Origin: a virus
DNA: 44,071 nt
IMG/VR virus record: IMGVR_UViG_3300003690_000019
Span: 1 to 44,071 of that record
Reading direction: 5' to 3' (one strand)
Position numbers and translations under genes: made by a program. This document shows positions 1 to 44,071 of the stretch, in pieces. The notes below the pieces were generated by a model. The model was not told the DNA's origin and made no database searches. It saw only the letters and a program-made list of their open reading frames with translations. Position 1 is the stretch's first letter; every line of letters begins with the position of its first letter.

Positions 1-91
1 AATTCTTCAATCTTCCTGCCCTTAGTACCGGGTTGCAGTCCGCCACCGGCCTGGGGTTGCAGTCCGATGAAGCCGCCGGGAGCACCCTGCC
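1..91. repeat. terminal direct repeat, left copy
   Basis: Bases 1-91 are identical to 43981-44071. Both copies lie inside the same minus-strand reading frame, and joining them keeps that frame open. The repeat is therefore the overlap that closes the contig to 43,980 bp. A length of 91 is compatible with an assembly k-mer overlap on a circular or circularly permuted molecule, so I do not read it as a biological terminal repeat. Confidence 0.93.
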
Positions 92-251
92 CAGAATAGT
101 CCGTACCACCCTCACCGCGATTGGCGTCCTGGGGATTCAATGGATTTCTCCAGATACCCTTCGGCTGGGCAACCTGCTGGCCGCCAGCGGCTCCATTTAA
201 TTGCCCGAGGCGGGTCTTGTTACGCTTACGTTTGTTGTAATGACGAGGCAT
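1..251 (-). CDS. N-terminal part of giant Gly-rich virion protein (gene continues at 43980)
   Basis: This is the 5' end of the gene annotated at 38862-44071. The ATG at 251-249 follows AAGGTAAGG and lies 4 bases after the stop of the 139-aa gene. The first residues are MPRHYNKRKRNKTRLGQL, a basic start. They are followed by a Gly/Gln-rich stretch that runs off the window edge in the same frame that re-enters at 43980. Joined, the gene has 5370 bases (1790 codons, 1789 residues). The intact frame across the junction, with a good ribosome binding site, is the best evidence that the genome is circular and that the real start is here. The internal GTG near 43976 is not the start. Confidence 0.85.
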   Translation of the reverse strand, partial: MPRHYNKRKRNKTRLGQLNGAAGGQQVAQPKGIWRNPLNPQDANRGEGGTDYSGQGAPGGFIGLQPQAGGGLQPGTKGRKIEE

Positions 252-255
252 ATCC

Positions 256-675
256 TTACCTTTGCTGTCTCATTTGCTGTCTTATCTGACGCTGCAATGC
301 TTCATTGGCCAATCGCTGCTGCTCTGCAGGATTAGGTGTGTTTCCAAATAACCTGTTACCCGCAGCCGCAGATTCCATCCGCTGCTGCTGCTCCTGCAGC
401 TGACGCTCCTGTTCCATCTGCTGAGCCTGGTTCTGGAAATTCTGCATACCCTGCATCGCTGGCCCCGCCATCTGTGACAGAATCTGTAAAAGCGGCTGGA
501 TATCTTGAATCTGGGGGGCGGCTGGCTGACGAGGCTGTACGCCCGGACGAGGGAATACCTCACCAACACGCGCGGCTTCCGCTCGACCCACAGGACGACT
601 AAAGGGATCCACAAAACCCTGCTGTTCAGGAACTCGATTGGGAGGATTAAATTGTTCAGGATATCTCTTGGGCAT
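256..675 (-). CDS. small Pro/Gln-rich virion-region protein
   Basis: The protein has 139 residues and I do not recognise a family. It begins MPKRYPEQFNPPNRVPEQQG. The first half is rich in Pro and Arg. The second half (about residues 60-139) is an amphipathic Gln/Met/Arg-rich helix or coiled coil with runs such as EQERQLQEQQQR. Its ATG overlaps the stop of the 37-aa gene upstream as TAATG, and AAGGAAG provides a good ribosome binding site. It sits directly before the 1789-aa giant protein and has the same Gln-rich, helical composition as the giants. A minor virion or assembly role is inferred from this position only. Confidence 0.7.
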   Translation of the reverse strand: MPKRYPEQFNPPNRVPEQQGFVDPFSRPVGRAEAARVGEVFPRPGVQPRQPAAPQIQDIQPLLQILSQMAGPAMQGMQNFQNQAQQMEQERQLQEQQQRMESAAAGNRLFGNTPNPAEQQRLANEALQRQIRQQMRQQR

Positions 676-788
676 TACTTCTTCCTTTTCCGAGTGGTTA
701 TTTTCTTCCCAGTACGCCTAGAAGCCCGTTTGGCTGCCGCCTTACCCTTGCTCGTATATGGGTACGACTTTCCGTTTACCTTTGGCAT
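675..788 (-). CDS. 37-aa highly basic small protein
   Basis: This short frame starts at 788 and encodes MPKVNGKSYPYTSKGKAAAK followed by an Arg/Lys-rich tail ending RKRKK. The TAA stop overlaps the ATG of the next gene (TAATG), the same junction used at 1072 and 12728. Short basic proteins with a YPYT-x-KGK-AAAK pattern occur among structural genes of many tailed phages; a nucleic-acid-binding or packaged role is an inference. The upstream ribosome binding site is weak (only GGAAATGG about 12 bases away), so translation may depend on the gene before it. Confidence 0.65.
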   Translation of the reverse strand: MPKVNGKSYPYTSKGKAAAKRASRRTGKKITTRKRKK

Positions 789-826
789 AACAACACCATT
801 TCCATTAAGGATCTATTTCTGCTCGA

Positions 827-1072
827 TCAGTTGATTAAAGTCCAGCTTGTACCGGTATCAAGTACAAGATGACCAGAATCTGACAGCCAGACGATTCTTC
901 CCTTATTCCCATAGGCAGGCTGGGCTGACGATAGAAAAGACTCTACCGTAATCTGCCCCGTTGTTGGGTTCAGTGCGGTGGGGGCAGTTGACAACTGCTG
1001 TGCATTCCGACGAGAGCGAGAACACTGATTGGGTGTTCTCGCAGCATGTTTGATTAAGCCATTGAGTGCCAT
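827..1072 (-). CDS. small hypothetical structural-region protein
   Basis: The protein has 81 residues. I chose the ATG at 1072 because it overlaps the stop of the 521-aa gene as TAATG and has AAAGG about 8 bases upstream; an ATG two codons earlier (1078) is also possible. The N-terminus is basic (HAARTPNQCSRSRR). The C-terminal half reads like a short beta-rich segment (GQITVESFLSS, GRIVWLSDSGHLVLDTGTSW). No family is recognised. Its position after the propeller tail protein suggests a tail or virion accessory protein. Confidence 0.6.
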   Translation of the reverse strand: MALNGLIKHAARTPNQCSRSRRNAQQLSTAPTALNPTTGQITVESFLSSAQPAYGNKGRIVWLSDSGHLVLDTGTSWTLIN

Positions 1073-2637
1073 TACCATTGCCTTTCACGAGGGCCAGTTA
1101 ATGAGTCCACTTCAATCCCAATAAACTCGTATGCCCAGTCTTGACTTACCGTATTGTTGCTCAGCTTTATGAAAATGTCATGGCCGGTTGTCCGTCGCCT
1201 CTCAGACCTATTGCGACCCGCTGCCCAGGTACCAGTGAACTTGGAACTGGCAGCCTTGGCTGCCTCCGCTGTCTCAGCAGCGTAGACATTGAAAGTAATA
1301 CCATCCGTACCAGTGGCCATCGCAGGTTTCATTTCAGTGAGCATCAACTTGGGCCGATTCTGTAATTGAATCGGCCCCAACCAGACATAGCTGTCAATCG
1401 CCACACCGTCATCATTCTTACTCGGCGTGTAATCAAATTTGCGGATATAACCATCCTGCCCGCCCATTAATATAGTCCTATCAGATGCCGTATCGCCATC
1501 GTAAATATGAACGGACGTTGGATTCTGGCCTGCTGTCGTAAACTTGTCTGGCCACCAACTGTTGCCACGGATGTCGTAGAAATAATTGGTGGTCGCACTC
1601 CCATCCAACGGAGTCAGGAAAACATGGATCCCCTTCTCCCGATCATTGTATGACAGCCGCACCAGGATCGTATTCATGTTCAGTGTGGCAAATCTCTCCC
1701 GCAAACCATCCTGCGTAATATCCTGAGGAGCACTCCCAGGTGACATGCGGAACACGCCACCACGGCTGCTAAAGAAGTAAACCGCACCATCAGGAGTCTT
1801 GGTCCAGGCTCTCCCCCAGGCACCACCAATCGTGTCACTGATGCGGTCAATACGACCACCCTCAGCAGGATCACCCGTCATCTGGTGAATACTGTGGTCA
1901 CCAAAGAAGATCAGGATATCGTCCGAGTAAGGACACATACCATTAATCACGTCAGCACTCTTGCCAGCATCAGTGTTATTACCAGCCACCGCCTGGGTTG
2001 CAACTATTGTGGTCGGACTGTAATCCCAGTCCGTGGCATCACCCACCTTACTCATAAACCAGTTATGAGGATCACCGTTGATCCCACTGGAAATGATCCT
2101 GCTACGCCATGTCTCAATCAATCGAGGCTTATCTGACCCGCTGGTAGGCAAACTCCCCGCACTCGCTGCCCAGGTAGCCACTGTATTGGTACTGGCCGTC
2201 CATTTCTTCTCGTTGGTACCGTCGGCAAAATAGACCACCCCATAGAGTTCTGTAGAAAATATGACAGGAGGTGTACCAGACAAGGCACTCGATCCATTGG
2301 TAGCCGTGGTAAAACCACTGGTCGTGAACTTGGCAACGGTTCCAGAGGTCACTGCATACGCAGTAACTGTCCGAGCACCAACCTCCGCTTGGGAAGACGG
2401 TACGTCACGAGCCACCACATGGCCTATCTCTTGGACCTGATCGTTTGCTATCCGACCCGAGTTGTACTTCGCCGTCCCCGCCCGCTGTCCGCCACGCATA
2501 CGACCCGTGGAGGGGTCGTATGCCCGAACATTCTGGCAATCCACGGTGGTTCCCCTCGGCTGGTTCTCATACGCAAACGTCTCGACCAGTCCGCCCTGTG
2601 GAAAAGGCATATCAAACTTGGTACGGCGACGTGGCAT
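1072..2637 (-). CDS. P22 gp10-like beta-propeller tail/head-completion protein
   Basis: The protein has 521 residues. It shows the layout of gp10-type packaged-DNA-stabilisation proteins of short-tailed phages: a short N-terminal arm with RGTTVDCQNVRAYDPSTGRM, then beta-blade-like repeats alternating strand pairs and turns. Examples are VVYFADGTNEKKW, RLIETWRSRIISSGINGDPHNWF, DILIFFGDHSIHQMTG, GAVYFFSSRGGVFRM, NYFYDIRGNSWW and TILMGGQDGYIRKFD. The 'GDPHNWF...D' and 'FFGDHSIHQ' segments are typical of this class. P22 gp10 is about 470 residues, so the size fits. It would sit between portal and distal tail, closing the head after packaging. The similarity was judged by eye. The start is an ATG after a weak GAG, next to the 122-aa gene's stop. 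Confidence 0.62.
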   Translation of the reverse strand: MPRRRTKFDMPFPQGGLVETFAYENQPRGTTVDCQNVRAYDPSTGRMRGGQRAGTAKYNSGRIANDQVQEIGHVVARDVPSSQAEVGARTVTAYAVTSGTVAKFTTSGFTTATNGSSALSGTPPVIFSTELYGVVYFADGTNEKKWTASTNTVATWAASAGSLPTSGSDKPRLIETWRSRIISSGINGDPHNWFMSKVGDATDWDYSPTTIVATQAVAGNNTDAGKSADVINGMCPYSDDILIFFGDHSIHQMTGDPAEGGRIDRISDTIGGAWGRAWTKTPDGAVYFFSSRGGVFRMSPGSAPQDITQDGLRERFATLNMNTILVRLSYNDREKGIHVFLTPLDGSATTNYFYDIRGNSWWPDKFTTAGQNPTSVHIYDGDTASDRTILMGGQDGYIRKFDYTPSKNDDGVAIDSYVWLGPIQLQNRPKLMLTEMKPAMATGTDGITFNVYAAETAEAAKAASSKFTGTWAAGRNRSERRRTTGHDIFIKLSNNTVSQDWAYEFIGIEVDSLTGPRERQW

Positions 2638-2640
2638 GAT

Positions 2641-3009
2641 CTAGCTCAGAGTGGCACCATGATTTGCGAGGATAGCCCAGACAATATTTGATCCCTTGTG
2701 AACACTGATCAAGGTCAGAACGTCACCGGCATCTGCCATCGTCGCGGTCGTCTCAGTACCAGAACCCGAGTTCAGGATTTCACCACCAGCGCTGGTAATG
2801 GCCAAGTTACCGCCATCTGTCTTGAGACAGACAGTGATAATAATGCCAGTTCGCTGGGGCGACCCAATCTTGCGAGTCTCCGAGGCCGCTGTAACGACCG
2901 AACAAACACCAAAACTGCGATCAACAGAAATGGTCCCAGCATTGCCTGGATCGAGGAGCGCAAGCTCGGTAGATTTTGCAATGTCTTGTAATACTCTGTG
3001 TGAAGTCAC
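2641..3009 (-). CDS. 122-aa beta-rich putative virion protein
   Basis: The start is a GTG at 3009 with a strong AGGAG seven bases upstream; no ATG lies close by. The sequence is Thr/Ser/Ala-rich with alternating hydrophobic strands (GIIITVCLKTDGGNLAITS, ATMADAGDVLTLISVHKG, NIVWAILANHG). The ending GDVLTLISVHKGSNIVWAIL resembles the short beta-barrel proteins that commonly accompany fibre or decoration genes in environmental phages. The function is unknown. It lies between the 106-aa beta protein and the gp10-like protein in one operon. Confidence 0.65.
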   Translation of the reverse strand: MTSHRVLQDIAKSTELALLDPGNAGTISVDRSFGVCSVVTAASETRKIGSPQRTGIIITVCLKTDGGNLAITSAGGEILNSGSGTETTATMADAGDVLTLISVHKGSNIVWAILANHGATLS

Positions 3010-3019
3010 GTTTAAGCTC

Positions 3020-3340
3020 CTAACTTTGAAGGGACATCTTGACAGTTCCAGCGGCGTTGCCCACGCCCTTTAGATAGGCGACACCTTCTAAACCCGATGG
3101 AAGCGGCACAGCACGGTCGGCTGCTACCGTACTCGTGATTGCGCTACTCCCGTCGTGCATGGCTTCAAAATCCCCACCCTCGGTTGCAGAACCATACCAG
3201 GTGAGGCTGGTAACGCTGCTCCCGTTAGGCACGTAGACAACGCCCTTACGGAAACCGCGAAAGTTAATCTCAGCAGTCGTTCCAATAGCATCCGTAATAG
3301 CCACGCTTGTCAGAACAACATTTTGTGGTGAATCGTACAT
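3020..3340 (-). CDS. 106-aa beta-rich putative virion protein
   Basis: I chose the ATG at 3340, with AGGT about 8 bases upstream. A TTG two codons earlier (3346) is in frame but less likely. The sequence is mostly short strands with Gly/Ser/Thr turns (NVVLTSVAITDAIGTTAEI, GVVYVPNGSSVTSLTWYGS, AVPLPSGLEGVAYLKGVG). The phrase SSVTSLTWYGS...GGDFEAMHDGSS looks like a small beta-sandwich of the type found in phage head-surface or tail accessory proteins. No firm family assignment is possible. Confidence 0.65.
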   Translation of the reverse strand: MYDSPQNVVLTSVAITDAIGTTAEINFRGFRKGVVYVPNGSSVTSLTWYGSATEGGDFEAMHDGSSAITSTVAADRAVPLPSGLEGVAYLKGVGNAAGTVKMSLQS

Positions 3341-3350
3341 ATTCAACTAC

Positions 3351-4454
3351 CTATGGATTGGTATCAGTGAAAACATTGCCGTTATACTTCACAAGATCCC
3401 CAAAGTATTTGCGGAACTCATTTTCACCAAGATGACCCTCGTCACTCCTGTCCGCATTATATCCGAGACGCTCGGGTGTGAAGTATTGCTTGTCATGCGC
3501 CATGGAGGCAGTTAGCCGCTCCATGAACTTTTGTGTATGTATGCCTGCCTGATTCTCCATACGCTGCTCTGCAATTGCCAGACAACTTTCCAAAATTGTC
3601 TCAGCATGCACCTGCCCGCCAAGAGGATAAGGGTTGGCTACAGTCAACTTCGCCTGGATCGCATGATACTTGTACGACAACGTGTAAGCCTTATCCGGGG
3701 TTGGCCAAAGCAGTATCTCAAACCGCTGACCGTCGCTGCCATCGCTCGTCTTGGCACGTACCGCAGCTGCCTGCGGATAGCTCTTGAGTGTATTGAAATC
3801 CCGCTGCCTGAGCATGCGGATGCGGTGCTCGCCGGTAAGGTCAACCGGGTACCAGCGATTATCGCTGGCCGCATAAGTCATTGGCCCCAGCATCCCGCCA
3901 AAGGATGCTGGCAATGTGTAGTCCTCGGTGTCAGCAACAACACTCAGCGTGGTAACCGGCTCCAGAAAACTCCACTTATAACCGACCCGCTCTCCACCCG
4001 TGACAGGTGGATTGTAAAACTGGCGCAAACCCGACTGGATAAGCTCGTCCAGCTGATCCGTTTCATCGCTTGTCCAGTTACCAGCAGTCCTCTCACCGAG
4101 CCAATACCAGCCGACTTCCTTGCGCAAACTGGTAAGGCTCAGTGAAAGAGACGACTCTGACGAGCTTGCAGTGGCACCGCCAGTCGTCTTAATCGTGAAC
4201 TGAACGGGTATGGCGTTGGTATGCGTAAATAGCAAGCCAACAATAGCACCGTTCATCTCCGCAGCAGTCAGGTTAATGGAGTACTGGCCGTTACCCTCCT
4301 CGGCAATCGTGCCGGAAAGTCCTGCCTGTGTACCGCCATCAATCGTTTCATACTTACTGATTGCACTGGCAACACCAGTGAGTGCAGCCCCCGTGGTCTT
4401 GTTGACCAGGGCAAATGTGAAACCAGTAACCGCTGTGTTACGGAGGAAGCTCAT
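3351..4454 (-). CDS. head-tail adaptor-like protein with N-terminal beta-sandwich module
   Basis: The protein has 367 residues in two parts. Residues 1-90 form a beta domain (TGFTFALVNKTTGAALTG ... EEGNGQYSINLTAAEMNGAIVGLLFTH) that recurs in the 136-aa protein at 12318-12728 and, more distantly, at the start of the 333-aa protein. Residues from about 105 on resemble phage connector/adaptor proteins. SLTSLRKEVGWYWLGER...DETDQLDELIQSGLRQFY is the usual helical opening of such proteins, followed by a beta-rich middle and a C-terminal helix with DLVKYNGN. In short-tailed phages this protein links portal and tail. The start overlaps the previous stop as ATGA. The adaptor role is inferred from family pattern and position. 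Confidence 0.6.
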   Translation of the reverse strand: MSFLRNTAVTGFTFALVNKTTGAALTGVASAISKYETIDGGTQAGLSGTIAEEGNGQYSINLTAAEMNGAIVGLLFTHTNAIPVQFTIKTTGGATASSSESSLSLSLTSLRKEVGWYWLGERTAGNWTSDETDQLDELIQSGLRQFYNPPVTGGERVGYKWSFLEPVTTLSVVADTEDYTLPASFGGMLGPMTYAASDNRWYPVDLTGEHRIRMLRQRDFNTLKSYPQAAAVRAKTSDGSDGQRFEILLWPTPDKAYTLSYKYHAIQAKLTVANPYPLGGQVHAETILESCLAIAEQRMENQAGIHTQKFMERLTASMAHDKQYFTPERLGYNADRSDEGHLGENEFRKYFGDLVKYNGNVFTDTNP

Positions 4455-4666
4455 CTAGTTGCCTTCTCCTTCTGTTGGTGGCGAGTGGGGGAAGTCAGGT
4501 GCTTGGCAATTACCGACAGCACCACTTGGCTTGACCACGGCAGAGGACCGCTACTGCGGCGGTGAAACAGCTCATGAGCTTCATTAAGAAGCTCCTGCTC
4601 CTCTTCCGTAACATTGCCCTGGCGGGCTTCCGATAGGTCGTTCAGTAGGAAAGAAATATCAGCCAT
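4451..4666 (-). CDS. 71-aa hypothetical helical protein
   Basis: The sequence starts MADISFLLNDLSEARQGNVT and is predicted largely helical, with an acidic middle (EEEQELLNEAHELFHRR) and a basic tail (HQQKEKATR). Its start overlaps the end of the 44-aa basic gene by 8 bases, and its stop overlaps the next ATG (ATGA), so translation is coupled on both sides. No family is recognised. It lies between the post-capsid terminator and the adaptor-like gene. Confidence 0.6.
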   Translation of the reverse strand: MADISFLLNDLSEARQGNVTEEEQELLNEAHELFHRRSSGPLPWSSQVVLSVIAKHLTSPTRHQQKEKATR

Positions 4667-4793
4667 CCTTATTCTCCTTCTTCTTGGAGGCAGGCTTCTT
4701 CTTCGGCGCTACCTTGGACTTGCCCCTGGCCAAGATGGCCTCAGCCACCTTCTTCCGCCAGGCTCCCTTGCTTTCTCGATCTATAACTGGCAT
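4659..4793 (-). CDS. 44-aa Lys-rich small protein
   Basis: I chose the ATG at 4793 because AGGAGAG lies 6 bases upstream; a longer frame to 4880 would run through a terminator hairpin. The product starts MPVIDRESKGAWRKKVAEAI and ends in a Lys/Ala/Pro-rich tail (SKVAPKKKPASKKKENK), a composition seen in small nucleic-acid-binding proteins. Its ribosome binding site lies in one arm of an outer inverted repeat (4803-4884) around the upstream terminator, so its translation may depend on RNA folding. Confidence 0.6.
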   Translation of the reverse strand: MPVIDRESKGAWRKKVAEAILARGKSKVAPKKKPASKKKENKDG

Positions 4794-4802
4794 CTCACAC
4801 TC

Positions 4803-4884
4803 TCCTGTGCGTCCTTGGTGTATAAAAAAATTGCCGGGCCAAGGGACCAAGGACAACCCCTCAGCCCGGCAAAGGCGCACAGGA
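4803..4884 (-). promoter_or_regulatory. nested inverted repeat enclosing a terminator and masking a start site
   Basis: TCCTGTGCG (4803-4811) and CGCACAGGA (4876-4884) are perfect 9-bp complements. They enclose the terminator stem at 4831-4839/4864-4872. On the transcribed (minus) strand the distal outer arm contains the AGGA of the ribosome binding site for the 44-aa gene starting at 4793. Full folding would therefore bury that site in transcripts that read through the terminator. Confidence 0.5.
4824..4872 (-). terminator. intrinsic terminator after the capsid block
   Basis: On the minus strand, TTGCCGGGC (4872-4864) pairs with GCCCGGCAA (4839-4831) and is followed by seven T residues (complement of 4824-4830). 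The loop is 24 bases, longer than usual. It lies just after the 256-aa gene and would lower transcription beyond the packaging/capsid genes, a common way to make capsid mRNA more abundant than tail mRNA. Confidence 0.75.
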
Positions 4885-4892
4885 GCGCAACA

Positions 4893-5663
4893 TTAATTAG
4901 CAATATGCTCCGCCTGACAGACTGCGAACCAATCAATGTGCATGATTGGATCAGTCGTGCCAGCACTCATGCAAACAAACGATACAGCCATCTCTGCTGT
5001 TGGAATGTTTGATGTGATGGCCGTTCCGGCCACACCATTCACATACGGCGTCACGCTACTTGTTCCATCAACGATGAATCCAAGTTTGACGTAAGTACCG
5101 TCAGAGAGGCTATCGACAGCAAGACTATTTGACCGACTTCCACTGCTTTCGCTGTGAAAATCGAGATTGCCATCGTTATCAGTTACATGCTCAAAGCCAA
5201 TATGGTCTGTCGAGGTGTTGCCACCTGATGCGGTAACAATAGTTGTATCCGCTATCGACAAACCAAGGAACATATCAACCGTGTCACTGCCACTGGTTCC
5301 AATGTCAGCGACCTTTACGCGGGCCTCAAAGTAGATTTTGGCGGCTGCCGAAGGGAGAATAATCTCCCCAACAGTACCGTCCAACATCTGGATTTGAGGG
5401 CCACGGTCATCACTGCCACTTCCAGAATCAAGCAACAGGACACCGCCCTTTGCGTCGTCCAAAGCTGCCGTTCCAGAAGAATTAGCTTGAGTCAACGTGT
5501 ACCGATGATCTTCAAAAGTAAGAAAATCATCTATATACACAAACCCTTCACCAAGATCGCCACTCAGAATCTGAGTAAGCGGAGCCTGATGCCACATCGT
5601 CGGTGACAAGCCACGCCGTATAGAACCGGATTTAGCCTGCGGTTTTGTATAAAGATCAGCCAT
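4893..5663 (-). CDS. putative head decoration or lectin-like beta-sandwich protein
   Basis: The protein has 256 residues. A strong AAGGAG ribosome binding site precedes the ATG at 5663. After an N-terminal segment (MADLYTKPQAKSGSIRRGLS), the rest is beta-rich with a pattern typical of concanavalin/jelly-roll folds: KIYFEARVKVADI, VDMFLGLSIADTTIV, HIGFEHVTDNDGNLDFHSES, GTYVKLGFIVDGTSSVTPYVNG and PIMHIDWFAV. Proteins of this look often follow the major capsid gene in environmental short-tailed phages. A capsid-surface role is inferred from position and from the terminator placed right after it. No catalytic residues are evident. Confidence 0.6.
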   Translation of the reverse strand: MADLYTKPQAKSGSIRRGLSPTMWHQAPLTQILSGDLGEGFVYIDDFLTFEDHRYTLTQANSSGTAALDDAKGGVLLLDSGSGSDDRGPQIQMLDGTVGEIILPSAAAKIYFEARVKVADIGTSGSDTVDMFLGLSIADTTIVTASGGNTSTDHIGFEHVTDNDGNLDFHSESSGSRSNSLAVDSLSDGTYVKLGFIVDGTSSVTPYVNGVAGTAITSNIPTAEMAVSFVCMSAGTTDPIMHIDWFAVCQAEHIAN

Positions 5664-5681
5664 TGCTGTTCTCCTTATTCC

Positions 5682-6737
5682 TTAGGCTACATATCCGACA
5701 AACACACGTCGTCGGTTGTAACAGACAAAATTGCCCCAGTTGTCCATATGGACTTCACGCACCGTATGCTGACGCGCGGCTTTCTGGGGAGGATGCACTA
5801 CCTGGTTCTTTCCAGTCTTGAAAAAGTACTTGAACACTCGGTAGTTGACTCCATAGATAGGATCGCTGCTGTCGTTATTCTGCAGGTAAGGAACCCAGGA
5901 AACCGGGTTACCTTTGAGAATCACGCTACCAGCGTACTTGGCCAGGTCGACACCCAAGTTGTCGTTCCGACCTTCCAAAAGTTTCTCGAGACTTTCCAGC
6001 ACGTTGTACGTGGTGAAGAATCCCCAGTCGCTATCACCCTGGCCGCCACCAAGTTCAGCAAACTGGCGAGGTGCCAGGAAATAACTGAACTCGCAGGCTT
6101 TGCGGGTCTTGGCAACCAGGTCATCCCTGGAAACACTCGTGTAGTTAAACGCCCAGTTCTTCCAGTTAGCAACTGTGCCGGTACTAATACCGCCAGCGCC
6201 ACTGGAGAAACCACTCGGATTACCACCAGTAAAACCACCACCAGGTGTGGTAGTCGATTTCTGAACCCAGAAGGGAATGCCACTCGGGGGACGAGGTGAC
6301 TGACTATCACTCGAGGGGGCAGACCAGAGAGCAGTTTCCATCAGCTCAAAGAAATCGTTGTACATCGAGTGACGACGCACGGCGATTTCTCGGATGATGG
6401 TTTCACGGTCACTTTGCATGTCGTCTTCATCAACGTCATAGCTGAAGTTAACCGTCTGCTTACTCCATTGCTGCTTAGCCTGAGTGGTCAAATCCTTGAC
6501 CCCAGTAGCATCCACTGCATAAAGCTCAGAGTGCTTGGCCGTTCCAGTGTTCGCAGTCTGAACCTTCCAGTTCAGCTGAACACCGCCCCGCTCTGGATCA
6601 GCCCCCTTGCCCTTCAAAAAACGAGAGGCAAAAACATGATGCTGATTGTCAAGCGAGAGATCGACCCAACTCTTGCGCTTAAAGTTATCAAGCGTAAGGT
6701 TGATAAAGTCATCTAATTGGTCTGGCAATAATGCCAT
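5682..6737 (-). CDS. major capsid protein
   Basis: The protein has 351 residues, a usual size for HK97-fold capsid proteins. It has the strongest ribosome binding site in the arm (AAGGAG, 7-base spacing) and follows a scaffold-like acidic protein, the canonical order. Visible segments are an N-terminal helix (LPDQLDDFINLTLDNFKRKSW), a region typical of coat proteins of short-tailed environmental phages (VQLNWKVQTANTGTAKHSELY ... FSYDVDEDDMQSDRETIIREI), a Gly/Ser/Pro-rich loop (residues about 150-185) and a C-terminal beta segment (REVHMDNWGNFVCYNRRRVFVGYVA). The call rests on gene order plus this pattern. Confidence 0.8.
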   Translation of the reverse strand: MALLPDQLDDFINLTLDNFKRKSWVDLSLDNQHHVFASRFLKGKGADPERGGVQLNWKVQTANTGTAKHSELYAVDATGVKDLTTQAKQQWSKQTVNFSYDVDEDDMQSDRETIIREIAVRRHSMYNDFFELMETALWSAPSSDSQSPRPPSGIPFWVQKSTTTPGGGFTGGNPSGFSSGAGGISTGTVANWKNWAFNYTSVSRDDLVAKTRKACEFSYFLAPRQFAELGGGQGDSDWGFFTTYNVLESLEKLLEGRNDNLGVDLAKYAGSVILKGNPVSWVPYLQNNDSSDPIYGVNYRVFKYFFKTGKNQVVHPPQKAARQHTVREVHMDNWGNFVCYNRRRVFVGYVA

Positions 6738-6764
6738 AATTAGACTCCTTATATTACGGGTCGT

Positions 6765-7769
6765 TTACAGATCACCATTATCCTTCAGGAAGCCATCAAA
6801 GGCATCCTTCAGAATGGCACTGTTAACGATATCATCCTCCCCTTCCGTCGTTTGCGGAGTGGCTTTTGTGGAGCCACCACCGCCCAGCCGTTGGCTGGAT
6901 GAACGTCGGAGACGATCATTCCGTTCTTGACGACCCTGGCTATCAATCTCACTAGTAAACACCGTTTGATAAGCCTGCCTGACAAGCTCGTTCATCTCAG
7001 GAACCTGGCGACCTTGACTGGAATATCCAGACGCGATCGTGTATGCGTGGTCGTAAAGACGCTCCATATTCTGAGCTTTATCACCACCCTGCTCGGACTC
7101 CTGGTAAACTCCATCGCCAAACAAACCATCATTGCCCAGCTCCTTCACCGCAGAAGAAAAATCGTCCAACTCTGCCTGTGAGTGAACACGTTGCTCCTGG
7201 TCGGCAAAACGTCCGATGTAATTCTGCTGGTTCAGAATATGCTGCGCGAGGACTTCCATCTGCTGATTGTAATGATTGGACATTTGACTGGCCAAACCAT
7301 TAATCGCATCCTTCAGTCCCTCATCGTAGTCCTCATCAAGCTCCACCTTGAACTCTGGGAGCTTCCACTCCTGCTGCTCAGGTGGTGCCTGATCCTGGTA
7401 CTGCGACTGTGCCTGCTGATACTGCTGTTGCTGCTGCCAGTACTGTGCGTAGTTCTGTTCAGCAACCGCAACATTACGCTGCAGGGCTTCCTGGTTGGCA
7501 AAGTCGTCGGGGTTCAGTCCGAAGTTTCTTGCCCGCATAGCAAGATCATCGGTCGTCTGCCCGTCACCTTCGCTACCGTCGCCGGCGGCATCATCATCGC
7601 TCGACTCATCCACGGGAGTGGATTCTTCAACACTCTCGCTTCTGTCTTTTTCGTCAGGGACATCAAGGTTGATATCCTCTGGCCCATTCTCATCAATCTT
7701 GTCGATGAGTTCTACATCTTTATCTGTCAGTTCTACCTGTTCTTCTTGTTCTTCTTGTTCTTCTGCCAT
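6765..7769 (-). CDS. putative scaffolding protein
   Basis: The protein has 334 residues and is very acidic at the N-terminus (MAEEQEEQEEQVELTDKD, then repeated Asp/Glu/Ser to about residue 75). A Gln-rich coiled-coil stretch follows (residues about 100-135: QYWQQQQQYQQAQSQYQDQ), then helical middle and end regions. The basic-to-acidic C-terminus contains NDRLRRSSSQRLGGGGS. This composition and the place between portal and major capsid protein match assembly scaffolds of tailed phages, which fill the procapsid and leave or are degraded before packaging. No protease motif is seen in it. The ATG follows AAGGA. Confidence 0.72.
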   Translation of the reverse strand: MAEEQEEQEEQVELTDKDVELIDKIDENGPEDINLDVPDEKDRSESVEESTPVDESSDDDAAGDGSEGDGQTTDDLAMRARNFGLNPDDFANQEALQRNVAVAEQNYAQYWQQQQQYQQAQSQYQDQAPPEQQEWKLPEFKVELDEDYDEGLKDAINGLASQMSNHYNQQMEVLAQHILNQQNYIGRFADQEQRVHSQAELDDFSSAVKELGNDGLFGDGVYQESEQGGDKAQNMERLYDHAYTIASGYSSQGRQVPEMNELVRQAYQTVFTSEIDSQGRQERNDRLRRSSSQRLGGGGSTKATPQTTEGEDDIVNSAILKDAFDGFLKDNGDL

Positions 7770-7781
7770 TGTCCTTAGCTC

Positions 7782-8129
7782 CTATACCCGATCAGGGCTA
7801 GCATCTCCATACCCCGCATCGCGGTCATATAAACCGCGATGCCGCAAGTAGGCGGCACGTTGACCGCGACTGTGGAACTTCGCTCGCCCGTCGGTAGTAA
7901 ACTCAACTCCTGTGAAACCGTGCTTCCGCGCATCCTCACGGAACTCATTGACCTGGCTTGAATGGACCCCTGCAGCATCCGACTCAAGACCAGTTGACCA
8001 GCCATTTGCACCAAAGTTGCGGCTACTGTCGTAATCCTCTTCAGATACTCCCCGAGCCGGCACCGGGTAATCATGCCAGCGACTCTCCCCATCAGTGTCC
8101 CGCCAGAGATATTTCCTTGGTCCCGGCAT
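7782..8129 (-). CDS. 115-aa hypothetical protein between portal and scaffold
   Basis: I chose the ATG at 8129: it overlaps the portal stop as TGATG and has AGGGGG upstream. A conserved-looking C-terminal core reads FTTDGRAKFHSRGQRAAYLRHRGLYDRDAGYGD. Similar 'xxYLKHRGLVDRD' endings occur in small proteins located between portal and scaffold genes of other environmental phages. I recall no proven function. Translation is clearly coupled to the portal gene. Confidence 0.65.
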   Translation of the reverse strand: MPGPRKYLWRDTDGESRWHDYPVPARGVSEEDYDSSRNFGANGWSTGLESDAAGVHSSQVNEFREDARKHGFTGVEFTTDGRAKFHSRGQRAAYLRHRGLYDRDAGYGDASPDRV

Positions 8130-9904
8130 CACTGCCCCCTTCCAAACTGCCCTGCCTGCGACGCCTGCGGTGACCCACCAAGGAGAACCTGTTGCATTAC
8201 ATTGTTGCGGCTCTCTTGAGTTCCCCCGGTGGGTACACTCGTGCGGATGTTCTCCCGCACGGTATGGGCAGCCTGCTTAGGCGGCTGCCCCTGTGGACCG
8301 GGTCGATCCTGCTTTGGCTCTTGGAACTTGATGATCTGCTTCAGGCGAGGTAGATCCATCAGGTCCGCATAAATCTCGACCAGCTCCTGTATGTCAATCG
8401 TGCCGCCGTACTCCTGCATCATTGGCTGCATCGGCAGAGCAATCTGTGAAATGAAATTGGTAATTCCCTGCAGACGCTCCGAGGGGGACTTGTACTGCAT
8501 CGAGTAGGGCTCAATCTCAAAGTTGTAATCCAGCCAATCTCCCTCACGTAGTTCAGGTGTCCACGCAACAGGAATGTCACGGCCCCCCACCTTGTAGCTT
8601 CCCTCAGTCTTCATCATGGAATCATTCCATAACAACCAACCAAGATCGCGACAGATATCCGTTGTGAAACGCACAATGCGATACTGCATGTTGGCTTCAC
8701 GCTTGCTGTTAGATGCCTTGATCAACTGGTCCTGACCGAGTGTGCCGCTCTGAGGACCAAGGCCTGCCATCAGCTGTAGATTACCCGCCATGCGATCAAA
8801 CATGTCCTGCATGGAAATACTAAACGCCTGGTTGGCCTGGTCCACACCACCCATCTTCATCACGTTAACTGACTCGGGATTATCCACCCGTGTCCACTCA
8901 CCGTCGCTGGCCCGCTCAATACGCTTGGCATCATCATGGTGACCCGACTGGTAGAACGGGATATCCTTCTGCCGCTGCGCCTGGCGGCGCTGCTTCCGCA
9001 TCAAACCATTGATCAGGTCGTTGAGGGGAGCGAGATTCATCGCGGGCGAGATCGGCATGATGTGATCCGGCACATCCGCCGCGAGACTCAGGATATGGAA
9101 TGGTCCACCCTCGGGACCGTTCCAGTCAATAACTCTCAGCGGCACATCAGGGGAAACTACGGGCCAGGTCACGACCTGATTCTCCCGTGGTAGCCAGACA
9201 TCCATCAGGTCCACCATCGCCTCGTACTCGTCCTCATGACCCTCGGGAGTCATCATGCTACGGACAGGACGCTCACCCTCCTGGGTGTGCCAGTAAGGGG
9301 ATCGTGTGTCAGGACGGATGCTGTCCTTGGCCTTCTTGTCAAAGCTCGGGTCGTCCTTGAACTTGCTGTAAGGCATGCGGTACTTGTTCAGACAGAACTT
9401 GATCTTCTGCCATGCGGTAGCCCGAGTGTCGTAGACAAAATCATCCAGCGATATGTTCTCGGCATATGGCTTGCCCGGATCTACCCACTCATCCTCACCC
9501 TCCAGCTGAACCAGACCCGCATCGGCAGCATAAACCTTGACAACGCCTATCGTGAAAAAGGCGTCAAGGACGCTGCGTCTCAACGTGTCCTCCAGCCTGA
9601 TCTCCTTGACCAGATTGTTCAGGGCAACCTCAAAGTAATTACCAAACCAGGTAAGCTCCGGGTACTTGGACGTTACCATCACTCGCGGCCTCTGAGCCGC
9701 GAGTGTCATCATGTACGCCTCGGCAGTCTGGTACATGAGATTGACAATGATCTCACGCTCGCTGCCACCACCAATACCATAGTTGGATCCAACGTACTGA
9801 CGGATCAACTTCTCCCGCTTCTCGCGGAATGGTCGGAGATTGCGCGTTGAATATTCAATTGACTTGAATAAGCGCTGACGCTCTTTGGACTCGTTAGGAT
9901 TCAA
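8129..9904 (-). CDS. portal protein
   Basis: The protein has 591 residues, directly after the large terminase. It shows portal features: an N-terminal helical region that anchors in the shell (SIEYSTRNLRPFREKREKLI), a segment with NLMYQTAEAYMMTLAAQRP, and a long helical stem region (NLAPLNDLINGLMRKQRRQAQRQKD). The C-terminal tail is Gln/Pro/Gly-rich. The dodecameric portal forms the DNA entry vertex and docks terminase. The start is unusual: a TTG at 9904 overlapping the terminase stop. In this frame a stop lies four codons upstream and no ATG or GTG lies between, so TTG (or an even rarer CTG two codons earlier) is forced. Confidence 0.82.
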   Translation of the reverse strand: MNPNESKERQRLFKSIEYSTRNLRPFREKREKLIRQYVGSNYGIGGGSEREIIVNLMYQTAEAYMMTLAAQRPRVMVTSKYPELTWFGNYFEVALNNLVKEIRLEDTLRRSVLDAFFTIGVVKVYAADAGLVQLEGEDEWVDPGKPYAENISLDDFVYDTRATAWQKIKFCLNKYRMPYSKFKDDPSFDKKAKDSIRPDTRSPYWHTQEGERPVRSMMTPEGHEDEYEAMVDLMDVWLPRENQVVTWPVVSPDVPLRVIDWNGPEGGPFHILSLAADVPDHIMPISPAMNLAPLNDLINGLMRKQRRQAQRQKDIPFYQSGHHDDAKRIERASDGEWTRVDNPESVNVMKMGGVDQANQAFSISMQDMFDRMAGNLQLMAGLGPQSGTLGQDQLIKASNSKREANMQYRIVRFTTDICRDLGWLLWNDSMMKTEGSYKVGGRDIPVAWTPELREGDWLDYNFEIEPYSMQYKSPSERLQGITNFISQIALPMQPMMQEYGGTIDIQELVEIYADLMDLPRLKQIIKFQEPKQDRPGPQGQPPKQAAHTVRENIRTSVPTGGTQESRNNVMQQVLLGGSPQASQAGQFGRGQ

Positions 9905-11736
9905 TTCCAGCCATCATTCTTCTGTATGGCCAAACGATCTTCCGCTTCAAGGAATCGCCAGGCCATACTTCCAGTGGGTATTTCTTCCGTGAATGTTTCC
10001 TCTGTCTTGGCAGTAGCGGGCCTATCCTTTATCCCATGCCAAGCCAGTGCAGCCGCAATGACCCTGTCACCGTGCGCCTGCCCCTTGGATGAATCGTCGC
10101 GTGTCCGCACGCTCCTTGAATGAACGACCTTACCATCTTTATAAATGTATTGTCTACATTCCTCAATTAAAAGTCTACTCCTGATGCAATACTCACCGTT
10201 TTTTACACTGGTGGCAAAATCCGACAGTAATGCCAGCTTATTCTTCTCGTTGGAATACCAGCCAGGATTGCGGGTTTTCTTCCGCCAAACTCGAGCATCC
10301 ATCTGACGGAAGTAAATGTTGGGGTACGTTGTGTCCAGCACGCGGCGAGTGAATGCCATACCAGGTGGACCATTGGACTCCCAGACCAGGTACGCATTAC
10401 GGAACCACTTGCTCATGCTGACAACCAACTCAGCAAAATCCCCAGGTGGTGTTGTGTTGGTGACATACTCGGCAACCTGCTCACCAGTCACCGCGTCAGC
10501 AACTACCGCCACCGAGTTGGATGTGTAACTGCCCCCCAACCCCGCACTCACATCCACACCAATTACATACTCACCTGTCGGCACAGGACGCCCCCGACCG
10601 TCGCGGAGACACCATAAATGCAGGGGACCATCATCCGAGGTCGAGAAGTCGCACTCATACGTCTCAGGAATGTAACGGAAAATTCCCTGCTGGTATGGAA
10701 TCTGTAATCCATCACGAGCATTCTCGTACAACTCCTTGCCAAAGATCTGGTATTCCGATCCACCGTAATCGCGATCCAGTTCCTGGGCAATCGACTGGGC
10801 CGTGGCCCCCGGTCGATTGCACTCTTTGTCGTAATAAGGACTCCGCTCCTTGCCGTCGAGAACAAACCTGTACCCCTCGGGGTGTGGGTACCCCGCATCC
10901 ACCAACTTCAACTCCTCCTCCTCAGTGGTGTACATCCCAATGCGGCGATCAGGGTGCATCTTCCAGTCCATTACCACACGGACCATGTTGCTCGGAGTGT
11001 GCATCACATCGTAATACGCGCCCGATGCACCCTTGGGTGTCGAGACAAATAATCGACAGTCCGTTGCGTGCTGCGTTGCTGCCTGGGCCTCATAGTCCGC
11101 ACCCGAAGGGAAAGCTGCAAACTCATCCAGTGCAATCGCCTTCTTACGTCCACCACGGAATGCATCCTCCGTTGTGCTGGCACCCTCAAAGGTTGACCCG
11201 TTATCCCTGTTCTCCAAGAGCATGATGCTGCGGTAAGAGTTGGGCTGCATCCATGACGGCAACCCACCACGGTTGCCGTCACCCTTGAGTAGGAAATCCA
11301 GCTTCCACATCAATGTGTCCTTCTTGCCTGGCTTGTCCACCAGGTCCGCATTACGACTCATCACCCCGAAACTGCTGAAGTCGTGGAACATCCAGTGATA
11401 GAAGAATAGTGTGAGGAACATCCATGTCGCACCAAGGTCACGACTCTTCTCAATGCCGATGTCCCGCTCACCTAAAGCCTCGTTCATCTGCAGGAATACA
11501 TTGTCCTGAAACTCGTAAGTAATGAACGGTATCACGTTGCTGGTCGTGCCACGCAGGCGACTGTTACGAGGTTCATACAACCAGCAGAAAGTGTTGATGA
11601 AGAACAGTATGTCACGCTTGCACCCTGTCCAGAGCTGACGCTGCACGTCTATGTCCGTGGCCGATGCATAAACCTTGCGGCGGAACTCGAGGTTCTCCTT
11701 GAGAGTCTTGGGTACCTGGCTATAAAGATCAGCCAC
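9901..11736 (-). CDS. terL: terminase large subunit
   Basis: The protein has 611 residues and contains both terminase activities. The ATPase has an Arg-type Walker A (KSRDLGATW, residues 97-105), a Walker B ending in Asp-Glu (AIALDEFA, about 200-207) and a coupling motif (VSTPKG, 231-236). The RNase H-like nuclease has a first Asp in YVIGVDVSAGL (D395), a second acid in YLVWESNG (E453) and a last Asp in AHGDRVIAAALAW (D557). It pumps DNA into the prohead through the portal and cuts the concatemer. The start is GTG at 11736, inside the stop of the preceding gene (GTGGCTGA), so translation is coupled to the putative small subunit. The end overlaps the portal start. Confidence 0.95.
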   Translation of the reverse strand: MADLYSQVPKTLKENLEFRRKVYASATDIDVQRQLWTGCKRDILFFINTFCWLYEPRNSRLRGTTSNVIPFITYEFQDNVFLQMNEALGERDIGIEKSRDLGATWMFLTLFFYHWMFHDFSSFGVMSRNADLVDKPGKKDTLMWKLDFLLKGDGNRGGLPSWMQPNSYRSIMLLENRDNGSTFEGASTTEDAFRGGRKKAIALDEFAAFPSGADYEAQAATQHATDCRLFVSTPKGASGAYYDVMHTPSNMVRVVMDWKMHPDRRIGMYTTEEEELKLVDAGYPHPEGYRFVLDGKERSPYYDKECNRPGATAQSIAQELDRDYGGSEYQIFGKELYENARDGLQIPYQQGIFRYIPETYECDFSTSDDGPLHLWCLRDGRGRPVPTGEYVIGVDVSAGLGGSYTSNSVAVVADAVTGEQVAEYVTNTTPPGDFAELVVSMSKWFRNAYLVWESNGPPGMAFTRRVLDTTYPNIYFRQMDARVWRKKTRNPGWYSNEKNKLALLSDFATSVKNGEYCIRSRLLIEECRQYIYKDGKVVHSRSVRTRDDSSKGQAHGDRVIAAALAWHGIKDRPATAKTEETFTEEIPTGSMAWRFLEAEDRLAIQKNDGWN

Positions 11737-12346
11737 TGGTCAACTCACTTAATAACTTCTCGATCTGCTCGACACTCTCGCCCGTGTCGCCCATCCCCTG
11801 ATCATCAACTCTCTCGTTCTTCTTGAGCTGCTCGCGGATGACCATCTCAAAGAACTTGGTCTGGTTCTCAACCGCCCAAACCAACATGTTCCAGGCACCT
11901 GGGGTTGGTGCGTCTTGAGGTCGCACCAACCAGACAGCCTGGTCACCTACCGCCTTATGTATTGAGTGGAATACAAAAGCAATCTCCGCAGGGAGATCAC
12001 TCTCGTCAATGTCATAACTGGCCAAAGCATCCTTCAGATCAAGAGCCTCCTTGACCGCATTGGCATCATCCGCTTCCTTCTTCTGGTTGATCCTCCCAAG
12101 GTACTCATCCCCATAGGACATGAAGTCCAGGTGGATCTCATGCTCCTTCTTGGAACCCTCGTAACCCATGGCAAGAATAGCCTGGTAAGAAGCCACACCA
12201 CCATTCACACCCCTCTCGATGTGGCTGCGGACATGATCGCGATACTCCTGAAAACGACCCTCACGCTTCATCCTATCAATGAATAGTGAATTACCTGGCC
12301 GCTTGCGTGGCCTGTCCTCAGACAGGATTTGTCTCGATCGTAACAT
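11729..12346 (-). CDS. putative terminase small subunit
   Basis: The protein has 205 residues from the ATG at 12346 (MLRSRQILSEDRPRKRPGN). A longer start at 12385 would overlap the upstream gene by 68 bases and is less likely. A basic N-terminus is followed by a helical body (RFQEYRDHVRSHIERG, SYQAILAMGYEG) and a later segment APTPGAWNMLVWAVENQTKFFEMVI. That segment resembles the 'arn-ML-WA-eN-t-FFe' stretch in small-terminase-like proteins that precede TerL in related phages. It lies immediately upstream of terL with overlapping stop and start. The DNA-recognition role is therefore inferred from position and weak pattern, not from a clear helix-turn-helix. Confidence 0.55.
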   Translation of the reverse strand: MLRSRQILSEDRPRKRPGNSLFIDRMKREGRFQEYRDHVRSHIERGVNGGVASYQAILAMGYEGSKKEHEIHLDFMSYGDEYLGRINQKKEADDANAVKEALDLKDALASYDIDESDLPAEIAFVFHSIHKAVGDQAVWLVRPQDAPTPGAWNMLVWAVENQTKFFEMVIREQLKKNERVDDQGMGDTGESVEQIEKLLSELTSG

Positions 12347-12728
12347 ACGTGGGTATCCCACTAGAATGAATAAACACAAGAGCAACTACCTCAGCATCCA
12401 TCTCCGAGGTAGTTACGTCAACAGACCACTGCCCGTTGCCCTCATGCACAGGCGTACCCCCAAGGGCAGCCTGTGATGCACCATCCTTGGTGATGAAACC
12501 ATTCACCGTCCCCGATGTAATCGCAGCACCTGCCGTGCGACTCAGCATCGAGAATGTAAATCCTGTAAGCGGCACAGTGCGATAGTAAACCTCATCATTA
12601 AGCAGATCACCCACAAGATGATTTGCCGGACGGGTCAACGCAATTATGTTTGGACCTATGTAGCTAAACCCATGAGTCACAATGGACTCAGGGTCCAGCA
12701 TCCTCGTCACTACATGCTTGATCGCCAT
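12318..12728 (-). CDS. 136-aa virion protein with shared beta-sandwich module
   Basis: Residues about 52-136 (LTGFTFSMLSRTAGAAITSG ... HEGNGQWSVDVTTSEMDAEVVALVFIHSSGIPTYVTIET) align by eye with the first 90 residues of the 367-aa protein at 3351-4454. Both share TGFTF, TxGAA, EGNGQ-S, T-x-EM and a final beta strand. The first 50 residues (MAIKHVVTRMLDPESIVTHG) are separate. The start ATG overlaps the stop of the 333-aa gene as TAATG. The module looks Ig-like or jelly-roll and is probably a docking or decoration domain on the virion. Confidence 0.68.
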   Translation of the reverse strand: MAIKHVVTRMLDPESIVTHGFSYIGPNIIALTRPANHLVGDLLNDEVYYRTVPLTGFTFSMLSRTAGAAITSGTVNGFITKDGASQAALGGTPVHEGNGQWSVDVTTSEMDAEVVALVFIHSSGIPTYVTIETNPV

Positions 12729-13729
12729 TAACTAGCTCGCGTCCTGCTGGTCGGGTCTGTAGCATCGTTGAGCGTCCAGGTCATGGCCGTCGTACTACCG
12801 TCGAGCTTCTTACCCGTTATCGTTGTGCTGCTGATCGAGAACTCACTAACAGCACAGAGGATCATGTAAAGCAGCTGACTGGGTTTGGCTATAGCACCGT
12901 CAGAAGCATAAGTCTCCGTAAGGGTGTCTGTCTCCCAGACATCGTCTATAGCGGCACTGTTCAGAGCCCCTACTGTGACCACAGTGGAGGCACTGGAAGC
13001 CTGGATACCGTAACCGGTCCCGTCGTAGTAACTCTCCATATTGTTAGCCGCAGCAGTGTCGCCGCTAACGGCAACCACATCTACACCCAGCTTGGCAGTT
13101 CCCCCGGCATATCCGGTGCCATCAAACATTAACTCCATATTGTCTGCAGCAGTTGAATCGCCGGAAACCTTGGCTACATCTACCGTCAACTTGGCTGTAC
13201 CGCCCACATAGCCAGTGCCGTCATACATCGACTCAAGGTTATCAGCCGCCGTAGAGTCACCACTAACCTTAACGACATCCACCCCTAACTTGGCCGTACC
13301 ACCGGCATACCCCGTCCCGTCGTACATCAGTTCCAGGTTATTGGCTGCTGTAGCATCACCGGAAACCTTGACCACATCCACAAGTAACTCGCCCGTTGCA
13401 CCAGAGCCAAACATGGCATCGTAGATCGCCTCTTCCACTACCTGATAAGAATGCCATACCGGCAGAGCATCTGCGTGATGGACGCATAGCATCAAGGTGC
13501 CAACCGTGTTGGTGTCTGTGGCATCCAGCTCACAGTTGTAGTAACCCCTTACACTCGCCCCGGCATCATCAGCAGGTGCAGTGCTATCGCTCTTGTTTGC
13601 CAGCCCCTGGCCATTCTTGGAAAGCTCAACGTCCAACGTCTTCCCGGCCTCAACCGTATTGCCATCCGTCGTGTCTACAAATGGCCCAATCAGAACATCA
13701 ACCGCTGTACTCTGTTTCAAGATAAGCAT
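12728..13729 (-). CDS. fibre-like virion protein with four DGTGY repeats
   Basis: The protein has 333 residues in three parts. Residues 1-100 form a beta domain (VDVLIGPFVDTTDGNTVEAG ... LMLCVHHADALPVWHSYQVVE) of the same general plan as the modules at 12318 and 3351. Residues 117-245 hold four copies of a 33-residue repeat, consensus VDVVKVSGDSTAADNLE-MYDGTGY-GGTAKLG. Residues 280-333 form a compact end domain (SQLLYMILCAVSEFSISSTT, LDGSTTAMTWTLNDATDPTS) of a type found at the C-terminus of many phage fibre or baseplate-like proteins. A trimeric fibre or surface adhesin is the best guess. Confidence 0.65.
   Translation of the reverse strand: MLILKQSTAVDVLIGPFVDTTDGNTVEAGKTLDVELSKNGQGLANKSDSTAPADDAGASVRGYYNCELDATDTNTVGTLMLCVHHADALPVWHSYQVVEEAIYDAMFGSGATGELLVDVVKVSGDATAANNLELMYDGTGYAGGTAKLGVDVVKVSGDSTAADNLESMYDGTGYVGGTAKLTVDVAKVSGDSTAADNMELMFDGTGYAGGTAKLGVDVVAVSGDTAAANNMESYYDGTGYGIQASSASTVVTVGALNSAAIDDVWETDTLTETYASDGAIAKPSQLLYMILCAVSEFSISSTTITGKKLDGSTTAMTWTLNDATDPTSRTRAS
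12995..13381 (-). repeat. four 99-bp in-frame repeats encoding 33-aa DGTGY units
   Basis: The repeats encode residues 117-245 of the 333-aa protein. Each unit carries VSGD-(S/A)TAA-(N/D)N-(L/M)E and then YDGTGY or FDGTGY. The units have diverged at synonymous and non-synonymous sites. The fourth has lost the GGTAKL part and changes to GIQAS. Such arrays change length by recombination between units. Confidence 0.85.
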
Positions 13730-14271
13730 TAGTTGCTCCTCATTTTCCTAAAATGGTTCATTGCCAGCGGAGCGATTGAGCTTGCTGCAGCATCGTCGCA
13801 ACTAAAGAAACACCAGCTGACCGTGGCCGTCTCGCCTCCAGCTCCACCGCCCGCTGCACGAGTAAACTTGATCCGTAAATCACCGTAGTCGGTAATCGCG
13901 TTTGCCTCTGATGTACTGAGATTCAGATTATCGTCACTGAAGCTAGTCGTTAGGCCAGTGTCCGTCTTGGTGGCAATTTGAGAACCACCCTGAAATAAAG
14001 CTACCGTCAGGTCAGGGCCGCCGCCCATCATCCCCTCCGCCATCTTGGCACGATAAAAGACCGTGTGGTTAGCTGCGTTCTCAGGGTCCGATACGCTGCT
14101 CAGGCCCAGAATAACCGTGTCCGCAGATGCACTAGAGTCAATCGACTCAATGTAGTCACTGTCATTCACAGAGGTTTCATCAACATAGCTGTACAGGTTT
14201 GTGTTGTTGCCTGCGCTGTTGAGCCAGACACCATCGCCTGCATCAGTATCTGGCCTGGCGTACTGTGTCAT
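13729..14271 (-). CDS. putative virion surface/fibre-region protein, beta-rich
   Basis: The protein has 180 residues with beta-sandwich character: DTVILGLSSVSDPENAANHT, LTVALFQGGSQIATKTDTGL, ITDYGDLRIKFTRAAGGG and GGETATVSWCFFSCDD. The order 'LRIKFTRA-x(6)-TATVSW' is a common ending of phage structural proteins with a jelly-roll fold. Its stop codon is adjacent to the start of the 333-aa fibre-like protein, so the two are probably made together. The ribosome binding site is weak (GAG). No enzyme motif is visible. Confidence 0.62.
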   Translation of the reverse strand: MTQYARPDTDAGDGVWLNSAGNNTNLYSYVDETSVNDSDYIESIDSSASADTVILGLSSVSDPENAANHTVFYRAKMAEGMMGGGPDLTVALFQGGSQIATKTDTGLTTSFSDDNLNLSTSEANAITDYGDLRIKFTRAAGGGAGGETATVSWCFFSCDDAAASSIAPLAMNHFRKMRSN

Positions 14272-14277
14272 CTGAAA

Positions 14278-14484
14278 TTACTCGTTCGGCCAAAAGGCGT
14301 GACCAGCTAACAACCCAAACAAAAACGCAATGATCGGGTGACGCTGACTGCTCTGCAGCAAGAATATACTCACTGTCCCCTCATGATGACCAGAGAAATT
14401 GGCAATAACGTCCCAGACAAATACCAACACTATAAACATCCAAATGATCAGCCTCGGTACCAGTGTCCACATTAGCACATCCAC
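14278..14484 (-). CDS. 68-aa membrane protein
   Basis: It contains two hydrophobic segments: residues about 8-31 (VPRLIIWMFIVLVFVWDVIA) and about 49-64 (HPIIAFLFGLLAGHAFW). Between them lies a short polar loop with HHEGT. The size and two-helix topology fit a holin or other small phage membrane protein, but its position before the fibre and terminase genes is unusual for a holin. The start overlaps the end of the 150-aa gene by 13 bases. Confidence 0.62.
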   Translation of the reverse strand: MDVLMWTLVPRLIIWMFIVLVFVWDVIANFSGHHEGTVSIFLLQSSQRHPIIAFLFGLLAGHAFWPNE

Positions 14485-14924
14485 ATCTCCCGAGCCTTCT
14501 CAACGTGCGCTCCAAGTACACGCGATAACCCCAAAGCCTCGTGACGTAATACCATCGTACTTGACATTATGTGTAAATCGCCAGCCTCCTCTAAACTTAA
14601 TATCCCGCCCATCACTAACTGAGCTAGAATCGCCTGATCACCCTCCTCCTTGAAATCCAAGAAACCACCGTTGCTGTCCATCGCATATAAAAATACGTTC
14701 CCCCCATGATACGACCGGTGTGACTCGTCTCGGGCCGCTACCTCCAGACGAGGTCGGATAGCGTACTGACTGCACCATGTGCGTAAACATTCACCCGAAA
14801 GCGGGATCGTGTAATCTACCGCCTTGTTGAAATAACTGAGCCACTGCTCCGTCGGCCAACTCTCGTTGGCTACGCCAGCCTTGATCAGACGGAGCATGGC
14901 ATCCGACAGCTTTCGCAAGTCCAT
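14472..14924 (-). CDS. 150-aa hypothetical protein
   Basis: I chose the ATG at 14924 because GGAAGG lies just upstream; a GTG four codons earlier is also open. The protein is soluble and mixed alpha/beta: MDLRKLSDAMLRLIKAGVAN, then RTWCSQYAIRPRLEVAARDESHRSYHGGNVFLYAMDSNGGF, then a helical end (AILAQLVMGGILSLEEAGDL). I recognise no family. It sits in the first, promoter-proximal block of the virion arm, together with two small membrane proteins. Confidence 0.6.
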   Translation of the reverse strand: MDLRKLSDAMLRLIKAGVANESWPTEQWLSYFNKAVDYTIPLSGECLRTWCSQYAIRPRLEVAARDESHRSYHGGNVFLYAMDSNGGFLDFKEEGDQAILAQLVMGGILSLEEAGDLHIMSSTMVLRHEALGLSRVLGAHVEKAREMWMC

Positions 14925-14939
14925 GCCACCTTCCACCGA

Positions 14940-15221
14940 CTAAAACCAGAAGTTCCAGTAGATCCACATGTGCCAGGCAAACCCAGCTGTGACTAATGTC
15001 AGTAGTACGTCTCGTGTGATCGCTAACGTCTCGCGCATGCATTTAAGCATCTTCATCGGCCTTACCCCGGTTAAAGACCTCAGTTCATTCGCCACCACGC
15101 CGCTACACTCGCTATCCGACGACAATAACTGAAATGGACCTCGGGCATCATCACTATCGTGAAACCGTAATCCGTTATCACCACCACCTGGTGTATTCTG
15201 ATCCCCACGTCCATAAACCAT
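14940..15221 (-). CDS. first gene of the virion arm; small protein with C-terminal membrane helix
   Basis: The frame is open from an ATG at 15221 (93 residues), but that ATG has no ribosome binding site. A second ATG at 15056, preceded by AAGG at 5 bases, would give a 38-aa protein starting MKMLKCMRETLAITRDV. Both versions end in a hydrophobic segment (VLLTLVTAGFAWHMWIYWNFWF) rich in Trp. I favour the short form as the main product. Being closest to the divergent control region, it should be transcribed first of the minus-arm genes. Confidence 0.45.
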   Translation of the reverse strand: MVYGRGDQNTPGGGDNGLRFHDSDDARGPFQLLSSDSECSGVVANELRSLTGVRPMKMLKCMRETLAITRDVLLTLVTAGFAWHMWIYWNFWF

Positions 15222-15232
15222 GATATCGATTT

Positions 15233-15261
15233 TTGGTCGCGCCGGGAAGTGAGACTATATA
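15233..15261 (+). promoter_or_regulatory. candidate early promoter for the plus arm
   Basis: TTGGTC (15233-15238), a 17-base spacer and TATATA (15256-15261) make a plausible sigma70-type promoter, though the -35 matches only three of six bases. Transcripts would have a leader of more than 200 bases containing the G-rich tract. Host consensus is unknown, so this is tentative. Confidence 0.35.
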
Positions 15262-15304
15262 ACTCCTGAGTCCCGCGATGGCGGGGGGGTGCGGATCGGA
15301 TTCT

Positions 15305-15331
15305 GGGCGGGCGGGTTTTCACTTGGGCGGG
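15305..15331 (+). other. potential G-quadruplex in the control region
   Basis: Five GGG runs with short spacers (GGGCGGGCGGG, nine bases, then GGGCGGG) satisfy the usual G3+N1-12 quadruplex pattern on the plus strand. It would lie in the 5' leader of the early transcript or in the melted origin region. The flanking sequence is partly repeated (CGGGTTTTCACTTGG and CGGGTTCC...TTCACCTGG). Confidence 0.45.
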
Positions 15332-15483
15332 TTCCTTTTTTTCACCTGGCGATCGGATCCCGATAAAGATCAGTTTTGCGAATGCCGATGGATATGCTAG
15401 AAGAACTACCCCGCTGACTAACGACCGCTTGTCAGTGGCGACTAACCAACACCAACAAAAAGTGGTCAACAAGGAATTCTCTG

Positions 15484-15807
15484 ATGAATGCAGAAACCAA
15501 GAAAACAACCGAGACGACAACTGACCTACCTCTTACTCCATTTGGTAACCTGCTACGCCATAGCCGTCCACTGAGCGATTGGACAACGATATCCAGTGAG
15601 CCAAACGGCATAGAGGGCGACATTGTGACGTGGTTGATACTTGGCCACAACGATACCGAATGTGAGGTTTTACTAGCCGAAGTTGAGCTAGTGATATCGC
15701 CAGACGATCTAATCCGTGAAGACGGTGAGAGCGATATTGTCGATGGTGCATGGCGTGAATATTGGGAGGAATCACTAGAGGTTTTCTACGCTGAGTTTTC
15801 CAAGTAG
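15484..15807 (+). CDS. 107-aa early protein, unknown
   Basis: This is the first gene of the early arm; the ATG at 15484 follows AAGGAA at 9 bases. The product is acidic: MNAETKKTTETTTDLPLTPF, then GIEGDIVTWLILGHNDTECEVLLAEVELVI, ending REYWEESLEVFYAEFSK. A small alpha/beta fold is likely. The first position in an early arm often belongs to proteins that take over host functions, but nothing in this sequence identifies a target. The stop TAG begins a conserved intercistronic stem-loop. Confidence 0.7.
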   Translation: MNAETKKTTETTTDLPLTPFGNLLRHSRPLSDWTTISSEPNGIEGDIVTWLILGHNDTECEVLLAEVELVISPDDLIREDGESDIVDGAWREYWEESLEVFYAEFSK

Positions 15808-15808
15808 C

Positions 15809-15846
15809 CACAATCCGCACCCCTGGCAGTCAGGGGTGCCATTGTG
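15809..15846 (+). repeat. intercistronic stem-loop, copy 1 of 3
   Basis: The outer arms CACAAT (15809-15814) and ATTGTG (15841-15846) are shared by all three copies. The inner stem here is GCACCCCTG/CAGGGGTGC (15817-15825/15831-15839) with loop GCAGT. It lies directly after the stop of the 107-aa gene and is followed by TTTACTTTCCAACC and the next ribosome binding site. Confidence 0.85.
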
Positions 15847-15878
15847 TTTACTTTCCAACCAACCGGGAGAATCTGATC

Positions 15879-16166
15879 ATGACAACCGTTCACAATGAAT
15901 CTATCCATAGCTATGGCTGGGATACCAAGCTGGTCATCCTGCTCGATATCGATGCGGAAACTATCGATCTGAATAGTAAAAGGCTGCGCGTTTTATCCTA
16001 TGGCGGGTACTCAATTCTCGTGCCGATAGTCGGTAAATATGAAACGTCACCGATGACAATTGACGCCAATACTGCTATCCGTTTCTTGAGTCTGAATGTT
16101 AATGGCGGTTATCGGCTCAAGATCATTCGGGAAACCAAGCAGGTTGTCATCCAGTCCGCCGAGTAG
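15879..16166 (+). CDS. 95-aa early protein, unknown
   Basis: The ATG at 15879 follows GGGAGAATCTGATC, a relative of the start cassette used at 17.5-18.2 kb. The protein appears beta-rich: TKLVILLDIDAETIDL, KRLRVLSYGGYSILVPIVG, TAIRFLSLNVNGGYRLKII, RETKQVVIQSAE. No family is recognised. It is flanked on both sides by copies of the stem-loop repeat, so it behaves as a separable cassette. Confidence 0.7.
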   Translation: MTTVHNESIHSYGWDTKLVILLDIDAETIDLNSKRLRVLSYGGYSILVPIVGKYETSPMTIDANTAIRFLSLNVNGGYRLKIIRETKQVVIQSAE

Positions 16167-16167
16167 C

Positions 16168-16204
16168 CACAATCCACGGGCTGAGCGATCAGCCCGTCAT
16201 TGTG
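16168..16204 (+). repeat. intercistronic stem-loop, copy 2 of 3
   Basis: The outer arms are CACAAT (16168-16173) and ATTGTG (16199-16204). The inner stem is ACGGGCTGA/TCAGCCCGT (16176-16184/16189-16197) with loop GCGA. The inner stem shares no sequence with copies 1 or 3, yet pairs perfectly. The stop TAG of the 95-aa gene again opens the element. Confidence 0.85.
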
Positions 16205-16238
16205 TTTATTTTGCCAACCAACGAGGAGAAATCTGACC

Positions 16239-16448
16239 ATGCCGAGAACATTCATAGAATCAACTGATAGAGACGATCCAGCCGACCAACCGGTTGACTA
16301 CTGCTTACCATGCTGGAATAAGCATCACATTAATCGGCTAAATATCCCATTGTCAGAATGTGATCATCCTGATTACGACGACGATCCCGGTTGGTACAAA
16401 TGCGAAAACCCTAATTGCGAAAACGTCCTGACAGAACGCGATAACTGA
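16239..16448 (+). CDS. 69-aa early protein with zinc-ribbon-like cysteines
   Basis: The ATG at 16239 follows GAGGAGAAATCTGACC. The product is acidic and contains CLPC (about residues 23-26), a lone Cys (SECDHPDY) and CENPNC near the end, so it may bind zinc. A short helix (NKHHINRLNIPLS) lies between. No enzyme motif is visible. It is one of several tiny Cys-pair proteins in this arm (see 17404, 17933, 18394 and 27111). The C-terminus is followed by stem-loop copy 3. Confidence 0.7.
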   Translation: MPRTFIESTDRDDPADQPVDYCLPCWNKHHINRLNIPLSECDHPDYDDDPGWYKCENPNCENVLTERDN

Positions 16449-16454
16449 GTAGCC

Positions 16455-16490
16455 ACAATCCGCCGACCGGTAGCGCGGTCGGCCATTGTG
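16455..16490 (+). repeat. intercistronic stem-loop, copy 3 of 3
   Basis: The outer arms are CACAAT (16455-16459 plus the preceding base) and ATTGTG (16485-16490). The inner stem is GCCGACCG/CGGTCGGC (16462-16469/16476-16483) with a 6-base loop. GTAGC precedes it as in the other copies, although here the gene's own stop is TGA, so the GTAGC is conserved independently of serving as a stop. Confidence 0.85.
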
Positions 16491-16521
16491 TTTACTTCCC
16501 TTACCAACAAGAGGAAAAATC

Positions 16522-17331
16522 ATGTACTCGATTCACTGGGACGGTTCTGTCCCTATCGTTGAATTCCCAGACGGTTATCGTCACCGCGTTAGCAATCTGC
16601 TGGCAACCGGCGATAGCAATACAAAGCTTGCAAAATCTGCTGGTAGTGGTTGGTTGACAAGGGGTTTGTCTCTTGCTCCTGCCAAGCTTGCTAGGTTGTC
16701 TAACATGTGTAATTTCGCCAGTCCCGAGTGTATTTTCTCCTGCTTGTTCAAGCAGGGGCAAGCATTCGGATTGTCGAGCATTAACCTGGCAAGAGTAGCT
16801 AGAACTACGCTATTCCAGCTAGAGCGCGAATGGTTTATTGAGCGGTTGGCGCGCGAGATTTTCAACGCTGAGAAGCTTGCCTATCGCGATAACTTGCAAT
16901 TGTGTTGCCGGTTGAATGTCTTCAGTGATTACCCATGGGAAGATACCGATCTGATTGAGCAATTCCCCAACATCATGTTTTACGACTATTCAAAGGATCC
17001 TAGTCGTATCGGTTGGCTCAGGCCCAACTATCACGTTACGTTTAGCCGATCCGAGATAAACGGCGACGACACAATGCAACTATTAGAGTCTGCTGAAAAT
17101 GTTGCTGTAGTGTTTGCTCACTCGGGCTTTGGTCCAAAGCAGAATCACCACTGGGAATTGCCTAAAACCTGGCGAGGATTCCCGGTTATCAATGGCGACC
17201 TAACAGACTTACGGTTCACCGATCCGCGCGGACGTAAGCTTGGTCGCGTTGTTGGGCTCAAGCTTAAAGTAGCTACTCGAGCGCGTCATGCTAGGGCTCT
17301 GGCTGGCGGATTCCCCGTGTTAGTAGGTTAG
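16522..17331 (+). CDS. GP88-family phage protein
   Basis: The protein has 269 residues from the ATG at 16522 (GAGG 7 bases upstream). It matches the mycobacteriophage-type 'gene product 88' family as I remember it: GLSLAPAKLAR (residues 48-58), a Cys motif NMCNFASPECIFSCLF (C63, C70, C74), SSINLARVARTTLF (85-98), then a helix ending FIERLAREIFNAEKLA. A later region reads CRLNVFSDYPWED and VAVVFAHSG. The biochemical function of this family is not established to my knowledge; the conserved cysteines suggest a metal or cluster site. It is early, downstream of the stem-loop cassette genes, and a strong hairpin follows it. Confidence 0.72.
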   Translation: MYSIHWDGSVPIVEFPDGYRHRVSNLLATGDSNTKLAKSAGSGWLTRGLSLAPAKLARLSNMCNFASPECIFSCLFKQGQAFGLSSINLARVARTTLFQLEREWFIERLAREIFNAEKLAYRDNLQLCCRLNVFSDYPWEDTDLIEQFPNIMFYDYSKDPSRIGWLRPNYHVTFSRSEINGDDTMQLLESAENVAVVFAHSGFGPKQNHHWELPKTWRGFPVINGDLTDLRFTDPRGRKLGRVVGLKLKVATRARHARALAGGFPVLVG

Positions 17332-17347
17332 TTGGTTGGTTGGTATC

Positions 17348-17374
17348 GCCAGGGCGGATTGTGTCCGCCCTGGC
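17348..17374 (+). terminator. strong hairpin after the GP88-like gene
   Basis: GCCAGGGCGGA (17348-17358) and TCCGCCCTGGC (17364-17374) form an 11-bp stem with loop TTGTG. No T run follows, so it is a weak terminator at best. It may stabilise the upstream 3' end. It occupies the same intercistronic place as the three CACAAT hairpins but lacks their outer arms. Confidence 0.55.
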
Positions 17375-17403
17375 ATGCCATCCGCAGATTGTGAGGTTAT
17401 GTA

Positions 17404-17565
17404 ATGTGTCCGATGTGCAATTGTGAGGAGTCTGTTTTACTCGGCCAACTAGGCCAGTCTGTTTATGTCCGTTGTCGCGCATGTGGTTGGGATCACACTG
17501 TAGAAGAGGAGGATCCTGGCATGTTTGCCGATGACCTAGAAGAGGAGGAGAATCTACCATGTTGA
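17404..17565 (+). CDS. 53-aa zinc-ribbon protein
   Basis: The frame starts at 17404 with MCPMCNCEESVLLGQLGQSV and has a second Cys pair in RCRACGW, the classic CPxC...CxxC(G) zinc ribbon of about 25 residues. The acidic tail (VEEEDPGMFADDLEEEENLPC) results partly from reading through the start cassette of the next gene. The upstream signal GAGG lies close to the ATG. The stop overlaps the next start (ATGTTGA). Its role is unknown; such mini-ribbons often bind RNA polymerase or nucleic acid. Confidence 0.68.
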   Translation: MCPMCNCEESVLLGQLGQSVYVRCRACGWDHTVEEEDPGMFADDLEEEENLPC

Positions 17566-17660
17566 ACGATCTCGAGTTTATCGGTATCGCGTTTTGTGTC
17601 GTGATGTTCCTGTTTTTTGAAATCTCAACAGGAGGAGAATCTACCGATGAAAGAGATTAG
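17559..17660 (+). CDS. 33-aa single-span membrane mini-protein
   Basis: The start cassette (GGAGGAGAATCTACC) ends directly at the ATG. The product is MLNDLEFIGIAFCVVMFLFF followed by EISTGGESTDERD: one membrane helix with a short acidic tail. The tail is encoded by the next cassette. It overlaps genes on both sides, which argues that its tiny size is real and not a fragment. Its function is unknown. Confidence 0.6.
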   Translation: MLNDLEFIGIAFCVVMFLFFEISTGGESTDERD

Positions 17661-17949
17661 GACAATTGAGGATTTAACGGAGGCCTACGGATTAGAGTGG
17701 ATCGATTACGTTGAGTACTTAACGGATGGAGTGTGCATAGCTGGAAATCCAACGATCGCAGCCCTACCATGTGGCGATCCTGACTGCGTGTGCAGTACTC
17801 TTACTCAAACAGATGGAGAGTCTACCAATGGAACACTCGCAATGGATTGCAGTGGCAATATTCCTGATCGGCTGGGTTGCCTGGCTGGCCTGGCTGGATC
17901 GCACCCCAACATGAGAGAAGGAGAGTCTACCGATGGTGACAGCTCATGA
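17647..17949 (+). CDS. 100-aa acidic hypothetical protein with nested gene
   Basis: The ATG at 17647 is opened by cassette copy 2. The N-terminal half looks like a folded domain (MKEIRTIEDLTEAYGLEWID, then LPCGDPDCVCSTL with three close cysteines). After residue about 58 the frame runs through cassette copy 3 and the nested 28-aa membrane gene. The C-terminal 40 residues (ESTNGTLAMDCSGNIPDRLG...) may therefore be a by-product of the overlap. It ends GESTDGDSS inside cassette copy 4. Confidence 0.6.
   Translation: MKEIRTIEDLTEAYGLEWIDYVEYLTDGVCIAGNPTIAALPCGDPDCVCSTLTQTDGESTNGTLAMDCSGNIPDRLGCLAGLAGSHPNMREGESTDGDSS
17828..17914 (+). CDS. 28-aa membrane mini-protein nested in another gene
   Basis: It is opened by cassette copy 3 (GGAGAGTCTACC) in the +1 frame of the 100-aa gene. 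The product reads MEHSQWIAVAIFLIGWVAWL then AWLDRTPT, a single Trp-rich membrane helix. The frame alone would be too short to trust. The dedicated start cassette and the perfect membrane span support it. The next cassette begins right after its stop. Confidence 0.55.
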   Translation: MEHSQWIAVAIFLIGWVAWLAWLDRTPT

Positions 17950-18184
17950 CCGCAATACCTGCCTGGAGATCGTCTGCTTCCGCTGCCAGCGGAAGTTATC
18001 TGTCTGGCTTAACCGGGACGATCTACGGACCTGGAAAGAGGGTACCTGCATTCACGATGACACCATACAGGACTGTCTACCGTACTTGAGCGAGGACGAG
18101 CGATGTTTACTAATCGACCGCAGATGCGGTCGCTGTTTTGACGAGTTGTTTTCAACAGAAGGAGAATCTACCGATGAAAGATAA
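17933..18184 (+). CDS. 83-aa Cys-rich protein, putative zinc binding
   Basis: It is opened by cassette copy 4. It contains CFRCQRK (about residues 15-21) and, near the end, RRCGRCFDEL, the two Cys pairs of a zinc ribbon, separated by a helical region with WLNRDDLRTW. A further Cys (EGTCIHDD) may be structural. The C-terminus FSTEGESTDER is encoded by the next cassette. Its role is unknown. Confidence 0.68.
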   Translation: MVTAHDRNTCLEIVCFRCQRKLSVWLNRDDLRTWKEGTCIHDDTIQDCLPYLSEDERCLLIDRRCGRCFDELFSTEGESTDER

Positions 18185-18389
18185 CCTGACAACTGACCAA
18201 GTAGATGCGTTGACACATGCGCATATGGACCTGATCAAGTGCCGAGATAATCTTGGTGGCCTGGTCGCACTTTCACAGTCATTCAACCAGGTAAAGCTGG
18301 ACCTGCTTGGTTCAGCATCAGCATCAGTACTTGCGCTGGAGGAAAGTTTCCCCTGGCTGGCTGAACCTGTAACCATCGAGGAGGATTAG
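18174..18389 (+). CDS. 71-aa helical hypothetical protein
   Basis: It is opened by cassette copy 5; the ATG at 18174 overlaps the previous gene. The sequence is mainly helical (DQVDALTHAHMDLIKCRDNLGGLVALSQSF), with VKLDLLGSASASVLALEESF and an acidic end. No motif is recognised. It is the last gene using the cassette; the next start uses GAGGAGG. Confidence 0.65.
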   Translation: MKDNLTTDQVDALTHAHMDLIKCRDNLGGLVALSQSFNQVKLDLLGSASASVLALEESFPWLAEPVTIEED

Positions 18390-18393
18390 CACC

Positions 18394-18648
18394 ATGAAAG
18401 AGAAAGTCACAACAACCTGCCCCTGTGGAACCTCTCTGCCCGTGCAATTCACCGAGCAGGAGGGGTACGACGTATGCGATGTCGAGTGCCACGCCTGCGG
18501 TCGCCTGTCAACAGGTGGAAACGGAAGGACAGGAGAGGTGAACGGCTGGGTCACCGCCAAAGATGCAGCCCAATCTCAAGCATCATACGAGGCACTGCAG
18601 TTTGATTCCGATATGAACGAGTGGTATGGCCGAGGTAACTGGGCCTGA
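18394..18648 (+). CDS. 84-aa protein with zinc-ribbon-like N-terminus
   Basis: The ATG at 18394 follows GAGGAGG at 9 bases, just after the previous stop. It has CPCGTSLPV (about residues 9-17) and CHACGRLS (about 32-39), a CxCG...CxxCG ribbon, followed by a polar tail (DAAQSQASYEALQFDSDMNEWYGRG). A terminator follows within 20 bases, making this the last gene of the small-gene operon. Confidence 0.68.
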   Translation: MKEKVTTTCPCGTSLPVQFTEQEGYDVCDVECHACGRLSTGGNGRTGEVNGWVTAKDAAQSQASYEALQFDSDMNEWYGRGNWA

Positions 18649-18667
18649 CGGAGTTGAGTCTATCACT

Positions 18668-18700
18668 GGGGCTGGCCTGATATGGGCCAGCCCCCTTTTT
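18668..18700 (+). terminator. intrinsic terminator before the recombinase
   Basis: GGGGCTGGCC (18668-18677) pairs with GGCCAGCCCC (18685-18694), with loop TGATATG, and is followed by C and TTTTT. This strong Rho-independent terminator ends the small-gene operon. It also rules out the longer recombinase start at 18626, whose extension would be encoded by the hairpin. Confidence 0.9.
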
Positions 18701-18715
18701 ACAGGGAAACAGGAC

Positions 18716-20017
18716 ATGCGATTGATTGCATATGTGCGAGTGAGTACAGCTGAACAGGATAGTCTAGCAGCACAAGAGAGCAGTATTAGACGCTACTGTG
18801 AGGCTCTGGGACACGATCTCACAGACGTTTACAGTGACAAGGCCTCTGGATCAGGGATGACTGAGCGAGACGGTCTACGATCCCTGCTGGCACGCCTGGA
18901 AGGGGACGACGTTGACGGTGTGATCGTCACCAAGATCGACCGGTTGAGTAGATCGATGAAAGACTGGTCGACGTTGGTGGAGGAGTATTTCCAGAAGGGC
19001 GGATTGAACAAGAAACTCGTTGCTCTGGACATGAACATTGATACCAGTACTGCGACTGGCGAGCTATTCCTGAATCTGATGATCATGCTGAGTCAATGGG
19101 AACGTCGGATGATTGGCGAGCGTACGAGTGAGGCCTTGCAGGAAATGCGAGCTGAGGGCCGCCGCGTGGGCGGGCGGCCCCCCTATGGCTGGAAAGCAGG
19201 CGGCAAGGGCAAGGCGTGGTGGATCCCTCATCCAGCGGAGCGGCTACGGATTTACACGATGCGAGCTATCAGGGAGGAATTAGGTTACGGCAACAAGAGG
19301 ATAGCTGACTGGCTGAACGACCACGGGTTATTCCACAAGCTGGGTAAGAAATGGACCGAATATAAGGTTTGGTATGTCCGCCAGCGGTGTGAAAAGAGTA
19401 TGTCAGTCCCTCAACCTCCAGACTTCAAACTGTCGGACGTTGTTGACCAGACCAAGAGCCCTTACCTGCGTACGGATTTGATGAATAAGTGTACTATGCG
19501 CCTGTTTGACGCTGGTTTGCTGGATGAATACTTAACCACGGACCTTCACTACGAGCCGACGATTGAGGATCAGCTGGAGGTATATGAGACAGCCGGCGGC
19601 CACACGGCAGCCGTCTGGGGTGAGGGTGAGCAGATGATTGCCTTATGGTATTTCCCTGAGGAGGATCTACTGAGCTGGCGGAAATTAGCTCGGCGGGCCT
19701 CGGGCGGTATTCTTGATTACGGGGACTACATCCGCATGTTGAATCATATTGACTGGGAGCATCGCGAGGCGGGTTACCGGGTGGTCTGGGTGAACATCCG
19801 CGTGCGTCAGCTGGTTGGCGAGGTGAAGCGTCGGGGCTTGGACAACACTTCGGAGAACAGAGCGGCGATTCTATCATTGGTCGCGGCACAGGCCACGGGA
19901 GTGAGCGAGCTGGACGATGTAGAGCTGACGACTCATGGCAAGGGCGGATATTTACTCAAGAATCTGCTCAGCAATACCGATAAGACGGGTAGCGAAGAAC
20001 CAGCCCTGAAAAATTAA
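18716..20017 (+). CDS. serine recombinase with an unusual C-terminal domain
   Basis: The protein has 433 residues; the ATG at 18716 follows CAGGGAAACAGGA. Residues 1-145 form the resolvase/invertase catalytic domain: RLIAYVRVST with nucleophile Ser10, then DKASGSGMTERDGL, VIVTKIDRLSRS and the arm helix QWERRMIGERT. Residues about 160-225 (RVGGRPPYGW ... ELGYGNKRIADWLNDHG) form the 'recombinase' DNA-binding domain. Large serine recombinases usually continue with a Cys-rich zinc ribbon and coiled coil. Here the last 200 residues have no ribbon and instead a domain with VWGEGEQMIALWYFPEEDL and DYGDYIRMLNHIDWEHREAG that I cannot place. The product may integrate the phage or resolve DNA. No att site is evident. 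Confidence 0.85.
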   Translation: MRLIAYVRVSTAEQDSLAAQESSIRRYCEALGHDLTDVYSDKASGSGMTERDGLRSLLARLEGDDVDGVIVTKIDRLSRSMKDWSTLVEEYFQKGGLNKKLVALDMNIDTSTATGELFLNLMIMLSQWERRMIGERTSEALQEMRAEGRRVGGRPPYGWKAGGKGKAWWIPHPAERLRIYTMRAIREELGYGNKRIADWLNDHGLFHKLGKKWTEYKVWYVRQRCEKSMSVPQPPDFKLSDVVDQTKSPYLRTDLMNKCTMRLFDAGLLDEYLTTDLHYEPTIEDQLEVYETAGGHTAAVWGEGEQMIALWYFPEEDLLSWRKLARRASGGILDYGDYIRMLNHIDWEHREAGYRVVWVNIRVRQLVGEVKRRGLDNTSENRAAILSLVAAQATGVSELDDVELTTHGKGGYLLKNLLSNTDKTGSEEPALKN

Positions 20018-20018
20018 T

Positions 20019-20037
20019 TTGACACGTATGGTATAAT
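20019..20037 (+). promoter_or_regulatory. extended -10 promoter for the 97-aa gene
   Basis: TGGTATAAT (20029-20037) is a perfect extended -10 (TGnTATAAT). TTGACA (20019-20024) is present but only 7 bases away, too close to act as its -35, so the extended -10 probably carries the promoter. Transcription would begin about 20044, just before an inverted repeat. Confidence 0.6.
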
Positions 20038-20047
20038 GAAGATTGGC

Positions 20048-20070
20048 AAGTCGTTGGTAGTCAACGACTT
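20048..20070 (+). promoter_or_regulatory. inverted repeat at the transcription start (operator or leader hairpin)
   Basis: AAGTCGTTG (20048-20056) and CAACGACTT (20062-20070) form a perfect 9-bp inverted repeat with 5-base centre GTAGT. It begins about 11 bases after the -10. It could bind a dimeric repressor or fold at the 5' end of the mRNA, 24 bases before the ATG. Confidence 0.6.
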
Positions 20071-20093
20071 ACACCTCAACAAGGAGAAGACTC

Positions 20094-20387
20094 ATGAAAG
20101 ATTCAGAGAGGAAGTACTATCAGAGCCTATCTGATACGTGCATCGCGGCGATGACACTTTCCAAGGAGGAACCCGGTCGTTACGGCGGTCGCTACATCTT
20201 CAGGGACAGCAAGGAAGCTTACATCATCCACAAGGATGATGATCCCGAGGCTCTGACCGAGGAAGAGAAAGATATGGTCTGGGCTCACTGCCAGGCGGAT
20301 ACTACTCACGCCGTTGGGGGTTACAGCAAGTACTATCTCAACGAGGACGGTACGATCGACTGGGACTGGCTGGAGGAAAACTTCTAG
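20094..20387 (+). CDS. 97-aa acidic protein in its own transcription unit
   Basis: The ATG at 20094 follows AAGGAGAAGACTC. The product has a helical start (MKDSERKYYQSLSDTCIAAM), then GGRYIFRDSKEAYIIHKDDD, EEEKDMVWAHCQAD and an acidic end (EDGTIDWDWLEENF). No family is recognised. The gene has a private promoter with an inverted repeat and a strong terminator. This monocistronic, tightly bounded layout is unusual in this compact genome and suggests separate regulation, as for a superinfection or anti-host factor. That role is only an inference. Confidence 0.72.
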   Translation: MKDSERKYYQSLSDTCIAAMTLSKEEPGRYGGRYIFRDSKEAYIIHKDDDPEALTEEEKDMVWAHCQADTTHAVGGYSKYYLNEDGTIDWDWLEENF

Positions 20388-20405
20388 ACCAGCTGACATT
20401 CCTTA

Positions 20406-20435
20406 CCCCTTGCACGCGGTGTGCAAGGGGTTTTT
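20406..20435 (+). terminator. intrinsic terminator after the 97-aa gene
   Basis: CCCCTTGCAC (20406-20415), loop GCGGT, GTGCAAGGGG (20421-20430) and TTTTT form a textbook terminator 18 bases after the stop codon. It insulates the non-coding RNA unit downstream. Confidence 0.93.
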
Positions 20436-20447
20436 CTGCTTACTCAC

Positions 20448-20475
20448 TTGCACCCTTCCCTTGACCGGTTAAAAT
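20448..20475 (+). promoter_or_regulatory. candidate promoter of the structured RNA unit
   Basis: TTGCAC (20448-20453), a 16-base spacer and TAAAAT (20470-20475, five of six to consensus) lie 13 bases after the preceding terminator. The predicted start near 20482 precedes the first paired element of the RNA by 12 bases. The -35 is weak. Confidence 0.5.
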
Positions 20476-20481
20476 CAGGTC

Positions 20482-20768
20482 AGTCATCAGGCAGATAGTC
20501 CACCTGGCGGAAATGAAGCAACCCAGAGCGACAGCTCTAAAACAAAGCACCACCGCTGATGCGTCTCGGGTTGGTAACCGATGGGGAGACAGCGGGAGTC
20601 AGACCTAACGCATCTGGCTTGGACGACTATCACAGATCTGACTACAACCTATCATTCCTAGATCTTGATTAGGACCGATGCGTTCACACGTTAAAGATGT
20701 TGGTCGCTAACCGCGATCTTCTTCTTGTTGGGGCCGAACGACCTGGGCAACTGGGTCGTTCGGTTTTT
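20482..20768 (+). ncRNA. putative structured non-coding RNA, about 290 nt
   Basis: There is no convincing open frame here, and it is bounded by a promoter and a perfect terminator. Visible helices are: GATAGTC (20494-20500) with GACTATC (20625-20631), closing a domain; AGAGC-GACA-GCTCT (20525-20538); and CCGCTG (20553-20558) with CAGCGG (20590-20595), stacked on TCTC/GAGA and GGTT-GGT-AACC. A bulge in that arm, within GATGCGT (20558-20564), can pair with ACGCATC (20608-20614). A second GATGCGT at 20677-20683 competes for the same partner. CCTA/TAGG (20657-20673) and the terminator stem complete it. It does not match tRNA, tmRNA, RNase P or a group I intron that I can recognise. Confidence 0.55.
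20734..20768 (+). terminator. intrinsic terminator of the structured RNA
   Basis: CCGAACGACC (20734-20743), a 10-base loop, GGTCGTTCGG (20754-20763) and TTTTT. The strong stem gives the RNA a defined 3' end. Confidence 0.92.
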
Positions 20769-20821
20769 ATATAGAGCCCGACCGGTGATCCTCCTTCACA
20801 CGGTAACGGGTTGCTTCCTCT

Positions 20822-20861
20822 GGGGCGGCGGCTTCTTGCAGGCCGCCGCCTCGGGGTTTTT
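20822..20861 (+). terminator. second terminator before the replication operon
   Basis: GGGGCGGCGGC (20822-20832) pairs with GCCGCCGCCTC (20842-20852, one G-T pair). The stem is extended by CTCT/GGGG and followed by TTTTT. It lies about 55 bases after the previous terminator, with no gene between, so it backs it up. Confidence 0.82.
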
Positions 20862-20890
20862 GGAATCTCCAGAAAATGCTGAAGCTCGGC

Positions 20891-20918
20891 TTGACGTGAT
20901 CCGATATTTCCATAAGAT
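20891..20918 (+). promoter_or_regulatory. promoter of the replication/recombination operon
   Basis: TTGACG (20891-20896), a 16-base spacer and TAAGAT (20913-20918) lie 30 bases after the tandem terminators and 46 bases before the first gene. The -35 matches five of six bases. It is the likely start of the operon running to 27.8 kb. Confidence 0.6.
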
Positions 20919-20963
20919 CAGAAGCCTAACAAGAACGAGATCATGATCCACGGAGGTTAAATC

Positions 20964-21257
20964 ATGACATCAACACCAACATCTTTTCGCTCTAGTCACG
21001 GTGAATGGAGAGTACAGCCCGAGTTCATGGACCGACACTTCTTGGTTGTCTCTCCTTTGGACGTTGTCTACCGCCGCTACCCGACCTATTCTCAGGCGCG
21101 TTGTGCTGCCGAGAAGATGGCCAGTACCATGTCCGGCGAGGTTGAGAGAGATCTGGTTGACCCGGCCAAGTATCGAGATCCAGAGACACAGCGTCTGCTG
21201 GACCGGTTACTTGCTGATCTGCTCCGCATCGAGGGGGAAGAGCATGACCTCCCTTGA
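20964..21257 (+). CDS. 97-aa hypothetical protein, first in replication operon
   Basis: The ATG at 20964 follows GGAGG at 8 bases. The product is a small alpha/beta protein: HGEWRVQPEFMDRHFLVVSP, YRRYPTYSQARCAAEKMAST, then RDPETQRLLDRLLADLLRIE. The pattern resembles small phage proteins of mixed fold with no known function. Its end overlaps the start of the nuclease gene (21244), so the two are translationally coupled. Confidence 0.65.
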   Translation: MTSTPTSFRSSHGEWRVQPEFMDRHFLVVSPLDVVYRRYPTYSQARCAAEKMASTMSGEVERDLVDPAKYRDPETQRLLDRLLADLLRIEGEEHDLP

Positions 21258-22305
21258 AGTAGGACTGTCGATCATCGACTCTTCTACTGAGCTATCGGAG
21301 ATCGATAAGGTTAAGGCAGCTGTGCTGCTGACGGGCTATGACCAGATGTGGAGTGAGTTTGACTGGCAGGTCATAGACACTGAGCGTGAGGTCACGTTTG
21401 AGATACCGCAGACCGCCTGGAGTTACTCGGGTAAGATCGATACGCTGGTCACCGGCTATGGTGACCAGCTGGTGATGATTGAGCATAAGACCACTACTCA
21501 GGATCTCTCGGAGAAGACAGCGGTCTACTTCAGCAAGCTATCCTTTGACGAGCAGATTGGTCGTTACCATCTAGCTCAATGGCTGATGAGTGAGCCACTA
21601 AGTCAGACTATTTATGATTGCCTGCGCAAGATTACTATCCGCCCCAAGCGTGTGACTATTGAGCAGAAAGATGTGCTGCTTGCTGAAGGTACCTACCTTG
21701 GGCAGCCCCTCCAGGCGGCTGCCCTCATCCCTCCTGAAGAGATCGAGGCTCTTGGGACCGAAACCCCTGAACTGTACGAGATCCGCTGTCGTCAGGCTGT
21801 GCTGGGAGATCTGGACAAGCATTACGCCCGCTGTGGGAATATCCATCGCAGCACAGAACAGATGGTAGATACCCTCGGTGTCCTGCAGCAGATAGCAATC
21901 GATATCGATAATGCGATGGCCTACAACCACTGGTATCAGAACACCCAGAGTTGTAAGGCATTCAACAGTCCCTGCGAGTTCCTGCCTCTATGCATGGGTA
22001 TCTCGGACCCAGCCAACGATAACTGGGAGCCACGTACCGGGGGTAACCGGGATCCTCGCACACTATCGCACTCACGAGCAGGCTGCTTCCAGCTCTGCCG
22101 CAGGAAATACTATTGGAGATACGTTGAGGGTATTCAGAAAGTCGGACGAGCGTCCGACGCCCTCACGTTTGGCTCGGTGATTCATGAGGCTCTCGAGGCC
22201 TGGTGGCTCACCCAAACCAAGGAGAGCTGTAATGTCAACAGCAACACAGCCGGTGACACGGCAACAGGTGACCGACCTGTTGAAAACGGTCAAGATGACG
22301 GGTAG
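21244..22305 (+). CDS. RecB/Cas4-like PD-(D/E)XK nuclease with permuted domain order
   Basis: The protein has 353 residues; the ATG at 21244 follows GGGGGAAG. The core reads SGKIDTLVTGYGDQLVMIEHKTT with catalytic D66, E80 and K82, then FDEQIGRYHLAQWL. A Cys cluster of the iron-sulfur type follows (C237, C244, C250). In this family the N-terminus normally carries the S-x-S-R...C-x-R-x-YY-x-RY and G-x-x-H-x-x-LE motifs. Here that segment comes last: LSHSRAGCFQLCRRKYYWRY and FGSVIHEALEAWW (residues 274-321, with C281 or C285 as fourth cluster Cys and H314). The order is thus rotated. It is probably an exonuclease acting with the Sak4-like ATPase and SSB in recombination. The next gene starts inside it. 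Confidence 0.78.
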   Translation: MTSLEVGLSIIDSSTELSEIDKVKAAVLLTGYDQMWSEFDWQVIDTEREVTFEIPQTAWSYSGKIDTLVTGYGDQLVMIEHKTTTQDLSEKTAVYFSKLSFDEQIGRYHLAQWLMSEPLSQTIYDCLRKITIRPKRVTIEQKDVLLAEGTYLGQPLQAAALIPPEEIEALGTETPELYEIRCRQAVLGDLDKHYARCGNIHRSTEQMVDTLGVLQQIAIDIDNAMAYNHWYQNTQSCKAFNSPCEFLPLCMGISDPANDNWEPRTGGNRDPRTLSHSRAGCFQLCRRKYYWRYVEGIQKVGRASDALTFGSVIHEALEAWWLTQTKESCNVNSNTAGDTATGDRPVENGQDDG

Positions 22306-23059
22306 ACAACTACCTAGCAGGGTAGTGGTCTACGGTGTGGAAGGATCTGGGAAGACCAGCTTCCCTTCCAGCGCACCGTCTCCTCTGTACCTCATGTCTC
22401 GCGGTGAGACTGGTCTGGAAACCCTGATCGATGCCGGCCAGCTGGGAGATGTCCCGCACCTACCTCAGTTTGAGAGCTGGCTGGAGTTCCTCACCTGCAT
22501 CGACCAGTTGACCGAGCAGACCCATGAGTACAAGACGCTCGTGATCGATGCGGCCAACGGGTTTGAGCATCTCCTGTACGAGTATGTCTGCGAGACTGAG
22601 TTCGGTGGTAACTGGGGGCAAAAGGGGTTCGCCTCTTTCGGCCAGGGTTACTCGATCTCGGCCAGCCACTGGGAAGCCATGCTTGCCAAGCTGGATGTGC
22701 TGCGAGAAACCAAGAAGATGGGGATCATCCTGCTGGCTCACGCTAAGATCGCCACCTTCAAGAATCCCGCTGGTGAGGACTACGACCGCTTTACCCCAGA
22801 TATCCACAGACATCAGTGGGGATTGCTTCACAAATGGTCGGACATCGTCCTGTTTTTTGACTTTGTGACTGCCATTGATACGGACGGCTCACGGGCCAAG
22901 GGGAAGGGTGGCACTCAGCGGATTGCTCACTGTGAACGACGTGCATCATGGGATGCCAAGAATCGGCATGGTATGCCGGAAACATTTTCTCTCGGCACAT
23001 CGCCTCAAGAGGCATGGGCCAATTTCTTAACCGCTCTTGGCAAAGGACCGAAAGCATGA
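22232..23059 (+). CDS. Sak4-like RecA-family ATPase
   Basis: The protein has 275 residues; the ATG at 22232 follows AAGGAG within the previous gene. Walker A is GVEGSGKTS (residues 35-43). Walker B is KTLVIDAANGF with Asp106. A later GIILLAHAKI is the sensor-like strand of the RecA fold, and TPDIHRHQWGLLHKWSDIVLFF follows. This is the pattern of phage single-strand-annealing ATPases (Sak4 type), which load onto SSB-coated DNA. The operon neighbours, a RecB-like nuclease before and an SSB candidate after (ATGA overlap), fit a recombination module. Confidence 0.78.
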   Translation: MSTATQPVTRQQVTDLLKTVKMTGRQLPSRVVVYGVEGSGKTSFPSSAPSPLYLMSRGETGLETLIDAGQLGDVPHLPQFESWLEFLTCIDQLTEQTHEYKTLVIDAANGFEHLLYEYVCETEFGGNWGQKGFASFGQGYSISASHWEAMLAKLDVLRETKKMGIILLAHAKIATFKNPAGEDYDRFTPDIHRHQWGLLHKWSDIVLFFDFVTAIDTDGSRAKGKGGTQRIAHCERRASWDAKNRHGMPETFSLGTSPQEAWANFLTALGKGPKA

Positions 23060-23571
23060 ACGATTTCCAGAAACCTGACTACAAGGGTCTTTACATCTGC
23101 AGGATTGAGGATCAGGGGTTAACGCAGAACAGCAAGGGTACTCCGCAGGTCAAGCTGCGGTTCCAGATCCTTGCCAAGTGCAACACCGATGGCACTCGCG
23201 AGGTTATCCCTGACAACCAGTTCTCCAGCTGCTGGATGCCACTCACAGCCAAGGCCGTTGGCTGGGTGTCGGGCGCTCTGACGCAGATCGGGTTCACGGG
23301 TCCGCCCAGCGGGATCGACCTGGAGAGTCCTAACTGCTGTGATCTCAGGGGAAAGGAAGCTGAGTTCTTTGCTCAGGTTCAGGACGACGGTTTTATCCGC
23401 TGGAGTATCAATACTCCACGGGGGAGCAAGGCACCTGCCAAGCTCGACGACACTCGACGGATGGAGCTGGACGCGATGTTTGGCGACAGCTTCAAGAAGA
23501 GCGATGCAGCCACGACAACCACAACCCCGGTTGGTGGTAGCACGTTCTCCGTTGATGACAACGCCTTCTAG
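23056..23571 (+). CDS. putative single-stranded DNA-binding protein
   Basis: The protein has 171 residues and overlaps the ATPase stop as ATGA. The N-terminal 110 residues look like an OB-type beta fold (YKGLYICRIEDQGLTQNSKG, QVKLRFQILAK, FSSCWMPLTAKAVGWV, AEFFAQVQDDGFIRWSI). A flexible Thr-rich linker and an acidic end (FSVDDNAF) follow, like the protein-interaction tip of SSBs. Its place after a Sak4-like ATPase supports the call. The sequence alone is not decisive, and a nuclease-associated protein of similar size is the alternative. Confidence 0.58.
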   Translation: MNDFQKPDYKGLYICRIEDQGLTQNSKGTPQVKLRFQILAKCNTDGTREVIPDNQFSSCWMPLTAKAVGWVSGALTQIGFTGPPSGIDLESPNCCDLRGKEAEFFAQVQDDGFIRWSINTPRGSKAPAKLDDTRRMELDAMFGDSFKKSDAATTTTTPVGGSTFSVDDNAF

Positions 23572-23584
23572 GCGTTGGTTGTGG

Positions 23585-23643
23585 GGGGCGGGGAGTTTTC
23601 TGCACCAGACGCACAGGAGCGTTCTCCCCGTCCCTTACTTTTT
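23585..23643 (+). terminator. hairpin/terminator inside the replication operon
   Basis: GGGGCGGGGAG (23585-23595) pairs with CTCCCCGTCCC (23624-23634, one G-T pair), followed by TTACTTTTT. The loop is 28 bases. It lies after the SSB candidate and probably gives partial termination, so that recombination proteins are made in excess over distal genes. Confidence 0.65.
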
Positions 23644-23658
23644 ACAGGGAGAAGACTG

Positions 23659-23928
23659 ATGAACAGGATCCTCGACTGGATAGAGGAAGAAGCAGAGTTT
23701 TATGAGGAAGAGATCCTCTTGGCCGACGGCTTTGACGATGCACTTGTTGGAATTGCCACGCGCTTTGGTGGCCTGCGCCTGGCCGCTTACAACGTCGACC
23801 TGATGCTTGCGCAGCTTGTCGAGGATGGCTGCACACCGGTCGAGGCCAGGGAGTATTACGATTTCAATATCATTGGGGCATGGGTTGGTGAACTGACACC
23901 CATTTTTATTGAGGGGATGGAAGAATGA
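23659..23928 (+). CDS. 89-aa conserved-type phage protein
   Basis: The ATG at 23659 follows AGGGAGAAG. The sequence NRILDWIEEEAEFYEEEILL is followed by FDDALVGIATRFGGLRLAAYNVDLMLAQLVEDGCTPVEAREYYDFNIIGAWVGELTPIFI. The second part matches a small protein type I have seen in many phages (AYD-x-L-M ... EEY-FN-x-GAWVGE-TP). No biochemical role is known to me. The end overlaps the next ATG (ATGA). Confidence 0.72.
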   Translation: MNRILDWIEEEAEFYEEEILLADGFDDALVGIATRFGGLRLAAYNVDLMLAQLVEDGCTPVEAREYYDFNIIGAWVGELTPIFIEGMEE

Positions 23929-24413
23929 GCTGGCAGCCGAGGTACAATCCAAGACACTACAGTACGACATGTAACAGCGAGATGGCACGGCTGCAGGACT
24001 CAGTCGAGATGGCCTATCAGGGTGAACAGGTAGAGTGGCATAGGGGAGATCCTGAGATGAAACCTGAAAGCGACTATAACCGCTTTGAACGGCTGGCCCT
24101 GGCGGCCAAGCCACAGTTGGACCGCCTGATGGAGGAGGTCGGTGGTAGCGGCCATGCTGAGGCTCCCTTCTGTACCTGCAGCCGCTGCAGTCGCCGTCGC
24201 GCCTACCATGTGCTGCTCTCTAATCCATATGAGGATGAAGACGATCAGGAGGATAAGCCAGACTGGTTTGACCGCTGGCGGGATGAGGTTCACGACATAC
24301 CAACGGAGGGTAACGATGAAGACAGTGATCCATGTGAACCAGCACAAGATCCGCCAGAACATCAAGCAGGAGATCCTCCAGCCCCCCCTGACGGTGAAGA
24401 CCTACAAGACTAA
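23925..24413 (+). CDS. 162-aa hypothetical protein with overprinted acidic tail
   Basis: It starts at 23925 by ATGA overlap. The first 105 residues look folded: YSTTCNSEMARLQDSVEMAY, YNRFERLALAAKPQLDRLME, and a Cys cluster (FCTCSRCSRRRA) that may bind metal. After about residue 130 it becomes an Asp/Glu/Pro-rich tail (EDSDPCEPAQDPPEH ... PPDGEDLQD). The last 98 bases also encode, in another frame, the start of the next gene, and the tail composition is what that overlap produces. Confidence 0.62.
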   Translation: MSWQPRYNPRHYSTTCNSEMARLQDSVEMAYQGEQVEWHRGDPEMKPESDYNRFERLALAAKPQLDRLMEEVGGSGHAEAPFCTCSRCSRRRAYHVLLSNPYEDEDDQEDKPDWFDRWRDEVHDIPTEGNDEDSDPCEPAQDPPEHQAGDPPAPPDGEDLQD

Positions 24414-24558
24414 CGACTACTGTTCAGAAGCAGTTATCGTGGCTGCTGACGGTACCGAGGTGGCCAGGATCGTGTACCGACCCGACAAGCCGCTCAGCTG
24501 CGGTGCCAGATGTTGGATTGAAACAGAATGCGAGGTGCGTTGTGAAGGACTGGGGTGA
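24316..24558 (+). CDS. 80-aa phage protein with HVNQH motif
   Basis: The ATG at 24316 follows GGAGGG inside the previous gene. It starts MKTVIHVNQHKIRQNIK and contains PPLTVKTYKTNDYCSEAVIV, ARIVYRPDKPLSCGARCWIET. The block HVNQH-x-I ... PPLTVK ... V-Y-x-P-x-KPLSCGARVWIET is, from memory, a widespread small phage/mobile-element protein whose function is unknown. It is clearly the better conserved partner of the overlapping pair. Confidence 0.75.
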   Translation: MKTVIHVNQHKIRQNIKQEILQPPLTVKTYKTNDYCSEAVIVAADGTEVARIVYRPDKPLSCGARCWIETECEVRCEGLG

Positions 24559-24814
24559 CGGCAACGATCAGGCTGGCAAGCGTGATCCGGTTACTAGACC
24601 GGATCACTACGTGCAGGGTAGTATCGAGGTGCTCGACGCCATCCTCGGTCTGGAGCTTGACTACCTCTCGGGTAACGTGCTGAAGTACATCGCTCGGTTC
24701 AGATTCAAGAATGGCAGGGATGATCTGGCTAAAGCCCGCCAGTACATAACCCTGATGCTGGAGAATTATGACAAGCTCTACGGTAAGGACGCCGATGTAC
24801 GACACAATCCTTGA
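24542..24814 (+). CDS. DUF3310-type protein
   Basis: I prefer the GTG at 24542 (GAGG 6 bases upstream), giving 90 residues; an ATG at 24503 is also in frame but would deepen the overlap. The conserved block is RPDHYVQGSIEVLDAI ... LDYLSGNVLKYIARFRFKNG ... DLAKARQYITLMLENY, characteristic of DUF3310 proteins of phages. They have been linked to nucleotide metabolism only by context. It overlaps both neighbours. Confidence 0.82.
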   Translation: MKDWGDGNDQAGKRDPVTRPDHYVQGSIEVLDAILGLELDYLSGNVLKYIARFRFKNGRDDLAKARQYITLMLENYDKLYGKDADVRHNP

Positions 24815-26516
24815 GGTCTTCAAAGGGCGGGACGACATCCTCGCGATGCAGCCAGCAGGCGAAAACTTCCGACCGATTGAGCGTGGTCCGCTCTCGGTTG
24901 ATGAATATGTCAAGCAGCATATCGGCGGGGAAACATGCTACGGCTTCTACGTCATGCGACCGGACAACACGGTAACCTGCAGCTGTGTTGACTTTGACGA
25001 TCATGCAGATGACCCCGACCCAGACTGGCAGGACAAAGCTGACAAGTTCTATCAGCTCCTCCTTCAGTTGGGACTTGCGCCCCTAATGGAAGTCTCCGCA
25101 TCTGGGTCTGGGGCTCATCTCTGGCTACTGTTTGACAAACCGATCGAGGCCTGGAAGGTCCGGCAGTTCTGGCAGACTGCCGGACGCCGCATCGACTATG
25201 AGCCTCGCGAGATCTACCCTCGGCAGGACCAGTTACGTGGCAAGGGGCTCGGCAACCTGATCCGCCTGCCTTACTGGAATAAGTCTCGCTTTGTCGACCC
25301 CTTTGAGGACTGGCAGGAGATCCAGCTGGACATCATCCCGCGAGTAGATGTGGAAGAGTTTATCGATATCTGCCTCTCGATCGGTACCAACCTCAAGGAA
25401 CCACCCGCCAGCACGAGTAGTGTCTCAGAGCGTGTAGACAAGCTGCTGGCGATACCTAACAGTTTGCTGGCACGTCGATGGAGGGGTGATACCGACGGTC
25501 TTAGCGGGGACACCAGCCGCTCTGTAATAGCTTTCGCGATCTGCTGTGAACTTGTCTACCAGCATGTACCTACCGAGGAAATCTACTCGGCGTTGAACCG
25601 CTGGTGTGGGTTACATAGCTACTCCAAGCCTGACAGCTGGATGCAGCTCACTATCGAGAAGGCGTACCAGTCGGTGCATACTCGGGCGACCAAGCAGAAG
25701 AAACACCTGGCCCGCACCATTGCAACCTGCGCCGAGTTCTTCCTCAGTCGGCTGGGTAATACCCACCACTTTGCTACTGGGATTGTGCCGCTGGATTACG
25801 CCTTTGACGGTATTGCACCAGGTGAAGTCGGGATCATTGCAGCACGACCGGGTCACTGCAAGAGTGCCCTGGCCCTGCAGTGGCTCGACTACCAGTCACA
25901 ACTTGGTGTGCCGTGCCTGATGCTCAACGCTGAGATGTCAGGCTATGAGATTGGCCGGCGGATGGTAATGCGACTGGTCGGTGGCCAGGAAGAGGATTGG
26001 GTCAGCCATCGAGATGAGATCATGGCAAAGATCCAAGATTATTACGCCAACTGCAACCCGCCGCTGTTTGAGCCGGTCGGTACCATTGACGAGGTTGAGG
26101 ATAAGATCCGTCACTACGCTGAGCAGCATGCAGTCAAGCTGGTTGCCGTCGACTACCTGCAGCTATTGAGAAGCAGCACAGCCTCGGGGAGATATGAGAC
26201 AGTCACCGAGATCAGCCAGCGGATCAAGGGTGCAGCTCGCGACAACGACGTAGCAATCATTGCGTTGTGCCAGGTGTCACGCGAGGTCGAGCGCCGTGAT
26301 AAGCTGGAGTTCCAGGCCAGTGACCTCAGGGAGTCAGGGCAACTGGAGCAGGATGCCGACCTGATCGCCTTCGGCTGGTGGTGGGGCAGAAGCGGCAACG
26401 AGAAGAAAGATCAATCAGTCTACGAGATGCACATTGTTAAGCGACGTAACGGCCCTGTCCGAAAGAGCGTGGTCCGACTGAAGTTTGAGCCTGAGAAGCA
26501 GAGGTTTGTCTGGTGA
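24795..26516 (+). CDS. primase-helicase: AEP primase fused to DnaB-like helicase
   Basis: The protein has 573 residues; the ATG at 24795 follows AAGGA. Residues 1-180 carry an archaeo-eukaryotic primase fold: metal ligands in CVDFDDH (D66, D68), a histidine motif SGSGAHLWLLFDKP (H108) and LGNLIRLPYWNKSRFVDP. Residues about 205-300 form a helical linker. Residues 320-573 are a RecA-type DnaB helicase: IIAARPGHCKSALALQW (Walker A, about 347-363), LVAVDYLQLL (Walker B, 449-458), IIALCQVSREVERR and DLRESGQLEQDADLIAF. It would unwind DNA and prime at the phage fork. No DNA polymerase gene is present, so it must engage a host polymerase. Confidence 0.9.
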   Translation: MYDTILEVFKGRDDILAMQPAGENFRPIERGPLSVDEYVKQHIGGETCYGFYVMRPDNTVTCSCVDFDDHADDPDPDWQDKADKFYQLLLQLGLAPLMEVSASGSGAHLWLLFDKPIEAWKVRQFWQTAGRRIDYEPREIYPRQDQLRGKGLGNLIRLPYWNKSRFVDPFEDWQEIQLDIIPRVDVEEFIDICLSIGTNLKEPPASTSSVSERVDKLLAIPNSLLARRWRGDTDGLSGDTSRSVIAFAICCELVYQHVPTEEIYSALNRWCGLHSYSKPDSWMQLTIEKAYQSVHTRATKQKKHLARTIATCAEFFLSRLGNTHHFATGIVPLDYAFDGIAPGEVGIIAARPGHCKSALALQWLDYQSQLGVPCLMLNAEMSGYEIGRRMVMRLVGGQEEDWVSHRDEIMAKIQDYYANCNPPLFEPVGTIDEVEDKIRHYAEQHAVKLVAVDYLQLLRSSTASGRYETVTEISQRIKGAARDNDVAIIALCQVSREVERRDKLEFQASDLRESGQLEQDADLIAFGWWWGRSGNEKKDQSVYEMHIVKRRNGPVRKSVVRLKFEPEKQRFVW

Positions 26517-26519
26517 ATT

Positions 26520-26795
26520 ATGGACAGGGAAGTCCGAGATCGGCGTGCAGAAAAATCCAGCTGGAAAGATCTAGAGAGCTGGGCCGCTTACAATTGTAAC
26601 ACCGAGGTGGAAGCACAGCAGATCATGACTATACGCATACGCAGGGAATCCCTGATCATGCAGATGTCCTGGTCTGACCGCCAGCGAGAGAAGCGTGCTC
26701 CTCACCAGGCTCCAATTCCGTGGTTACCCCCAGCTCGAGTGAAGGTATCAACCAGTGGTAATGTAAAGAAGCTGACTGATGACACAAATGAGTAG
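26520..26795 (+). CDS. 91-aa basic hypothetical protein
   Basis: It starts 3 bases after the helicase stop and reads MDREVRDRRAEKSSWKDLES, then NTEVEAQQIMTIRIRRESLIMQMSW, ending in a Pro/Lys-rich tail. It appears helical and is rich in charged residues. No family is recognised, and the ribosome binding site is poor. The end overlaps the resolvase-like gene by 17 bases. Retained because it fills the operon gap without frame conflict. Confidence 0.55.
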   Translation: MDREVRDRRAEKSSWKDLESWAAYNCNTEVEAQQIMTIRIRRESLIMQMSWSDRQREKRAPHQAPIPWLPPARVKVSTSGNVKKLTDDTNE

Positions 26796-27114
26796 GAACA
26801 AGGGCAAGCGCGGTGAGCGCGAAGCTGCTGCTATTCTCAATGACCTCTTTGGCTGTTCTGCTCGCAGAAGCCAGCAGTACTGCGGCCAGGCCGGTGATGC
26901 CGACCTGGCCACTGACCTCGAGGGGGTGCATTTTGAGGTCAAGCGAGTTGAGAGGTTCCAGCTGCACGCCGCCCTGAGGCAGGCGTGCGAGGATGCCGGT
27001 GCTGATGATATACCGGTCGTCCTTCACAAGAGTAACCGCAACCCATGGGTTGTCGTGCTGAAGCTCGATGACCTACCCACCCTGGCTGAACGTATTACGG
27101 AGCAGACACAATGA
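26779..27114 (+). CDS. Hjc/VRR-NUC-like PD-(D/E)XK nuclease
   Basis: The protein has 111 residues; the start is ATG 26779 or the fourth codon ATG 26788. It has the compact resolvase-type nuclease order: KRGEREAAAIL (first Glu), GQAGDADLATDLEGVHFEVKRVERF (catalytic Asp, then E-x-K), then a helical and beta end (NPWVVVLKLDDL). Archaeal Hjc and phage resolvases of this class cleave Holliday junctions; the length fits. Position after the helicase suggests a role in resolving replication intermediates before packaging. Confidence 0.78.
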   Translation: MTQMSRNKGKRGEREAAAILNDLFGCSARRSQQYCGQAGDADLATDLEGVHFEVKRVERFQLHAALRQACEDAGADDIPVVLHKSNRNPWVVVLKLDDLPTLAERITEQTQ

Positions 27115-27359
27115 TCATGTGTGGAACGTGTGGCTACACCTGGGACCATGATGATGGCGTAGAGAAGTTTCTATTGACTGCAATCTTCCTGTGCTGCTGC
27201 CAGTGCGGGACGGAGTTGGAGTTACCGCCCAAGGACGGAGCGGAGAAAGGCAAAATGGAATGTCAAAGAACCACGAGAAGTTCCTCAGACACCTCACCGC
27301 CTCGCGCGAGGCAGTGTGGCGAGTCGCGAGATGGCTCTGGAGCAGAGGATACCCAGTGA
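27111..27359 (+). CDS. 82-aa zinc-ribbon protein
   Basis: It overlaps the previous stop (ATGA). MCGTCGYTW and CCCQCGTELEL give the two Cys pairs of a ribbon in the first 45 residues. From 27260 on, the frame overlaps the next nuclease gene by 100 bases, and the tail (SSSDTSPPRARQCGESRDGS) is low complexity. The functional part is probably the N-terminal half. Confidence 0.6.
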   Translation: MIMCGTCGYTWDHDDGVEKFLLTAIFLCCCQCGTELELPPKDGAEKGKMECQRTTRSSSDTSPPRARQCGESRDGSGAEDTQ

Positions 27360-27802
27360 GAATGAACGCAACCGCAGCCGCGCCCGATGCCTCACTCTGG
27401 GAGGAGTATGCCGACCAGGGTGATCTGGAAATCTGCCTGACAGTTGAGGTCAAGCACCTGGCCAGTAACCAGTTCACCTGTAAGGAGGATTACCCCTACG
27501 ACCAGGCAATCATCTGTGCGGTGCATTCATATAACCACAAGCACCCGCGACCATTCGCCTACATCCTGGTCAATGCGGAGATAACCCATGCGGCAATCGT
27601 GTACAGCAGCACGAGCGAGGTGTGGCAAACAAAAACTATCCACGATTCCCGCTATAACAACAGCCAGCTATGCTATGTGATAGACCGCGATCTACTGATT
27701 GTGGTACCGCTGGAATCGGACATTCTCAACACCCTCGGGGTCAATCAGATTGTTCTTCATGAACCCGCAAAACATCCAGAAGAGCCTCCAGCTCCTCAAT
27801 AG
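27260..27802 (+). CDS. phage PD-(D/E)XK-like nuclease, last gene of the plus arm
   Basis: The protein has 180 residues from the ATG at 27260 (MSKNHEKFLRHLTASREAVW). The catalytic-like order is APDASLWEEYADQGDLEICLTVEVKH (Asp, then E-x-K), then FTCKEDYPYDQAIICAVHSYN, PRPFAYILVNAEITHAAIVYSS and a final strand. The same 'GDL-I-...VEVK...FTC-ED-PF...VCA...PYAYI-LN..MTHAA' series occurs in a family of phage proteins I associate with restriction-like nucleases of unproven function. Its 3' end overlaps the convergent HNH gene by 62 bases. Confidence 0.68.
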   Translation: MSKNHEKFLRHLTASREAVWRVARWLWSRGYPVRMNATAAAPDASLWEEYADQGDLEICLTVEVKHLASNQFTCKEDYPYDQAIICAVHSYNHKHPRPFAYILVNAEITHAAIVYSSTSEVWQTKTIHDSRYNNSQLCYVIDRDLLIVVPLESDILNTLGVNQIVLHEPAKHPEEPPAPQ

Positions 27803-28241
27803 TTGCATCACCCTTGAGCAGGTTAGCTCGCCAGCTGATAACCCAGATGTTCTCCGGTACGTAACCGACATCAGGGTTGATCCTGTCTAGTGTGGGAGAG
27901 TTAGGTGTCGGTCCACCCTTCTTGCCGTTACCCATTACCATGCGGATACCCAACACGGGGCAGAAGTCAGGGACGACTACATCGGTCGGCTCGATATCAA
28001 AGAATACGTTCCGCTTGCGTGCTCGGTAACGTGCCTGCAGCCAGAGGTACCTGCCTGGGTTAGCTGCCCGCCAGCGGCGAGCACTCTCGGTGCTCGTCCG
28101 CTTCCGCCTGGCGTGTGTTATCTGCTCGACCGACAGGTCCGATAGCTCCGGCAGTCGGGCCAGGGCTACATTCATATGTCGCTCGTCAAGAATACCGGTA
28201 TGCGCTGCGATAGCAGCTGCAACTCGCTCTTTGATAGTCAA
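27741..28241 (-). CDS. HNH/EndoVII-like endonuclease, last gene of the virion arm
   Basis: The protein has 166 residues. The C-terminal half shows an EndoVII/HNH-type core: PDFCPVLGIRM, SPTLDRINPDVGYVPENIWVISWRANLLKG, with D-R-I and N-I-x-V-I-S-x-x-A-N-x-x-K as in phage recombination endonuclease VII-like proteins. The N-terminal half is helical with a basic patch (HARRKRTSTESARRWRA) that may bind DNA. The start appears to be TTG at 28241; no ATG or GTG lies upstream before the previous gene. It may be a homing-type or a debranching nuclease. Confidence 0.75.
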   Translation of the reverse strand: MTIKERVAAAIAAHTGILDERHMNVALARLPELSDLSVEQITHARRKRTSTESARRWRAANPGRYLWLQARYRARKRNVFFDIEPTDVVVPDFCPVLGIRMVMGNGKKGGPTPNSPTLDRINPDVGYVPENIWVISWRANLLKGDATIEELEALLDVLRVHEEQSD

Positions 28242-28255
28242 GCAGACATCCGTGA

Positions 28256-28585
28256 TTAGGACTGATCCAGCTCGTCGCGCATCTTTCCGGTCGCCTTGGC
28301 AACCGGTCCCCTGCGGGAAGGAGTTGCTATTTCCTCGAGTGCATCTGCTGCATGACGCAATGCTTGGTTAGATCGCCTGCTCTCTTCATGGATGGTGGCC
28401 AGCAGATCCGTCTGCCGTGCCACACTCATCCTCAGTTCCTCCACCAGTTCAATGTGCTTGCGATACGCCTCCTGCAGGAAGGGCGCAATCGCATTGAGAC
28501 TGCGCCAGATTAGTATCAGGAGCGCTAGCACAAAGAAAGTTGGTAGTCCAACTGAATTCAATAGATCAATCCACCGATCTGTCAT
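28256..28585 (-). CDS. 109-aa membrane-anchored coiled-coil protein
   Basis: The ATG at 28585 follows GGAGG at 9 bases. An N-terminal membrane helix (VGLPTFFVLALLILIWRSLN) is followed by a coiled coil (EAYRKHIELVEELRMSVARQTDLLATIHEESRRSN) and a charged end. This architecture, one membrane helix plus a periplasmic or cytoplasmic coiled coil, fits an inner-membrane spanin component or another lysis accessory. No lipoprotein partner is evident. Confidence 0.58.
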   Translation of the reverse strand: MTDRWIDLLNSVGLPTFFVLALLILIWRSLNAIAPFLQEAYRKHIELVEELRMSVARQTDLLATIHEESRRSNQALRHAADALEEIATPSRRGPVAKATGKMRDELDQS

Positions 28586-28751
28586 GCTTCTTCCTCCACC
28601 AGAAAAGGAGATGTTTGAAGTAGCCAACGATACCAACGAGCTTCATGCCCCTGGCACTGACACTATTGCCAATCTCCAGCAGGTCTTCAGTAGCAGGGCC
28701 ACGTAGCATCACACGAGTTCTCTCACCAGGAAGTATGTATCGCAGTCTCAT
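28566..28751 (-). CDS. 61-aa hypothetical protein
   Basis: The ATG at 28751 overlaps the previous stop (ATGA), with AAAAGGAA upstream. The product MRLRYILPGERTRVMLRGPATE continues as a small beta-rich segment (EIGNSVSARGMKLVGIVGYF) and a basic end (WWRKKHDRSVD). No family is recognised. It is tightly embedded in the run of small genes after the protease. Confidence 0.55.
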   Translation of the reverse strand: MRLRYILPGERTRVMLRGPATEDLLEIGNSVSARGMKLVGIVGYFKHLLFWWRKKHDRSVD

Positions 28752-29041
28752 GGCATTATTCCTTTTACCTTGTCGAGAATTCCTCCCAAGTTGAATCCCC
28801 CGAATTTGAAGAGGGCATAGAAGACTCCTATGGCTATCAGGAACCATTTTATGAGTCGAGAGAGGGAGTCGCGTTTAAGTGCGGTTGAAATTGCTTTCTG
28901 ACTCTTTGAGTCAATCTTGTCTAACTTGTAGTCGTGTTTATCCTCACGACGATCATCCTTATCCTCACGACGATCATCCTTATCGGTGCGACGGTCGATC
29001 TCAACTGGCTCGTCGCGTTGTCGGTTTCTGTTTCTAGGCAT
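28748..29041 (-). CDS. 97-aa protein: highly charged N-terminus, membrane helix
   Basis: The ATG at 29041 follows GAGGG. Residues 1-45 are Arg/Asp/Glu/Lys-rich with a duplicated DDRREDK heptad, encoded by a 21-bp tandem repeat. Residues about 62-85 (RLIKWFLIAIGVFYALFKFGG) form one membrane helix. It could be a holin-associated or membrane-tethering protein. The charged repeat suggests binding to nucleic acid or lipid head groups, but this is a guess. Confidence 0.6.
   Translation of the reverse strand: MPRNRNRQRDEPVEIDRRTDKDDRREDKDDRREDKHDYKLDKIDSKSQKAISTALKRDSLSRLIKWFLIAIGVFYALFKFGGFNLGGILDKVKGIMP
28939..28980 (-). repeat. two tandem 21-bp units in coding DNA
   Basis: The unit TATCCTCACGACGATCATCC plus T occurs twice without mismatch (28939-28959, 28960-28980), encoding DDRREDK twice. 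The identical DNA indicates a recent duplication. Confidence 0.92.
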
Positions 29042-29249
29042 CGTTGTCGACCCTCGAGACTGGACGGAGACTATCTCCGATAATGAGTGCCACGATGAAG
29101 GCGGTTATCTTTTCCGATGAGCCTTCCGCCAGACCAAGGTACTCATGCCCTATCGCCGCTATCAATGCACCAACTGTTGCCAGCAGCACACGTTTACTCT
29201 TTGCGCTGCTGAAAATATCAGCCAGCGTTGCCTTGAGATTACTCAACAT
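29034..29249 (-). CDS. 71-aa holin-like membrane protein
   Basis: I chose the ATG at 29249 (CAGGAG 9 bases upstream); a longer start at 29282 would read through the end of the protease gene. Two hydrophobic stretches are visible: VLLATVGALIAAIGHEYLGL and KITAFIVALIIGDSLR. The pattern LLATVGALIAAIG-EYLGL...I-aFIVALIIG resembles small phage holins that I have seen next to endolysins. It directly follows the secreted protease gene. Confidence 0.62.
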   Translation of the reverse strand: MLSNLKATLADIFSSAKSKRVLLATVGALIAAIGHEYLGLAEGSSEKITAFIVALIIGDSLRPVSRVDNDA

Positions 29250-30078
29250 TGTCCTGTACTCCTGTGAAGAGGTCCAAATCATCCAGCGGAGAAAGTAACC
29301 TGGTAGCTACTGTCGCCAGGATTATTGCCATCATTGCGACCACCCCCGAGACAAGCAAGAGAGATCCCAGAACACTCTTTTTCGGTAGTGCAAACGGGGC
29401 AACATCTGCCAGTAGATTCCTGATATGGACCAGTGAACTACCTGTAGCTGGATAGATCAGCGGCCAGCGGCGACCTGTCGCATCGAGGAACTGATCGGAA
29501 ATATACGGGCCTCCATAGATCACGCCCACCAGCCGACCGCCATAAACTATGCCCCCACCAGAGTCACCCGGTAGCAGGTTAGCCTCCATCTCCATACTGC
29601 TCCCCTCGGTGCTGATAACCTTCCCATAAAAGCGCCTGAGCACTCTCCTCGCACCACCAAAACCCATAATTTCCACCTTGTACCCTACCCCTGGAGAGTA
29701 AATTCCCACCGGAACAACCACTTTCTGGTTACTTACCGGTACCTCGATGACTGCAATGTCATGGACTGGGTCGCGACCAATGACCTTTCCCATGTTAGTA
29801 CTGGTGTCACGCCAGGACACCATGCACCGGTCAATTGAATCGACAACATGATTGGCGGTAACGACTATCGCCTTGGTTCCGTCGCACCACACGGCTGTGC
29901 CGCTTCCCGAGCCTCCGCCGGCTATGATCCTGACTGCAGCCTGCTGGTGCTCAGCCTCCGGTGACCAGTCCCAATTCTGATGACCAGCACGGTGGCTTTC
30001 CCTTGGCGGGACAGGCTCTGCTGGCACCATGGTGGGTGCCAGCAGTAGCGCAATCGCAAATATGAGCCTCTTCACCAT
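29239..30078 (-). CDS. secreted trypsin-like serine protease with C-terminal membrane anchor
   Basis: The protein has 279 residues. A signal peptide (MVKRLIFAIALLLAPTMVPA) ends near residue 20. The chymotrypsin-fold triad is clear: His77 in IVVTANHVVDS, Asp107 in PVHDIAVIEV, Ser173 in LLPGDSGGGIV. A C-terminal membrane helix (about residues 236-258, LGSLLLVSGVVAMMAIILAT) would leave the catalytic domain outside the inner membrane. This is unusual cargo for a phage. It lies after the giant virion gene and before holin-like genes, where an endolysin is normally found. Confidence 0.85.
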   Translation of the reverse strand: MVKRLIFAIALLLAPTMVPAEPVPPRESHRAGHQNWDWSPEAEHQQAAVRIIAGGGSGSGTAVWCDGTKAIVVTANHVVDSIDRCMVSWRDTSTNMGKVIGRDPVHDIAVIEVPVSNQKVVVPVGIYSPGVGYKVEIMGFGGARRVLRRFYGKVISTEGSSMEMEANLLPGDSGGGIVYGGRLVGVIYGGPYISDQFLDATGRRWPLIYPATGSSLVHIRNLLADVAPFALPKKSVLGSLLLVSGVVAMMAIILATVATRLLSPLDDLDLFTGVQDNVE

Positions 30079-30101
30079 CCCTGAACCCCGGTTATCAGGA
30101 A

Positions 30102-33100
30102 TTAACGACTGTCCCGCCTCCTACCTCTGAGGGATACTCTCTTGTTACGCCCGCCTGTGGTCTTGCCGATCTTCCTGAGCTGCTCATCCGACCAAGTCTG
30201 CACGGCGTGGCGATCCCTCATGATCAGCTTAACGTCCTTCTCGCTGAAGCCATTATCCCTCAGTATCCCAGATACCTGCCTTCGGTTCATCCCCAATTTC
30301 ATTGCTGCCTGAACGTCCAGATACATGTCATGGTAATAACCCTTAATCGCTGCATCTGACTGGGCCAGTTTGCTCTTCATGGCTACGTCACTCCCCGTCC
30401 GCTGGGAGTACGCCTCGCGTGATATGCGAGCCTTGGCGTCACGGAGGTTAGCCTTAAACCTGACTGCCTTGAACCGCATGCTCTGCTTGAGGTCGACCGT
30501 ACTATGCCTCGCCCCAGTGAACATGGCAAGCATCTCGTAGGGCGCACTGTAGGAGCGACCAGATTGCTCTGTGTAGCCACGCCACCCTCGGTAGATACGT
30601 CTGCCAGAAGTGTAAGTACCTGGCTTCCATGGATCCAAAAGATGGTTAGAGAACTTCCGCGCCTTCTCGGCAAATGTATCACTCTTGTACCAGATGGTGC
30701 CACCCTCTCGCTTGCTGTTGGTGAAAGCCTCTCTGGCCTTCTGAACCACCATGTCCTCACCTAGAATTGCATCCCCGCCCAGCTCACCCATCGCATCCCA
30801 CGCTCGCCTGAACAGCGGGACATCCTCATCATCAAACGCATTGAAGGCGTCCAGCAGTGCCAAGTGGGGGAACATGAAGGAGATGTCAAAGTGCTCAATG
30901 CCACCCTCACTATTCCTCCACATAAACTTGGTGCTATGCCGCGACCATGGTGCCACATGCCGGTCGAGTGCGTCTCGGTCGTCGTCATCAAAACCACCAA
31001 GCGCGACCAAGGAATTAATCGCAGCCTTCAGGCCAAATGACATACCAAGCATCCGCACACCAACCAACTGACCATGTCGTTTGAGCCGAGCATTACCGCT
31101 ATTCATGTCCTCTTTAGCTTGCTTCATCGTCATTGTCGTGGTACGGATCAACTCGCTGGCGAACGACACAAACGTACCCTGGAAGGGCCACACTCTTAAC
31201 TTGCGGATGCCCAGCGGTATCTTGTTCCAGGTCGGGTACTGGTTACTCACTCGGCGAGCAGCTTCCTCATCCAGTTGGGCATCTGTCCAGTCAGGGAAAG
31301 CTTCCTTGAGCATCTCACGATTGGAGATGAAGCCAACCATCTTGGGGATCTCATCCATCGCCTGGTAGATCGTACCCAGTCCCTTGTAGACCTTCCCGCC
31401 CCGCTGACGCAACTTTCGCAACACCTTCCCGGCAAGCTCCTCTGCCTGCTCCTCGCGACCAAACACATACGCATCAAACTCTGCATCCCACGCTTCCTTA
31501 ATAAGGCTCGTCATCTCGCGTGCCTGACTCTGACCGAGTACCCCGAGCTTGACCATCTTATTGACAAACTCTCTGGCCATTTCATGTGTGGGACCAGTCC
31601 GATCAAACTTGCCTGATGCAAGGTCCGGCTGCATATGCAACCAGCCATACTTCATTGCCTGCCGCCAGTTCTTGTGGCCCGTATGACCATTGATAACTGC
31701 AAAGCTCACGTTGGACACAAAGTTACGGATAGTCGTTACCATGGACATGACCGTCTTGGCAGCCTTGGCATGGCCGACACCGTTGAACCAGATCTTCGCC
31801 CAAGTTGGTAACTCTCCACCCTTACCAAATAGATCCTTCTCAGCTGCCAGGAATGACCGTGATACCCACCAACCATTAATATCGCCCCACTCTTCGCCCT
31901 TCAGTTGCTCGGGTGTCTCAGGAGTCTTTGTCTCACTAAGCATGTCATCCGGCAAGGCAACTCGCAGGGCGCTGAGGAACTCATGCTTGGCCAGCATGTT
32001 AGACATCTTGTTGATGCTCTTGACGTAGGCTGTTCCGACATCCTTGTACTCACCGTAAAGCGACCGGATAGCCTCATCGATATCCTTGCGATGCTTGAGG
32101 ATGCCATGGTTGGCACGCACGGTAGCATCACCCCTCTCACCCTCACCAATTTTCTCAATGCGCCGAATGAGAACCTCCACTTCCGTTTCAAGCTCCTTGT
32201 CTGTGAGGTCAGTTGTGTTCTCCTCAACAATCTGATCCACCATCACACTATCCAGACCCTGAGACAGGGTGTCTCGTACGCGGGCCTTACGGTGCTGCTT
32301 GATCTGGTTATCAACAATCTTGGCGGCACGACGACGCTTGCCTGCCTCCGTCTTGATCTTGCCTTTTGCGACAGCCTCTTTAATCTCCTCGTTCTCAGCG
32401 ACCTCCTTTTCAATCGCAGCATCACGCTCAGCCTTGGTCGGCTTCCACTTCTGCTGCTCTGCAACTGCATCCACCAGCTCCTGATCTACCTGTGACTCTT
32501 CAAGGGTCGTGAGCTTGGACCCCTCACCATCGCGAGCACGCCGCTTGATGTCATCCTTGATCTTCTTGGTAACCTTCTTGCGACGACGACGGCGATGACG
32601 GTCCTGTATAACCACCTTGGCTCTGGCTATCACCTTCGGTTGCTTGCGTACCTTCTTGGCCCAATTGGGATCATCCGCCCCTTGATAGCTGCGGTGCAGG
32701 TAAGCTTGCATGTTCTCATCAAAGACCAGTTCCATCTCCTCGGTGAGAATGTCAGCGTCAATAAGACGCTGACTCATGATCGCGATATGTTCGCGGATAG
32801 CTTCCACCGCTGCAGCAACATCCGCGTCAAGTGTTGTACGCAGCACAGGGTCGGAGAGGGCTTCAAATAGCTCCAGTTTCTTGGCGGGCGAGAGCTTGTG
32901 GAGTGGTGTTCCATCGTTAGCCTCCCGTACCGCCCGCAGGAAATCTTCGTAGCGATTTCTTGCCTCGTTAAGATCCGCAGCGACCGTCGCAATCATGCGG
33001 TCATAAGCTGCCTTCCCCATCTTCCCGATCAGACCAGCAGATGAAAGGTACTTTTTCCAAAATGCTTTAACGGTTTCCTTGGCCCAGTCCAATCCTCGTT

Positions 33101-36100
33101 TGATGGCTCCGGTCACTGGCCCCAGATCAAACATGACGACTGGCAAGACACTGGCCTGCGTCGGTGGGCGTTTGAGATCCTTGTGTCCTTCAGCTGCAAC
33201 ATCTGTGACCTGGTCACCCTTACCAGTGGCGATCAGTGCTTCCAGTATCGTTCGGTGGGAGGGTAGTTCATCCCTGCGACCTGCGCGGATATCCTTCTCG
33301 TAGTCAGCCTCTGACATCTGTGCAGCACGCCGCATGAAGAGGTCCATGGTGCTCTGGCCAGTGGCGGACTTCTCGTTGAACCCGTAGTGCTCCACATGGA
33401 AGCTGCCTCGTACATTACCGTCGTTCTCCCAGACGACACCAGTCAGGCCATCGAGGCTGATAAGGCGGTTATTCTCCTTATCAAAGATGGCACCCTCCAT
33501 GGCATCTTCTATACCAGGGTTATCATCCTCGAGAACATCCAGCTCGTCTCGCATCTCTTTCTCAAGACCACCTTCATCCACCCACTCTTTAGCCAGTTTC
33601 TTGGCATTCTTAACCGCCTCCTCATCCGTGCGGCGGTACTTCCTGCGTGTCTCACGCCGCTCGAGATCCTTCTCCGCCTGCTCTTGGTCAGGCATAGCCT
33701 CCATCGCAACGTCCGGCTTGTCGGGCTTCTCGGTAGGCTTCTCCTCAGCCTCACCAATGATCTCCGCTGCAGCGGGGGGAGCGGGTGCTTCCTCTGCCTC
33801 TGCCACCGCCTCTACGGGCGGTGGCTTGGTGACTTCAGCAGCAGCCTCACGACCTCGAGCCAAGCCCTCATTGAAGGCATCCCGCTCAGCTCTCGGACGG
33901 GGAAGATCTGCAGAGGAAACGGTTTCTCCAGCAAGACCCATCTCGTAGCCATTACGGAAGAACTGTCGAGCATTATTTAAGCGGTCTTCTGCTGACATGT
34001 GACCCACGCCCACAGCACCCTGCTCCGTTGTTTCTTCCTTTGTAATTTCATATTCATCCGCCAACCGCTCAACAGACCAGTTGCGATCAAATATCTCATC
34101 AGCAGTAGGAGCTTCCTCTGCCACCGCCTCTACGGGCGGTGGCTTGGTGACTTCAGCGGTGTCTGCAGGAGAACGGACAACGGAATCCTCATTCAGGATT
34201 ACTGTTCCAATATCGCTATCAGAAGAAAATGAGATGATGTCATATCCAGCAGCCTTGGCCTTATCGATAGCTAGATTAACCACATCGACCGCAGTCTCAC
34301 CCTTCCTTATTGCCGCAAGTATATTGCTCGATGGGGGTCGCCTCCTACCAATCAGTTTCCAGAAGCCAGGATCCTCCTGGTACAGTATCTTTGCATCCGG
34401 TTTGGCTTCAATCCTCTCAATAGAAGGTCCATACATCCTCGCAGACCCTCGCCTCCTTGCGGCGAAAGTCAGCCCCTTGGCGGATTCAAATGGCTCATCA
34501 ATCCTACGAGCATCACCTGGCGTGGTACCCCGATAGAAAATTCGGGGTTCTTCCTTCTCCTCTTCTCGTGCCGCTTCCACCACTGGTGCAACTGGCTCAG
34601 CAGCTTCAGCCACAGCCTTAAGACCAAGGTGATCGATAATAGCCTTCCTCAGTACAGCTTTCTTCTTACCCTTAACACCCTTGATGCCAAGCTCTGTGAT
34701 CAGGTTATGCAAATTCTTACCCGTCATCCTGTCCACCTGTTCAAGTGTGACAGGAGGTGCAGGCGGCTGTACTTCAGGCTCAGGGGCCACAGGAGCCTCT
34801 GTAGGCTCCTGTGGGGGCTCTCGGCCTATATCAGGTACTCCCTCACCCTCAACGCGGGGAGGGGCTACAGGAGCCTCCATGACCTCACTGATCTTCCTGC
34901 GGATAGCGGGCTCACTCAGGAAACCAAGACGGCGGGCGACATACTGGGAGTCCATACCGGCACGATCGACCGCGTAGTCCAGCAGCTCTGTCCGGCTCAT
35001 CTCCTCAAGTGTGGGGACCGGGGAAGGTTCTGCTTGCGGCACAGGTTGGGGGGGAGCTACCTCCTGCTCTCGACTCGGATGGACAAACGTCACATCCTGC
35101 TGAGCGTTGACCGTTAACTGCTCACCACTCGGCAGCTCCACGTCATAGTTTCCACCAGGGCGCTGGGCGATCACCGTGCCGGTCGCTTCGGGGCGACCGG
35201 CTGCATCGTCTTCACCAATATCCACTACATCGCCAATGTTCAGCTCGCTGGGGCCACGGTCAACTTCCGCACGACCCTGCTGACGCTGGATCTCTCTTAC
35301 AAAGGCTTCTCTCGATCCCAGTCCGCCAAGCTTACTCCCCAAGCGTGTGCCGTCAGGAAGGATGACAGCCGATGCTTTACTGCGGCTGGGGTTTTTTATG
35401 AACTCGTTCAGCTGACCCTCCAGGTCAGCATCCACCGCCGTCTCAAAGAGAATATCACTGACAACCCGCTTCTGTAGATCCCCTTCTGTTTCATCTTCAC
35501 GCTGGGTGAAGACATCCATCGCCTCCCAGTCAGCGGCACGTTGGATGGTGTCACGGTACTCCTGACGACTAGGCTCCTTGGCAGCATCCTTCGCTCGGGC
35601 TTCCCGCTCAGCAATGCCCCTCTCTTGCTCAGCCAAAGCCCGATCCAGCAGGAACTGCTCCTCTTTCTCGTCTTCCCTATCGCGTGCATCCTGGTTGGCT
35701 TCTGCAAAGTCCTGCACGCGCTTCTCTTCAGCAGCCCTCATCTCCTCGGCGTAGAGTTCTATCTGGGCAATCGTCTTGCGGGACATGTGGTCCTGCACAC
35801 CCTCAATAACACTCGCAGGGCCAGTCATGAATATCATGGCCAAAGCCACTTCCCTAAACTCGTCCTTGAACTCCTCTAGCTCCCTCTTGGAATCAAAAGT
35901 GTTAATTCCCTCCAACCTCTGAGCGACCTGCTCGGCAACAGTGCCGGTAACACTCTGTAACATCTCTACCGTGATCTCACCCTCGTACCGAGCCCCGGCG
36001 CGGATAGCAGAGTGGGGAATACTGCGAGCAATTCCCTCGCCGAGCTTGCCTCGCATGCTGCCTGGTAACAGGAGCTTGTACTGAAGGTACTCAAGAGATC

Positions 36101-37208
36101 CGATTGCTGCGCCACCAACCAAGGCCCACATGTCCGCACTGGACTTACTCACACCCTCATCGATCATCGCGCGATGGATATGGGAGCCCTCTAGGCCAGT
36201 CCAGAACGTAGTACCACCAGTCGCAGCTGCAAACGCAACCCCCTTTGTGCCAGCTCCTAAAGCTGCTGCAGCCTTGCCTGCCTTCCCAGCGACCATGCCA
36301 CCTGTCAGCATCGGACCTGCCATCTCAGCAGCACCAAGCAGACCTTGCATGAACATGTTGTCACTGGTCGCCGGATCAAAGCCGCGACGGATCTCCTCCA
36401 GTTGTATCACGTCACGACGGAACTCAGATCGCTCCGCATCACTCCATGGACCCCATGAATCCTTGATGTAGTTGAACGCCTCGGGAAGAGATCTCAAACC
36501 GCGTGCAGCTCGCTGGGTGACACGCCCCAGCTTGCTCCGCTTCAGGGGTTGGCGTGACTTCTGCTCTTTGTAAACCTCGTGGATGAAGCCCTTCCGCTGC
36601 TGGGGTGTCATCGTGCCAACGAGGTTCAAGTAAACCTGCGAGCTTCCCTCGCCCCATTCCCCAGCATTGAGAAATTTGTTGGCCAGTACTACATTCCGGT
36701 AACGATCATCAAACGCCCGATCAAAACCTTCATCCAGTTTGGCGCTGGGGTCATTCGCGAGGATCTCAGCCTTGGCACGGTTTCTGGCCTCCGCTAGGAA
36801 TTCTTCCCCCGTACCAAATTCGCCACTGCGGGTAACCTCAAATCCCTTCACCCTCCCATAACCTACACCGGGTATGTTATAGGCTGAGTACTCTCCGGTG
36901 TCATACTCCATAATCACCGAGTCAGGATCACGGCTGCGCAGGTTCCATGTAACGTCATCCAGCTCATCCCTCGCAAACTGAGTTGCAGCTTGGTGAGCAC
37001 GCATGGTGGGGCGCATAGGAACGCCCATATCTGTACCAAAGATCCTCTCCCACTCACTGGCAGGTTCACGCTGCTGAGGTGGCTCGGGGACTCCCCATTG
37101 GCCAGCGCCCTGTAGAGCAGCAACTGGATTCATACCCTGTGCCGCAGGTGCAGGTGCTCCTACGGCTTGCCCAGGTATACCAAAGATCTCTTCCCACGGA
37201 TCAGGCAT
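30102..37208 (-). CDS. 2368-aa giant putative ejection/internal virion protein with ADP-ribosyltransferase-like module
   Basis: A GGAGG ribosome binding site precedes the ATG. The N-terminus repeats a short motif (DPWEEIFGI, residues 3-11; SEWERIFGTD, 51-60). Residues 280-480 contain Gly/Ala-rich hydrophobic stretches. Residues 480-560 are coiled coil. Residues 655-712 look like a small beta barrel (GDVVDIGED ... GGNYDVELPSGEQ). Two SAP/Rho-N-like helical motifs lie at 733-780 and 821-864. Residues 888-1013 resemble an ADP-ribosyltransferase domain (FYRGT, GLTFAARRRGSARMYG, GYDIISF, GTVILNEDS). Low-complexity Pro/Glu linkers surround it. Residues 1350-2368 hold a helical core with TVMSMVTTIRNFVSNVSF (about 1819-1836), a stretch typical of large phage core/polyvalent proteins. 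It is probably packaged and ejected with DNA. Confidence 0.68.
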   Translation of the reverse strand: MPDPWEEIFGIPGQAVGAPAPAAQGMNPVAALQGAGQWGVPEPPQQREPASEWERIFGTDMGVPMRPTMRAHQAATQFARDELDDVTWNLRSRDPDSVIMEYDTGEYSAYNIPGVGYGRVKGFEVTRSGEFGTGEEFLAEARNRAKAEILANDPSAKLDEGFDRAFDDRYRNVVLANKFLNAGEWGEGSSQVYLNLVGTMTPQQRKGFIHEVYKEQKSRQPLKRSKLGRVTQRAARGLRSLPEAFNYIKDSWGPWSDAERSEFRRDVIQLEEIRRGFDPATSDNMFMQGLLGAAEMAGPMLTGGMVAGKAGKAAAALGAGTKGVAFAAATGGTTFWTGLEGSHIHRAMIDEGVSKSSADMWALVGGAAIGSLEYLQYKLLLPGSMRGKLGEGIARSIPHSAIRAGARYEGEITVEMLQSVTGTVAEQVAQRLEGINTFDSKRELEEFKDEFREVALAMIFMTGPASVIEGVQDHMSRKTIAQIELYAEEMRAAEEKRVQDFAEANQDARDREDEKEEQFLLDRALAEQERGIAEREARAKDAAKEPSRQEYRDTIQRAADWEAMDVFTQREDETEGDLQKRVVSDILFETAVDADLEGQLNEFIKNPSRSKASAVILPDGTRLGSKLGGLGSREAFVREIQRQQGRAEVDRGPSELNIGDVVDIGEDDAAGRPEATGTVIAQRPGGNYDVELPSGEQLTVNAQQDVTFVHPSREQEVAPPQPVPQAEPSPVPTLEEMSRTELLDYAVDRAGMDSQYVARRLGFLSEPAIRRKISEVMEAPVAPPRVEGEGVPDIGREPPQEPTEAPVAPEPEVQPPAPPVTLEQVDRMTGKNLHNLITELGIKGVKGKKKAVLRKAIIDHLGLKAVAEAAEPVAPVVEAAREEEKEEPRIFYRGTTPGDARRIDEPFESAKGLTFAARRRGSARMYGPSIERIEAKPDAKILYQEDPGFWKLIGRRRPPSSNILAAIRKGETAVDVVNLAIDKAKAAGYDIISFSSDSDIGTVILNEDSVVRSPADTAEVTKPPPVEAVAEEAPTADEIFDRNWSVERLADEYEITKEETTEQGAVGVGHMSAEDRLNNARQFFRNGYEMGLAGETVSSADLPRPRAERDAFNEGLARGREAAAEVTKPPPVEAVAEAEEAPAPPAAAEIIGEAEEKPTEKPDKPDVAMEAMPDQEQAEKDLERRETRRKYRRTDEEAVKNAKKLAKEWVDEGGLEKEMRDELDVLEDDNPGIEDAMEGAIFDKENNRLISLDGLTGVVWENDGNVRGSFHVEHYGFNEKSATGQSTMDLFMRRAAQMSEADYEKDIRAGRRDELPSHRTILEALIATGKGDQVTDVAAEGHKDLKRPPTQASVLPVVMFDLGPVTGAIKRGLDWAKETVKAFWKKYLSSAGLIGKMGKAAYDRMIATVAADLNEARNRYEDFLRAVREANDGTPLHKLSPAKKLELFEALSDPVLRTTLDADVAAAVEAIREHIAIMSQRLIDADILTEEMELVFDENMQAYLHRSYQGADDPNWAKKVRKQPKVIARAKVVIQDRHRRRRRKKVTKKIKDDIKRRARDGEGSKLTTLEESQVDQELVDAVAEQQKWKPTKAERDAAIEKEVAENEEIKEAVAKGKIKTEAGKRRRAAKIVDNQIKQHRKARVRDTLSQGLDSVMVDQIVEENTTDLTDKELETEVEVLIRRIEKIGEGERGDATVRANHGILKHRKDIDEAIRSLYGEYKDVGTAYVKSINKMSNMLAKHEFLSALRVALPDDMLSETKTPETPEQLKGEEWGDINGWWVSRSFLAAEKDLFGKGGELPTWAKIWFNGVGHAKAAKTVMSMVTTIRNFVSNVSFAVINGHTGHKNWRQAMKYGWLHMQPDLASGKFDRTGPTHEMAREFVNKMVKLGVLGQSQAREMTSLIKEAWDAEFDAYVFGREEQAEELAGKVLRKLRQRGGKVYKGLGTIYQAMDEIPKMVGFISNREMLKEAFPDWTDAQLDEEAARRVSNQYPTWNKIPLGIRKLRVWPFQGTFVSFASELIRTTTMTMKQAKEDMNSGNARLKRHGQLVGVRMLGMSFGLKAAINSLVALGGFDDDDRDALDRHVAPWSRHSTKFMWRNSEGGIEHFDISFMFPHLALLDAFNAFDDEDVPLFRRAWDAMGELGGDAILGEDMVVQKAREAFTNSKREGGTIWYKSDTFAEKARKFSNHLLDPWKPGTYTSGRRIYRGWRGYTEQSGRSYSAPYEMLAMFTGARHSTVDLKQSMRFKAVRFKANLRDAKARISREAYSQRTGSDVAMKSKLAQSDAAIKGYYHDMYLDVQAAMKLGMNRRQVSGILRDNGFSEKDVKLIMRDRHAVQTWSDEQLRKIGKTTGGRNKRVSLRGRRRDSR
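33797..33839 (-). repeat. 43-bp direct repeat in the giant gene, copy A
   Basis: Identical to 34115-34157. It encodes AEVTKPPPVEAVAE in the Pro-rich linkers that flank residues 1020-1140. The unit contains a 9-bp inverted repeat (GCCACCGCC/GGCGGTGGC). Confidence 0.93.
34115..34157 (-). repeat. 43-bp direct repeat in the giant gene, copy B
   Basis: Second exact copy, 318 bp (106 codons) from copy A, so recombination between them would delete or duplicate 106 residues without changing frame. Confidence 0.93.
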
Positions 37209-38819
37209 TTAAAAGCCTCCAGCGGCTGCGGAACCTGCCCGACGCCCCGCGTCACCACCTGCCTGAATCCCCGCGACGGACAAACCTGCCCGACGCTTAT
37301 GCTCGATGGTCACCATGTCCACCACTCCGCGAGGCGTCTGGAACCATGTTCCGACTGGGTGCCTTACAGCATCCATTGCTGTGGGTGCCATTACGGGATT
37401 CTCCTCAGTGCCAAGGGGGGCGTTGGGGTTAACCACCGCGCTACCTATTCTGCCTGCAACCGGACCTGCAAACGCTTCATCAGGTGGCACGATTTGACCG
37501 TCACGACCCACAAGACCAACGGGAGCACCTTCACCCTCGGGGACAAACTCGGGTACCGGCATACCTTCCATCACCCCAGTGAACCGTGGGGCCGGTTCAC
37601 CGGGTAGCGGACCTTCTGCTCCACCCGCCTGCCCAACCTCAGCCTGCAGAATAGACTGCAAATATTCCGTATGCATACGTTTATAGATTACTGTCTGTTC
37701 ACCTAAGTTGCGTAGCATTGCTTCCTTTACTGGACCCTCGTCGTACTCCTCGTAAACGGCACTACGATCCTCGCTAATGCCGTCCAGGTGGCTCTGAATC
37801 GCACCCATCATAGACTTCGCATTCTGTACGGCTTCTGACCGTCTTTCACGCGACAGAACCTCTTCGGACTTAAGATCAGTTACTTCATACTCGCCGGCTT
37901 CAGTTCCAATTGGCTTGTAGTGCTTACGCGATCCGTCAGGAAGAGTGTCTACATACGTCCCTGCTTTTTCCCACGCAGCCATCTGTTGTTCTACGGGTAG
38001 CCTTTGGAAGGGTGACAGGTCTGGTGAAGAGGAAACACTGTTATCATTCATAAGGGTCCGATTCCAGCCAGGGTAAGCCTGATACGGTACAGTTTCCCCA
38101 GGTGCCGAGCCACCGAGATAGCTCTCAGCACGGGTAGAAATAGCAATACGCTCCTGCCTGATCTGCTGTATCTGCTGCTTACCCTGCTCCTCTTGGATCT
38201 TGCCCGACCGCATACCTGCCGCAATATCCGACTCCTGCTTGACGGTATCACGGTACTCCTGAGCCGACGCGGAGTTCATGCCGGATGTACGCTTCTGGTG
38301 CCGGTCAGCGGTAGTGCGTGCGCGTAACTGCTGCTCGTACTGGCCGGTATTCAGTTCATCCGCGAAGGTCAGCCTCTCTAGCTCGCGAGCATAAGCGTCA
38401 TCCCGCAAAGAGAGTGTTGAATCAAGTGCTCGCTTCTCGCTCTCAATCCTTCGCTGCTCGATCTCGGTGTCGCGTTCGGTTGTGAAATTGTTTTGAATTT
38501 CACCGATCTTCAGGGCATTCTGATGACTAACGTCTAGGCGGTCCAGACCAAACTGCTGTTGCTGCTGATCACGCTCCTGCTGCTGTTGATTGCCAATCGC
38601 CATGCGCTGCAGTGCGCCCATCTGACCATACTGGCGACCCCATACGTCAACAGCAAGACGCTGGTCCTGCATCGCCTGCTGCTGAGCCATCTGACGCTCT
38701 TGCATCAGACGAGCTTCTTCCTCCCGCCGTCGGCGGTCAGAGTACTGCAATTGCCCCGTGCGGTAAGCAAGCTGGCCTAAGCGGCTATACGGAGGCTGAT
38801 GTTGAACAACAATCGGCAT
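37209..38819 (-). CDS. 536-aa coiled-coil putative internal virion protein
   Basis: The ATG at 38819 follows AAGGAG at 10 bases. Residues 20-250 are almost entirely Gln/Arg/Glu-rich coiled coil (RRRREEEARLMQERQMAQQQ, QERDQQQQQFGLDRLDV, EIEQRRIESEKRAL). The C-terminal 200 residues are Pro/Gly-rich with short conserved-looking segments (NPVMAPTAMDAVRHPVGTW, RGVVDMVTIEHKR). Its place between the two giants and its composition match internal core or ejection proteins of short-tailed phages. No enzymatic motif is visible. Its stop touches the start of the 2368-aa gene. Confidence 0.65.
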   Translation of the reverse strand: MPIVVQHQPPYSRLGQLAYRTGQLQYSDRRRREEEARLMQERQMAQQQAMQDQRLAVDVWGRQYGQMGALQRMAIGNQQQQERDQQQQQFGLDRLDVSHQNALKIGEIQNNFTTERDTEIEQRRIESEKRALDSTLSLRDDAYARELERLTFADELNTGQYEQQLRARTTADRHQKRTSGMNSASAQEYRDTVKQESDIAAGMRSGKIQEEQGKQQIQQIRQERIAISTRAESYLGGSAPGETVPYQAYPGWNRTLMNDNSVSSSPDLSPFQRLPVEQQMAAWEKAGTYVDTLPDGSRKHYKPIGTEAGEYEVTDLKSEEVLSRERRSEAVQNAKSMMGAIQSHLDGISEDRSAVYEEYDEGPVKEAMLRNLGEQTVIYKRMHTEYLQSILQAEVGQAGGAEGPLPGEPAPRFTGVMEGMPVPEFVPEGEGAPVGLVGRDGQIVPPDEAFAGPVAGRIGSAVVNPNAPLGTEENPVMAPTAMDAVRHPVGTWFQTPRGVVDMVTIEHKRRAGLSVAGIQAGGDAGRRAGSAAAGGF

Positions 38820-38861
38820 TGAAAACCATCTCCTTATTCCTCATCCACTGGGATACTGCCA

Positions 38862-41800
38862 CTACCTTCCCATGTACTGGGGAAGTCCCTGGCGCCCGGA
38901 CTGTAAAAGTTCTTCTGGCAGGTTATCCGTGTAGTAAGAAAGGTTGTTTTTGGCATGCTCCTCAGCAGCATCCCGATCCCACCCATAATCCTGAACCAAC
39001 ATGGCAGCCACCAAACGGGCTGGAGTTGTTCTACCATCAGCCAAACTTTTCTTGTTCCAGTCAGACCCAAACCATTGGCTAACACGACCACCTTCACGAG
39101 CAGGATCTCGCAGGTTTAAAGGTAAATCATCCGATTGAAACAATGAGCTGGGATCTTCCATGCCTCGAGGTAAATCTCCTCCCTGCGGCGGGCCGGTCGG
39201 CGATCCAGGCGGCGGACCAAAGAATGCCCCTCCACCTCCCCGGACTCCTTGACCCCCATCCAAAGGCGCAACGCCTGGGTTGTCCGCCATCGCCTGCTCC
39301 ATTAGTCGCTGTTGGTTGACAAGCTCATCCACAAAGCCACCTAAATGCCTCTGTTGACTCCCGCCTGCCTGACCGCCACCGGGGAACTGACCACCCCCAA
39401 CAGGGCCACCGCCGCCTGGGAACTGACCACCCTCAACAGGGCCACCGCCGCCTGCACCTGGGAACGGGAATCCACCAGTCCCCGGTCCAGTTGACCCTGG
39501 TGCATCTTCACCCGGCAGCGGGGTCAAGGGCTCTCGTCGTTCACGCTCACGACGGCGGCGTGAGCGACGACGAGCTTCAGCTTCATCCTCCCTGCGTTGT
39601 CGGGACTGTTCGGCACGTTGCTCCCTAAATCGTTCACCACGACTTTCTTCGGGATCTTGGCCTGGGAATCCACCACGACCGAAAGAATTAATCCACTGTT
39701 CCCAGTCGTTCATGTTCATGTTACCGCCAACTGGAGCACCCTGACCGCCACCAGGCATACCGGGCAGGCCACCACCACCCATGCCAGCCCCTTGACCGCC
39801 GCCGCCAGCACCCAAGAAGATCGGTCCGCCTCCGCCATAACCCATACCAGAAGCCCCAGCGCCCTGCGCGAGACTCAACAGATTCTGCAGCTCAGGATAA
39901 GAGTCCGTGCGACGTTCCATGAAGTTCAGCATGTCCTGACCAACACCGCCGATACCCTGACCGCCACGCTCAAGGGCATTCAGGGCAGACTGACCGAGGT
40001 TCAGCTGACCAGCCAGGTTGGCACCCAACTGCCCCATTTGGCCAGCTAGTCCCTGCTGGCCAAGACCCAGCGATCCACTCACGCCCTGACCCATCAACCC
40101 AAGCTGACCCGCCAGACCCTGCTGACCCAGTCCAGCCTGAGCACCAAACGACTGTCGATTAAGGTTCTCAAGACCCGCAAGCTGACGTGCTCCCAGCTGG
40201 GATTCCATCCCGCGTCGAGCGCCCTGCATCTCCCTTAAGGCATTCACCTCAGCACCAGTGAGTCGTTCACCAGCCTGCAGCTTACGCTCAATGGCTTGCA
40301 TCTCATCGCCACTGAGTCGCTCAAAGGCACCATACCGCTCTCGTCGGATCTGCTCTGACAAGTCGCCAAGTGCTTCCTCTTCCACACGACCGTACTTCTT
40401 GCCAATACCCGAAAGGATGTTCTCGCTTACCGTGGTATTGAAGCCACGGTTGATTGCGGAGGAAGTGGCACGAGCGCGTTCCTGAGCCTCCCGTTCACCC
40501 AACCGGCCACGGATCTTCTTGGATGTCTCTTCACCCATGCCACTGAGCATCTCAAGACCGCTCTTCAGGCGACCTCCGTAGCGGCCCTCGAGATCACCAT
40601 ACTGGCCGAGGATGTCCTCTCGACGCTGCCCCAGCTGACCCAACAGACGGTCCTCTTGACCACCCAGCAGGCTCCGCAGGCGACCAATCAGGCCACCATA
40701 GCCAGCCTGCTCCTCGCCACGGATACGACTGGATAAATCTTCCAGACGGCCACGTTCACCACTAACCTCGCCTCGCAGTTCACCGCGAGCGCCACTGACA
40801 GACTCACCCAGTCGCGACCTCTCGCGGTCGGTTAACTGGCCAATCTGACTGATATTCTCAGCTGTCAGGCCACCAAACCGGCCACCCAGATCCTTGTAGC
40901 CGCCCAGTAAATCCTCCAGTCGAGTTCCAGCCTGCTCCTCAAGGCCAGTGTAGCCCTCGAGAATCTCCTGGTAACGACGCTCATTCGCCCGCTTGGCTTC
41001 TTCCTGGGCTCGCTGGAACTCCTCGGGAATGGTTAACTGCCGCTCTCCCCCTCCACCACCATCCTCGCGACGACCAAGCTCAGCACCCTGATTACCACCA
41101 GGTTGCCACCACTGGTTTCCACTCTGTTGACCGCCCTGAAGAATCTGGTTAAGCAGTGCCTGGTTCAATCGCTCGGATATCGTGTTGCTTACACCACCCC
41201 AGCCAAAGGGACTGCCCGGACCCTGTCCAAAATTAAAGGATTGGGAAGGACCACTCTGACGATTGGAGCCACGTAACTGGGGCATGATGCCAGCAGCTCC
41301 CCCCACGCCCCCGCCACCGCCCCAGTTGCCGTCTCCACCACCTTGACCAAGCCCTAATCCACCAATACCACCAAATCCACCGCCGGTCTGGCCGAGCATC
41401 CCCGGCATTCCACCACCCTGCTGAACGATACCCATACCACCGCCTCCGCCAAGCTGTGGTGCCATCTGTCTCGCGTAACTTGCCATAACTCCACTAGCTC
41501 CAATTTGTGGCGGGCTAACGCCGCCTTGTGGGGCGGCGTTGCGCAAATACTGCTGATCAGGAGACACTTGCCCCACTATCTCACTGTCGATCGGAATATA
41601 AGGGATATTCTGTTCAAGATCTCTTTCATCATCCCCAGCACCTGGTGCCGGTGTGCCACCAGCCATACCACCGAGGATGTTCCTCAGGCCAGTATATTGC
41701 TGACCGGTTTGGGATTGATCGATATTGATATTGGCAATCAGATCCTGCAACTGCTGAACAGCACCCTGACCACCCTGACCACCTTGCCCGCCTTGACCGC

Positions 41801-44071
41801 CAGGTCCACCCTGGTTCTGCATCTCACCCATCAGCGTTGGTGTGCTGCCAGCCGGAGACTGATCTAATCCACCACCCTGGCCACCGCCTGGTCCGCCAGC
41901 AAAGACTCCCTGACCCGCCTGACCCGCCTGACCGGCCTGCCCGGCCTGTCCACCTATCCCACCTTGATCGCCGCCACCCGAAGGTCCACCCATAGCAGTA
42001 AGACCCATATGACCTGCCGGATACGTTATACCGTACCGATCTGTGAATGAACCGTCGGCATGCATTCCCTCCTGCCCCGCCGGAACTGTTCCACCTTGAT
42101 CAGCTGGTTGAGCAACGTCTGCCCCACCTGTCAGGGTTCCTGCACCTGGCTGCGCGAATTGCCCAGCTGGAGCCCAGCCAGCTTCCGCACCAGGACCAGC
42201 GTATGGAGTAACTCCGGCACCGCTGTGGAAGCCTGGAACTTCACCAGGCTTTAAACCCTTCTCTTCATTACTCATTCGGCCAAAGGCATCCATGGAAACC
42301 GTTATTCCATCGGGGCCAAGCATCATCTTCTGGCCATTAGGTCTTACAATCTGAGTATAGTTACCTTCACCCCAGCCCTTCATTCCCCCCTGCGTCTGAC
42401 CTAACCCCTGTGCGGTTTCCGCCAGCCCACCCAAAGTGGGCTGCTGCGTACCTGCAACACCAGCCTGACCAGCCAGATCAGTCTGACCAATCGAGGGAGC
42501 AGCGGACACACCTTGATCCATACCTGCCTGTGCCCCACCCGTTAAAGTCCCTCCCCCAAGGGGTTGTTCCCCTGCGGCGGCTGCGCCAGCAGGACGGTCG
42601 ACAGTAACCTTGTTTCCCGCCTGTTCTCGATTAATCGCATCAGCACGGGCCTTAGCGCGTTTCTGGTAAGGGGTAAGATTAAACCTATCCCACACAGGAC
42701 GCTGATCAGGCAAACCAAGGGTCTTGAAATTGGTCTTTCCAGTCCCACGATCCTCAAACCCCTGATCCACCACACGGAACTCATCGTTTAGCTTGCCACG
42801 GAAACCCTCGGAACTACCTCCACCAAGGCGATGCGCCCGCTTAACCTGCTCATAAGACAAACCAGTAGATTTAGCAACCTCACGGTAAAAATCATGCTTA
42901 GCTTTGCGATTGGTGGCCCTAGCCCCAGATCCACCACCGAATGCTGGCGATATCCTCTCTTGCAGATTATCCAGAAACCCGTCAAGAATCTGCTTGCGCT
43001 TTTCTGGGGAAAGGGATTTAACAACATCCCGTCGCCAATTCTGCTTAGAGGGGTTCCATTCAGTGAGCGCCCTTTCAGGAGGGGCATCACCCTGACCACC
43101 TTGGCCACCCTGCTGGCCACCCTGACCACCTTGGCTGGGCTGACCGCCTTGCTGGCCACCCTGCTGGCCACCTTGACCGCCTTGGCTGGGCTGACCGCCT
43201 GTTACCATACTGTTCAGGGCATCCTGCGGCTGCACCTGCTGGCCACCCCACTGGACCCCTCGTCCCGGCACAAGGCCGCCTTGGTCCATTACCTGCTGCT
43301 GCTGTTGCTGGGCAGCTGGTCCAGCTGACTGTTGAATTTCCTTACCACGAGCCTCTCGGGACGCTGACTCACTACTAGCACCGCTGGCCGCGACACTGGG
43401 AGCCAATGCCCCACTGTCGGGTTTTCCCGCGCCCGGCCCGCCTTGGAAACCGGGGGCTTGACCTGCGAGGCCGCGTAAGCCCCCTTGACCTGGAGTTACT
43501 CCGGGCTGCCCCGGACCCTGCGCCATTGTCTGCATTCCGCCAGCCTGCTGTCCGCCCATCTGCATTCCGCCAGCCTGCTGTCCGCCCATCTGCATTCCGC
43601 CGGGCATCCCACCTGGCATCCCCATTCCTCCACCCATACCAGGACCGCCCATACCAGGACCGCCCATGCCACCCGGCTGCTGTCCGCCAGGCATCCCCAT
43701 TCCTCCACCGCCAGGCATTCCTGGTTGCTGTCCGCCCATTCCGGGCATCCCGCCTCCCGGCATTCCGCCTCCCGGCATTCCTCCGCCAGGCATCCCTCCA
43801 CCAGGCATTCCACCGCCCATTCCTCCGCCCATTCCGCCGCCCATTCCGCCGCCAAGACCAGGCATCCCTCCACTTGGCATTCCACCACCAGGCATTCCGC
43901 TAGGCATTCCGCCGCCCATTCCTCCGCCGGGACCAGGCATTCCTCCAGGCATTCCACCACCACCGCCACCCGGCACAGGGAATTCTTCAATCTTCCTGCC
44001 CTTAGTACCGGGTTGCAGTCCGCCACCGGCCTGGGGTTGCAGTCCGATGAAGCCGCCGGGAGCACCCTGCC
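38862..44071 (-). CDS. 1789-aa Gly-rich/coiled-coil giant virion protein (5' end at 251)
   Basis: The gene enters the window from the right edge and, on the closed molecule, begins at 251. The N-terminal third is Gly/Met/Pro/Gln low complexity (repeated GGMPGG, MQMGGQQAGG, QGGQQGGQ), with a DUF-like island near 42700-43070 (PSKQNWRRDVVKSLSPEKRK ... STGLSYEQVKRAHRLGG). The second third is again Gly/Gln-rich. From about 41050 down, a long helical coiled coil appears (EEFQRAQEEAKRANERRYQE ... REAQERARATSSAINRGFNTTVSENI), a pattern common in phage internal or minor structural proteins. A short folded C-terminus follows (TPARLVAAMLVQDYGWDRDA). It is probably part of the ejected core. Confidence 0.7.
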   Translation of the reverse strand, partial: QGAPGGFIGLQPQAGGGLQPGTKGRKIEEFPVPGGGGGGMPGGMPGPGGGMGGGMPSGMPGGGMPSGGMPGLGGGMGGGMGGGMGGGMPGGGMPGGGMPGGGMPGGGMPGMGGQQPGMPGGGGMGMPGGQQPGGMGGPGMGGPGMGGGMGMPGGMPGGMQMGGQQAGGMQMGGQQAGGMQTMAQGPGQPGVTPGQGGLRGLAGQAPGFQGGPGAGKPDSGALAPSVAASGASSESASREARGKEIQQSAGPAAQQQQQQVMDQGGLVPGRGVQWGGQQVQPQDALNSMVTGGQPSQGGQGGQQGGQQGGQPSQGGQGGQQGGQGGQGDAPPERALTEWNPSKQNWRRDVVKSLSPEKRKQILDGFLDNLQERISPAFGGGSGARATNRKAKHDFYREVAKSTGLSYEQVKRAHRLGGGSSEGFRGKLNDEFRVVDQGFEDRGTGKTNFKTLGLPDQRPVWDRFNLTPYQKRAKARADAINREQAGNKVTVDRPAGAAAAGEQPLGGGTLTGGAQAGMDQGVSAAPSIGQTDLAGQAGVAGTQQPTLGGLAETAQGLGQTQGGMKGWGEGNYTQIVRPNGQKMMLGPDGITVSMDAFGRMSNEEKGLKPGEVPGFHSGAGVTPYAGPGAEAGWAPAGQFAQPGAGTLTGGADVAQPADQGGTVPAGQEGMHADGSFTDRYGITYPAGHMGLTAMGGPSGGGDQGGIGGQAGQAGQAGQAGQGVFAGGPGGGQGGGLDQSPAGSTPTLMGEMQNQGGPGGQGGQGGQGGQGAVQQLQDLIANINIDQSQTGQQYTGLRNILGGMAGGTPAPGAGDDERDLEQNIPYIPIDSEIVGQVSPDQQYLRNAAPQGGVSPPQIGASGVMASYARQMAPQLGGGGGMGIVQQGGGMPGMLGQTGGGFGGIGGLGLGQGGGDGNWGGGGGVGGAAGIMPQLRGSNRQSGPSQSFNFGQGPGSPFGWGGVSNTISERLNQALLNQILQGGQQSGNQWWQPGGNQGAELGRREDGGGGGERQLTIPEEFQRAQEEAKRANERRYQEILEGYTGLEEQAGTRLEDLLGGYKDLGGRFGGLTAENISQIGQLTDRERSRLGESVSGARGELRGEVSGERGRLEDLSSRIRGEEQAGYGGLIGRLRSLLGGQEDRLLGQLGQRREDILGQYGDLEGRYGGRLKSGLEMLSGMGEETSKKIRGRLGEREAQERARATSSAINRGFNTTVSENILSGIGKKYGRVEEEALGDLSEQIRRERYGAFERLSGDEMQAIERKLQAGERLTGAEVNALREMQGARRGMESQLGARQLAGLENLNRQSFGAQAGLGQQGLAGQLGLMGQGVSGSLGLGQQGLAGQMGQLGANLAGQLNLGQSALNALERGGQGIGGVGQDMLNFMERRTDSYPELQNLLSLAQGAGASGMGYGGGGPIFLGAGGGGQGAGMGGGGLPGMPGGGQGAPVGGNMNMNDWEQWINSFGRGGFPGQDPEESRGERFREQRAEQSRQRREDEAEARRRSRRRRERERREPLTPLPGEDAPGSTGPGTGGFPFPGAGGGGPVEGGQFPGGGGPVGGGQFPGGGQAGGSQQRHLGGFVDELVNQQRLMEQAMADNPGVAPLDGGQGVRGGGGAFFGPPPGSPTGPPQGGDLPRGMEDPSSLFQSDDLPLNLRDPAREGGRVSQWFGSDWNKKSLADGRTTPARLVAAMLVQDYGWDRDAAEEHAKNNLSYYTDNLPEELLQSGRQGLPQYMGR
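43531..43590 (-). repeat. two perfect tandem 30-bp units in the Gly-rich region
   Basis: TGCATTCCGCCAGCCTGCTG followed by TCCGCCCATC occurs twice without mismatch and starts a third time. It encodes MQMGGQQAGG. Many degenerate GGMPGG-coding units follow to 43970. Such repeats next to the contig junction explain why the assembly broke here. Confidence 0.9.
43981..44071. repeat. terminal direct repeat, right copy
   Basis: Exact copy of bases 1-91; see the left copy. For a non-redundant genome one copy should be removed, giving 43,980 bp. Confidence 0.93.

Follow-up and report, generated by a model that had tools for sequence, protein, structure and literature searches.

A predicted antisense small RNA between the integrase cassette and the recombination/replication operon of an uncultured phage

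Introduction

To our knowledge, most of the phage small RNAs (sRNAs) described so far have a single phage mRNA or the host as their target, and we know of little work on sRNAs with which a phage targets several of its own genes via one shared leader motif. RsaE and LhrC are C/U-rich bacterial sRNAs that bind Shine-Dalgarno regions, and the CI RNA of phage P4 is related to the c4 RNA of phages P1 and P7. The c4 RNA acts on a phage mRNA, that of ant: one of its segments is complementary to the sequence surrounding the ribosome binding site there and blocks translation (PMC12197685). The sar RNA of P22 and the OOP RNA of lambda are antisense to phage mRNAs and tune lysis-lysogeny genes, whilst VpdS of phage VP882 and PreS of lambda are independent trans-acting phage sRNAs (PMC12197685).

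Here we describe a candidate sRNA encoded at positions 20482 to 20768 of a virus record of 44071 bases, the whole of which was analysed and is referred to below as the window. It is nearest in mechanism to c4 of P1/P7, in that it is predicted to block the ribosome-binding sites of phage mRNAs. Unlike c4, however, the RNA appears to be larger and independently transcribed, carries one box before its terminator, has several predicted target leaders and has no Rfam match. The genes to which sar and OOP are antisense overlap them or lie nearby, whereas there is no overlap between this RNA and its predicted targets. Like VpdS and PreS it would be an independent, trans-acting phage sRNA, but those two are bound by Hfq and have mostly host mRNAs or sRNAs as targets, whereas the predicted targets here are phage genes. 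With RsaE and LhrC it would share a short, pyrimidine-rich, single-stranded element predicted to pair with several ribosome-binding sites, although RsaE and LhrC are chromosomal and have different sequences and hosts. We would classify the RNA as a new family within a known kind, phage antisense RNA, that is unusual in having several predicted phage targets. If this is right, an uncultured temperate phage lineage would have an RNA repressor-operator system that can be put to a direct test. It would also offer a search route to others, in which a recurring leader motif is reverse-complemented and sought just before a terminator.

Results and Discussion

The RNA unit sits between a serine-integrase cassette and a recombination/replication operon. 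The integrase gene (18626-20017) is followed by a gene for a 97-aa protein (20094-20387), which is preceded by a strong promoter-like site, and then by a terminator (20405-20431). The RNA itself (20482-20768, start approximate) lies on the plus strand, as do its promoter, its two downstream terminators, its internal elements and the target leaders discussed below. It ends in an intrinsic terminator with a stem and T-run (20734-20768), behind which a terminator scan placed a second, back-up terminator (20818-20856) that is absent from the relatives described next. The downstream operon starts at 20964 and encodes a 97-aa protein, a PD-(D/E)XK exonuclease, a Sak4 annealing protein and a primase-helicase.

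Searches with Sak4 and the exonuclease recruited two mutually close relatives, L003 and L004, giving three genomes in all. Their proteins are 65-76% identical to those of the window (73% for the L003 helicase), and their RNA is strongly diverged from the window RNA. The order of integrase, cargo gene, terminator, RNA, terminator and operon is common to all three, with the syntenic RNA units at 2171-2388 in L003 and 743-984 in L004. Across searches with the integrase, the exonuclease, Sak4, the primase-helicase and the leader palindrome described below, only these two relatives carried the unit. No RNA unit was found upstream in L007 and L008 (Sak4 identity 52 and 45%; the L008 contig ends early there), nor in the two gaps examined in Tunturi_2, a Tunturiibacter phage with a related Sak4. 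Since terminators stand directly between the RNA and the operon, the RNA might be conceived of as a leader or processive antitermination RNA that allows read-through of the tandem terminators into the recombination/replication genes. We consider this extremely unlikely, because a scan found a promoter-like site belonging to the operon at 20891-20918, between the terminators and the operon, and because such a role would leave the complementarity of the box reported below unexplained. Both relatives likewise have a TTGACA-like promoter site before the operon, downstream of the terminators.

The initial annotation had proposed that this stretch holds a structured, non-coding RNA of no known class with its own promoter and flanking terminators. 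The terminators were indeed found on both sides, at the three positions given above. The promoter is probable: the element TTGCAC-16 nt-TAAAAT at 20448-20475 has counterparts of matching position and spacing in both relatives (TTGTCT-16-TATAAT), but by consensus it is weak, particularly at -35, and the promoter scan of the window did not list it. There is no credible coding frame within the unit and no ORF conserved across the relatives. L003 and L004 differ by indels of 18, 1, 1 and 2 bases, the last three of which exclude a shared reading frame, in agreement with the earlier view that the unit contains no credible gene. Together with the terminators and the promoter of the relatives, this describes a separate transcription unit without a coding frame. 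ARAGORN found nothing over the window, and Rfam gave no match in the window at the gathering threshold and chance matches only at permissive thresholds. The Rfam model of C4-type antisense RNA was among those without a match at gathering, and nothing C4-like appeared at permissive thresholds. A nucleotide search with the RNA region in phage records also returned no match. The lack of a known Rfam class thus stands.

In the window, a hairpin before the box, P4 (20656-20674, TCCTA/TAGGA), matches in position a hairpin of L003 and L004. Between the two relatives, double compensatory changes number two in this hairpin and another two in the terminator stem; this count (four in two helices) was reached by 33 of 500 shuffles, with slid controls at 0-1. 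Two pairs of the P3 hairpin are lost in L004 compared with L003. The syntenic relatives with promoter and terminator, and the compensatory changes in two helices, back the proposal of a structured, independent non-coding RNA unit. A serine integrase gene lies nearby, and the stretch could in principle be an integrase attachment site, an operator DNA region or a decayed gene rather than an RNA unit. The strand-specific promoter, the terminators, the compensatory changes in RNA helices and the small indels between the relatives all speak against this, and we regard it as highly improbable.

The 5' part of the RNA had attracted attention as a possible switch or pseudoknot. A multibranch domain (20494-20631) is closed by GATAGTC (20494-20500) and GACTATC (20625-20631) and contains hairpins at 20525-20538 and 20553-20595. 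GATGCGT occurs twice (20558-20564 and 20677-20683), with a partner ACGCATC at 20608-20614. These pairings are present letter by letter, but the domain is no more stable than shuffled sequence. The full stretch (20482-20768) folds with z = -3.2 against shuffles, a stability due to the terminator. Without the terminator (20481-20727) z is -1.05 and 30 of 200 shuffles fold as well, the long-range domain (20488-20640) has z = -1.2 with 26 of 200 shuffles folding as well, and the L003 and L004 RNAs without their terminators have z of about -1.25. Complementarities of seven bases within 300 nt are common. Moreover, the 5' domain of the window fails to align with the relatives, in which the closing helix reads CTCCGTTG/CAACGGAG, with its first pair lost in L004.

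A cis- or trans-acting switch or structural RNA, in which the two GATGCGT copies compete for ACGCATC, would draw on the complementarities in the window and on an analogous loop-partner pair in L003, where the loop GATGTGC can pair with a downstream GCACATT, a partner that lies outside the L003 closing helix. In L004, however, the counterpart of this pairing contains a mismatch, so that one pseudoknot pair is broken in addition to the two pairs lost from its hairpin, and the second GATGCGT has no counterpart in the relatives. Two conserved alternative structures, as expected of a riboswitch, were therefore not found, given the fold statistics and the broken pair in L004. Furthermore, a terminator closes the unit, and the next operon is preceded by its own promoter-like site. 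Neither fold statistics nor relatives support a switch or pseudoknot, and we judge such a role very unlikely.

The most informative element, which the initial annotation overlooked, is the box GATCTTCTTCTTGTTGGGG at 20715-20733. Its conserved 14-nt core, TCTTC(T/A)TGTTGGGG at 20720-20733, lies directly 5' of the terminator stem. No other ungapped match between the window RNA and the RNAs of L003 and L004 is as good (0/200 and 1/200 shuffles). The pattern TCTTCNTGTTGGGG plus a T-run occurs in 84 stretches of viral contigs, and a terminator stem stands directly behind the box in the three units only. One pattern match, in L132, was rejected as the antisense reading of an ordinary ribosome-binding site.

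We scanned the box against the whole 44 kb window on both strands and ranked the non-self sites by duplex energy. Ranked first is the ribosome-binding site preceding the 97-aa gene at 20094 (20075-20093; -27.7 kcal/mol, 19 base pairs, one bulge). The second is that of an 83-aa gene at 17933 (17903-17928; -24.7 kcal/mol) and the third is the leader of the 20964 operon (20925-20942; -24.3 kcal/mol, 17 of 18 positions paired including wobbles). The two leaders adjacent to the RNA are thus among the three best predicted targets. The box is the best-pairing segment for both of them, and pairing with both involves the 14-nt core and its 5' flank. The site in the operon leader lies 21-39 nt before the start codon and not on the Shine-Dalgarno sequence, whereas at most targets the duplexes span -24 to 0 relative to the start codon. 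Further predicted targets are cassette leaders between 15460 and 18172 with CAAC before the Shine-Dalgarno sequence, belonging to genes 15484, 15879, 16239, 16522, 17647 and 18174 (duplexes -15.6 to -21.9). Among 174 start sites with a Shine-Dalgarno sequence, the best box sites are mostly in the plus-strand cassette at 15.4-21 kb. With gene starts taken from a simple caller of our own plus cassette starts added by hand, CAAC precedes the Shine-Dalgarno sequence at 9 of 14 cassette starts versus 1 of 34 others (Fisher p ~1e-5).

After opening of both partners, the net energies are -12.0 kcal/mol for 20094 and -6.5 kcal/mol for 20964, and in the relatives -9 to -13 (L003) and -9.5 to -9.8 kcal/mol (L004); several cassette targets are weak in net energy (-1.2 to -3.5). 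In the window RNA, the GTTGGGG half of the box is predicted to pair internally, and the Shine-Dalgarno region of the free 20094 leader is mostly unpaired (0.69).

As the box includes an anti-Shine-Dalgarno stretch, some pairing with any ribosome-binding site is expected, and we therefore took as controls further 19-mers from this genome, each likewise with such a stretch. The two adjacent leaders were selected purely by their position; with them the box gave a mean of -25.35 against -9.84 +/- 2.02 kcal/mol, with 0 of 1500 controls as good (z = -7.7). For the 12 other cassette starts, taken regardless of sequence, 4 of 1500 controls were as good (z = -4.1), compared with 210 of 1500 for 31 other genes of the phage (z = -1.1). 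None of all 17346 19-mers of the window pairs as well with the leaders, some of which were picked after the fact. The same comparison of all 19-mers against a genome's own leaders gave 1/12273 in L003 and 0/8554 in L004, and the shuffle tests of L003 and L004 alone are modest (12-25 of 300, mean of the top five). When a 19-mer was slid along 20440-20885, a single cassette-specific peak appeared at 20713-20719. The RNA hence contains a conserved segment whose complementarity to mRNAs goes beyond chance. The sole variable base of the box (T/A) suits the downstream leader of each genome, with energies of -16.2 for a genome's own box versus -12.0 for the other, and -17.8 versus -13.8; this amounts to one co-change of box and leader, and for the upstream leaders of L003 and L004 the allele of the window would be the better fit.

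These controls also bear on the identity of the targets. Among known phage sRNAs, several target host genes (PMC12197685), and the RNA may be real and carry an anti-ribosome-binding-site box whose main targets are host mRNAs during takeover, the phage match then reflecting a general style of ribosome-binding site in phage and host. However, among the genes of this phage the box favours the cassette and adjacent leaders over 31 others, and its variable base changes along with the downstream phage leader, and we think host targeting unlikely.

We consider it probable, from the sequence evidence, that the unit is a gene for a trans-acting antisense sRNA that represses a phage regulon. An RNA of about 285 nt would be transcribed from its own promoter and end at the terminator at 20768. 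Its 5' domain and P4 hairpin would serve as a scaffold, and the box (20715-20733), lying between P4 and the terminator, would be the antisense element. This element would pair with the CAAC-plus-Shine-Dalgarno part of phage leaders, those of gene 20094, of the first mRNA of the 20964 operon and of several genes of the 15.4-18.6 kb cassette. The ribosome-binding site would thereby be covered, and translation repressed or the mRNA led to decay. The unit boundaries, the conservation of the box, synteny, complementarity well above controls and one co-change of box and leader are what the genomes themselves display; that the RNA is made, that it pairs in the cell, that it represses and when it acts is what we infer from them. 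Because most duplexes cover -24 to 0 and the Shine-Dalgarno sequence of 20094 is mostly unpaired, blocking of the ribosome-binding site appears likelier than activation.

A bolder form of this proposal, to which we give little credence, casts the RNA in the part of a CI protein, as the repressor of the phage, which would silence a whole early regulon in the lysogen or once early expression is over. CAAC plus the Shine-Dalgarno sequence would then be a common operator in about ten leaders, including both flanking transcription units. The phage has an integrase, yet a scan of 20 small proteins for a repressor-like or HTH domain turned up none, so there is room, but no more than room, for a repressor made of RNA.

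Several further features of the locus were observed. At 20771-20856 lies a second short terminator unit with TCCTCCTT and CTTCCTC, which is absent in the relatives; we rejected it as the carrier of a second box, as its leader pairing is not cassette-specific. The slot behind the integrase promoter (20094-20387) holds unrelated small genes in the window, L003 and L004 behind a conserved leader. This suggests a slot for variable cargo, possibly anti-defence genes, under common control. In the cassette, a 53-aa protein (17404-17565) weakly resembles Lar, a restriction alleviation protein, in a match (E 6e-4) that falls short of the cut-off.

Directly behind the post-integrase promoter, a palindrome, AAGTCGTTG-gtagt-CAACGACTT (20048-20070), is kept in L003 and L004. 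It also occurs in unrelated viral contigs and in contigs of Akkermansia and Fibrobacter MAGs (L085-L096), where it often adjoins a second palindrome, e.g. TAACTCGTTGA..TCAACGAGTTA. A literature search for the first palindrome did not find it; it is possibly a widely distributed operator or recombination site. Three intercistronic elements (15802-15872, 16161-16231 and 16447-16517) have the form GTAGCCACAATCC-[variable GC stem]-CATTGTGTTTACTT, with conserved ends and stems that change yet still pair, and each lies directly 5' of a CAAC-containing ribosome-binding site. Finally, between 17540 and 18172, five near-identical leaders of the AACAGGAGGAGAATCTACC type occur within 630 bases, 5' of small genes.
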